The position numbers and the translations under genes were made by a program. Source: Cloeon dipterum (taxonomy: Eukaryota > Arthropoda > Insecta > Ephemeroptera > Baetidae). From it: 64,000 nucleotides of DNA. The notes below the pieces were generated by a model. That model saw only the letters and a program-made list of their open reading frames with translations. It had not been told where the DNA came from and did not search any database. The number at the start of each line of letters is the position of its first letter. Within the stretch, counting starts at the first letter, position 1. Location of the stretch: contig NC_088788.1 of NCBI RefSeq assembly GCF_949628265.1, positions 20,565,835-20,629,834 on the forward strand. The letters run 5' to 3'. This document shows positions 1 to 64,000 of the stretch, in pieces.

Positions 1-497
1 CAGTGGTGGAAAAAACCAAACGAGCATTATTTGTGCGAACTCGGGAAAATAAAGCCGATCGGAAGTGGCCACGCGGCGCTCATTCAAATTTAACAGGTCA
101 GTGGGTGCCGGCGACCGCGAGCGATGAATTCTATCGAGCCGTCACATTCGCTCTTAAGCACTGGGGTTTCCGACCCTGATTCTCGGCCCGATAAGATTCT
201 CCGTTTTTATATATGGTACACGCTCATTACAGCGGCTCGACGGACGACGAAGCAACCACCGTGTGCCGCTTATTGATCGGCGCGCCGGCCTTCGGGGGCT
301 TTGTGTTGGCTCGATAGGGGCTTCGTTGCGGCTGCGCGACCTGCCGTTCTCTTCAATCAACCCTCGCTAGCAATATGTCGAGTCGCCAGTAGGGTGGAGT
401 GCTGTGCCAGCGACCAGGGCTTGTGTTGTTATGCGAGAAGGGCCTCAGTCCAGCGAGGCCGCCGTCCGATCAGCATCCGCGGCCCCTACGGGACATC

Positions 498-3400
498 ATG
501 GCCAAGGTGAGTCGGCAGGCCGGCGACCCCCGCGCCGCCTCCCCGTCTGGGGGTGCGTTGCGGGATGTTGGCCAACGAGATGCATCTCCGCATCCGCAGT
601 GAGTGCGAATGTGTGCCAGTGACAAATTTCACGGCAACGCAGGGACGGAAATGTCAGCCCATTGTGTCCGTGACCTTTCCTCCAGTTTAAACTTTGACGA
701 TCAAAAGAACGTGGAGGTGTCTCGCTCCACGAGCTTGACGCTGGAATTTTATTTTAATCCGCCGTATTTATTGTCGCCGATATGCAGCGGTTGCGCGATG
801 TTCATGACGGTGATTAGCATGCGAACAACGAATCCGTCGCTAATGCGTGCGAATGGAGACGTCAGACGGCGTGCATAATTTATTTTGTGGAATCGAGGAG
901 TGCGCAAAAAGCTTTTTAAAGTCCAATCAAATATTTCAGATCGATAGCGAAAAATGTCCGCATGAAGCCGCCGGACAGCATGCAGCTTTTTTGGCGACAA
1001 GCACGTTTTCGTTTCGCACCGCTCACGCGGCGGAAGAGGGAAGAGCTGCATTTTTTGCGCCATTTTTATTTTGAGCTTTTCTCTCATCATCCCTAATGGA
1101 GCGTGCATATATGGCGAGAGAGCCTAATTATGATTTCTGACTCGCAGGAATTTCCTGAAGCGCCTTTCGCGAATCTCCAAATTGCTCGAACCGTTTATAG
1201 TAATTAACGCTTCGCTACTTCAAGCGTCGTAAAAGTTCCGACCAAATTTGTCTACTCGTCCTGTTTGTTTTCCAAATAACTCTCGCAGTCGGAGAAGAGG
1301 GAAAAGGTTAAATGCTGTCCGTGCATTGCACAATCGCAAATCTAAGCGAGGAGAGAAGCCTTAACAAATTAAAAGGCTCTTAAGGTTGCGAAACATGGTG
1401 CATTATATTTTTGTCACATACCGGGCACCGACACTACACTTGTGAGAGAAGTACAAAGAGAGCATTGAGCAACAAGCCCAACAGACTTATCGAGCACGGC
1501 ACTCGCCGCAAGAGGTTACAATCGATCCGCGGAGATTAATAGTGAATGATGGATGATAGATATTTTAGTTCTCTGAATGAGTCAAGGTCGCTTGTAAGTT
1601 CAGTTCAAAATTAGGCTAAAAAATTAATTTGTATCATTTCCTGAAGGATGCACTGACACGCACTGATAAATAATCTGAAAATAGGACGAGCACTAAATAT
1701 CTTATTTAATTATTATGTCTGACTGAGAGTGCATGCGATGGTCTGAAATCAATAAGATGGCCGGAATAACTGAATATTTTGCGCCACTACGGCAGTTGAG
1801 AAATCATTCAAAGCCGTTCTTCCGACATTAAAGAAGAACCTGCGCCGTCTAGACTGCTTGTTATGCAAAGTTAGTTGAGAAGCATACATGCACTACATAG
1901 CAATTGGCTTCCAATCTCATTCATTACGGTCGAGCGGACGGAAATTAGCCAACCCTTATCCTCGTCAAGTGAATCGGGTCCAATAATGCTGCTCGTCTCC
2001 TACACGTATAATATAATATTATATTACACTTTTCCGCCCGCGTGCTGAAGCCGCGTGTAAAAGTGTATCGAGGATAGGGAGCCAAAGAGAGAACTCGCTT
2101 AGACACCGCGATGGCCACGCTCCGTTGATTCGCAGGCTCATAAATGTTGAGACTGGCCCATTTGCTCTGCAGGGCAGAACCCGTCGCCGTATATCATCCA
2201 GCACAGATCAAAAGTATCAAAAGTGAGACGCCCGGATTCGTAGGCAACCTGCTCGCCTCGGCTATGAGAAAAACCGATATGACTTCTGCAGATGACAACC
2301 GTCTCCGATATCAGAAACTCTTAAGCAGCAATAATTTAAAAATGTATATAAATTGAAAAATAAATCACTTCCGTTCTCGATTCAAACCTGGAGAAATTCC
2401 TCAATCGTTTTGTATTCAGAGGACTTTAAATACCGGTAACCGGTTGACGCGTCAAGAAACCGGCAGGCAGTGCGCATGTTCGCCGCGGCCCCTTGATCAC
2501 GCTTGCATGCACTCGGCTTAGCAGTGAGTGAGATAGCTCGCGGTGTTTAGTTTTAGTGTTTCCATTGAGATGCGCCGCGGTGTCTGCCGCGTCCAACGCG
2601 AGTCTTACCTCAACGGAACAGCTGGAACGGCCAAGAGGCGGCTCAGCGGACCTCAGAATGGCTCCGGAAGGCAGCAACTGAGCCCCGCCGCGGCCCCCAA
2701 ACGACCGTCTGACTCAGGTACACCGCCGGCTCGCCGAAATTGCCGAATTTCGAGCTTGACGTTTCGCGAAAGACGCGCCGCGGGCGTCGAGCCAAATCCA
2801 CCAGCCCCGAGGCGAAGTTTGTGTTTACGTTGTGCGCGGGTCACGTGACCGTTTCGCTTTTTTAAGTTTTTCTGGAGCGAGTTCTTCTATTTTGACATCT
2901 TATGTTGTTTGCGTCCCTAATCGACACCGCGCGCGGGTAAATATAGAGGCTTGCAAAACTATTGCACTCACGGCTCGCTTGAATGCAATTTATGCTCATT
3001 GAGCCGAACTATAAAATAAGCTGTGCAAGCTCCTGTTTGTGCGCAGCAGTTTTCTCTTAAGCCGCCAAGTATAAATATGAATCTTGTGCCCTTTTCTAGC
3101 TATCCACCTCCGCCGCAATTTCTAATTATTTTCTATTTTTATTTTAATTATGTGTACTAATGCACCGTTAATTGTGTTGCGCGAGTGAAATGCAATTAGT
3201 GGACTTTTTTACTTCCGACTCTTGAATCATGTGCATGAGAAATGATTTTACCAAAGTCGGCTGTCAATGGGAATTGCAAGTGCTTGGGTTTTTCATTTAT
3301 GTTCACTTCCTCAAGAAAATTTCCTTCTCTTGTTGAGCTCGCTGAGAGAAAATACATACCTCTGTAGGCGTCACTTACAGTTAATTAGTATTTATTTATT

Positions 3401-6400
3401 ATTTAATGTTCACTGACAATGAGCTCGCTCTATTTATTTTTTATCACTTTCTCACTAAATATGGCATGATTGATTGTATAAAGGAATGCTTCATTGCGAT
3501 AAGAAATCTTATCAAACACGTGCAAGCAGTTTATTCAACTGTTTGCTTAAAATATTTCATCGAAACATTAGTTTCCTAAATTTAATCAACGGTAGAAGTA
3601 CTTATCTGCTTCCTCCCGTGTTAGAAGGTTAGAATTCAGCAAAATGATTTTTTATTGCCTTTCCCATACTGACTGCATTTCATGCCCACGATTCACGGTT
3701 TCTTAGTGTTGCAAAATTAAGAGTCAACGCGGCAAAGAATCACAAAAACTTCTCGCTTTGACGCGCTCGGTGAGCAAACAGAAAAGGCGAACAGTAAGTT
3801 TATCCTCGCTCTCGCACAGTTATAATAGTGTACTTTTTCCACTGCAATTCCCGGCAATTCCGGCCTTTTGCGCGAACAAACGCTACTCGCCAGAGCTTCG
3901 GCATAAATAATTTCGGTCAGCGCTGCGTTCGTTCACAAAAACACGTTTCGCCCTGAGTGATAATTGCGAACCATAAACTCTCGTGAGTTTAGGACAGGAA
4001 GAACAAACTGGTGTGTTATCATAATCGATCTAGTTTTCCCGACCCACAGCTTCGAGCCCAGAAATGTCGCAATTGCTTTACCTCGTCGTTTTTCAAACAT
4101 TTTTTTTCTTAGGTTACAATTATGGCCTGGATTCTAACGGGATGGATCTCTCCCGGAAGAGGGTAAATTTCGTCGTCTCGTTTCATAATATGCTGAGAAC
4201 TACAATTTATGTAATTCTCAGCAGAGAGCATCTCTTGTACAAAGAAGCACTGATTAGTTTCATTCACCAACTAGTATGTAGCATTATTTTCATTCTCTGT
4301 GTTGTTTCACTGTGAAAATGGAGAGATTTATGCCATTCACATTCGTTTAGTTCATAATGGGAAATTTCGAGAATTGCTTCCACTTAAGGATTTCAAAAAT
4401 ATTTAGAAAGTTCGACTGTTTCATAATCATTACTGAAATTTTGAAACTGAAAGATTTTTTATGTAAAAAATGCAAATAATTAATTATTTAATCTATGAGC
4501 GTTTTGAAAAAACGTATTTGCATAAGATTTCTTCGACGAATTAATGGAAAGTAAATAGCACAAAACTCATATAATAAGAAAGCATCTGTACGGGAGAATG
4601 CGTTAAATTAAGTTAGGTCAAGATGCATTTTAGTCCATCAGATCCATAATGTGAACCGCAGCTTCTCCGCCAGAAAACATTTTACTGAGGAGAATGAAAA
4701 AACACACAAGGTCTTTCAAATCCTTTTATTGAAGCTATGATTATTTATTGTCTTGTTTACCCGTCGACATCGATCAATTCTTCCATTTTCAATTAATTCC
4801 TTTCTCACCGTAGTCCAAGTAGAGAGGCAACAATTTTGCCTATTCTTGGCATCTTACTGCACTGACGCTTTCTTTAGCAATAACAGATGAGATCACTGGC
4901 AGCTATTTATACACGCACTCCCTTTTCAAAAGAAAACTGAAGAATCGTTTTTAATTTTAGTCAATGTACAAAAATCATGATAAAGAGAAATTGGTCTCAA
5001 TTACGTTGCAAAATGGGACAGGAGGTAATTATGAAATTATGTCGCACTGATGATTATCTTCCTTCGGTCTTAGCCGAATCTTAGAAAAAACGGGGCCAAA
5101 ATTTCCACTTTCGGACACAAAGTGAAGGTGAGACGCTGGCCCGACATGCTCTACGTAATTACACGTGTGCCGACGAAAGATTACATGCTCGGCGCGTTTT
5201 TCGCTCTTTCTCTCCAACTGCTCCAGAAGCGCATGCAGCAAGAAAAGAAAATGAGAATCTCGATTTAAAAATAAAAACGAGGCTGGTGCGCCGCTCGCGG
5301 TAATAAATTGACGCTCGAATTGCAAAAAGCAGCCGGCTGAGCCTCGTCGATTAGTCCGGGGCTATTAATTTCAATTGGCCCGCTTCGCTTTCGTGGCGGA
5401 ATCCGAGATGAATATTCAGCGCCAAGCATTGGCGTCATCGCGAGTCTTCAAGTGCGGTCCAGTTGTGGAGCCTTGAAACCTTTAGTGCGGGTCTGTTCTT
5501 TCTTATGATTAGCACCATCCAGGGTGGGGCATTCTAGCTCGCTTCAAATCGGGATATCATTTAAAAACTAAAGGGTTACTCTATTTTCCAATTCTTATTT
5601 TTCCAAAATAAGAAAAATCAAGGGAAATGAAAAAATGGCTGCGTGCAGATCTGTGAAAATATTTATATCTCTAAACCGTCACAAGGTTGGAATTCTTTAG
5701 ATCCAGCCGCCGCAAAGTAACTTGTCACTCCACGATAAAAAATTGCGCAGAAGCCAAAAAACCCAACTTGATTATTTGCTGTAGATATAGATGCAGATTA
5801 GGATTGCGACGCACTAGAATGCACATTTTGCCTAATAGTTGCATATAAAAGAAGAAGCCCGTGGAGAGCCGGCCGGCGGACCAGCGCGCGAATATTTTTC
5901 ATTATTAAAATCCAACTCTCCACGCAGGCTGCAATTGAGGCGCTGTACTAAAATTAAAAGCAGCCGGGATGAAGGAATGCGCGCTTGGCGGGGCCAAAAG
6001 TCCAACCCGAGCATGATGGCAAGCAAACGTGTGCTGCATTAACTTTTATCAACGTAACTCGTCCGCGCGCGCCTATACTTTAATTTATTTATTTATTTAT
6101 GGCGATGCCAGGCAAGTCGAAAGCTTTCATGCTGCTGCTGGCAACGTTAGTTTTAATTGAGACTGCCAGCCTTGAACTTGTGCACACCGACGTCCATAAT
6201 GAAGTATTTACCATCTCTGCACGGCATTGCTGGCAGGTGCGCCTCGAGAGATCGTAAGTAGCAATGCCAGCGTGGATTATTCACAATTCAGCTCAAAGAG
6301 CGAAGGGAGACTTGTAAGCTCGCTAAATATTATATCAAGAGTGGTTTTAACACAAACAGGTGCTTTGAACTTGGAGCAAGAACTTCCGCGGAAAGCACAT

Positions 6401-9400
6401 GAATGAATCTTAATAGACAGCGACTACGCAAAAAACTCAAAAACGTCAAAATTGAAAATCAGGTCAACAGCTGAATTTATATATGATGGAGAAGGACCAG
6501 AGGAATCTCGCAGTTTTTTCTAATCTTCTCCGTACTATAAAATTTTTAAAATTTTATTATAGAAGTCTTTAATTTTTCTAATCTGGAATGCAGCCAACCT
6601 CAAGCAGAAATATTTACTCTAGAACTACTGAGTACTGTTTAAATGGGGAAATAACAGTATTTTAAGATAAATATATTTTTAGTGTAATGAGTGTAATTTA
6701 GCTATGTTCTAGATTTTGTTCAAATATATTGATAACAAAAATTTTAAAATAATTTTTTATTAATTTTGTTGAACGTTTGGAAGTTTGAATGCCTGTTCAG
6801 TAATCTCCATGTTATTTCACTTGAAAGTGCATGCATCCATCGAGTACAATAAACCGTTGGGGTAATTACTAACGAACACGCGAATACACTGATTTGAGCA
6901 TCTCTCCAATCACAAGCGCCACAGACATCAAAACCTGCTTATTAATGTTGACGCTCAACAACCGTGAATATGTGAAATTAATGCACAATTTAAGCTTCAA
7001 GCCAATCATTAATGTGGCTAATCGCAAATTTCCGACGCTACAAGGAAGCAACCTGCTGAGAGGTGGATAATTTGCTCGCAGTGCAACCAACTCGGCGCAT
7101 TTCCCGCGAGCAGCAGACACGTTGACAGTCGGCGATTAATGCGTGAGCACACGTGGACGTAAGTGCAGTTTAGAGCAGGATTTCGGCCTCGTGAGTCGTC
7201 TTGCAGGCAAATTGCCGTGAAACCAACCCGAGTGCAGTTATCTCTGCATCAAATCAAGCGGAATGTCGTTTCATTGAGTGCGTCTCGCGCTTAAACGACA
7301 CGAGAAAATTCCGTTTCCGCCGCTACTTATTTGTCATCCATTCTCGGAACGTAGACGCTCGACTTTTTTGCCTATCATTCACTCTGAGCCTCGATAAAGA
7401 CCTTTCATTCGATCATTGCTCTGCATTCAGGCGTAATTATGTAAATTCAGTCTAGAAAGTGTTTGCGCCGCGTGGAGTTACTTTTCCTTTTCGCTGTGGG
7501 AACGGCGTTAGGCCTAAATAAAATTCCCTGCGGCTCTCACACACATTCAAAATCTTATCTGCCGCCGGCTGCTAGAGGTGTTTAAGTAGCGTTTGCATGG
7601 CTTCTTACTAGCACCAAGTGCATTTTTATCGAAAGCCTGCGGAGTGCGAAAGGCGGCTACCGGCTCCGGCCTTAGATAAGCATAGTGACACTCGAAAGCG
7701 AAAATGACTTTATTATAGAAGATTTGAATTTGTTGCCGAATATCTCCCATAAAAGGCCGACAGCATTAACGACCTCTCTCGCTTTTTAATTCGTTCCTGC
7801 TGCCTTAACAGGCAATTTATAATCGTTTTAGGACGGATTTTTTAATGTGATATTGCAGTGAATTTGTATTTTACGACAACGTCGCGGAGCGCTCCATTAA
7901 GACGCTTTATTTGCAATTGATAAGAAACCTGTTCCTTCTGGAGGAACTTGAGAAGCGTCAAATAAGCCAACTCAGAATATTTTCCTAATGATACGTGAGT
8001 GAATGCGGGATTTCTGTATAATTTTTGAACTTCTCATTTCTGATATTCGTCACGTTTTTATGTTTTGATTGTTTGTCTGCCCACTCCCCTTGGCTGCGGG
8101 ACGGGACAATAAAGCGCGCCGCAGCTGGCCGTAGCCTCTATATTTATATTTTTGAAAAGCTCAATAGCAAATCTAACGAATCGTAAATCTTGCTCTATAC
8201 TTTGATAGTCGCGGACAATGCAGTCATTGAACCTTTCCCAATGCTGGTTGCATGTTGCCTCCCCTCGCGGCCGGCCGGCCACATCACACGCTCTGCGGTC
8301 CCCTTTTTTACACCAAAGGCACAATCATTGCGGCAGCAGGAAAGTGGAAATTATCGTGGGCGTCTGCTATTTTGTTATGATAAACAAGGCGGAAAAAATT
8401 ATCAAGGGAAGCAACCGACGTGGGTGAAATTCTATAGCTTTCAAACGGTTTTAATGTGTATTTTCTGAAGATTCAGCGTGGGAGTCCTCCATTGATGAAG
8501 TCAAACTTGATATCACGGGTGTTTGTATGATCACAATAAGTTTCCATTCTACGACCACAAACAATTCGACAAAGTTTACTTCTTAAAAGCTTGATAAAAA
8601 TTATAAAAGGGCACCGACTTTTTTTGCAGAGCACATACCAATTTTCAAATGCTTCTCACCTCCAATTATTTCTGCTTAAAAATAGTCATTAGTCATATTC
8701 TGCACTTGTGTGACCACATTTCTGCAATTAAATTAGCGCATTCAAAGAAATCATTAATTTTCTGCGATTTTGATTACAGGCTAGCGGCGAGAGTCGAATT
8801 CCTGTGTTTCGAGCGTCCGGCTTGAGGCCAGGCATGCATTCGGGTCAGTGGTCAACCGGCGGTGCAGGCCGTCGGCCGCTGGACTCGGAGTGCGTCGGCC
8901 AGCGGGTATGCGTGGGCGGTGAGGTGGTCGGCATCCTGCGCTTCTTCGGCACTACCGTTTTCGACACAAGTGGAAGCTCATGGTGTGGTGTCGAGCTGGA
9001 AACGCCAGACGGCCTCAACGACGGCTGCGTCCACGGCGTCCGCTACTTCTTGTGCAAGCCCTACCACGGCATCCTCGCGCCCGAATCTAAGGTACGGAAA
9101 ATTGTATTTTTTAACGCCCTATATTCTATTTAGCAATGATTTATCTTTGCACAAAAGAAATAAACAACACATGTTGTTGTTATTAAAATCGGTGTTTGTA
9201 TTTATTTTTAACTGAGAAGCGGTGAATCATTTGTTACGGTTGTCAATTTTAACAAGCGGAAAATTTTATGACGCTGGAAATGTTTAGTCTTTGTGGCCCT
9301 GACAGTCCATTCTTGCCGCACGACCCACTCGGCTTCCTTTGCTGTCGTCTGCCTCGTTGCATCCCGTGAAATTCCTCAGGGATTAGTATTGGGCACCGCT

Positions 9401-12400
9401 TCACTCATACTTGACACCCGCGACTCTCCTTTTCCTCTCTCTTCCACTTTTGGTATTTCTTTATACATATGCTGTTGCACACCCACGGCACGCTATTAAG
9501 TGAGGTTTTTTGAGTGAGCGTCGCGTAAAGCCTTCGTCTCGGATTCAAATCGAGGTTGGACCATCAGGAAAAGGGATCGCATTTCAGATGGGTCCGCAAT
9601 TGACTCATCTGACAGCAATTTTTGAACCGGTGATTTCAGTTGCGTTTTCACATTGCGGCTTGCTTCAATTCCTCTTTATACAACACACCCACTTGGTAAT
9701 AAATGTTCTCATGCCTATAATTTCGATGCCTTGCGGATGAGTTCATTTCTTAACATAAATCAGCACTGGCAGTCGTTCCGGTCAAATGTTACAAAAGCGC
9801 GCTGAGAATTTCGAGTTTAGCAACATCTTCCTCGCCTTCTCATATTAATGCAGCGCAACCATATTCAGAAATAACCTTAATACACACTTTAGATGCGTGA
9901 TTATGTCTCCATAAAAGTTACACGCTTGGCTTGAGCGAGCTGAGAAAATTTCCCTCGCCGTCATTTTTCCACCGCAGACTAACCTTCAGGTCGGCGTCTA
10001 AACAAAAAAAGTCAACACTTGTTCGCAGCTGTGTTAATTTTTTTGTGCCACAGCGAGCCGGCAAAAAGAAGAGGAGAGAGATATACAGTGTGTGCCAGTA
10101 ATAAACAAAATGTGCTTGCTTGTCGACAACAGGTGCAGTTGGTTGCAGAGGCTGGCGGACCCATAGGCTCCAAGAAGCGTCTATCGCCAGAGACCAAGAA
10201 GCGTTTATCGCCGGACCCCAGGAATTGTCTATCACCGGACACCAAGAGGCGTCTATCGCCAGACACCAAGAAGCAGCACGAGTATTCCAGCAGCAGTACT
10301 AGCAGCAGTCCCAGTGGATGTTCCCAGGAAGAAATCACTCCACCCCTACATCTGATGGTGGGTTTTCAGATTTTTTAATTGCAGAAATTAATCTGCGTCA
10401 TAATCATTGTAATGCCAAGAAAAAGTCGTCATTCTGTACCTTTCGCGCGGCGTAGAAATTTTTACAATTTGAAAATTCAATATAAAAATTTCCCTGAAAG
10501 TATGAACTAAAAAAATAATATAAAAAATATCAAATTCTTGCCAAGAGGAAATTCAACTTGCAACCGATTTTCCGCCAGCAAATAAATCAAGTACAAGTTG
10601 AGTAAACAAAAACTTACTTTTGACATTGAACTTTATGCACAGGATACATATATTGATTTAAACTTTTTATCACTTTCATTCCATAAATGGCGAGGTTGCG
10701 AATTCAAGTTTGATTGTTTGTAGGTTAAGATAAGCAGTGCAGTGGATCACTTTCTTTAACTCGCGGACCTTCGAGTTTCCTTCTCAATTGTTCTTTTTCA
10801 TTTTTTTTTCGCAGGCAAAAGCTCGTCACGGCCAGTCATCAGTGGAAACAACGTCTCCCATTCCGTGCACCAGCAGCTCCTCTCTCTGGAAGAGCAAAGA
10901 CACTTGCAGACAGAACCCAGACGAAGCAACTCCCCCTAAGGTAAGACAATACTCTTTGTTTTCGAGTGCCTAACCACCATCGCCTCACTCTTCTTGTCTG
11001 TAACGTCTGCCTGTGTGAATTATTGCTTCCGCGCTTTGAAAAGAATTGAATTGCCCTTTTCAAAATGTAATTAAGAGAATAAATTAATATCTATATGAGC
11101 TACTCTGATGCACTTAAGATCTGATAGCATCAATTTCTGATCTGGTGCTAACAAATCTAAACGCTCCAGGGATTTTGCATTTCAGTCCTTTCTATTCAGC
11201 CCACTTTCTCAAAATGACTAATGCTCGTTTGTTACGACCTCTTAACCCCTACAGTGTAACCTTTTTGCCGTATTGCAAAGTGAATGTGAGGGACATATCT
11301 TAATGGAAAGGTTTTTATTTATATTTTAAACCTTTAACCCTAAATTGAATAATATTTCCATGTAATATTTTAACACCACGATCTGTATCAAACTATCTTG
11401 CAAAAATATATAGCTCTCGTTTGCACGTTTGTTCGAGCAACAGCGGTTTAAGTTCTTTTGATCTTTTTTGGGTGTCGTATGTGTGCACTCCAATTATTAT
11501 CAAACTTGTTGACTCCTATGAACAGCCAAGTGTGAAACGCGAAAGTGCTAAATTTTTCAGGTGGCGTGCACGTCAATGGCACCGGCTCACGAGACCACCG
11601 CTATAAGCCCGACAGACAGCGAAAGCCGCGGCTCGTTGGCGTGCTCCTCGGGCAGCCTGATGCTGCCCCTGAATTGCTCGCCGCCCTCGTTTGTGCCCGG
11701 CCTGAGCAAATGCAACTCGTATGACTTCGACGACTCGCTGGGCATTCTTACGCCAGACCAAATGAACTCGGACTTTACGGCAACCTGCCCGGGTAGCGAC
11801 GAGGACGAACTCGAAGAAGCGGCCAAGCACGGAGGCATCCTTCTTTTGGAGTCACCGCCCAAGGAGTTCCATGAGCCTGTCGATAAGGAGCAGAGTAGCA
11901 TTTCGGCAGCCAAAGACCACGGCACCGCGTCAGCAGAGAATTCGACTTCTGATTTCGTCAGCAAAGGTAATTGAATTGACCTGTTTTAAAATTCTGAAAA
12001 ACCTAATTGTGATATTTAAAGAAATATTTCACAAAACATAGTTTTCAAATCAAAATATCACTCTTAGCCTATTTGTAACTTTCGTAACTTCAACTCTATT
12101 GCAATTTTTGAAAGTGCTTCACTTTCGTTTACTTAAATATTGTCATTAAAAAGTGAAACTTGTAAGCTGGCCTTTCTTATCAGCCATAGCTTTTCCGTTT
12201 GCTATATAATTGGAAGGTGATCGCACCTCGCGGCGATAATGTTAAAAAAAAACTCCGACCGGTTTATTGGCGAGTCGTGCATTGGGTGGCGCACAAACAT
12301 TGATAAAAGAATCACCACGACTGCTGTCTTGTGAAAGTGGGCCCCGCTTCAATTATCAATCACTTTTACTGTCTTACATGCCCTTATCGTGGAAATTTTC

Positions 12401-15400
12401 CTCGTGCTCGCGCAGTAAGCACGCAGCTATTGCTGTTCAGCTGCTGCGTGAGGTTTACTTAACAAAACGTAAACAAAAAGCATCCGAAGCCCGTAAATAA
12501 TGAACTCCTTGTCGGGTCATTTCCACGCGTAGAAAGCAAGCTACTACAGCGTGCATTTGCATAACATAATCGGCCTGCTCGACCTCTTGACTCCCGACGA
12601 TTGGCCAGACGAGAGGTTGATCTCTGCCTGGACCAGACGAATTTCCTCACTCTTTAAGATTAGTCGCACGCCGCGAGCATATCAATTAATTTTTGAGATG
12701 ATGCAACCGCTTGTTCCTTCAAACTCTCACTGCAGCGTGTTTGATTATTGCGCAACTTTTATTTATTTTTAGGCGATGAGTCCATGTCGCAGAGCACCAC
12801 TTGTCCCGTTCCGAACCCTGGCTGCAGCTTTGTCACGAGCATATCCAGCATCACGAGCCTTGACAATGGGTATCAGGGCGATGGAGAAATGAGCCGCCCA
12901 ACCAGCGTAGCTGAAACGTCCTCGTCGATGGCCGCACCCCCAAATCCACCACCTGGACAACAGGCGATGGATGTGCACAAAATAAAGGTGGAAAAATAGT
13001 TCATTGGTTTTAGATGACAACGCATACATTTTTAATAACAACATTTTACTATTTTCCCTCCGAATTTTCAAGTTTATAATCAATTTTTCGCCTGTCCACA
13101 GTTTGATACAATGACCGACTCAGACTTCTTCAGCGATCCCGGTGCAACGGGCGCAGAAAGCGACAACGAGCAAGAAGCAGCGATGACCACTGGCGACCGC
13201 AAAGCGCGAGTGATTGACGGCACGCTGTACAGCACTTCCCCCGCAAACAGCGTGGCCCAGCCGCCCGCCGCTCACCTAATGACCTCTTCAGCCGCCACCA
13301 TCGAAGACATGGAGTCAAGTGGAGTGTTCTCCGACGTCGAGCAAAAGAGGCCGGAGCCTGTGCTGCCTGCGGCACCTTGTATTTCAGAAGAGCTTCCAAA
13401 CGAAGTCGAAATGGTTCCAGATGAAGACCAGATTGAGAAAAAGGATGAGCAAGAAAAAGAGAAGAGCGAAGAGGAGGAAAGTCAGCAGATTTCTAGCGAA
13501 AAATCAAAGGCTGAGAGCAACAAAGTTCCATTGAAGAAGAATAAAATGCCTAATCGGAATGTTTCGTCAAAGGTAAGTGACAATTTTTGCTTCAGCATTC
13601 AAAACTTATAAAAGTGAGAGTCGGCATTGTTGTTTTGCCTGCTCAGGAAAATCCCGACTCTTGCGACATTATCGTTTGCTCGACTGCCTCTCTGCTTGTG
13701 TCGTCTATTATCAATTCTGATTTGCATCCGCAGGTAAAGACGTTGATCAACAACGCCGTTCCAACCGCGGAACTGATTGAAAATCAAGAGAACAGAAGAC
13801 AAGTGAAGAACAAAGGATTGGGCAAGTGGGACGCTGTGATGAACAAAATCGCCAAAAGCCAAGCGGAGGAGAAGGCAAAGCCCAAAATCAAAGAGGTGAA
13901 GAGCCGAGTTTTTGCCAACTTGGCGTTGCAGCCGACAGCTCAGATTGACACCAAAACTAACAACAATAACAACTTACGAGGCTCCTCGCCTTTCAAAACC
14001 AACGGAAACATACCTTCTAGACCCAACAGTGCCAGGGCGCGGAGGGAAAATCTTTCCACATCAAAGCCTAGCAAAGCGTAAGTGCAGATATGTTTTTTTT
14101 TTCTAAAAATACACTGGAGATATTATTTTGCATACAAATCTTAACTGGTTACGCAGCTTGTAAAAAATGTGCATGCATGGCAAAATGTAAAACCACAAGA
14201 AAAACAATGACGAAGCATAAGAAATGCTTCGCCGTTTATCTCCAGCAGATGTTTCTCACATTCAGAGGTCCACCCACAGTTTTCTCACTAAAACATTTGA
14301 TTACAAATACAAACTTTGTCTCAATCAGCGCTCTAAGTGGGAAACAAATAAATCTGTCAACAGAAAGCGCAGCAAGCTGCGGGGAGCGGAGTCATCGACT
14401 TCACTGCAAGCAGCAAAAGATGATGCCAAAATCGGCTCGTCGATTAACAGTTCCTTGAGCGACTTGAGTCGGGCCTCCAATCTCTACAAGATCACCACTG
14501 GTGAGTATAGCGCATGCAATGAGAGCACACTGCCGCCAAGCGGCAGCAGATGTTTTTGTTGCAGAGAATAGCGATATGACATCAGCAGCTGAGCTAGCTT
14601 GTTCGCTCGGCATCAAATTCTTCTGGTTTCTAATTACACTTAATATCGTTTGACATAATTCAGCTTACTTTTTACTAGAAAGAATACTTAACAATATAAT
14701 GATAATGATCATCCTGTTTTGCAAGTTGCACTAATTGCGAGCACATACATTTTTTTCATATTTCGGAAGGAACTACTGTGTGGATTTAAGCTCTTATTAT
14801 TTTCTCTCCCAGAAACCGCTACTTGGACCGACTTATTCAGGTGCAAACAAGTACGCTCACGATTGAATGCGGTGACTCGCGGTTTTTCGCGTGGAAATGC
14901 AGTTAGTTAATCGTTGTGCGGATTCAACAGCTCTGCCGTAGAGAATGAACTTGCAATCAGTCACTCGGCGCGGACGCAAAAAAACTGAATGTTGCAGATG
15001 TTAATTCGATGTACACTCTCTCACGCAGCAAGTGTCTCCGGCAAAAAGCAAATCGTGCCAAACGCGGGTTTAAATTGCGCGTCTATTTAAAATTTAAAAC
15101 GCATAGTGGATGATGATTATTTGCTGTAGTTATTCATGTGTGGGTTTTGCAAAAGCGGGGAGGAAGCAATAGCTCATTTGATCGCGGCGCAGATGTTAGA
15201 GTGGTTCAAATTAGCCTGGATGCATCAGCAAATCTTTTCAATGCCAACCCTTTGAGATTTGAATAAGGCACAAATTCATCAATTAATATGCACGCGTCGA
15301 CACCAATGCCAGTTCGCGATCATTATTTGCAAGTCTTGTATTTTTAAATATATAAAATAATATTTTCAGTGCTTCGATTATACTTTTAAATTTCATTGGC

Positions 15401-18400
15401 TTCAGCTTCAAAAAATCAGATTTTGGCTTGCAGGCGGTGATCCAATCTTGCATACCAAACACAGTAAGCTACACCGTGCGCCGACTTGCAATCGTTACAA
15501 ATGGATGATTTAAACTGAAATCAAGCAGAACACTCGACTGCTAAGAGTCATATCAAATGGGAAGGCCAATGCCGCTTTGATATTTCGCTTCTCCTGGAAC
15601 TGTGAGCTCGATTTCTGGCAAAGGCGTTTTCAGTTTAAAGCGCTTTGGCTCGCTGCTCGCATTCTCGTGCCAAACGCAACGGAGTCGAATTTTCCGCGAA
15701 CAATACCGCGCATTGTTCGATTGTGCGACGTTTATTACACGGATTACAGATGTACTCGCACTAAAGAGCAGCCGTTGAATAAAAAACTCCAGAAAGGATC
15801 GACGACTTCCTTCAATGGCACGACTTATGTAAATATTTGAGACGCGCAAGGTGTATAAGAACGCTTTTCAGATGCGAGGAAATGACAATGAGCCAAGCAG
15901 TTTCAACACCGTGTTTGACTATAGCTCTCGACGGCCTCAACCTACTCTTGAGCGCTGAAAGATCTCGCTCGCGGGACCTGTTCTCCAATTATTTACACGC
16001 CCCCGAGCCATTCATCGCATTAGGATGAATAATATCGCACGCGGTGGAATCCGCGTGCTTCGATTTCCCATTTAATCTGGCGGGATCGTGCCGACGCCGG
16101 CGGTCATTTCTGGTCTGAAATTTTAACAAGCGGCGTCTGAAAACAGGTCTGCAAAGAGAGGCTTCTTCAAAAGGTACTTTCTCGCTAAAAAGAGAAAATG
16201 GATTGTTCAAATGGCTCTTTTCTAAATTTGGTGCGCGCGCGGTGATTGCGTTCCGCCGCTGCCTCGAGACAAGGAGAGGAGCGCTGGCTCTCAGGAGTAG
16301 CTCGTTCGCTCGCTTCCTTCGCACTCGGCGCGACCAGTTGGCGATCGGCACTCGTTCTGTTCGGATACACACGCACCCGCACCACACAACACGCGCGTGG
16401 ATTACTTTTGCGCTCTGAGATGAGACGGCCTTTTCGCACGGTGGCCCGCCAGGAGCTGCTTCCTTCGACGTGAATGCCGATTCCTGCCACGGCGACATGG
16501 GCCGTAACAAGAAGCGTTTCGGAGGTCAGTCTCGTCGGACGGAAAAACAATGCCTATCTCCCTTATCTGATCCCAACTAACAAGTAACACGAATCGAAGC
16601 GTGAATTTTAGCCCGTTTTGTCGTTTACGAGGAGGGAAGTGAGTGTCGCTCATTTTCAAATTCACTCGGCGTGTTTTGTACAGAGATTTCAATCTGGCAA
16701 GGATACGTGGGAAATTTAACTGTGCGCGAGAGTAATTAAAATGCACCAAGGAGGGTTCTGAGAACGCTCCACTCACTGTTTTTTCAAACAGACTGCATCT
16801 TTGTTTGGCTTGCGTTTCTTAGTAAACTACATCAAAATAGAAGTGTAGCAAAATATCACAGACTTTTCATCACATTTTACTCGCCGGCATCCATCTAGTC
16901 TAGAATCCAGTTATTAAATAATTATTTTAGGCAGTTTTAACGCTTAAATCGATCGTAATAAAAATCTCGAAAGTTAATCACAGTGAATGCTTCTTAATTA
17001 GAAAATCTGAATCATGAAACGCTGCTCTGCCTCATCAAGCACTAAAATTTACGATGTCCGCTTAGCAGGCTCAATTAATAAATTGAGCACACGAAACGGT
17101 TGCTGGAGCACTTTTTAGGCTGAAATACGCTTTTGCATTCTTCTGATGGTGATTCGCTTTTCGTAAAGAAACGCCGGCTGGACGCTGCAAATTTATTGTT
17201 TAATAACCGCCGCTCATCCTGTCGGTCCGCTCCCAGAGCTGCTCGAGTGAAGCACATTTTTCCACACTAACTGCACGCCTGTTTGCTCGAGCTTAAAAGA
17301 ACACCTGTCGAGTTCACGGATTCTGTGGAGGTCGAGAAAGTGTCATTGAATTAAATCGGCTCGAAAGCATCAATAATGGCTTTATCTCCCTTACTCGGTT
17401 GTCAAGCTTTTCATCAGCGTGCGTACTCGTTTGCACTTTATTGAGCTGGTTTGTTCCTTTGTTTGTCATTCACACAGCACGCACTGCAGAATCTCCGTGG
17501 CGCGGAATGAATGATCTCCCGCGTGCGCAAGTTCGCTTTCTCTTTCAATTCCCAAATCTGGAGCTTAATAACCCGGCAAACGCAATCGCGCCTTGCTGCT
17601 TGCTCGCATTTTAGCTTTCCGCCTGCCCTTGTTGCAGATCAAGGCTCAAAAAATAGCACCATCGGCACCAAGAAAAGCGCTGCCAAGGTGAAACCAACAA
17701 GCGTCGTCCGAAATATAAAACAAACCCCGACCAAACCCAAACTAACCCCCACTAAGGGTGAGTTGTCCACTGACATCATGGCTTTTTGTGGCTCTGAAAA
17801 CTACTTTTAACACCTCTTTTGTTGATTAATTTTTTGCTTGGACTGTAGCCGCTTGAGAATCATGTTCGTTTAACTGCACGAAGCTTAACATTTTTCAAAC
17901 TCGTTTTCAAAGGCGAAATGTGTTTTCGTTTTTAATACCACTTAAATGTTTTAGTACGTCATGTCTGGAACTAAAAAGCAAACAAGACACGGTTATTACC
18001 TGATTATGACAAATTTTGTGCAACACAGATTGATTTTTTTCAAATAAATAAAAATTAGACTTTTTTACCCTTTATATCTTACAAATAAAAATTAGTAACG
18101 TAAAAATATTTTTAAGTAATAGGTGATGCGGGAGCCGCATGCATACAACACCCTGTTGTGTGATAACCTTTTAGCCGTGCAGAAACAACCCTTAAACTGC
18201 CCATAATATGCCCTTGCATTTTTTACGCCTGCCTAACTAGTCTATAAATTGACAGTCAATAACACTAAAATCAAATTCAAAGTATTTTTTAATTTTTAAT
18301 TTCCTTGCTGTCTGCGATGCAGGCTAGCATGAATTTTAGGAAGTTTGATTACTTCTCAAACCAAATTTATACCCCACCAAAATATCAGGCTTAAATAAAA

Positions 18401-21400
18401 ACCCAACGGAATGCAATTTAAGGTTTTTTCTGCACGTTGAAAGAGTGCTCACATAAGAGGGTGTTACATATTATATATGTGAGTCTCCCGTATAACCTAT
18501 TGCTTTTTATTAATAAAAAAGTTTGTGCAGTGACTTCCGTCCCGTTTGTTTCCTCTTCAAGTATTTCCAGAGCGTCAACAACCCTGATGGATATCTTAAA
18601 ATTGCATCTGCTAATCGGTGTCGTTTGTGTTGCAGACCAAAACAGAAATGTGCACCCCCTTGGCAAGGAGTCGCCCACCCCGGCGAAGAAGCCACCCCCG
18701 GTGATCGCGCCGCCACCACCACACCTGCTCAGGGAGCTGGAGCACGCGTCGGCAGGGTGCGAGGCGATGGCGGTGCTCGTGCAATACCTGGTGCACACGG
18801 TCAGTGGCCCTTCCTTCCTCCTTCCCGCACAGCGCGATAACACTTTTTCGTTGCAGGTCGGTGCGTTCTCCGTCACTTCCTTAAGGTCGGAGCTCGAGCG
18901 GCTGAAAAAGGAGTGGGCGTTGACCAAAGCTGACCTCGGTGAGGAATAAATAAATAAATACGCGGCTGCGGCGGCACACGCTGATATGGCCTGCCGCGAT
19001 GTTTGGCAATCCGGGCATGTGCGCGCGCCCGCTTATTATTATCGTGCTTTTCGGCTAACTGTGACATTGGGGACGCCTCGTTCCCTACTTCTCTTAAAAT
19101 TCCCTCCCGATAAGGCGACCGACGCCTTTCCTGACGTGACCCAAAGATGTGTCCGCACGTTTCTCAGAACCATTCGAGAAGTGCCCCGTAATGTAATTAG
19201 CAGCGCTGTTTCGACCGCTGGATGCGGCTGAACGACGTCTGCGATGCAAATCCCTCCATGGCGCCTTGCTAACTAAATGCGCAGAGTTTATATTTATATG
19301 GCCCGCGAATTTGCATTTTATCCGACGCTGGTCCGATTTGGCATGCTAATGACACTCAGGTTATTTGAGAGATTGCCTGTGTCATTACTCGTAATCGCAT
19401 AATTTGAGCTCATGGTGATTTCCAACTCAGTTCCTTTTAATAAAGCACCCACTGTCACTTTCAACCTTTTGAGAGAACGTGGCATTTCATCAAAAAGTGT
19501 CATAATACATCACTTTTTACCAATTTAGGATCCTCATTGCTTGAGGTAAATTAAACCTGTGTGTGGTTAGCAAAACCATGAAACATTTTAAAGATATTAA
19601 AATTGTTGAATATGACTTTTAAGCTTTGTGTTTATTTATTAAGGATAATGGATAGCTAGCGAAATTCCTATATGAAAAAATTAAACAACACGCTCTTTAC
19701 CTGTCCATCCTTAGCAAATCAGCGCTGAGCTCTTCTCCGTTAATGATTACAAAATGAATGTTAAAAGAGCAAAAGATTAATTTCAAGCAAGCGTAGAAAT
19801 GACATACGGAACACATAACTTCGCAAAAATTGCTTTTTAGCAAAATGCCAGAATAAATTAATTATTGCTCTAATTTTAGTTATAAGTAGCGATAACAGTA
19901 TCAAAATTGAAAAAAGTAGCAATGTGACAAAAATTTAGGTAAAAATAATAGCTAATTTAATTAAATTCCAGACGAATCCAAAGCCACTATTGTTAGACTG
20001 CAGCAATCCCTAAGTGATGAGGTCCGAGTGCACGAAATGCATCTGGAGACTCGACAAGCCGAGTTTCAAGAAAGACTAGCCCAAATTGAAGTTGACAACA
20101 AAAAAGCGCTGGATGACGTCAACGCGAAGTATGAACAGAAGGTCAAAGAAGTAAGTGGTTCTTGTCCTTCATTATTTGGCAAAATTTCTGCAACGCCTGC
20201 GTTCGCCTCCACGCAGATCGAGACTCTGAGACTGGAAGCCGCTGAGAACCTGCAGCAGAATGAACAGGATTGGCTCACTGAACGCAACCAAATGGTGTCT
20301 GACGTGCGGAGCGAGGCCGAAAAGAGGCTGCAAGAGGGCTTGGAGCGCGAGGCAGATCTCAAACAGCAAGTGGACAAGCTCACTGCCCAACTGGCAGAAT
20401 CCACCAAGGACAGCAGGATGTTCCTCGAGCTGATGCACAAAGATAAGGACACACAGATGCAGGTAAGGGTTAGATAGATCTTAAATTCAAAGTGCAGTAC
20501 TTAATTCAAATTGGTGAATACAGATATGGTCAATACTTAAATAGGACCTTTGTAAAATTTTCATACTGAGAACTAATTTAAATATTTCAAACAACAATTG
20601 ATCAATGCCCCTATTCACCATAAATAAATTTTTGCTTTACCGTATTTAAAAAAAAAATTAAATTGTGATGAAACTAGGCGTCGGCTGAAAGGTGTTTAAC
20701 TTTGGAGAAAGAGGTGGACAGCTTGAGGGTGGTTTTGGACATGCGGCACGCGGAGCTTCAATCGCTGAGGAAAGTGGCCGCTGAAGCATCAGAAAAGTCT
20801 GACATGCTAATGACTTCTGAGATCCAGCTTGCTTCACTGAAGTCAAAAGTGGAAGACCTGCAGTCTCAGCTGCATTCAAAGAGCACAATTGAAATGTAGG
20901 CTCCAGCTAGCCATAAAATCATAATTTGACTATAAAAACACTTGATTTACAGGTCCTTGAAGGAGGAAAACAAATCACTTGCCAAATCATATTACGCCGA
21001 GCTTCAAAATAATCGTCGTTTGTCACAACTTCAGGAAGAACTGCAGTGGAGGATAAAGCAGAGTTCTGAAGTTATCAGCAGGCTATCTTCGTCATGTGGA
21101 GGTATAACATTTAATGGGGTTTGAATTATCTAGTAATATGATTTAATTCCTGGATTTTAGGTTCACCGTCTATGAGTGCCTCGTTTAAAAACTGCGCTAG
21201 TCCAGTCCCTAGTGGTTTCTCAGATGATTCAAGTGATTCTTGCAGGTTACAACTACGTTCCTTGTTGCTTCAGTATTCATAGTTTAATTACCAATAAAAT
21301 TTAGAGAAATTAAATTATTTAACATAATTCATCATCGTTGTTGGTTGATTCCATAATGCAGGCAGCCACACTCCATGTTAATTTTTCATTTGAAATTAAA

Positions 21401-22514
21401 TGCAGCTGCCTAGGTGTATCGCAAGCTGTTTATTTTCCTGCATTCTACAGAAATTTACTGAATAAATAATTAAAATGGGACGCTCCAAAAAGAATGGCCG
21501 GCATTTAATTCGTGACAAATAATTCTGATAATAGATTGTAAAAACACACCATACATAAAAATTCTAGATGATATTATAGCTTGAACCTTTTAATCGTAAA
21601 AATCCTTTAGATAATTTTTGTTCTGACAAATCTAGGATTTATTAAAGAATTTTTCAAACCGAATTTTTTTTCTGAAATCAAACTTACGGAATGGCTCAGC
21701 TCTGCGTGAATTTATAATGGGTATAGTAGTAAAATTTGGAGAGGATAGCTGATGTGTAGTACAAGAGTGGGATTTAAATTTTTTCATCTCAAAATTTTAC
21801 CAGTCCATCCTAAGTAAATACATGCAGAGCTGATCATTTCATAAATTTAATTTCACAAAATTATCTGCGTTTTTTCCTGTTTTCCTTTTTTCAATTATAT
21901 ATTTCTGTTGTAGAACATCTCACGGTCTAGAAGACTCGCCGTGCGTGAAGATCATGGCTCGGAAGAGCGACTCGGTAGCCTACCTGCTGGACATGAGCGC
22001 CGACTACATCGAGTACAAAATGTCTCGTAGCCAAATGGAGTCTCCCCGTGCGGCGTGCGGCACCAACTACCCCACAAAGAAGTCTGCCTCTTCGTCAGGC
22101 ATCCCAAGCCGAAAACCGTTGACACGCAAGGTTGCCTCGTCAGCCGCTACTTCAACGCCCCGCATGCAAATCAGGGGGCGCTCGCAGTCAGCGTCGTCAG
22201 ACTCTGAGAGTTTCGAGGTCAGCGACGAGGAGCAGCTGCGGCAGGCGGGCCAGAACTCTGCCATGACCACGTCTTTTGAGTTTTCCTTCAGTCTGCAGCC
22301 GCAGGATGCGGCAGGCGAGGCGATGGTGTCAGAGGACGACGGCCGCAACCAAATCGCCGGCAGCAGTAGCGTCAGTTCCTCAGAGAACATCACCATCGGT
22401 GACCTGGAGGAGGAACTGTCCTCCAAGCGGCTGCTGCAGGAAGTCCAGGACAGTCTGACTGAGGAGACCGGCTGGATGGAGGAGATGAAAACCGTTTCGG
22501 ATGAGAAGAGCTAG
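498..22514 (+). CDS. CAP-Gly / coiled-coil microtubule-associated protein (MTUS-like C-terminus)
   Basis: Coding exons: 498-506, 8780-9091, 10133-10357, 10815-10940, 11561-11966, 12773-12987, 13102-13572, 13734-14077, 14364-14500, 17638-17757, 18636-18799, 18857-18938, 19972-20150, 20217-20462, 20678-20895, 20953-21101, 21161-21245, 21914-22514. Every junction keeps phase and the sum is 4,089 nt (1,362 aa). The start is the three-codon exon MAK followed by GTGAGT. Residues 8-11 read SRIP, an SxIP-type EB1-binding motif. A CAP-Gly domain covers about residues 42-107. Its signature reads GLNDG instead of GKNDG, losing the usual lysine. Then follow Ser/Pro-rich and acidic low-complexity segments (108-840), a long coiled coil (about 843-1130) and a Ser/Glu-rich tail. 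The coiled coil, especially around residues 1085-1120, resembles MTUS1/2 (ATIP) C-termini as I remember them. Inference: a plus-end or lattice microtubule binder in the cytoplasm. The exon structure is strong; the family name is tentative. Confidence 0.85.
507..8779 (+). other. Intron 1 of the CAP-Gly gene (8.3 kb, no other gene seen)
   Basis: The donor GTGAGT at 507 and the acceptor TTGATTACAG ending at 8779 flank 8.3 kb of mostly AT-rich DNA. It holds only short chance reading frames on both strands. One GC/CpG-rich patch (about 2460-2870) looks like a promoter or alternative first exon and is listed separately. Large first introns of this kind often hold enhancers, but no specific site could be identified. 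Confidence 0.7.
2570..2717 (+). other. Possible alternative first coding exon
   Basis: A GC-rich open frame starts at ATG 2570 and runs to a donor (GACTCAG|GTACAC). It would encode about 49 residues rich in Arg, Ser, Pro and Ala. It ends in phase 1, so it cannot join the next exon at 8780, which needs phase 0. It could join the phase-1 acceptors at 12773, 17638, 18636 or 19972. It may instead be untranslated promoter sequence. Nothing beyond openness, composition and the donor supports it. Confidence 0.25.
9092..10132 (+). other. Intron 2 of the CAP-Gly gene
   Basis: A phase-0 intron of about 1 kb between GTACGG and an acceptor ending CAACAG. Reading frames inside it (for example 9510-9740) show no recognisable domain. 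I see nothing else in it. Confidence 0.7.
10172..10270 (+). repeat. 24-nt coding repeat (RLSP octapeptide x4)
   Basis: Four in-frame copies of a 24-nt unit lie in exon 3 of the CAP-Gly gene. They encode an octapeptide with the core RLSP[DE] followed by basic residues; copy 3 is degenerate (CLSP). Each copy carries a basic-flanked Ser-Pro, which is a plausible proline-directed kinase site next to the CAP-Gly domain. Confidence 0.85.
11967..12772 (+). other. Intron 5 of the CAP-Gly gene
   Basis: A phase-1 intron of about 0.8 kb between GTAATT and an acceptor ending TTTTTAG. AT-rich, no supported feature inside. Confidence 0.65.
14501..17637 (+). other. Intron 9 of the CAP-Gly gene, containing an internal promoter
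   Basis: A phase-1 intron of 3.1 kb between GTGAGT and TTGCAG. It contains a GC-rich stretch (about 15,990-16,530) that ends in a candidate alternative first exon. The rest is AT-rich with no supported gene. Confidence 0.65.
16497..16524 (+). CDS. Alternative first coding exon for a short, CAP-Gly-less isoform
   Basis: ATG at 16497 opens nine codons (MGRNKKRFG) plus one base before a good donor (GGAG|GTCAGT at 16525). It ends in phase 1, and the next exon of the gene (17638) needs exactly phase 1. The join gives GAT and continues in frame to the stop at 22514, for a total of 1,872 nt or 623 aa. The upstream 250 bases are CpG-rich, unlike the surrounding intron, as expected of a promoter. The product would lack the CAP-Gly domain, SRIP motif and RLSP repeats, and keep the coiled coil. 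MTUS1 in vertebrates also makes short coiled-coil isoforms from internal promoters. Supported by sequence only. Confidence 0.6.
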
Positions 22515-22675
22515 TGCTTTTTATTTTACCGCTGTAGTCCGAACTGAAAACTCTGTGCTGGTGATAAAAGTTAGTAAAGAAATTGCTATGCTATTCAAGA
22601 GTTGTGTATTTAATTGAATTGATTAATTATGTATCTAGTCATGAAATGCATTGATTATAAATCCCATCTATTGCA

Positions 22676-22681
22676 AATAAA
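22676..22681 (+). other. Polyadenylation signal of the CAP-Gly gene
   Basis: AATAAA lies about 160 bases after the stop at 22514 and is followed by a T-rich stretch. It is the first canonical signal downstream. Confidence 0.65.
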
Positions 22682-23683
22682 CAGCACACATAAAGTGTTT
22701 TAAGGTCATAATTGTTTTTCTATTTTCGTATTTTTATTTGACGCCCTATATTCGCGAAATTAATTTTATTGTTTGCCATCATATCCAAGAACAATGAAAA
22801 ATTTTAGTTTTCAGCAGTTACCTCTGTTGCATTCTATCAAAAAATATTATTCATGCCTCGCCTAGGTTCTAATTAATGATGATTATTTAAAACGTAATGG
22901 TAAATAAAAAAATTTAATCATTGACAAAAATTTTAATACACTGCAAAAAATCTTATATAACAAATACCCTACTGTTTTGGAGTACATATCAATGACATAA
23001 TACAGTACTAAAAGCCAGCAAACCAAGAAAAAGATTTGAAATTTTCATTCAAGGAACTAAGGATGGCATTGATGGTAGACTTGCTCTCGTTGGTTAAAAT
23101 TGAGATTTTTTAAGACTTTGTTTTATTAATAGAAATGTATAATCTCGTGAATAGGGCGCCAGTTGGAGCCGGAACACGTGGAGAAAAATTAAAATCTTAA
23201 CTTCAACCAACGAGGACAAGTCTGATAATTTCTTCATTATCAATAACGAGAATTTTTTAGGTGTCATCCGTGGTAATTTTAATGGAATATATAATATCTA
23301 TTTAAAATGGTTCAGGCCAGAGCAATGTTCTATGTTTCAACAAGTCAACTCTTTAAATATAGCAAAGATAAGAAGTGTTTTCGAGGCTACCAATGTGACC
23401 GCACCTAAGGAGAAGGGGCTTATTTATTGCTTTACACATAACGCGTATAGGGAGGTGGAACTGGCTGCTGGCGTGAAAGCGCAGAGAATGACAGTAATGA
23501 CAATGACAGTATTAAACTGGCTGTGCTGTGCCCGGTTGAGAGCGCGCGCGCTTAAGAACTAAGCTCTGCAGCTCTCGAGCTCTCTTGAGCTATCAATTTC
23601 CAAATAATTTTAAGGGAAATCAACCACTGTGGCTATATCGCCTCTATCATAAAAAATAGTAACAAAAATATTTGGTCGCAACC
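22682..23683. other. Intergenic: CAP-Gly gene to ACSF2
   Basis: About 1 kb of AT-rich spacer. It contains an imperfect inverted repeat (23,077-23,224, listed separately) and, near 23,500-23,680, the presumed ACSF2 promoter. No gene is supported. Confidence 0.6.
23077..23224. repeat. Imperfect inverted repeat (hairpin, arms about 35-40 nt)
   Basis: The stretch at about 23,077-23,117 (AGACTTGCTCTCGTTGGTTA...) recurs as its reverse complement at about 23,184-23,224 with a few mismatches and a spacer of roughly 65 bases. It could be a small MITE remnant or a structured transcript. Confidence 0.6.
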
Positions 23684-23804
23684 ATGTCTGTAGTTTACAC
23701 ATCTGCAGCTCTTAGTGCGACTTTGAAAATAGTGCCTCGAAGAATTAGTGCGAAAGCGACGATTGTCCGAAGGTAAGCAAGTCAATACTGATCAATCTGC
23801 TTCA

Positions 23805-23807
<3 letters not shown>

Positions 23808-23864
<57 letters not shown>
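23808..23864. repeat. (AT)n microsatellite
   Basis: An uninterrupted run of alternating A and T, about 57 bases, just downstream of the ACSF2 exon 1 donor, inside its first intron. Confidence 0.95.
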
Positions 23865-23868
<4 letters not shown>

Positions 23869-24187
23869 TAGTGATTTTATACTATCTTATTAATCCTGCG
23901 GACTTGAACAATTGATTTTCAAAAGACATCAGCGCGAAATCATGTGACAACAGAACTGCTTGGTTCATATCAGTTCATATTGCATCAATTCATACGCGAT
24001 GTAATTTTTGGGACGCGCACAAGTGTTTCAGCAGAGTAGCCATGTGCAGTGTCAACAGGCGAATTTTCACTGCCCCCAATAAAATTACGAGCAAGTATTA
24101 GCTAAATACAAATCTTTTGCAGACACAAGTCTACAAGTTACCTGCACTGCGCTGGACGAACGCCACTGACCTCACTCCCACCGAGAA

Positions 24188-24680
24188 AAAAGTCAACCAA
24201 AAGGTGCCCATTGGGTGCCCGCGTTCGGTCACCCGGCTACCCCCCGTGGGCACCCAGATGGGCACCCATTGGTTATACCGCATGTCCAACCCTTCGGGCA
24301 CCCGCGAGTGGTCATGCCCAGAATTCGGGCACCAAATGGGCACCCATTAAATGACCTTTCATAGAATCACCTTTTATGTACGTTAAAAGTATACCTGAAT
24401 TCAGGGAGCGTAATAAATAAGAGGCCGAGAATATTCGTTGACCAAAAGCTAACCATCGGGTGCCCGGCTGAGGTTACCACCAGTGGGCAGCCAATGGTTA
24501 CCTTTTGGCCACCTTTTATCTAGGGCTGTCAGGTGGCACTGGTGGCAGGTCAATTGACTCTGTCCTTTAAAAAAGTTAAATTTGAGTATAGCGCAAAATG
24601 ACAGCCCGAGGAAAGAGGTAGCCAAAAGGTAACCATTTGGTGCCCGCCTGCGGTTACCTTCAGTGGGCAGCTAGATGGGC
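24188..24680. repeat. Left subterminal GGTGCCC/GGTTACC repeats
   Basis: Three related blocks begin near 24,188, 24,442 and 24,616. Each has the order CCAAAAGGT, then GGTGCCCG, a GGTTACC or GGTCACC, and GTGGGCA. They sit at the left end of the insertion and are related in reverse complement to the array at its right end. Confidence 0.7.
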
Positions 24681-24798
24681 AGCACTTTTATTGGATGATA
24701 TTCATACAACAATTAAATTACAATTAAATAATACATTTGTTACATCAAATTTGAAGATTCATATTTTTAAAAATCCCCGAAAATCAAATAATGTGAAT

Positions 24799-25962
24799 GA
24801 AGGGTGGACTGTAACTCTTTACTGGGTTAAGTTATCACCTTGAAATTTTCAATGTCTATCCTAGTTTTCCACCATGAACAACTTATCAACCTACAAAAAA
24901 TTCGCAGGGCAAAGGTCAAGGTCACCTTTTGCAACCTTTACTCAAAAATTCAAAATAAAGGGATCGTACAACCCTTAGATCTTTTTGGGGTTCAGGGCTG
25001 AAATGTAGCCCTTGAAATTCTACACAAGCTCACCAAGTTTCAAAGGTGCAACAGTAGTTTTGCTGTAATTTGAATTTGAAAATTAAAATCCGGCTCGATG
25101 CCACTCGATCGAGCACGGCCTTTAGTCGGCGAGTTCGCCCATCATTCGTCGATAATATTTTTACCCATTCCATTTGGTTTGATGGTTGGACACATCAAGA
25201 GGGCCCAGGGTAGACATACTAAGGTCGATACCGACCTTCAGGGTCTGTACCTGACGTGACCCTGAGATATATTTTTTATAAATATCCAATTTGATCGAAC
25301 TTGGTGTCTTTCCATAGGTTATCAACGCTCTGCAGCTCAAATATAAAGTCAAAACTGCCGATTTCAAATTTTAACACTTTTAAACATATCGTCAGGATTA
25401 ATGGCTTCCACAATTATTTCAAGAATTGGTTTCAGGATTGTTATTCGGCGGTTTAGGCTGTATTTTTGAGCTGTACAGAGGCCAAAACCTATAAAAAGAC
25501 ACCATTCTTGATGAAATTGGACATTTTCGAAATTATTATCTCAGGGTCTCATCAGGTTCAGACCCTGAAGGTCAATTTTGACCTTACTATGTCAATCCTT
25601 GGTCCTCTTGTTGTGCCTAAGCAAATGGAACGGATTAAAATATTATTGACAAATGATAGACGAACTCGCCGACTAACGGGCATGCTCGATCGAGCGGCAT
25701 CGAGCCGTATTTCAACTTTCATTTTCAAATTACAGCAAACATTTTTGGTACTTCTAAAACTTGGTGTGCTTGTGCAGATTTTCACGGGCTAACCCCAAAA
25801 AATCTGAGGGCTATCATCCCTTAATATTGAATTTTCAAACAAGAAAGGTGACCATGACCTTTGACCTGCGAATTAAAAGTCGTTCACAATTGAAAACTAG
25901 GTTTGGCAGTGAAAATTCGAAGGTTATACCTGATGCAGTTAAGTTACATTCCACCTTTCAAT
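24799..25962. repeat. Long inverted repeat (arms about 0.52-0.56 kb, 80-bp spacer)
   Basis: The stretch 24,799-25,363 is matched in reverse complement by 25,444-25,962, with mismatches and small indels along the whole length. Shared landmarks include CTCGATCGAG, GGTCTGTACCTGACG / CATCAGGTTCAGACC, AAAGGTGACC and AAACTAGG. Short frames in mirror positions (25,161-25,367 minus and 25,466-25,792 plus) encode similar peptides only because the arms match. Transcribed RNA would fold into a long double-stranded hairpin. Confidence 0.85.
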
Positions 25963-26955
25963 AACAGAATAAGCAGTTACAATTAAAAAAATAAATTATT
26001 AAGTGCAAACAACAATTTTTCAACACCAAAAAAATAGACTGCGGAGAACTGCACACTTACAAATTAATAAGACTTAATAGTTAAAACGTTTAAAACCATA
26101 ACAACATATTAATTTTTGAGGTGATGCAGTAACAGAACAAATAATATTGGATGATTATAATAATTGTACGAGTTTACCTGCAGTTGGGAATTCCCCCTTG
26201 GCTGCCATTAATTGGCATTCTTTTGATTTTAATAAGATTTCACTGAGATAGAGGACATGGTCCTGCTGCTGTACATTCAACATTCAACCCTTTAAATAAT
26301 TATATCTGATGTGCTGGAAACCAAAAACAGTTAAGCCAATCATGGTCGAAGTGTAATTACATTTGTTTTCAATGTGCTGATGTTTCTAGGGTGATTGGCG
26401 TAACTGATTTTGGTTTTGAGCACATTAAAATTAATTATATAAGTCCAGAAGGCACAGCAGCAGTATTTAATAAAAAAAAAACACAATGAGAGGGAATTAA
26501 AATCAGAAGTATACCAGTGGCACCATCTATTGTTATTATTGAAACATTTAAGGCTTTTGCAATTGATATTTTTGAACTTATGATATCACTATCAGAGAAA
26601 TTAATTTAAAAATTAGTTGTGTCTACAATTAGTTGTCAAGGAAATCTAGAAATATTCATCTAGAGAATGCAAACCTTAAATAAAAATATGCCGCAAACAC
26701 AAAATCAAAAAATAGTTATCGGAATTCAATTCAGTTGTTGCGAACATTTGTTAAGTGAATTTACGTGTTTGAGCAGAAAATTAGAGCCTTGTTAATATTA
26801 ATTTTAAAGATTTCAACACACAAAAAACGCCATAAAACATACAAAGAAAAGCACTCAATATCCCTACTCATGTCCAGCGTCCAGCACTACTTATCCTGTC
26901 AAACATGGCCGTTGCTTTACATCTTTGGGGTCCATATGGTCCCATCCATTTCACG

Positions 26956-27395
26956 TCAGCCGAAAACGCAAACAAAACAGCAGACAAACCCTGCAAAATA
27001 AAATACAAAGTATTAATTATCTACTCAATAATATCGCCGGGAATTCAACTGCATACCTGCGGATACTGCGGCCGGAGTTTTGTTAACTTGTCCAGGCTTG
27101 TCATCCGCTATTCCCAACCAGAGCCAGAGGACATCAAAATAATCAATCAGGGCGGGACGCGGTGCTAGCCTGATGACACAAGGATGATTTTAAAGCAATT
27201 TAAAACGAATATTTTGATGCCAGTATGTGTCTACGCGCGCGTATTTTTGTACACCGCCGCGCCGTACGCAAATCTAATGTAAATTCAATGCATACCCTTA
27301 CCTTTCGGAACATCAGGAACATCGACAATCCATCCAAGAACCCGTTGATGTTGTCTATTTGTCGAAAGCAACCGAAAACACGGCGAAAATCTCGG
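26956..27395 (-). CDS. Possible minus-strand spliced reading frame inside the insertion
   Basis: Three candidate minus exons are 27395-27302, 27164-27057 and 26990-26956. Their signals are TTTTTAG acceptor, AAAG|GTAAGG donor, GCTAG acceptor, CCGCAG|GTATGC donor and TTTTGCAG acceptor, then a TGA. Phases agree (237 nt, 78 codons plus stop) and the DNA is more GC-rich than its surroundings. There is no in-frame ATG in the first exon, so a 5' exon is missing or the model is wrong. The predicted peptide is hydrophobic in the middle (LWLWLG) and matches nothing I know. It could be an element gene or a captured host fragment. Confidence 0.25.
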
Positions 27396-27669
27396 CTAAA
27401 AATGATGATGCAATCCAGCGCGTCTCAACCATCATGCTTGTTTTCAGTCACTGAGCATGAGGCAGCCGCAGCTGGTGCTACTGCCGACAGTGGCGCCACA
27501 AGCGCGGCCGACGAGTGTAACAAAGAAACGCGCGCGCGATAATGCTGAGCTAAAATAATAATAATTGCTCAAAACGAGTTAATAATTTTAGAGTTTGAAA
27601 TGCTAATTAGTGTTATAACCAAATAAATTTTTAAAAAATAATTTTTTACGAAACACGAACTCAAGAATT

Positions 27670-27900
27670 TACGGTGGTTCTCAGGTTGCCCATTGGTTAA
27701 CCATTGGGTAACCCATTTTGGTTATAAATTTTTTTATTTATTTCTTCACTTTAACTACTTTTACAAAAATATTTTCCAAAATAAGTTAAAACTTGTGGTG
27801 ACGAAAATCTGACAAAATTTGAGGGTAAAACGAGTAAAGTAAAATGGTGCCCGCGCATCGGTTAACCATTGGGTAACCAAAAGTTGCCCCTTTTTAGCAA
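27670..27900. repeat. GGTTAACCATTGGGTAACC repeats inside the insertion
   Basis: Two short blocks (about 27,680-27,715 and 27,845-27,890) carry GGTTAACCATTGGGTAACC, similar to the subterminal repeats and separated by AT-rich sequence. Confidence 0.6.
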
Positions 27901-28017
27901 TCATATTAAAATGCATAAAAATTTATTATTCAATCCTACAATAACCACAATAATATTTTTTCTGTGCCCAAAATTTTACGAAAACAGTTCATGAACCGGT
28001 CACACCGCATATGCAGT

Positions 28018-28574
28018 TATCCTATCCGAGTTACCCGAAAGCTGCCCGATGGCTGCCCACGACTGGGCACTGGCAATTTTAGGTGATCCCAGCCAAATAT
28101 AAAAAATTCCAACCAAGCCAGGTTCAAGGTCATGCCTGAAATGCAAAACCGCCCCTAGTTTAATTTTTTCAGGTGACCGCAAGTGACCATAGTTAACCGC
28201 CTGCCCACTCCGAGTATCCGAAAGGTGCCCGATGGGTGCCCAAGACTGGGCACTGGCAATTTCGGGGATCCAAGCAAAATTTCGACAAAAATTTAATGAA
28301 ACATGATAAAGGATCATGCCTGAAATGCAAAATCACCCTTAGTTTTAATTTTGTTAGGTGACCGCAAGTGACCCCCTGCCCGCTCCGGGTAACCGAAAGG
28401 TGCCCATTTGGTGCCCGAGACTGAGCACTCAAAATTTGCACGATCCAAGCCAAATTTCAAAAAAATTCCAATGAAACATGAATCAGGATCATGCCTTCAT
28501 TGCAAAACCACACTTTGCTCAACTTTTGTCAGGTGACCGAAAAGTGACCGCGGTTACCCCTCTGCTCGCTGGGG
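28018..28574. repeat. Tandem array of about 180-bp units, three copies, right end of the insertion
   Basis: The landmark GACTGGGCAC (or GACTGAGCAC) occurs at 28,061, 28,244 and 28,419, giving spacings of 183 and 175 bases. Each unit also has CCGAAAGGTGCCC-like, CATGCCTGAAATGCAAAA-like and AGGTGACCG blocks. The last partial unit runs right up to the ACSF2 exon at 28,575. Confidence 0.85.
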
Positions 28575-30533
28575 CTGACGGTCGGACGGCTTGTGGACAA
28601 CGCTGCGGAGAAGTGGTCGGACAAGACTGCACTGGTGACATGTCACCAGAGCGCCAAGTTGACCTTTCGACAAGTCCGCGACAAGGTCACGCTCATTAAT
28701 GCTCGCGATTAACATAGCTAGAAATGTCTGACCCCGTTGCGAACCATACATTACTCTTCCAGGCCGATCAGCTGGCCGCGGGGTTTGTGCGTTTGGGTCT
28801 TCGGCCCGGCGACCGGCTCGGCGTCTGGGCGCCCAACTGCGAGGAGTGGTACCTCACGCAGATGGCCGCGGCCAAGGCCGGCCTCATGCTGGTAAAGCTG
28901 TGAATTTTTTGTTCATTAAAAAAATCAACAGTCACGAAAGGTAACCATAAACCCGCTGTACGAGGCAAAGGAGCTGCGAGAATGCTTGAGAAAAGTGCAG
29001 GCGAGAGGGTTGGTCTATGGGGAAAAGATTCGCAACAAAAGCATGCACGACACCCTGATGCAAGTGCTGCCCGATTTGGAGAAGACGGGCGACGGCCTGG
29101 TGCGTTCTTGGCACTTAGAGCACTTGAAAAGTATCATAGCAGTTGGACCTGAACCACCTAAGTAAATCTAATCATGAAAATACGCATTTTTGTTAAATAT
29201 TCTTTTGCAACATAAAGAATATCTGTTCGTTTCGACGATTTGGTGAAAGAAGATTTGGAAAATGCGAGAAAGATTGTTTTAAAAATAGAGGAGAGCATTC
29301 AACCTGATGACCCGTGCAATGTGCAGTTTACATCAGTAAAAAGTTTTAATTTAAATTGTACAACCGAAAGCTTATTTAGATTTAATGTTCTATAGGGCAC
29401 AACTGGGCTCCCAAAAGCGGCTGTTTTGAGCCATCACAATATTGTAAATAACAGTTGGTACATCGGGGAACGATTCGAATTAAATGACAAGGTGAGTGTA
29501 ATTTTGTCTTACAAATTTTTGTTGGTCGAAAAAAAATACATGCGTCACATTTATAGACCTATATGAACTGTAGCTATATAAAAAATTCTGTAAATATATA
29601 CAGCGATTCAAAAACACGTTTTTCTCAGGAGGAAAACTCGATATGCATGCCAAATCCCCTGTTTCACGCTTTTGGCTGCGTAATCGGCACGCTGGTAGCA
29701 CTCAGCCATGGAATAAAACTCGTCTTGCCCGCGCCTATGTCCAACGGAAAAGAAACTTTGAAAGCGCTCCAGCAAGAAAAGTATACCAGGAAAATGCTTT
29801 AGATGTTTGTGTCTGATCTGAATTTTCTCACGCAGCTGCACAATCGTGTACGGCACCCCCACGATGCACATCGACCTGCTGAACGCTATCAGCATGAATT
29901 CCGTGCAAAAATCGGAATTAAATGTGAAAATCGCAGTAACCGCTGGCGCTTTCTGCCCAGCGGAAATCCAGCGCCGAATCAAGACCAATTTGGCCGCATT
30001 CGTTTGCGTACGAAAATTGCATGAGTATTTTTATGAGCATTAAATTGATCACCTTTAACTTCAATACTAGACATGCTACGGAATGACAGAATGCAGTCCC
30101 GTCAACTTCCAGTCTTCACCGTCCGACCCTGAGGACACTTTCAACGTTTCCGTAGGCAAGCTAAGCGATCACTGGGAGGCGAAGGTTGTCGACCCTGAAG
30201 GAAACATGGTGCCGTTTGGGGCGCCTGGCGAGCTGTGGGTCAGGGGCTACGGAAATATGCTAGGGTATTATGAGGATGAAAGTGCTACCAGAGCCACTCT
30301 GAGACACGATGGGTGGCTCAGGACTGGGTAATAAAAACTTCGCAACCGCAGATTTATTAATCGACCTGTTCAATTTATTTTACTCTTGTAGCGACCAATT
30401 CGTGATTGACAGTTGCGGTTTCGGTAGAGTTGTCGGCAGGATTAAGGATTTAATAATCAGGGGCGGTGAAAACATATACCCTGGTGAGGTTGAGGACGTT
30501 TTGCAAACCCACCCTGATATAATCGAGGCACAG

Positions 30534-31386
30534 GTACAGAGAAATCAATTCATTTTATAAATTTTTAAACGAATTGTAAATATTGTTGAGCCACATATCC
30601 ATCATCTTAAAACTAATTGTTTTAATATTAAATGCAAAATCATTCTCGAAAAAATTCATTTGTTTCAAGGAATTCTATCTTGCCAGCGATTTGCACATCT
30701 TATATTGACTTTCGTTTATGATACGCGATTTACATCGTCCAGAGTGAACCGTGTTAGTAAAAAATTAATTTACGCTCATAAAAAATATATGTAATGATAG
30801 GAATTTAAAAAGACACGTTTATATTCAGCGCTGTTGATTTCATGCAACATCCTTCATACTGCTGTGCAGTATTATTAAAAGTGACAAGTTTAGTGATGTG
30901 CACAAATATTGGCACTAAACGCATATGGCATAGCACACTATTAACGATTGAAGTTTGCTGTGGAAACTGTCGCAAACATAAGGGACACAAATCTTGCTCA
31001 CACGACTGATTCAGTGACTTATGTTTGTGTCTCTTGTAATTTCCACTCATATAGAAGAGAAAGACAGCACAATATTTTGTTCAAACTTGCTCTGACTGGC
31101 TCTGACATAGCAAGCCTTATATCCTCCCCTCTGCTACTATTATTAGTCCTGCAGGAGCAGGGGTATGTAAATGTAACCCGTGTGGCACGACTGTCAGACA
31201 GATTGCATAAATTTTGAATTTGCAGGGGCTAGCTGCGATAGCTGAAAGAAAGTTTGACGCGTAAGACGGCTATAGACCTAAATAAATATTATATTGCATG
31301 TCAATATTTATGCATTCGCAAGGATTAATCAGTACTCCCAGTTAAAATGGTGTGCACTAAATGAAATTATTTTTGTATGAGAGCAG
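30534..31386 (+). other. Last long intron of ACSF2
   Basis: A phase-0 intron between GTACAG and an acceptor ending GAGCAG. AT-rich at first, then about 500 bases of more balanced composition with a small hairpin near 30,980-31,035. No gene is supported. Confidence 0.6.
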
Positions 31387-31681
31387 GTGGTAGGAATTCC
31401 TGACGAAAGGTTGGGTGAGGTTGTTTGCGCCGCTGTCAGAGTTGCTGACAAAAAAAGCCTGGACATCAGTGCAGCAAGACAATTTTGCGAGGGGAAGGTT
31501 AACTAGTTTATTTTAGAATAGGCTATATTTCTTAATTTTTTATGTTTTCTTTCAGATCGCTAAATATAAAATCCCGATGCACGTGATTGTTGTTGAAGAC
31601 TACCCCAAAACTGCAACCGGCAAAATACAAAAGTTCCATCTCAAAGGCGTGCTTGAAGAAATTGTAAAAAAATCACCATAA

Positions 31682-32196
31682 CTTAAATTTTGAAACAACA
31701 CTTTAACTCTTAGTCTGAACGTATTAATCAGCCTATATGCATATATGCTTACTATCTTATTTGTACACAAAATTAAGGTTTCAAATTAAATATTTGATAA
31801 ATTTCAAAGGAGTTTAGCATTACATGAATGTCTGTTTAAATCCCTTAGAAGAGAAAATTAAGTCTGCAGTCTTCGAACGAAATTGTCTCTAAAGTAGTGT
31901 TAACAGAATTAATTAATATCCTTTTCTTGTAAAATTAATTTTGAAAAAAAATGTAAATTCCCTTATTATTAATTTAGTCATCTTGTGGCATAGGCTTTTC
32001 ACTGATAAATTCGATTAATGCTGAAGTTAAGAATAGATGAGGTTGGCATGACTGATTCTACAAAAGGTTCAGCTGGTGTGTGGACTGAGTGATGTTTTGT
32101 TGGTCTGGTTTGCTCCTGCCAAGCAAAATCCACTTATTGTTAGCCAATATTATTGAACTCATACTTAGACGACCCAGAAATAAATGAGAGCACAAA
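31682..32196. other. Intergenic: ACSF2 to ETFRF1
   Basis: About 500 AT-rich bases that must hold the ACSF2 3' UTR and the ETFRF1 promoter. I see no canonical AATAAA close to the ACSF2 stop, and nothing else is supported. Confidence 0.5.
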
Positions 32197-32613
32197 ATGT
32201 CACTCAGGACAGAAGTGATAAACCTGTACAAAACGGTAAGCTCAACACTAACAAAATACTAATAAATAGTTAAGCAAATTTAATCTCCTGAAATTGTAAT
32301 TTGAATCAAATTCGTGCCATGCATTAATCTCCTTGATTTTCCCTCTTGACAGTTGCTGCACCTAGGCAAGGACTATCCTCAAGGCTTTGAATACTTTCGT
32401 CGGAGGTTGAAAAACGCGTTCCTCAAGAACAGAGACGAGACGGACCCAGATAAGATTAGGATCATGATCGCCCGCGGAGACTTTGTGGTCAAAGAAATTG
32501 AAGCGCTCTACATGCTAAGGAAGTATCGCACAATGAAGAACAGGTACTACTCGGAGTCCAACAAGGACAAGGCTGTGCAAGCTCCTGGACAAGGTCCAGA
32601 CGCGGCTACTTAA
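32197..32613 (+). CDS. ETFRF1: LYR-motif protein, electron transfer flavoprotein regulator (LYRM5)
   Basis: Two coding exons, 32197-32235 and 32353-32613, join in phase 0 (99 aa). The first exon encodes [13 protein letters not shown], which contains the LYR-family motif as LYK. The second has the family's conserved helix region ([16 protein letters not shown], then [10 protein letters not shown], then Y-Y near residue 81). LYR proteins act with the mitochondrial acyl carrier protein. ETFRF1/LYRM5 removes flavin from electron transfer flavoprotein in the matrix. Length is slightly above the usual 88-90 aa because of a short polar C-terminal tail. AATAAA occurs at 32720. Its neighbour ACSF2 is also a fatty-acid enzyme, but the two are separate genes. 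Confidence 0.88.
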
Positions 32614-33488
32614 CTATAGCTATAGTTGTCCGAAATTGAATACGCAACTCTTTTGAGTTTATGCCATTATATAGAACTGACGATTTATTGCTGTTGATAT
32701 GATATTTAACGAGTAATGAAATAAAATAAGATATTTTGCTCTATAGTTTCTTTAATTATTTAATTTATTCACCCGCTTAAAATAGTAAGTCGATGATGAC
32801 TCTTTCAAAGAAGTTGCCTACTTATCCAGTCTGTTTTCTAATTAGTTATGTAAAAATTCATGTATAAATTTTTGCTACATGACTGGCCAGTTAGGCAGCT
32901 ACTTTAAAAGGTCAGCAACAGTGTAATGGGATCGCTGGATCTAAGTATTTGTACAGTTCATAAAATTATTTATAATATTACCAAAAATGGCTTGGAATGG
33001 CAGCCTCAAAACAATATAAAGACAGCAAGAAATATGAAATATTCAAATTATGTGCAAAAAGTGCAGCATAATCCACATAAATGATAAGCTTGACAAGACA
33101 TGACTATCTCACTCAAAGAGTGGTTTGATTCCGCCTGAAAATTCAGGAGGAAACCAATCCTTCACATAAATCATTGAGCTTAAGTTTTTACCTCATTTGT
33201 AACCTGCGCGTTCAATAAACCTGGCAAATTACTAAATACTTGGAAATGCATTATTTATATTTTGTGAGATTTATGACTAGAGAAAGTGCTGGAAGTCTGC
33301 ATTAGTTTTTTTTTATAAATTCAGTGTTTACTTTTAAGCTCATAAATATTACAAGCGTGATTCCCTACAGTCCTATTTTTGAATGGTAAATTATCGTGTA
33401 TATAAGGTGTTTATAGCTTGTGTAAATACTAATATTACTTTAATATAGTATATAATATACCGCATCGTTGTCGCAGAAACAGCATTCG
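32614..33488. other. Intergenic between convergent ETFRF1 and STARD10
   Basis: About 875 AT-rich bases shared by the 3' ends of two converging genes. An AATAAA at 32,720-32,725 fits ETFRF1. No other feature is supported. Confidence 0.6.
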
Positions 33489-34636
33489 TTATTTGCCCTT
33501 TTTCTGCTTGCCCTTCGCGTCACTAGCCGGTTTACAAGCATTGGCGGCCTCATCCAACTTTTTTGATTTCCTGCGGCTCTTTGTGAAAAATTTAAAGCTA
33601 AACCTAATGCCAGGCACACAGGAAAAGGGCATGGGCTCATCAGTGCTGCTCGAGTCTGCGTCTTTGGAGCTATTTTGATTTGAAAGACTTTGTTGCTGAT
33701 CATTTATGGATTTAGGCACCGGTTCGAGTGCAGTTGCTGCTGCCTTTCTTACCACTGCACCGCAATCCTCGGCCGTGATCCGTGGAACTGTAATTTGTTC
33801 AGGAAAAAACCACGGCTTGAAGGCGGGATTGTTGTTTGCCTTCCAGGTAGGGTATCCTTGTGACGCTTTCTGCAACACTTTGAGTACCTTTGGCGCGAAA
33901 ATTGTGGTCACTTTGTTCACCATCCACGAAGGCAGAGTTCCCTTGGGGTCTGTTTGAGAGGCGTAGCCAACAAAACAACCAGAGTTGCCTTTGGGCCTAA
34001 TTAAGTAGCCTGTGAGTCAAATGTTTTAGTTTTTTTAGAAGTAGTTTACTTAATTGCACTCACCAGTAATATAAGATATGCCACGGACATAGTTGGGTTT
34101 TTCGCTGTAGTCCTTGTGATTGACAGAATGGTTCATGATTATCTGCTCTGTGCCCATGTCCAGCCAAGATCTCTGCAAGACGAAGTCCCTGTTTTTCAAA
34201 GGAACAGGACAGGACACTGAAATAGATTTATTTTTCAGTACAAGTATCGGCAAAATACGTTTCAATTACATACTTGCGTAGTAGCCAATGTCATTGTTGG
34301 GATTCAGGTAACCAATGTCGTGAGCCTCAATCATGTGCTTGTCCCAAACTCTCCTGTACTCAGGATCGTGCAGCACGTCGTACATCACGTTAGGGGAAAC
34401 GTCATCAAAAACTGTCACCAGCTATCAAAGGTGGAATTGGTTGTGAAATTAGTTAAACTGCAATTATTGTATGTACACACCTTGACCATTTTAAAATCAA
34501 TGCCAGGTACACACTTGGTCCAAACCTTTGTGTCATCACGAGCGTAATTGAGCTCCCAATCATCGTGGTTGTCAATGATCCGCCTGAAGTGTTGGAAATC
34601 ACTATCCTCAGCAATTTTGATCAATCCCAGTTCCAT
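33489..34636 (-). CDS. STARD10: START-domain lipid transfer protein, STARD10-like
   Basis: Minus-strand exons 34636-34481, 34421-34274, 34216-34064, 34009-33489 join with matching phases (978 nt, 325 aa). A START domain fills about residues 5-240. Conserved STARD10/PCTP-group stretches are visible: [42 protein letters not shown] and [18 protein letters not shown]. These proteins carry phosphatidylcholine and phosphatidylethanolamine between membranes in the cytosol. The C-terminal 85 residues are Ser/Gln-rich and then strongly basic (Lys/Arg), ending KGKQKKGK. The basic tail is an extra that I do not know from the vertebrate protein and may bind membranes. The start codon is the first ATG of an open exon; an upstream coding exon cannot be excluded. 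Confidence 0.87.
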
Positions 34637-35528
34637 AATTCTTGCTCTTTTGTGAGATAACTTGTTTTGGTTGTTATCAACAAAGAGGTGCAGCGAGATA
34701 GCCGAGATGTGGCATTGCGCAGAGGTGTTGGCTGCAATTGAAAAAAATAGCGTTGAAAATGTATTTTTTTTTTATTTTTCTTGTGTAGGTTATTGCTTGA
34801 AAAATCGGAAGATTGTTTTTAGTTACCTACAAATATCACATTATCATTTAAGACTTCAGAAGAAAGATGACCTGAGATGGACAGCTAAATTCGCTAGTGC
34901 ATTGCGAGATTTCTTGTTTCTTCTTGGTCGATGTTTATATAGTATTTTCACTAACTTGCTTAAAAAATATTAGCAACACAAACGCTAAGTTTGCAAGAAT
35001 GCTATGTATTATTTATGTGTTTCTTTTTTAAATAAGACGAGGTGCAGGAATAAGTAATGTGGTGGGAATGGAAAGGGCGTGGCGTGTTAGTAACAGGTCG
35101 AATGACATTACATACCGGTTTTAGAAAGTTAAATGTGGTCCAAATAAATATTTTAACTCTCGAGTATTCAACTTGGAGATAACTTATAAAAAAGAAAACT
35201 TAAAAACACATTAATATAGTTATGCCCACATAAAGAGAGCAAATTTCTGAAAAATTCATTAAATCGATTAAATCAACCGATGTTTGTAACCGGTATAAAT
35301 AATCTAAAAGTATCAGCAACGTGACAACCACGCCCATTTCTTAAGACTTTATAATAATATTAAGATTTTTAGCCTCACCGAGTAACCAAATGTATTTAAT
35401 TCTCATTTTACGCGATAGGCACCTTTGATCTTGATACCCGAAAATGGCCACTTGACTTAAAAGATTGAGCAAAATCAAATCTTTTATCCCACTCTATTTT
35501 AATCTATTCATTTTGTCGTCCATTCAAC
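34637..35528. other. Divergent promoter region, STARD10 / GILT
   Basis: About 0.9 kb between the divergently transcribed STARD10 and GILT genes. AT-rich, with no supported gene; the frame at 34,662-34,973 has no recognisable domain. Confidence 0.55.
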
Positions 35529-36819
35529 ATGAACCTACGATACAAGCTGATTCTGGTCGGGGTTTCTATTTTGATTATCTGGAGACTGCTTAGCCTAGCA
35601 CCTCGCCAACCAGCGATGGATCTTACAATTTTAGAACGAGAGGTGAACCCAATATTTTTTCTAAACTCTTTTTGTTGCTCTCATTGAATGGAGCCCGACC
35701 GAACGGAAATGGACACGAGTTCAATATTTATGTCGTACATAGTTATACATTATTTATTATTTTAAAATCATTCCTAAAATTACACGTCATCTCGTGCATG
35801 CTTCCTGCGTGACTTGTACATTACTGGAAGAGAACAAGTCATATTATGTGATACGAATAATTGTATTTTTAAGTGAGAGTAAACACCAAATAAATAATAA
35901 CACACTGGCTCTGTTCACGGGGAATTATTTTAATATATTTTCGCTCTTTATTCATGCGCACTAAAAATGTATTTCGACCATCTTTACAGGTTGGATCTAA
36001 AATCGACACTAGTTCTTCGACGTCTTCCTCCAAAGAAAAAGTTGCCGTTGCTGTGTTCTACGAAACTTTGTGTCCAGACTCAAGAGGTTTTTTCATCAAC
36101 CAGCTGCTTCCAACTTTGGAAAGAGCCCCTGATATTTTCAAAATCATTTTGGTACCATATGGGAAGGCTTCGGTAGTATTTCTCTAAATTATCCTCGCAT
36201 TTTAAATACCGAATTTGAACAGACTGTATCTCATGGGGATTCAGTCGAATTCACTTGCCAGCATGGTCCATTGGAATGCGAAGGCAATAAGGTCCATGCT
36301 TGCGCTACAAAACACGTCCGGGACCAGCTCACCCTGGTGCGATATGCCACCTGTATGATTAGTGACAATTTAGACCCTGAAGATGCTGGCAAAAAGGTTT
36401 GATACAATTTCATTCAGCGTGAATTAATGTTTATTAGTTTCTCTTTAGTGTGCGAGGTCATTAAATATTGACTGGGATCCGATTGTCGCTTGCTCGAGAG
36501 GGAGCGAAGGAAAACTATTGCTCGCCAAAATGGGCGAAGCAACTCATTCTTTAAATCCACCTGTCACCTTCATTCCCACGATTGCTGTAAATGAGGTATA
36601 ACTAAATTAATGTGAAGCTTATGCATATCTCAACTGTCGCAATCTATAGCGTTTGAGCAATCAAGCTTCACTACTTAAGAGATTGTTTGAAGAGTTGTGC
36701 ACTAGGTTCCAGGTTTGAAACAATATTTTTTTTTCTGCGCAAGAGTTCGTTTTTAATTTTTGCAGGTTGTTCCTGAGTCCTGCAAGGGAATATCAACAGT
36801 GGCGTTCCATCCCCTCTGA
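35529..36819 (+). CDS. GILT-family lysosomal thiol reductase-like protein
   Basis: Exons 35529-35642, 35990-36172, 36223-36396, 36449-36595, 36650-36712 and 36766-36819 all join in phase 0 (735 nt, 244 aa). Residues about 5-22 form a hydrophobic segment (signal peptide or signal anchor). The GILT signature is clear: CQHG at 111-114, then the EC...N...C spacing (CQHGPLECEGNKVHAC). The thioredoxin-like site reads CPDS (66-69), so the second cysteine of the CxxC pair is absent. GILT proteins reduce disulfides in lysosomes and are linked to immunity in insects. With one cysteine this paralogue may be a weaker or different enzyme. Invertebrate genomes usually hold several GILT copies, so no specific symbol is given. 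An AATAAA is seen at about 37,384, and another at about 37,466. Confidence 0.88.
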
Positions 36820-37544
36820 GTCGGGAACATGTTTCATATATTATGAGACTTTATGAGTGTTAGATATTTGAGCTTTGGTTAAATCTTTTAGCAGGCTGTG
36901 AAGAGAGCCATTGCTTGACGTTTTGTTGTTTATTTATTGGACAGATAACTTAATCAAATGTTATATTTGTTGCCCATTTCTGCTTGTAATCAAAATGACC
37001 ATTGCATTCCAAGTGTATTGCCAACTGTATCTTTGTTATATAATTTTCATCAATTGATGATTGTTACTACCAATTTTTATGATGGATTGTACTATATTTA
37101 TCTACAACATACTTATATGTGTCAAATTTTATATACAACTGTAGAAAAATGATGAGGTATCTTAAAATTGAATGTAAGACAAATTATTGGGAACTTGCAC
37201 TGTCTGAAACATAAACTTTGTACCCATTTTCTATTTTTATAAAAATTTAATTAGCATTAATATTTTCACGGTCAATTTTTTTGCATGGTTAATTTGTTTT
37301 TAATTTTTGTTAGCGAAGGATGTTTAGATAGTTTCAAAGATAATTCTTTCCTTAAATTTGTTCATTACTGCCTTTTTCCATACAAATAAACCAAAATATT
37401 GAAACTGATTTGTTAGGCACTTTTTGTTAACAGTTCTATAGTGAATCCGTGCGTCATATGTCGTAATAAAGTTCATGTCATGCTTTGTTACAAAAATATA
37501 TCGTTCATTTAACTACATACTTTTCTGTGCTAAAGGATTTTACT
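36820..37544. other. Intergenic / 3' UTR downstream of GILT
   Basis: About 0.7 kb of very AT-rich sequence. AATAAA hexamers near 37,384 and 37,466 could end the GILT mRNA. No gene is supported. Confidence 0.5.
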
Positions 37545-37885
37545 TTAAAGTTTGTAGCCCAGCTGGGTCAAAAAGATTTTCAAATCCAACTTCACAATTT
37601 TCTTGCTTGATATCCTCTCTGTTAAGCTTGCGTCAGATGAACGCGACTTCCTCTTCAACGCATCATTCTCATCAAATTTTTATAATATAAAACAGATAAA
37701 ACACTTACATACAGTCTTTTATATTCGATATGGCTGTAATAAAGATGATTAATGATTAATATAGATACGTACACCTCTGAATTGTGGTAATCTGTAGGCT
37801 GTTCTTTCGTTAGTAGTACAGTCCTTTACTCTACAATGAGGCATCTTAAAATCTCCAATACCCACAGCTCTCAATCACACTGGAC
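37545..37885 (-). CDS. Possible small two-exon protein (about 64 aa), divergent from NAC alpha
   Basis: A minus-strand exon (37885-37773, acceptor TTTCAG) opens with ATG at 37844 and encodes MPHCRVKDCTTNERT followed by a short basic segment. It ends at a possible donor GGT|GTACGT in phase 0. A second exon (37667-37545) is open for 40 codons, Lys/Ser-rich, to TAA. An untranslated first exon with donor GCG|GTAAGG may end at 38125, placing the start head-to-head with NAC alpha. The C-x4-C start faintly recalls a THAP zinc finger, but the rest of that domain is absent. The second acceptor has a poor pyrimidine tract. I do not recognise the protein. Confidence 0.3.
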
Positions 37886-38124
37886 CTGAAATTCAATTAT
37901 TTGATTGTTTATTTTATAGTGAATGTTCTACAAAATTCTTCAAATCATACCAAATAAATAATATGTCTGTATTAAACTTGTTCTAAACAAGAGCAAGGAG
38001 TCACTCTTCACAAAAATACCCTTACCATGACATTCTCAATGATTTTAAAATTGGAAAATATACTAAGACCATCAGTTGTTTAAAATTTACCGCCGCGGAA
38101 GGAAGAAGGAAACTTGCGCCTTAC

Positions 38125-38240
38125 CGCCTAGCTCCGATGGTTGTGACGAAAGGAGTTCTTATAGCTTGGCACTCACACTCACCAACGTGAAAGAACCAAG
38201 CCTACGCCCTACCTCCCAGTAAGTGCTTCTGCTTGTTCTG
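38125..38240. promoter_or_regulatory. Probable bidirectional promoter upstream of NAC alpha
   Basis: The sequence turns GC-rich (CCGCGG at about 38,093, then 38,140-38,240) between a minus-strand donor (GTAAGG ending the exon at 38125) and pyrimidine-rich plus-strand start candidates (CTCCTCTCTCTACC near 38,242). Such C/T-rich starts are typical of translation-related genes. Inference only. Confidence 0.4.
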
Positions 38241-38241
38241 T

Positions 38242-40170
<1,929 letters not shown>

Positions 40171-40352
40171 TTTTCTTGGCCCACTGGAAACATCCTTTCT
40201 CACCTGAGGGATGCACCATAATTTCTGACCTAGAATGTAAAAATATGAGAACTGTTTGAGTTTGAATTGCAGTAATTGAAATGACTTTGCTTTCAACTCG
40301 CTATTTGCATACTAGGTGACATGTAAACCACTAAGTTCGCCTTGGTCATACT

Positions 40353-40358
40353 AATAAA
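40353..40358 (+). other. Polyadenylation signal of NAC alpha
   Basis: AATAAA about 180 bases after the NAC alpha stop codon. Confidence 0.6.
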
Positions 40359-41148
40359 ATACAGGCCAAATATGACTGGAAATTGCCCACACTGTAGCCA
40401 ACATCTTTCATTGCCAAAACCATTAAAAGATTGTCAGGTAATGATATTAACATCTTTAAGAAAAGTCTAAATTTTAAAGTGCAGCCCATTGCCTTATGAA
40501 TGGGTTAGAATGTCAATTTTTTCATAATTACTAGAACAGCTAAATATGAAATAAATAATTTAAAAAGATTTATTTTAAAAGCTCTTGAATGAGGAAAGGT
40601 TGAAGTTAAAGAGGTTAAAATTGTGGTAGCGGAAAAATTGAGCGTAGCGCAACAACCAAATGGGAATTTTCTTGCAAGAAAAGGGCAACAAATAAAACGG
40701 TTTTGTAGAGCGATGCGCAATTATGCCGCTGTCTTGAAATAGTATCTTGATTAATTGAAATATTAATTTACTGTAGATTATAAATACATGAAAGCTACAT
40801 AATTTGTTAATACGTTCAGCTTAAAACTTTTTGCACATTGAACTGTAATAAATCGCATTTCTATGTAATGGAAATTAATTTGAAAATCTTCGTTGAACGT
40901 AATTCATCAGTTCAATTTATCATTTCGCTGAACGCTTGCATTATTTGATGTGTGCTGTGCCATCTGGTGGCTAGCGCGGTAACCAAAGTAGTGAACTCGA
41001 AATCACAACAATCATAATCACACGTGCGTTTGCGTTCCTGGTTCCTGCCTAGATGATGAACAATTCACCGGTCGCTAAATTATATTTTATTTGATTAGCT
41101 AGCGACCGTAAATCTATTTGAGATCTTCGATTAGTGGTGAAATCTGCA
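40359..41148. other. Intergenic: NAC alpha to TBL3
   Basis: About 0.8 kb, AT-rich. The last 180 bases before the TBL3 start are more GC-balanced and should hold its promoter. The minus frame at 40,505-40,720 has no splice or domain support. Confidence 0.55.
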
Positions 41149-44100
41149 ATGGCAAGCCAGTTCAAGTTGTTGGAAAGGTGACTTGAATTTATATCACGCC
41201 TTTGGGATTTTTGTGGATGGTTGAAAATTGAATAATGATATTTTCAGCTTTGAAGTGCAGTCCCAGTACACGGCATTTTTTACTGGAAACCAAATAGCGG
41301 TGTGTATTTTTTTAATTTCCACTGTCACCACAAAAGAATAATAATGGTAATTGAAATGTTTTAGTGGACTCAAGATGGGAATCATATGCTGTGCCAGGAT
41401 GGTGCCAAAATTCACATGCTTGAGCTGGAGAGTGGAAAAGTTTTGTACTCGTTTGACAATTCTACTGGAGATTCTGATATAAAAGATGACCCCGTCACCG
41501 CTTTTTCTGTTTGCGAAGACGAGTTTGGCTCGTATCTGTTCGCTAGTTACAGAAGTGGTTTGATGATTAAATGGTGCCGGAAAGGTATGATCCTGATTTC
41601 ATCTTGAAACTGAAATGTTTAACTGGCTGTTTTTTTAGAGAATAAAATATTGCGTACCTGGAAATCGGTGCACAAAGGACCGGTGGCTCAAATTGCAGTT
41701 GATGAAGATTGCCTGTACCTGGCAACAGGGGGAAGTGATTCAAAAATTCGAGTTTGGGAGTTGGCAAACTTCAATTGCATTGCCAGTCTAAAAGGGTGCC
41801 AAGGTGTAACTAGGTATGTAAAGTTTAAGGAAATTTAAGTTGAATTTCAAAATTTTTATTTTCAGTGTTCTGAAGTTCCGCCCGAACTCGAACGAGGTAT
41901 TTGCGGCTGGCGACGACTGCAAAATTCGGAGCTGGTCTGTCAGCGATGGTGCAGAAAAATTGGTATTGGAGTCTCACTTCAGTCAGGTCACTGCCTTCGC
42001 TTTTTCTGAAAACCAGCTTATCAGGTATGAAAAGGGAGAAGACATTTTGGTGCTTAAGAGTTATATACTGTTGATATTTTAGTGCCGGTCGGGACGCTGT
42101 GATTTGCCTCTGGAATTTGGACAAAGGAACTATTTTGAAGACCATTCCAATTTTTGAAAGTATCGAAGGGCTAGTTTTGCTTCCAAATGACTGCATTTTA
42201 CCTGGAAACTACCACGTTGGATCCAACAGTGGACCCCATGTTGCTGTTGCAGGAGAGAAAGGTTTGTTTTAAAATAGTTTATTTGGATAGCATTCTTATT
42301 GGGTTTATTCTGTCAGGTGTTGTCAGAGTGTGGCAGGTGGAAAAAGCCAAAGAGGTTTATGTGCAGTCAGACTCGCAAATTTCGCCTTCCGCCGAGCCTG
42401 GTGGTTTGGCTGTGATTTCACTGATGCTGAATGGAAATACTCTTGCTATGGTTGGCGTTGAACACACAATCGTGCTACACTCTCTCAGTGACTTCAAATG
42501 CCAGCGCCTGGTAATTATATTTTATAGTCAATCATACTCTTATTCTCTCAATTAATTGAATTATATAGTTAACTGGCTACTGCGATGAAATCTTGGATAT
42601 CACCTTTTGTGGCAAGGATGACACGCATTTGGCCGTAGCGAGCAACAGCCCAGACATTAAGCTGTACAGAATGAAGGATATGCACTGCATCCTGCTCAAA
42701 GGCCATACCGACATTGTTCTGGCTCTCTGCGCAACTCCTTTGCAGCCAAATCTCCTGGCGTCTTCGGCAAAGGTGAGTACTTAACATTTTTTAAGATGTA
42801 ATACATTTTTTAAATATTTGTTAAATAATAAGTGCCTTCGTTTAAAGAGCTTCAGTTTTCAGTGGAAGGAAAGTTAATTGAATAATGTTAATTTGTTTTT
42901 ATCTTCAACAAACTTAGACATGCAACCGCTCAACTAAACATTGTGCTGTCTAGGGTAGAAAACCAGTGTCCAAATTCCAATAATATCGCCATTTATGGAT
43001 CTAAATAAGCTTATGATATGACATTATTGAAGAATAGATTGTTATAAATGTGGTTATAAAAAATAGCTTTCAATAAGACAAGAAAAATGGTTTTCTTTTT
43101 CTCTCACAATCAGCATTGATAGTCATATTGACGCAATGTTTATATGAAAATTATATTTTAATCCTTAAATTTACAGGACAATTCTGTGCGACTTTGGATA
43201 GTTGACGAAGAGCAAAGCACAGCGACTTGCGTTGCCTCTGGAATGATCCACATGAATTCTGTTGGTGCCATTGCTTTCAGCAGAACAACTGCGAATTGGT
43301 TGTATTCTGGCGCACAAGATAATTGCATCAAAGCGTGGGAAATTAAAAATTCCGGTAGGATCTTGAGCTGTATCATCCAATTTGATCTAACTTTAGAATT
43401 ACAGATGGACAATACACACTCTCATCTAAGCATTCTGTTATTGCCCATGATAAAGAAATCAACGGTCTGAGTGTTTCTCCTAATGACAAAATTGTTGCCT
43501 CTGCTAGCCAAGACAAAACTGCGAAGGTTAGTTTGTTCCTCAGATTTATTGAAAAAGATACTTCACATAATATGAAGCTGAGCGTAATATCAGTCGAATT
43601 GTTAATTCTCTAATGGAGAGTAAGCTGAAGATTGATGTTTGAGATATCAGATTTAACATAATCCTGTTTCATGGAAGTTGTTTTTCCCTGTGTTTTGGTG
43701 CACAAGTGCATGACAATTACTTTTAATTTTAGCTCTGGAATAGTGACTTGACACTAATTGGAACTCTTCGCGGACACAAAAGAGGGGTCTGGTGCGCCAG
43801 ATTTTCACCAGCTGACCAAGTTTTGGCGACAGGCTCTGCTGACTGCACTGTGCGACTTTGGAATTTAGCAGACCTGACTTGTATTAAGGTGAGCATAAAG
43901 TTATCCACCACACTGCTATCTAATCAACAACGCTCATTAGACTTTCGAAGGACATGACGCGTCGGTTTTGAAGCTGGAGTTTGTTGCAGCGGGGTTGCAA
44001 TTTTTGACCAGCTCAGGGGACGGTCTGCTCAAATTGTGGACGGTAAAAAACAGCGAGTGCTGTTTGACTCTAGATGGTCACGAAGGAAGAGTTTGGGCTT

Positions 44101-44881
44101 TGGCTGGTAAATTGCCTTCTTGTGAAGTGTCAATAATTTTTCAACATTTTTTCCAGTTCACTCCGACAAGGCTCATTTTGCGTCTGGAGGATCAGACTCA
44201 AAGTTTGTCATCTGGAAGGACACGACTGTTGAAAAACAGGAACAGGCCAGGAAGGAGATGGTGGAGAGGGTCGAACAGGACCAAACCCTGTCCAACCTTC
44301 TTCACAACAAGATGTATGACGCCGCTCTTGAGCTAGCTCTACAGCTCAACAGGCCGAACACTTCTCTCAAAATTATTCAGAGTAAGTTCATCTAGTGTGT
44401 CTCATATCTATTACAATTGAGTAATTCTTGATCATTAACTTTGTATAGCTTTGTCAGAGGACAAAAATATGCTGCGGGCATGTGTGGAAAAACTTTCACC
44501 AGAATTGCAGGAATCTTTGCTGCAACTGGCACTTAAGTGGAACACAAACACCAGGAATTGCAGCATGGCACAGGTATTCAATCAATTTTGTGAATTAAGA
44601 AACGTAATATTATGCATTGGTATTAAAAATTTAGATCATCAGTTTATTGGATCTAAATAGACTTATGTCAATTGAACAATTAATTTGAAGCTATAAATTT
44701 TTTTCAGTTGATCTTGGAATTTATGCTGACAGAAGGTTCCGTCCAGCTCAGCACGCAGGATCTAGCACACGCACTAGCCTACACTCAGAAGCACTTTCAA
44801 CGGCTTTCACAGCTACGTGCTGACCTTCATTTCTTAACGTACACGGCTGCGAGAATGACTTTAATGCCTGATGAAGCTTAA
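41149..44881 (+). CDS. TBL3: Transducin beta-like 3 / UTP13, SSU processome WD40 protein
   Basis: Fifteen exons: 41149-41177, 41248-41299, 41365-41584, 41639-41813, 41866-42024, 42083-42261, 42317-42510, 42569-42772, 43177-43354, 43405-43526, 43733-43888, 43941-44106, 44157-44381, 44449-44573, 44708-44881. All phases agree; 2,358 nt, 785 aa (human TBL3 808 aa). The protein has two WD40 propellers (about residues 10-650), with repeats such as LATGGSDSKIRVWE, LATGSADCTVRLWN and FASGGSDSKFVIWK, followed by the helical UTP13 C-terminal domain (about 660-785, with NLLHNKMYDAALELALQLNRP). UTP13 belongs to the UTP-B subcomplex that binds pre-rRNA in the nucleolus for 18S maturation. Its stop is 117 bases from the stop of MAD2 on the other strand, so the two 3' UTRs probably overlap. 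Confidence 0.95.
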
Positions 44882-44998
44882 CGTTATATTTTAGATTAAT
44901 ACGAAATTGTCAATTAAATTTCTGACACATAAAAATTTTCACATCTTGAGCAAAATGGAATGAATTTTAACTTCGTGGTGGTTGGCGGTTGTCACTTC

Positions 44999-46140
44999 TC
45001 ACAAGTTCAGTTTATAGCAAACAGCCGTTTCCACAGTGTGAACAGACGTGGAAAACGAACGCATCTTCAGCTCTTGGCAGTTGTCTATAAGCTTTGGTGC
45101 ACTCTCCTCCCAGCCCTCAGGCACATCGCAAGTTGTGTCAGTGTAGACTTGCAGGTCAAACGAGCCTATGTGAGAAGGAAAATAAATCAAAATACAGAGC
45201 ACTCTAAGATTTAACTTACAAGGGCAGTCCAGCAAGGGTAGGAATGTGACACATCCTGTGATTTGTCGGATAACATCTCGGATCTCACTCTGGATCACTT
45301 TTAGGTCTTTGTGTCCAACAATTTCGGCCTCACTAAATAGGAAAAATTTAGTATTTATAAAAGAAGCTCAACAGTACTCTTCAAATATAACTAACTTGTC
45401 TTGCTCGCTCCCTTTCTCAAGTTGAAGTTTGAAGTCCCAGCATTCTAAAACGTCTTTGGTGTCAGCATTGCAAATGACCATGGTGATTTTCTGAATTTTC
45501 TTAGAGGCAATCCATTCTACGAACAAATAAAAATTTACTTAATGCATTAAGCCTGGACACAAATTATGAATGAATTGCTACCTTTTGTTTGATCCAAGAC
45601 ATTTTGCAAGAACGACTTCACCTTATCATCAGCAGACTTCAAGATGGTAAGGCCATACTTTTGATCAGCGCTGAATGAGTCACTTGGGTAAATTCCTCGT
45701 TGGAAAAGAATGCTGTTTACACCATAATCTGTGAGGCGCAAAGAAATAAAAGTCACAAATTTTAACCAAATAAATTCAGGAATATTGTTACATATTTTTA
45801 ATACTTTGGATGGCACGAAAATACACGAAATTATGGTTTTATAGTAGATAATGTTCATAATGATAAGCATACGTTAAAAATACAATTATGGAAATATGTA
45901 CATATAATAATTCTACTTTGTAAATTTAATATTATATTAGATGTTTATCTATACTATTATGTGTGTACAAACACGGAAAAACGTACCAAATATTTTTGTT
46001 ATACATAATCATATTTTTAATTTCTCAATTAAAATTCTGGAATATGTAGTAGATAAATACCTACCTAGGAATTCAGAAATAATATCAGCAGATCCACGCA
46101 ATGTGATAGCGCTTTTGGTGTCTTGCTTAATACCTGCCAT
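44999..46140 (-). CDS. MAD2L1: MAD2, mitotic spindle assembly checkpoint protein
   Basis: Minus exons 46140-46065, 45728-45582, 45516-45396, 45332-45220 and 45165-44999 join in matching phases (624 nt, 207 aa; human 205 aa). It is a HORMA-domain protein over its full length. Family landmarks are ITLRGSADII, NSILFQRGIYP, QKYGLTIL, IRQITGCVTFLPLLDCPC, SFDLQVYTD, WEES and the C-terminal safety-belt strand region RSFSTSVHTVETAVCYKL. MAD2 binds MAD1 and CDC20 and inhibits the anaphase-promoting complex until kinetochores attach. Convergent with TBL3 and divergent from CDK2AP (626 bases between start codons). Confidence 0.95.
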
Positions 46141-46766
46141 TTTTTATATTATTACCTAAATTCTATAGTTCCTGGTCAAGTTTCACTTTATTAACAGCAA
46201 AAGCAGTGCCTGCCCGCGCTTTCGCAGACCAAGCTGCAGCCAAATCAGTCGCAAAGAGCAGGGTAGTTTAGACAGGAGGAAAGAGCTGCAACTAAAAAGC
46301 TTGACAAATTTAAACCAAAAATACTTGCACTTTTAATGGCTTTCATGATTTTGTAAAACTAAAACTTGAGTTTCAAAAGCTTAATTTCTTATTATATGCT
46401 GTAGTATTCTTGTGCTATTTTGAGTATTAACTTTTGGTTTATATTTTACTAAAATCTGAACCTCCTAACCACCTAATAATGACGCACGCGCATTGATAAA
46501 AATGATAGATTTAGCGGTTTCGGCTTGCTACGTCCAATCAGAAATGATAAATAGATTCATTAGCGACAGTGACAGTGAGCGTCATCATCTCAGCTGTAGC
46601 CAGCTGTAACTGTTTACCATTGGGAAGGTTGTGTTGGTAAATAAAATAAAAATAGCATTAATGTTGACCTATCTCATAAATTTATGATAACACAGGCTTA
46701 ATTTCCCGTAGAATTGACTACCTTGGAATCTCAATCTCGATCTCTGAGAAAGCGCGGCTCAAGAGA
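46141..46766. promoter_or_regulatory. Bidirectional promoter region, MAD2 / CDK2AP
   Basis: The two start codons face away from each other across 626 bases. On the plus side an untranslated first exon of CDK2AP may end at 46636 (TGTTG|GTAAAT) and resume after CACAG (46695) or CCGTAG (46711). GC-rich patches lie near 46,200-46,260 and 46,560-46,620. No element was identified by name. Confidence 0.5.
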
Positions 46767-47036
46767 ATGGAAGAAGAAATGATGGCAGAGCAGCGGGCCG
46801 CCGCTATTGCGGCTGGAGCGAACCCAGACATGTTCCCAATGCTACAACATCACCAGGCAGTGCCCCAATCAAAGTACGCACAGCTACTTTTAGTCATTGA
46901 GGAAATGGGCCTCGACATCCGCCCCTCATACGCCGGCAACAAGAGCTCTGCTGAGCGCCTCAAAAGAGGTCTAGTCCACGCCAGGATCCTCGTCCGGGAG
47001 TGTCTCATGGAGACCGAACGGAGCGCCCGACAGTGA
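46767..47036 (+). CDS. Cyclin-dependent kinase 2-associated protein (CDK2AP1/DOC-1 family)
   Basis: A single coding exon of 89 codons. The C-terminal 55 residues match the CDK2AP1/2 domain: [33 protein letters not shown] and [22 protein letters not shown]2AP proteins are subunits of the NuRD chromatin complex and associate with CDK2. The N-terminus is Ala/Met-rich and shorter than in human CDK2AP1 (115 aa). The first ATG after the probable splice acceptor is used as start. Insects generally have one member, so CDK2AP1 versus CDK2AP2 is not decided. Confidence 0.9.
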
Positions 47037-47682
47037 TGAAATTCGAACCAATTTAGTTCTGTTCCTTTGAAATCTCACGACTTCTGTGTTATATTTATGG
47101 TAAACTTTCATATCTCGATCACTTTCCAAACTCGTTTGAACAGTTATCAAATTTCCTGAATTTTTGAAATTGCATTTTAGTGTACCAAGTGAATTAATTG
47201 GATTTCCTTGTACTCTTATTATAAAATGCGGATATCCCTGATAATTATGCAGATTAAGTGAGCGAGAAAAGTGCAAGTTCTCCATCAGTCTGAAAATTTT
47301 GAATTTAACATAAATCTCGCATTTTAATGAAACCTTTTTACAAATAATATACTGCAATAGCCTGGACATTCCAGATAAGGTTTATTGAAAGTTTTTAAAA
47401 ATGATGTTCTTGTCAATCAATCATCACTACTTGAGAAGTTTCCAAATTTGTATGCTGCTTAAGCCACTTCAGCAGCGTGTATACTTAAAAATCCCAACAT
47501 TGTGATTCCTGAAAATTCGCTGTCTGTGGAGTGGAAATACATATTTTTTTACTTTCACAAAGATACCAAGGTTTTGTGATCATAGCGTTGTTTTGGTAAA
47601 TAAAACGTCACGATTTAAGTAGTAACAAACAAAATAGTTTCCATCACTTCGATTATCTTGCATTATAACAAAGAATTTGTGG
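47037..47682. other. Shared 3' region between CDK2AP and PEX2
   Basis: About 650 AT-rich bases between the stops of two converging genes. No gene is supported; the minus frame at 46,971-47,369 is an antisense shadow of CDK2AP. Confidence 0.55.
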
Positions 47683-49175
47683 TTAAATTATTAGTGGCCT
47701 GACTTTATTCTCAGCGAGAGCTCCACACAGAGGACACTGGAATGCTTTACTGGCAGCTAGGTTGCCCTGAAATAAAAAAAGCTGTTATAGCTCTAACTTT
47801 TCAAATATAATGAGAAGGATCATTTAGTCTCTTATGTTTCAATGAACTTTTAAATTGCATTATTGATTTGATATTTTTGGCGGTAGTCACCTTAACGCAA
47901 TAGGCACAAAACACATGTGAGCATCCGATGTGTTGAGGAAGGATTGGTTTCTCATTACAAACGGCGCAAGTTGACATTAGAGTCAGCTCCGGCGTGTCAA
48001 ACTCTCTAAGTTCAGACTTTGTTCGGAACAAGGACCTAACTTTGGCATACCATGCTCTGTAGTTAATGAGGGGAAGAACAAAGAGGAGAAGCTCCTGCAA
48101 GTTAAAAATTAGCACCGCATTGGTTACATATTAAATAAGTCCATACTATCAGGCTGTGCCACAAAAGTTCTCTGGTCATGTAGGAATAGCCTACGTTTCG
48201 GTTGTGCTGCTCTGAGGCTGGTGTCGGTGGCATTCGAAGAACACGCTCCGCCAACCCAGGATACTGGCCTTCAGTTAGAAAAATAACACGATTGGCTAAA
48301 TTTGCTATCCTGAAGAGTGTGTCTGCAGTTCGAAAAACCTGCTCTACCTGAAATAAGATTTTCTATTCAAGTAAAAGCACGTTTCAAACTTTTAATTGAA
48401 TTACCACATGGAAATTGCTTTCATCAATCAGTACTTTGGCCACGGTGCGTGTTCTTGAAATCACATATTTCCCTCCAATGACTAAAGCTGCCAGTAATAT
48501 TCGTTTCCTGCTGCTGCTATTGTAGTACTTTAAGTCTAGCAAAGACTGGCCAAATGTTGCTCCTTTATCGTAGACAGAGAGCTGGCAAATTGATAATTAA
48601 TAAACCATATAAAGTCAGGTTATTTTAAGGTATAATAATTCTAATTGGCAGATTACAAATTAATTTAAAAAAATTAGTAGCAATTTCAGTAGGATAAGTC
48701 ACTGTGCGAAGAGATCCGACATGTTCTTGAAATTTTTTCCACACAACATGTAGCACAATAAATACTTACTTTCCAAACAAGCAAACTTAAAAGGGCATCA
48801 ATCTCCGGTTCATATCTCGTCAATGCATAAGGCTGCAATAATAAAACAGTATTACATTTTTATATAGTGTTCGGGAACCGCTACAGTGCCGAGAGTGCGA
48901 CAAAGATAGGAAAATAAATTATTTTTAAGTTCAAACAAACCTACCGCAGTTGACCGCAATATCTCTTCAACCTCCAGCTTTAAAACAGAGTTGATTTCTT
49001 TATCTAAAGAGGCAGAATCGAGCTGAAAATTATGGATGCATATTAACATTTTAGCGTTTTTATCCCTAGTTAAAAATATTAATTGAAAAGTGTTTGATGT
49101 TAAAAGTTAAAACATCAAATTTGATTTGGACACCTGCGTTATCCGAGGGACGTGCTTTCTCTTCGGTGCAGTCAT
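47683..49175 (-). CDS. PEX2: Peroxin-2, RING-type peroxisomal ubiquitin ligase
   Basis: Minus exons 49175-49134, 49022-48945, 48832-48770, 48581-48405, 48347-48147, 48094-47891 and 47766-47683 all join in phase 0 (849 nt, 282 aa; human 305 aa). The N-terminal two thirds is the Pex2/Pex12 domain with hydrophobic segments (around residues 90-105 and 185-200). The C-terminus is a C3HC4-type RING: CAVCNEKPI, then IGCSHVFCAYCVK and FQCPLCG, split by the last intron. PEX2, PEX10 and PEX12 form the membrane channel and ligase that ubiquitinates and recycles the PEX5 receptor. The start is the ATG at 49175, immediately before a Lys/Arg-rich segment. Confidence 0.93.
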
Positions 49176-50059
49176 ATTAAAATGCAGATCTTAACAGGTT
49201 AGCTACTTTCACATCTTTTTGTTCTTTAATATAATGCAATGAACTTCAAGCAGCGGAGAAGAGACTGAAGAGAGAAAAACTCGCAAACTCATATCATAAC
49301 AATGGTCATCTGGTTCAAAACACAAAACGTCATTGGCTAGCTTACGACTACGACTAGTTTGGAAATTTTTGGCGCCAACTTTACTGATTTTTTATTTAAC
49401 AATTTAATATCAATTGCCGATTTCTTTCATTTGTTATGCAATATCCATTGTGAGTTAATAATTCTCAAGTATTTAATCAGGTCAGTGAAGTATGAATAAA
49501 AATTAAAGCAATAAAATTAGCGTAATATTCATTGATTTATTTTATGAGCACATTCAAGTAACACATTGTTTTTCTTCCACGTTAATATGATGGAATACTA
49601 GCTACGTTATATCCCAGAAAATTCGCATCTTAAAATAAAGTATTGATATCCTTTCTTTTATTTTTTATCTTGTATCTCGGTTTTTGACTGCCACCAAGAT
49701 ATAACAAACCCTGACAAGTCAAATAATGTGAAAACAAAAATAAATTTTCCATGAAATGCAAAATTATATAATATTGAAACTAATTTTTGTTAGCTGATGG
49801 TGACACCAATTGTCAACTGGAATATAAAAATATCTGAAACTACCATTCAAGTTTTTCAGCTTAAAAGTGTAAACAAGCTCTGGGAGCTCTTCGATTTCCA
49901 AAATTCGATAGGTAGGAACTCATCCTGCTTATTAAATCGAAGAAACTTAGCTGAAGGTGCTTTGACTGATCGATTGCAATAGAGTAGTGATTAAAGGTGT
50001 ACATCAAAATCGATAACTTTTATACTACAGAAGGCTCGGATGACACCCAGGAAGGTGTT
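49176..50059. other. Intergenic: PEX2 promoter / PRPSAP 3' UTR
   Basis: About 0.9 kb between two minus-strand genes. The first 200 bases (49,176-49,380) are less AT-rich and probably hold the PEX2 promoter. The rest is AT-rich with no supported gene. Confidence 0.55.
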
Positions 50060-51811
50060 TCAATCTTCAAGAGTGACATTCTTGAACAAATAAGACATCG
50101 ACTCTTTGTTGTGAATGCGGCGAATCGCCTCTGATAGCAGAACACTGATGTCAACCGTTTTGATTTTATGGCACTGCATCTTCTGCAGCTCGTGAGGTAT
50201 AGTATTGGTGACAACGACCTGCGAAAAAAAGATAACCTGTATAAAAGCAAACTCCTATTGTAGCCAACCTGAAAAAGGTGCTGATGAAATTAACCCAAGC
50301 AAAATCAAACTGGGGCCAGAATAGCAACAGAGAAGAAAAAATCATTAAATACCTCATCAATAGAAGAATCTTCAATTAACCTGGGTGCGTCTGATGATAG
50401 TAGGCCGTGAGTCGCAAGCACATAGATTTTATATGCACCTCTTTCCTTCAAAACTTCAGCAGCTGCCACAAATGATTGCACATCATCAATCAGGTCATCC
50501 TGCAAAAAGATAATCAAAACTATTTAGAAAATCTTTAGAGCTAAATGTGAGCCACAATTAACATTAAAAATCACAATCAATGGAAAGGCATTGAAAATTT
50601 CACAATTTTCAAAAAAAAAATAACTGGGAAAAGAGGCCTGATCCCTCAACTAATCAAGCGCTTTGTTACTACTTCAGCATAACAATACGTACCACCATGA
50701 TAGCAATGCGTCCACCAACGTCACCCACAACATTGATTGGGGGTTTCTCTTTAGCAGGATGGACAGGGACACCAACGCCAACGTCCATGGTCCTCGAAGT
50801 TTTAGGCAGTGTGGGTGGCGAGTACCGGCCGTCCACCATGTCAGATTCAGCCTCTTTTTGCTCCCCGTGGATGACCGCGATTCCCAGCCTGAGACGCTCA
50901 GCATAGGAAGTGGCCTTCTTAGCAGAGCCAGGGTTGCGAGCCACAATTACAGCATTTCGGTAGTCCGGGATCTGCGAAAGCAAATGCAGTAAAAAAAATT
51001 GTCATTAGGAGCGCATTTTTATGAAGAAAAGGACCCAACTTGGAGGATCGAAAAGAAAAATTGAATACTGACACTTTCTTGAATGTACTGCAGCAAAAAC
51101 GGTGAAGCTCTGAGGTTATCCACCGGACAGTCAAAAAATCCCTGGATTTCTTTCTGGTGTAAATCCATAGTAATCACATGCTTCAATCCAGACTTGCACA
51201 TCATCTTGGCCAGCAGCTTGGAAACGATGCAGCCTCGTTTTCTCATCTTGCCTGCAGCAAAATTAATTATCAGCTGCATAGTCTCAAAAGATGTGTGCAA
51301 TTCATCTTACACTGCTTGCTGTAAGGCAGATATGGAATGACTGCGACTATGTTTTTTGCAGATGAGGTCTTGCAGGCGTAAGCCATGATCAGTAGCTCCA
51401 TGATGTTGTTGTTTACATCCCTGAGAGAATAATATTATTGTTTAATTAGAGCCTGTTGATCGATGCAAAACTTATTAGAGCAGGAAGGCGGTCAAATGGT
51501 TTCACTTGATCAAACTTCTGTATGTACTTATGTAATAAAAAATCTACTTACTTGGTGCCAGTTTGAATGATGTAAACATCCTTCCCTCGAACAGAATCAC
51601 CGATTTCCACCATCGTCTCTCTGTTTGTCTTGTGGTAGACAGCAGTGCCGCCCAATTTCACGCCCAAGCGACTAAATTAACGATCGAATGAATGGGTAAA
51701 TTAAGGTTTTCTGCGTGGCCGGCATGCAACTTACTTGGCGATCAATTTAGCGAGCTCCGTGTGGGAATTTCCCGTGATTATCATAATGTCCGTGGACGTT
51801 GGGAGCTCCAT
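50060..51811 (-). CDS. PRPSAP2: Phosphoribosyl pyrophosphate synthase-associated protein
   Basis: Minus exons 51811-51735, 51671-51552, 51420-51311, 51251-51073, 50971-50693, 50499-50353 and 50218-50060 agree in phase (1,071 nt, 356 aa). It has the PRPP synthetase fold, with [34 protein letters not shown] and a [21 protein letters not shown]-terminus. It carries the insert between the two halves (about residues 205-240, with [10 protein letters not shown]) that marks PRPSAP proteins and is absent from catalytic PRPS1/2. PRPSAPs bind PRPS and are thought to restrain PRPP synthesis for nucleotides. Vertebrates have PRPSAP1 and PRPSAP2 and insects usually one, so the number in the symbol is by resemblance only. 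Confidence 0.9.
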
Positions 51812-52502
51812 CGCGGAACTACGCTTTTTCCGTTGCCCAGGAATGGTGTTAAGCCGTTCAAAAACCAAATCGAATTAGTAAAATGTCGGCAAGCGGCGAC
51901 TCACGAAAGATATCCACTGCTGTTCCTGATGTTTACAAGTCCAACAACTCTGTTGATAGGCAGTAACCTGCTCCCCTATTGGTCGCTGACCCCTCAACAC
52001 GTGACGTATTTCTCCCTACCTAGCCAATAGTCGTCTAATATAAATTGCTTCAGGTTTTGAATTTGAATCTTTATTTTTCATCACCCACGTATCAATTTGT
52101 GGAGAGGCGACTTTAATATTTATTCGACTTTTATCAGTAACGTAATAGTTTTTTCTTTAAAAAAATAAAAAAAACTTTCAAACTCTGACAGGCGCCTATC
52201 ATCTATCTAAAGGACACGCAATACCTAACAAACAGTCCTACAGAAACACGAAAATTTTTAACTTTTTTCCATGAAGCATTTTGGGGGATAAATTCCTCAG
52301 AAGAAAACAAGACTAGCTGTGGGATCACATTACTAAATATTTATTTAAATTACAGTCCAAATTTTTGCTCTGCTTAATTGATTTAAAAATCATTATAATT
52401 TCACAGTACACAAATTTGGTATTTTTTTTTCTTCAGATATCAGTTAAGTTGCACTTGCAGTCTCCAAGTGGCAAAAAATTGCGCTCTCCAGTAGGCTTTG
52501 TG
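51812..52502. other. Intergenic: PRPSAP promoter / RAD51C-like 3' end
   Basis: About 0.7 kb. The first 220 bases upstream of PRPSAP are more GC-rich (promoter side). The remainder is AT-rich with no supported gene. Confidence 0.55.
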
Positions 52503-53842
52503 TTATGTTACAATCAGTCCATCAAGTTTAATCTGCAAAATATTTTATTATTTCAGTTAAATCGTAAGTTAATGTTAAGTTGCACACACCTGATAATTTG
52601 CCGAGCCAATAATGTTACTCTTTTTTGAAAATATTATCTCTTGTCTCTGCTCTCTTTGCCACAAAGTCAGTCTTTCATTAACATAGTAAGAATAGCTGCT
52701 GCGAAGGGTAGACTGGTGTTTAGTGGATTGATCCATTGTTTGTTTACTTGTCATTTGGGAGGTGATAACAACCTGCATCATAACATACTTACATGAAGCA
52801 CAAGTAAAAAAAAACAAAGGTAAACTAACCACTAAGTTAAATTCCAAAGCAAGTTCTTGAAGCTCCATTAAAACAGCAGACAGCAGCATTGATGAAGTTT
52901 GTTTAAAAAGGAACGGTCGACTGAAGCTGTCAATTATGACAAGTTTAATCTGAAATGAAATAAATATGTATTTTAGTTTAGCTGATTTAAGCATTGAAAG
53001 TTTTCAAGCACTCACATTTTCATTATTGCATAGCAAGTCTCTCATTGACTTTATTGCAGCTATTAATTGACTAGCAGAAAGTATTCTCATTACCATAGGG
53101 CCAATATCAGACGTAATGCCGTTTGAGCTGCAGATCTCTTAAAATCACAAAAATTAATTGGAAATGCATGTCATTTACCGCTGTTAATACCTCTATATCT
53201 GTTTTGAGTGAATCCAAAATTTGTGTCGATATACAATGAAAGCTTTCCCACGTTCTCTGGCAATTGGCAGAAGGCGCACAACTGCATACTTTAAAAAATT
53301 TTATGTTGAAATGATTCCGTTCTAAAAATTTGTCAATTTAGCACCAAAATTGAGTTTTGCCAGAGCCAGGCAAGCCGCAGATTTCCGTTATGGACTTTGT
53401 TCTGAATCCTCCGTCCATTATCGTTCTAAGCTTCTCGGATCCTATCCAAAACTGCTCTCTATCTTTCTGCGGTCAATAGAAATAAATTAGTTGAGGAAAT
53501 TATTGGCATGACGTAAAGATTAACCGTACCTGCAAAAATAGATCAAAACAAGATTCTGTCAGCGTTTCGGACGCCAGTTGCTTAAGATAAATTTCATCAC
53601 CCCTCTGCATTGGCTGCAATATCGTTTGTACCTCTGAAAACACAAACAGAAAATCAACTCCAGCGCTAGTATATAAAATTGAGTCTTCACTGGGCAAGGC
53701 AAAAACAATAATCAAACGATGATTCCAACATACGATTCTGATCGGAGCCCACGAGGTTTTCAACGAGAGCAACTCTCGCGTCTTTCAAGGCCTGTTTTCC
53801 TCCGTCCGAAATAGAGAGAAATTCTGCTGGCTCGAGATTCAT
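52503..53842 (-). CDS. RAD51C: RAD51 paralogue, RAD51C-like recombination protein
   Basis: Minus exons 53842-53734, 53633-53530, 53466-53345, 53288-53191, 53137-53016, 52949-52830, 52772-52590 and 52532-52503 join in phase (888 nt, 295 aa). The core is a RecA/RAD51 ATPase. Walker A GLPGSGKT is at 102-109, preceded by ITEIC and followed by QFCMQL; IDT lies downstream; Walker B is KLVIIDS (187-193); a later ITSQMTSK fits the QMT stretch of RAD51C. I included the last 30-nt exon because the donor CAG|GTGTGT and acceptor TTTTGCAG restore the family's YQIK ending. Without it, read-through ends in VCAT. RAD51C works in BCDX2 and CX3 complexes in homologous recombination. The N-terminal domain is short compared with human (376 aa). 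Drosophila spn-D-like proteins are alternatives. Confidence 0.82.
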
Positions 53843-56800
53843 TATGTTGTATGTTTCTCAGACACGAAGCGTTCACTGGTTTCTTTCCTGCTCTCCTCTG
53901 ATTTCTTAAGCAGAAATAATCATTGGACGCTTTTCGTTTCAGCTTCTTCGTGTATACTTTCAATTATTCTTACTGCTCTTTCTTGTCTTTTTCTCTGACT
54001 CGGAACCACTCGGAACTAAGAACTCAGATTGCTGCTTGGAAAGGTTTCTTTGTTTACAAGTTCACCAACACCAAGCTCAGTCAGCTCTGGTTCAGCTCCA
54101 GCTGCCCGTGTCAGCTCCTCCCCCTCCCCCCTCTACTAGAGTCAGAATAATTTGATCCAGCGCGACAATCCATAATAATAATTATTATTTCTCTATTTTT
54201 CTTCGCGTATATCCGTTTATAACTTGAGCATGTATTCAATATATTTAAATCCCCTTCTCTTTTCCGTTATTTTCACTACACAATGGTATTTTACTAAAAT
54301 AAAATATCTTAATTGTATTCTTTATTAGTTTATAAAATTAATATCTATTTCAAGAGAAGGATAATTATTGACTTGAACAAATCATATCAAAAGTATCTAG
54401 AAGTATTTTTCACTGCAGCGCGCGCTGCTTCATTATACAATCAACAAACAGTTCTGAAAAGCTGAGTAATCCTTGGAGATAATCAAAATTTTCAAACCAT
54501 GATAAAGCAGAAAAATAATTTTTCTCAAAATAATGCAAAACCATTTTTCTGAGTGAATTGAATATACTCTCAGGAAATATTCTTATTCCAATTTAAGTTT
54601 TTCACTGATAATCCAGGTATATATCAGGACAGGTGTTTAAAAATTAAATTGAATCGAATCGATAGATTTTCCCCAGAGTTCACAGTTAACAGACTGCTTT
54701 CGCTGAAAAGTTAAATCGTGGAATTAATTGTTATTTAATTATGTTTAGCTCCGAGACAACGACTCCACTGAACAGCACCCTTTCGAGGGTGATTCCGTAC
54801 TTTCGAAGGTTGCCCGTTGTCCACTATTAACAAAGAGCCATGAAAGTCTCCATTCAATATCCTGTGTAACTTTTACTAATTGTAAGTCGTTTTTTGTTAA
54901 ACTTTTTAAGCTTGAATTGTATTGATCATGTTATGTGACCTTGCATTATTTTTATTTGTGTGCAGATTTGATTTGCGCATTTTTAGAAGTTTGTATTCTG
55001 AAAAAGTTTGTATGAAGAAAAAAGTAAAATATAAAACCGTCTCAGATTTATTTCCAATAATAATGATCACGTCGGCGATAAAAGATAATTTAAAAGAATA
55101 GAATTTTATCTGAGGGGCGAGGGGCATGGAGTGAGGCTGTATGAAGGGAAAGTCAGATCTTAAGCGCTTTATTGAACTGAACAGAAATCAGGCAAAGTAA
55201 TTATTATCAAGTGACGGTGAAATTTTTTTTCTGGATTTTCCAATTACGATTGCCCAAGCAGGCGAAAAAAAACTCGCGTTCGCCGCAATTTATTTCCACC
55301 GCACTTCTACCTCGGCTCTACAGCTCGCTCTTTGACAAATTTAAGTGGCACAAGCCATGGCATTCTGATTAAAATAATTTTATTTGCGTATACGCTTTGC
55401 GGGAAATAGCAAAACTTGCTCTAACATTTGTTTTTTACAAACAATTATTCTAGCTTGAGAGCATGACAATTTCCTGCGAATATCTCGTTTCTCAACTAGA
55501 GCACACAGATGGCTCGTTTGCGTATGGGCTGAAGGGGATACAGAGAACACGATGGTATGAAACTTGGTAACTCATCTTGTTAACTCTGTGTGTGGGTGGT
55601 GTTAGTGTTATATATTTCATTTCCCGATCTCAGTGTGCAGCTCCGCATATCCAGCCCAGATCCAGCCTCCCCTGAGAGAAGCCTTCATTAAAATTTTTGT
55701 GAGCTCTAATTTATAATTATTTTTTATGCCTAAACGTGATCCTTGTTGCAGTTTTTTGGATTGCTTTAATTCCTATTTCATTGAATACTAATTATTATGA
55801 ATTACATTTTTCGTAGCCATGAATTTGAAATTTTAAGCTAACTGGATTAATTTGTGCTTATATACTAAAATTTGAATTGCGAAACACACTGTTGAGACTT
55901 TTGGGAAATATGCAAATTATGCAGTAACCCATTTACTTAACTGCTTTGCTGGTTAACGCACCTGTTTGCTTTTCATGATTAATTGTCTGGCGTGTCAATT
56001 AAGGTATGCAGTCTCGGTCTCAATTAAATTCAGTGCCGATATTGAGAGGAGGCTACCGGCTCCGACGTTTCACTGAAGAAATTCAATCTGGTTGTTTAAA
56101 CACATTGATTTTTGCAGGATATGTATATAGATATACATATATTACTATTTTTTATATTGTGTGTCTAATTTCACTCATCCGTGATAGGCTGGAATCCATT
56201 GCTATAAAAATACTATGAATTTTGATATTTCAATTGGCATGGTGTGGAAAGAAATTTTGTTTTTAGCTGTTTTTGCAGCTTCATTGCGGCCATAGTTATA
56301 TTTTTGCCTTTTCTTTGTATGTGCTCGCCAGTGCACAGTAAGTTAAGTGATAATTTGTTTATTTTGTCTTAATTCCAAAGCAATATATAATAATACAAAT
56401 AGATTTATACTTTGGTGTGTTTTATATTCCGTTAAATATTTGTACTACAGAATGCTATTTTATTGTTTTATATACTTATTAAAACATTGCGGAGTATTTG
56501 TGACATAGTGGTTAAGAATACAATATACTCTCCTGATTTATCCATGGGGCAGCACACGCCGCAAGGGTCTGCTCCTTTTTAAAATAGCGCTGTTGATCTT
56601 TTTATTTGAACGCTATAGGCAATAGTCCGGTGATATTAATTCATGCATGCTGTAGATAGATATACAAACCAGCAAGCAGCTAACTGGTTTTTAAAATTTT
56701 CCATAATTCCAAATAATGTACTCATTATATGGCAATGGCAATGTAAGAGGAGTTAAACGTTCTTACAAGTATAAGCATTTAGTACGCTCTCGACCCCCCA

Positions 56801-57600
56801 CAAATTCTAGCATTGCAAGTGTGCGCAATGCAATAATGCGTGTGCTCTAAAATGCGAGGCAAAGGCTTGTGCGTAAACTTCATCAAGCTTTATATTAAAT
56901 TCCTCTAAGTCACATCGCAAATTACGAGGCACATACATGTTTTCTAGAAATAACAACTTGGAGTGAAAATAGTTACTTTCCATCCAAGATATAGCTGACG
57001 ATGGTGTGATAAATTATGGATTTATTGGAGATAATTTGAAAGAACAATAAAATTATTATAATTAATGATGTTATTGGCAAGAACGTTCAGAGATAAAATG
57101 TACGAGTTTCAATTGGAGAGGATCACTGTTAAACACCGAGGGACACTCACTGGAGGACGTGTTGTATTTTTGTTTCCCTTAAAGTATGCTGAACATATTT
57201 TTCTCTATTTGTTAATCTCCACAACGTAAGTTTTTCTTTCATTAAGATTTTGAAATTAGAGGTTGAAATTTTGAGGTGGTAGCTTGCTCAACATCTAGAG
57301 CCAAATTTTAGCTCGGTGGCGGCAAAGAACTACACGCGATAAGCGATGACAACTATCTAGAATTCCAAATTACCCCCCTGTGTGTCATTCAGAATTGATT
57401 TTACACACATAATGCTTGTCGTAGAGCTTCTGGTGGAAACCTAATTACATTAATATCATACACGAGATCTCTCTTTAGTTTTTCTCTATTCTTGACTTTT
57501 CAATTTAGTTTTGTATATTATTCATTGGGAAATGCTCATGAAAATCAAGTGAAGATCGAACCGAATAAATTTATCTTGACTACATCAGGAGAAGAGAATA
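53843..57600. other. Gene-poor, AT-rich region
   Basis: About 3.8 kb upstream of the RAD51C-like gene. The first 250 bases are the likely promoter side. Short frames (for example 54,906-55,127 minus and 56,006-56,218 plus) lack domains and splice support. I see nothing else. Confidence 0.6.
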
Positions 57601-57715
57601 TTGCTGAACGGAAATATTTGATGAAGGAAATTCCCATGCACCCCTAGGTCCTCAGAGCCAAAGAAAAAAACAGCCCCTTGCCGAGAAAAACTCGTTTGTA
57701 TTAATATTTGGACAG

Positions 57716-57992
57716 CTATAGGGTGGCCAAGTGAGAGAGACGGCGTCTCCGATGACGCGTGAGCTGTACGCTGGTGTATATCTCTTGGTCGTGTTTTGCA
57801 CTGCAGATGCTGCTGAAAAAGTCATAAGCGCACGTGGAGTGCGGCTGCGCCCGCTCGCCTTGCTCGCTGCGTGCCCCGAAAGGTACAATTGGTCCGCGAC
57901 GCCCTGCTCGCTGGCAGTAGTGGTTGACGGACAGTGGCGTGCACACCACCCGGGATGACCTGCCCCACGCCATGACCCGCCTCGCCGCCAGG
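57716..57992. other. GC-rich island with open frames on both strands (possible exon)
   Basis: This stretch is clearly richer in G+C than its flanks and open in three frames. On the plus strand, GCACTGCAG (57,806) could be an acceptor, CGAAAG|GTACAA (57,882) and GCCAG|GTCAGT (57,992) could be donors. On the minus strand an ATG at 57,973 begins an 85-codon frame. No frame resembles a protein I know, and the open frames compete, so no gene is called. It may be an exon of a gene extending past the window, or a CpG-type promoter. Confidence 0.3.
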
Positions 57993-60554
57993 TCAGTGTC
58001 ATCTTGATTTTTTGCTCTCTTGCCACTTCTGCCGACGGTAGCCTCTTTTCAATCATCCTACCATCTACAGAAATAGAATTATAGTGGAAAAAAACGTGCT
58101 TAACAATAATTTAAATAATTTGCATACACGGGAAGAAAAATCAATTTTTAATTTCTTGATCTACCTACGCCCTATTAGAAGTGGACAATGCTTTTTACTT
58201 TAACCTAAACATTTAATAGATTTTTTCCAACCATAGATTCAATAATAATATCTTGCTGTGAAATTAGTTTCATAGAATTCAGAGAATTTAAAATCTTGCG
58301 CAGAAATTGAGTTTTTGCATTTTCTGGTAAACTTGTAATAAATAAATGGCTTCATCTCAAATAGAATTTCTCCGAAAAGCTGAAGACTGGAAATTTTGCT
58401 GTGTAGGAAGATATTTTTCTTAATGAACTCGATATTAGAGACTAGCATGAATGGACAAATTTCGCTTTCAAGATCAAAATAATTCCTCGGAATATCATCA
58501 GTCCGTTTTGGTTTCGCAGAATCCCAATGTAGAGCGAATGCAAATCGGGGGTTTCTTTTATATTCTGAAAGGCGATGGGGCGCGCGAATTCCTCGTCGTC
58601 AGCGCATCACATTATATTCAGCGGGGAAAAATTTGCATTTAACAAAGCCGCAAAGATTGCGAACATCAGTGCTCGCCGCTATTAAAAGAAAAATCGCGGG
58701 AACCAAGCGGAGATGCGGGTGCTTTGTAGTTTTGCATATACGATGAAGCGTCAATATAGATTCCGATTGGTTTTTTCGTAGAAATTGAAAACAGAAGTAG
58801 AATCTCACTGGTTCAGAAATTGTCACGTAAACGTTATATTTGTCCTGAAAAATATAATTACAATTGACACTATGCTTCGACCGCTTCTCGGTCGTTAAAA
58901 GATAAAGGTGCAGTCAAAGCCAGAGTTGTCCCCGCTAATTGCCACTTACCTGCTTTCAGTAACTAACTGACTCAAAGTGCATGTGTTGGTTTCATTATCC
59001 ACTTTAATTACAACACATCTGCTGACCAATGTTAGCCGAATTTGTCTAAGACTTACATAACTATTCTTTTATAGCTACGGTTATAGCTTTAATTAGGTAA
59101 TGTATTGTTCCTCTTTGAAAAACATATACAAATTTATTAATTAACACTCACGGTGAACAATAATTATTAACCGGATGTTACGCAAACAAATCAATAATGA
59201 GCTTCATTTGAGAGATATTTTCATTAATAAGTTACAAGAAATGGTCCTTGGTATAGAAAGAAGAAAAATATCGTGATTTAATTTTAATTTATGCGCTGAG
59301 GGTCAGTGCTACAAACTATTAAGGTGTATTTTCTCCGAATTTCCCGTGGGAGCTTCCATTTTACATTATTTTCATGCTCTCACTTGTTTTGAGAAGGAAT
59401 TTAATTTCAAAACTTTGAGATTGCTTGAAAATTTTGAATGTTTGAGGGAATTAGAAAGTTTTAGGCAGTATATTGGTAACATTGGACTTTTAGAGCGCGA
59501 AAAAGACTTGAGACAGATCAACAAGAAACGCTTGGCCACTCGATCTTTTCCTCTCCTGGTGGTTCACGGATTAATCTCCAAATAAATAATGTTTGGCAGA
59601 ATGTGCTCCCTCAGTGTCCCATTTCGTTTCGCGTCGTATCGCCTTGAGCCTAGTTTGTGCGCCGTCTTGTCTCCTGCCGGGCGCATGCACCACAATAACA
59701 ACAAAATTTTAATTTGCTCGCCGAGGTGATAAGCTAGGCGGAGACCCTCAGTGGACACGACTTTGCTCTTTCAGGGTTTTGCAAGTGCATGCGCCACTTG
59801 ACAGGCAGCTAATTACCACATACGGGGCTATTTTTACCTGCTCTGTCTGCAAACAACGCGCTCGCCGTGCAAATCAACCTGACCTTAACTCTCTCGAGAG
59901 CAAATGCCACGCTTGGGCCGCCATTTATTTTCGGTCATTTGTAATTAATTGTCATGCTTCTGCTAATTCGCAAACACCGGAAATTGAACTTTTTGTTTCC
60001 TCCTGTCGCCTAGTCGAAACAGCAACGCAATTTTCAGTTTGGGTTTCATGGATGCGGAGAAATTGTTGCTGTGCATTCAGCTTGTTTTGTGTTTGCTTAA
60101 AGCCTTGAAGTTTGTTTTGCATAATCAAAGGCCCCTTTTCCCCATCGCACTGCATGAAAATTCAGAGCGAGGAAAATAAAGAAAAACGTGTTCTGGTGTT
60201 TATTAAAAAAGAAGCACGTTTTTAGAGTGAAGTAGAACTTTTTAAAGCTACACTATAGCAACTTCCAATTTGCTTGACAATGAGAAACAAATTTTTGCTT
60301 TTAGCACCATATACACTAACGCTCAACACAAAAAATTGACAATTTTTCTCTCCGCAGGACGACAGCAAGACTAATAGATTGTGTATACGCAACTGTCATA
60401 ATTTCCGCGCCCACATCCCACATTGCGAGCGTTCAGGGAAAATTGTTTTTTTTTGCCATTTAACAGCACAAGCTGCAAAACCAATACAAATAATTTAAAA
60501 CTGGTTCCAATCAAGTAAAAACAATTGACTTCTCAAAAGTCCTGCGCAAACCGC
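57993..60554. other. Non-coding, AT-rich region
   Basis: About 2.6 kb with only short chance frames. No gene, RNA or repeat is supported. Confidence 0.55.
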
Positions 60555-60658
60555 ATCAACGGTCAACTTTATTTATAATGGATGCAAATCATCAAGCGCC
60601 GAGCCAATCAACGGTCAACTTTATTTATAATGGATGCAAATCATCAAGCGCCGAGCCA
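60555..60658. repeat. Perfect 52-bp tandem duplication
   Basis: The unit at 60,555-60,606 (starting ATCAACGGTC, ending GCCGAGCCA) is repeated without change at 60,607-60,658. The unit has no coding support. Confidence 0.97.
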
Positions 60659-63600
60659 GCGACGAATTAATTGAGTTAATTGATCAGTTCTCGAAATAGT
60701 CAACGGCAACTCCGATCCGTCCGTTTCATGCACAACACACAGACACACGTCAGGCCACCTCTGCGGTCGGCTACATGACATACTCTTGATTGAATTACAG
60801 CGCCCATGGAGCGCATCAATCAATCTGTGGCTCAAAGGGTTCTCGGCTAGATCGAGAGCAGCAGCGAGGAATAGTGACCATTTTCGCGGCTTCTCAAATA
60901 AGCACGGCCCACACGCTGGTTGAGGTGGACGCGCGACTCCGTGTCAAAAGTGCGTATCTCGTGACTCCGGTGGCACTGCAGTGTTAATTAGCCGCACTAA
61001 TAAAGGCAGCGAGCGGCTGGCTTGCTCAGTGTTTATGTGCTGGTTGTCGTCGGGCCGCAAAGCCCCGCGCGCACAATCTCCGCTCTAATCAAGTGCGAGA
61101 GAGGAATCCCGCTTTTTCGCTGCCTGCGCTTAACAGCTTCGCCAAATTGCAATCGCGCGCACGGGCGGCAGCTGCTTCTCGTTCGCTCCGTGCTTTTAAT
61201 TGTTTGCTGAACTTAAAGTACACTCGATGACGGCGCCGCTTTCCGACTCGTGGGACACACTTGTCACAGCGTGTGTCTCCAGTCTCACGCTTTATCATCC
61301 GCAGCTTTTGTTTTAACGCATTCGCCGACGGTGGAACCTAAATTTGTTTGCCACGAGGCAAACGAGAAGAGCAGGGTGTTGGAACTGCTCATCTCGCGCT
61401 GCACTTGAATAAATGCTTTGTGTGTCTGCTATCAGTGTTAAAACAACGCCGGGCGAAGGATGGATGGGGTCTGCAATAAAACATCGAAATCACGTTAGCA
61501 GAAACTTTATTCTAAGAAGTTTTGCCCCTTGTAAACACTCCTTTTGGCGTGAACAAACAAACAAAGCAAGCTGATTTGACCGCCGTACACTAGATTAGCG
61601 CTTTCCCTCCTCGGAAATGTAAGCCTGCGCCTTGTTTACAACTCGAGTACGCATGTAATGTCCGTGTAAAATAAGATTGAGGTCGTGCCAAAGTGAGCTA
61701 GATGCGCCGATTCCGTGAGACGATGCATTCAGCATAGATCATGGATCTGTAGAAAAACTGATGATCAGCTTTATTCAATAATTTGCAAGTAACTTTAAAT
61801 TCTAAATAAAAAGTTCAATTTCGTGTTGTAAGTGGCAGAAGTTCTCTGAGAAATTTCTTCTTATGAGGGTTGGAATTTGGGCTTTGTGAATTTCTTAAGA
61901 AAGAGTTGAGTCGCTAGGAGGGTGCGAGAGCAGGTGGCACGCAAGGAATCCTTCCCTTCTCTTTTTTATTGCACTCAGAAATCAATCGTGTTCAATATGG
62001 CTATGTGCTGAGGCAAAATCATTTGGAAGTTGCTGAAGTGTTGATGTTCTTTGCAAAAAAAAATCCAGCATCACGGGTTCAAACAACAATAATTTTTCAT
62101 ATTTTCTGCCTTTCCTGTTTTTAATAGGGGACTCCACCAGCCGCCACATTTTAGATCTCGTGTTCCTTTGGAAATTCCTATGTCTGAAATTAATCATCTC
62201 TTTAAATAGCTCAAGCACCAATCAGTCAGTTCAAACTGGCATATAGACAGGATGCGCAATATTGTGAGTGTTACGGTTCGTTTGCTAGCTGGTGAGACAC
62301 TGACGACGAGCCAGTCTATTCGAGGTAAATTAATCTTCTACTGTCAATATACTGATTCGAGTGAGCGTCGCTGCCGCTTCGCAAAACGCAACAGACGCAG
62401 ATTAAATATTTACCACTGCCATAAACTGCTTTATTAAACTACAAAGGTGCGCGCAAGAGCACAATTAATTTTCTGTCATGTCGCAAGCGAGTATCAAACC
62501 AGGCACGTCTCCAGTGATTTAAAAAGCTCTTATGCTTCCACCGAAACACGCAAGGGAGCCGATAAATTGGACGCAGTCGACGAACAAAGGAGCTTGAAAT
62601 AGCAAGCAAATTTTATTACGCTCTCTCTGTTCTCTCCGCCGAGCTAAAATATTTGCTTTCCCATTCGGTTACAAATATATTTTTGTTTCGCATCGCCATA
62701 TTTCCCGCTTTTTACGTTCGGTTCGGCTCTTCAGAGAGGAATTGTGCGGCGATGCATCTCTCGTTGGCTCCCTCGAGATGTTTATATTGCACCTCGAGAG
62801 GTATGTTTGCTCTCTGCTCGCTGTAAACTGAAGTGCCCTCGCGCACAACTCTCCTACCTCCACTTTTATTAGCGCTCTGCTCGGACGCGTGGCATTTTGC
62901 TTACCAGCGAAAGCAGGGTATGCACTTTAATAGGTGATAATAATTTATTGGCTCTAGTAGACTGGAACGTAGCAGCCGCCAGACTGGGCGAAAACAATAT
63001 TACCCTCTCAGGAGGGTGCATTCGTATCGAAAAGCTGACTGACAGAGACGATTTCGAATTCAACTACACGGCGGGAATTTGTTTCGTCTGAGTCGGAGAA
63101 GTTGTTTGATATAAACTACACTAGTGCCGTCGTCTCGTGAGAGGCATAAAGTTTCTGCGAAAAAATGGGCCGTGCTCGCTAGCAGCAAAAGTTAGCTGCG
63201 TCACGGACCGATTTCTTGATTTTCTTTGGGATGGCAGCTCTTGCGACATGCTTGACACGACACGGGACATAGTGCACTCAGCAAACAGACGGGGACATTT
63301 ACTCCTTGAACTGGAGAGGATGCGTAAAATGTTGTTTTTCAAGAGGTAACAAAATTAGCACTCCTCTAACAGTTTGCACGATCGATTCACACCTGGAGCA
63401 ACTGGATTGGAGTCAATACACACCAACTAAAATTTGATTTTCAACTTTAACATTCATGAGACACCGAAAACACGTGTCACTCTTGTACTTCTCTCAGTGG
63501 TTTGCTGCTGCTCGACAAAATTAGATGAATATATATTTCATTTGTAAATGCAAATTTGCAGAATTCTCTTCGTGGCATGCTGTGCACAGCATCCGCTCAG

Positions 63601-63923
63601 CGCACATATGTATGTAAGCACACGCACGTACACAATCTGCTTCTTGCGGGAAACAAATGGCTGGCTCAAATAAGAAAGTGGAATCCCCGAGGGAATTTCC
63701 AGCTCCTTAGTGGTGGCGGCGGCGGCAGAAATTTAAGCGCGCGCCCGCGAATGTGCAAATCAAGCTGCCGTATGAATTCCCTGGCCTCATTATCCGCTCC
63801 GCGTGCCGCGCGGAAAGTGGGCCAGCGAAGGCCGCGTGCGACGGGGGCACAATGGGATGGAGCCGCAGACCAGACCGGCTGGCTGGCTGGCCCGGCTGCC
63901 AGCGGGAGGAAGAGTGGTGTTCT

Positions 63924-63928
<5 letters not shown>
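60659..63928. other. Non-coding region with mixed composition
   Basis: About 3.3 kb that alternates GC-balanced patches (60,800-61,300, 63,700-63,900) with AT-rich DNA. Short frames (for example 60,790-60,987 and 63,137-63,349) have no domain or splice support. It resembles the long first intron at the other end of the window and could be an intron or promoter of a gene beyond 64,000. Confidence 0.5.

Positions 63929-64000
<72 letters not shown>
63929..64000. repeat. (GT)n microsatellite, running off the window
   Basis: Uninterrupted GT dinucleotides for at least 72 bases to the end of the window. The true length is unknown. Confidence 0.97.

Follow-up and report, generated by a model that had tools for sequence, protein, structure and literature searches.

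A 4.4-kb, foldback-like insert in a coding exon of an ACSF2-like acyl-CoA synthetase gene: a probable disabling transposon insertion

The duplications of Galileo measure 7 bp, and SOS splicing is triggered by the pairing of terminal inverted repeats. The foldback Tetris makes duplications of 8-10 bp (PMC4079207), and those of the foldback Tm1 are mostly 9 bp long (PMC3169594). Transposons inserted in exons and removed from the pre-mRNA, namely Tc1 in C. elegans and 412 in Drosophila vermilion, are cited in PMC2586383; our literature search for exonic insertions that are spliced out gave no matching paper. The account of the dinoflagellate Amoebophrya describes introners with direct repeats of 3-5 nt overlapping the exon/intron boundaries, non-canonical ends and inverted repeats, supported by RNA and drawn from introns of 40-1000 bp (PMC7789003), and a review records SOS splicing in animals (PMC13247085).

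The locus compared here with these systems lies in a window of 64,000 nucleotides, the whole stretch of DNA that was analysed. It is a gene for an acyl-CoA synthetase at 23684-31681 on the + strand, which we take to be the animal ACSF2, the comparison set consisting of bacterial relatives only. Its 13 coding pieces, separated by 12 gaps, were located by eye and then joined by a script. Eleven of the gaps (49-853 bp) have GT-AG ends; the sole exception, 24171-28574, makes a twelfth gap of 4409 bases when one CTGAC goes with the insert. The coding pieces are arranged as follows.

23684-23772, + strand: exon 1, with the start codon and the donor GTAAGC
24123-24170, + strand: exon 2, the left portion of the interrupted exon, with the C-terminal end S-Y-L-H-C-A-G-R-T-P-L
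28580-28685, + strand: exon 3, the right portion of the interrupted exon, beginning T-V-G-R-L-V-D
28763-31681, + strand: exons 4-13, with GT-AG introns between them and before exon 4

With the insert and one CTGAC deleted, the joined frame is open over 586 residues, and neither a stop nor a frameshift occurs in the gene outside the insert. An earlier note on this DNA had given a model of 588 residues, a length that would be reached with the exon 9 donor placed six bases further. With regard to exon 9, a choice of donor exists (within 30002-30070), the 30002 donor having the lowest score (-4.3) among the 11 scored donors of the gene; use of the next GT, six bases past 30002, would add two residues and narrow a three-residue gap in the protein. 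Exon 1 presumably encodes a targeting peptide. In Pfam searches, the joined protein matches PF00501 (AMP-binding, E 1.3e-85) and PF13193 (AMP-binding_C, E 9.2e-17), and the best NCBIfam model is NF009233, a fatty acid CoA ligase family, at 533.1 bits, under its own cut-off of 832. Both domains, together with this family-level similarity, place the protein among the AMP-binding acyl-CoA synthetases.

Direct and inverted repeats abound in the insert, whose main features are listed below.

24166-24170, + strand: left CTGAC, candidate target-site duplication
28575-28579, + strand: right CTGAC
24171-28574, + strand: transposon-like insert, its ends uncertain by about 10 bases on the left and about 4 on the right
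24177-24185, + strand: left TIR-like sequence CCCACCGAG, an 8/9 match to the reverse complement of 28565-28573
28565-28573, - strand: right TIR-like partner
24181-24700, + strand: left repeat block, with three direct copies starting CCGAG (24181, 24425, 24606) and inverted copies between them
24762-25993, no strand assigned: nested long foldback (about 1.2 kb); between its arms, 24762-25361 and 25445-25993, 439 of 547 aligned bases pair
26292-26442, no strand assigned: short foldback, with 72-nt arms that are 74% complementary
28025-28570, + strand: right repeat block, made up of roughly three units, each 175-184 bp long

The nested palindrome at 24762-25993 is probably a separate foldback or MITE. 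Repeat modules occur in both orientations at each end of the insert, but they do not form a single clean pair of long arms at the termini, and a perfect inverted pair of 20 nt joins 24325-24344 with 28399-28418. The TIR-like match is weak: with ends of 15, 20 and 30 bases, a match as good arises in 91, 97 and 335 of 5000 shuffles, and ends of 60 bases give a different best inverted match, reached by 1210 of 5000 shuffles. A longer inverted repeat spanning the boundary (GACC-TCA...CGAG and its partner) is not relied on here, because 3-5% of controls reach it: of 20000 trials in each case, 903 with random pairs, 965 with shuffles and 639 with GC-matched pairs.

Five open frames of the insert (92-112 aa) gave no Pfam match above cut-off, and hence no transposase; the element would therefore be non-autonomous. 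The frame at 26836-27165 contains a zinc-finger-like stretch (zf-C2HC_2, E 0.0019, 18.3 bits against a cut-off of 27) and is perhaps a captured gene fragment. In a blastn self-comparison of the window (E <= 1e-5, low complexity masked), the repeats were confined to the insert and one minisatellite at about 10.2 kb, with no second copy of the element in the window, and a search of viral_contigs with one exact 22-base pattern found no copy there. An LTR retrotransposon was rejected: direct matches from end to end span tens of bases at most, and the self-comparison showed none.

The insert resembles Tetris, Tm1 and Galileo in that no coding capacity was found, that direct and inverted repeat modules lie near its two ends and that it contains a nested element with inverted repeats. 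Unlike in these foldback transposons, its left-end and right-end units share one orientation, besides the inverted copies, and in contrast to the duplications of Tetris and Tm1, no duplication of 7-10 bp with at most one mismatch keeps the frame here. At the edges, four 7-bp pairs with one mismatch were found, all of them frame-shifting, compared with an average of 7.55 at 300 random places, and none of 8-10 bp. A longer imperfect target duplication of 7-10 bp was thus set aside (four found, 7.55 expected, none frame-keeping), and we do not file the insert with the described foldbacks because it has no 8-10 bp duplication. It is like the Tc1 and 412 cases in that mobile DNA lies within an exon, but differs from them in having no canonical splice sites at its edges and in being known from DNA alone. 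With the Amoebophrya introners it shares a short direct repeat at the boundaries and non-canonical ends, whereas its 4.4-kb length, its weak end inverted repeat and the GT-AG ends of the other ACSF2 introns set it apart. Similarity to the substrates of metazoan SOS splicing lies in an animal-like coding exon that contains an element rich in repeats, observed in this case at the DNA level.

The CTGAC reported previously on both flanks is indeed present, at 24166-24170 and 28575-28579. Among 20000 fixed random joints within the window, 137 share at least five bases and 3445 at least two, the true chance of a five-base repeat being higher than 137/20000 because several joints are open to choice. 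Four other removal lengths, within about 25 bases of both ends, also share five or six bases, and one of these (4430) keeps the frame. The five-base repeat at the joint is unusual but short of decisive. Similarity of the left module starts at 24181 with respect to two other direct copies and extends outward to 24163, inside the exon, with respect to one inverted copy, while that of the right unit ends at 28570 against the first unit and at 28549 against the second. A secure assignment of bases 24171-24180 and 28571-28574 to host or element is therefore not possible.

The joined protein was compared with bacterial relatives. Of these, 16 were matches in 81 genomes (E <= 1e-90); another 398 genomes from that phylum (E <= 1e-120) contributed 29 further loci and 23 matches lacking a locus, of which 20 were also used. 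This set, 65 of 68 distinct matches, stems entirely from one bacterial phylum; L001 (sharing its genome with L014), L002 (partial, 26% match), L003 and L004 had been left out beforehand. Identity to the window protein is 34-42% for these relatives, and among themselves it falls to 32%. From S to PL of exon 2, the alignment is gapless with all 65, and each of them has exactly three residues between PL and T, whereas the window protein joined at CTGAC has none (PL-TVG). The span from the upstream S to T is 14 in all 65, including the three residues absent from the window, and the closest gap-bearing column among the relatives is residue 66. The empty site implied by CTGAC is therefore nine bases short exactly at the joint. 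Like these relatives, human ACSF2 has three residues at this position. Deleting the insert together with one CTGAC had been claimed to restore the conserved protein; the frame is open through the 13 pieces, as stated, but restoration of the protein is not confirmed, the joint being three residues short relative to 65 of 65 relatives.

Removal of 4400 instead of 4409 bases gives the length of the relatives, for example as PL-TSL-TVG (CT shared) or PL-LGL-TVG (G shared), with only one or two bases repeated at the joint. Scored against the family columns, five tripeptides have log-odds of 4.5 (LGL), 1.94 (TGL), 0.47 (TSL), 0.33 (MGL) and -1.73 (TWL). The best of them, LGL, requires CTGGGG at 28569-28574 to be host, yet similarity to one element unit reaches 28570. 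In comparison with 45 relatives, the window protein has a further three-residue gap after residue 372, which coincides with the exon 9 donor choice, and two two-residue insertions; given these other length changes, a loss of three residues before the insertion is possible. Either the lineage may have lost the three residues earlier, or CTGAC would not be a target duplication, and we rate a true CTGAC duplication combined with an older loss and the lack of any five-base duplication as about equally likely. Elsewhere, the window protein keeps 64 of the 68 columns that are invariant in the relatives, the changed ones being residues 327, 351, 365 and 376.

With regard to splicing, GT-AG ends had been said to occur at no placement of the 4409-base removal and CT-AC at one, which our analysis reproduced and extended. 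When the removed piece was slid over 61 starts and eight frame-keeping lengths, none of the 488 placements near the joint had GT-AG, GC-AG or AT-AC ends, and a canonical spliceosomal intron of these types at 24171-28574 was rejected. Stops announced inside the insert were also found.

24352-24354, + strand: first in-frame stop (TGA) when exon 2 is read on into the insert, after 106 residues
28545-28547, + strand: in-frame stop (TGA) upstream of exon 3, in frame with it and located past the final AG within the insert

A hidden microexon or a shifted acceptor was rejected as well, since the AGs between 28480 and exon 3 (28486, 28532 and 28544) all precede the in-frame TGA at 28545.

Taken together, we favour, with a probability of about 0.7, a recent insertion of a 4.4-kb non-autonomous, foldback-like DNA transposon into the ACSF2 coding exon, producing a disabling and probably polymorphic allele. 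An element composed of repeat modules, both tandem and inverted, and containing a nested foldback would have entered the exon that now forms pieces 2 and 3. With no usable splice sites, the transcript would run into the element and terminate at TGA 24352; it would probably be removed by nonsense-mediated decay, leaving this ACSF2 copy a null allele that is probably segregating. A null allele is the likeliest outcome because the rest of the gene has no stop or frameshift and keeps the 64 of 68 invariant columns, and the same lack of lesions elsewhere makes the 'fairly young' age given in the earlier note plausible. Of that note's young-transposon reading, what holds is the insertion of something resembling a mobile element into a coding exon that is intact in other respects, on the strength of the repeats, the foldbacks, the lack of canonical splice ends, the open frame and the invariant columns; the 5-bp target-site duplication is not established because the implied empty site is without the three residues that all 65 relatives have there. 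Besides this shortfall, the short and weak TIRs and the five frames without a transposase speak against the favoured reading, as do the 108 of 138 columns kept (columns at least 95% one residue), a count that, with bacterial relatives only, cannot be separated from ordinary divergence. An assembly or haplotype artefact, or a dispensable second copy of ACSF2 with an intact one elsewhere, seems distinctly unlikely: the window is one assembled sequence, which leaves room for it, but the two flanks are parts of one gene, correctly ordered and in frame, which a misjoin would not readily yield. Since introns are present, the copy is not a processed one.

Other readings would have the gene tolerate the insert at the RNA level. 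Removal from the mRNA by a putative spliceosome-independent route, either through inverted-repeat pairing and RNA ligation in the manner of SOS splicing or by excision of the insert as a non-canonical intron resembling an introner, is unlikely in our opinion. It would agree with the open remainder of ACSF2, with the relatives' length after a 4400-base excision (65 of 65), with the pairing of the ends in one predicted fold (30-A linker) and with the perfect 20-nt inverted pair, and precedents are provided by SOS splicing in animals (PMC13247085) and by the boundary direct repeats and inverted repeats that mark Amoebophrya introners (PMC7789003). Nevertheless, the end pairing barely exceeds chance, the excision of 4400 bases must be exact, and no special mechanism is required if the allele is simply young and null. 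The narrower proposal that the element works as a non-canonical intron, with exactly 4400 bases excised by a structure-directed, spliceosome-independent route, a protein of conserved length and CTGAC as a chance repeat of the host exon, is most improbable. Partial rescue by cryptic canonical splicing, joining a GT of exon 2 or the left insert in frame to an AG inside exon 3 at the cost of some conserved residues, is very unlikely. When GTs between 24124 and the 24352 stop were paired with AGs located in 28480-28685, 17 in-frame pairs left an open frame, and the top donor, 24204 (score 3.4 on a consensus-based scale, acceptor 28651), falls within the range of the gene's 11 donors (-4.3 to 12.2); however, all 17 products lack at least TVGRLVDNAAE, the eleven residues adjoining the joint.

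If the insertion is a null allele, as we favour, it offers an ordinary but useful case of a metabolic gene disrupted by a transposon, and of the way in which gene models go wrong. If the element is instead removed from RNA, the locus would be a natural animal substrate on which excision without the spliceosome could be tested, and in which the three joint residues provide a built-in readout of the bases kept.

In the neighbourhood of the gene, Pfam matches above cut-off correspond to CAP-Gly (8774-9130), the LYR family (32350-32610), GILT (35894-36184), NAC and UBA (39686-40105), WD40 (43941-44333) and CDK2AP (46680-47033). Gene content of this sort, notably the GILT, CDK2AP and NAC domains, together with the gene name given in the earlier note, points to an animal as the source of the DNA. 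A 24-bp minisatellite of 4.4 copies lies within open frames at 10170-10274, and a 52-bp unit is present in two perfect tandem copies at 60555-60658.
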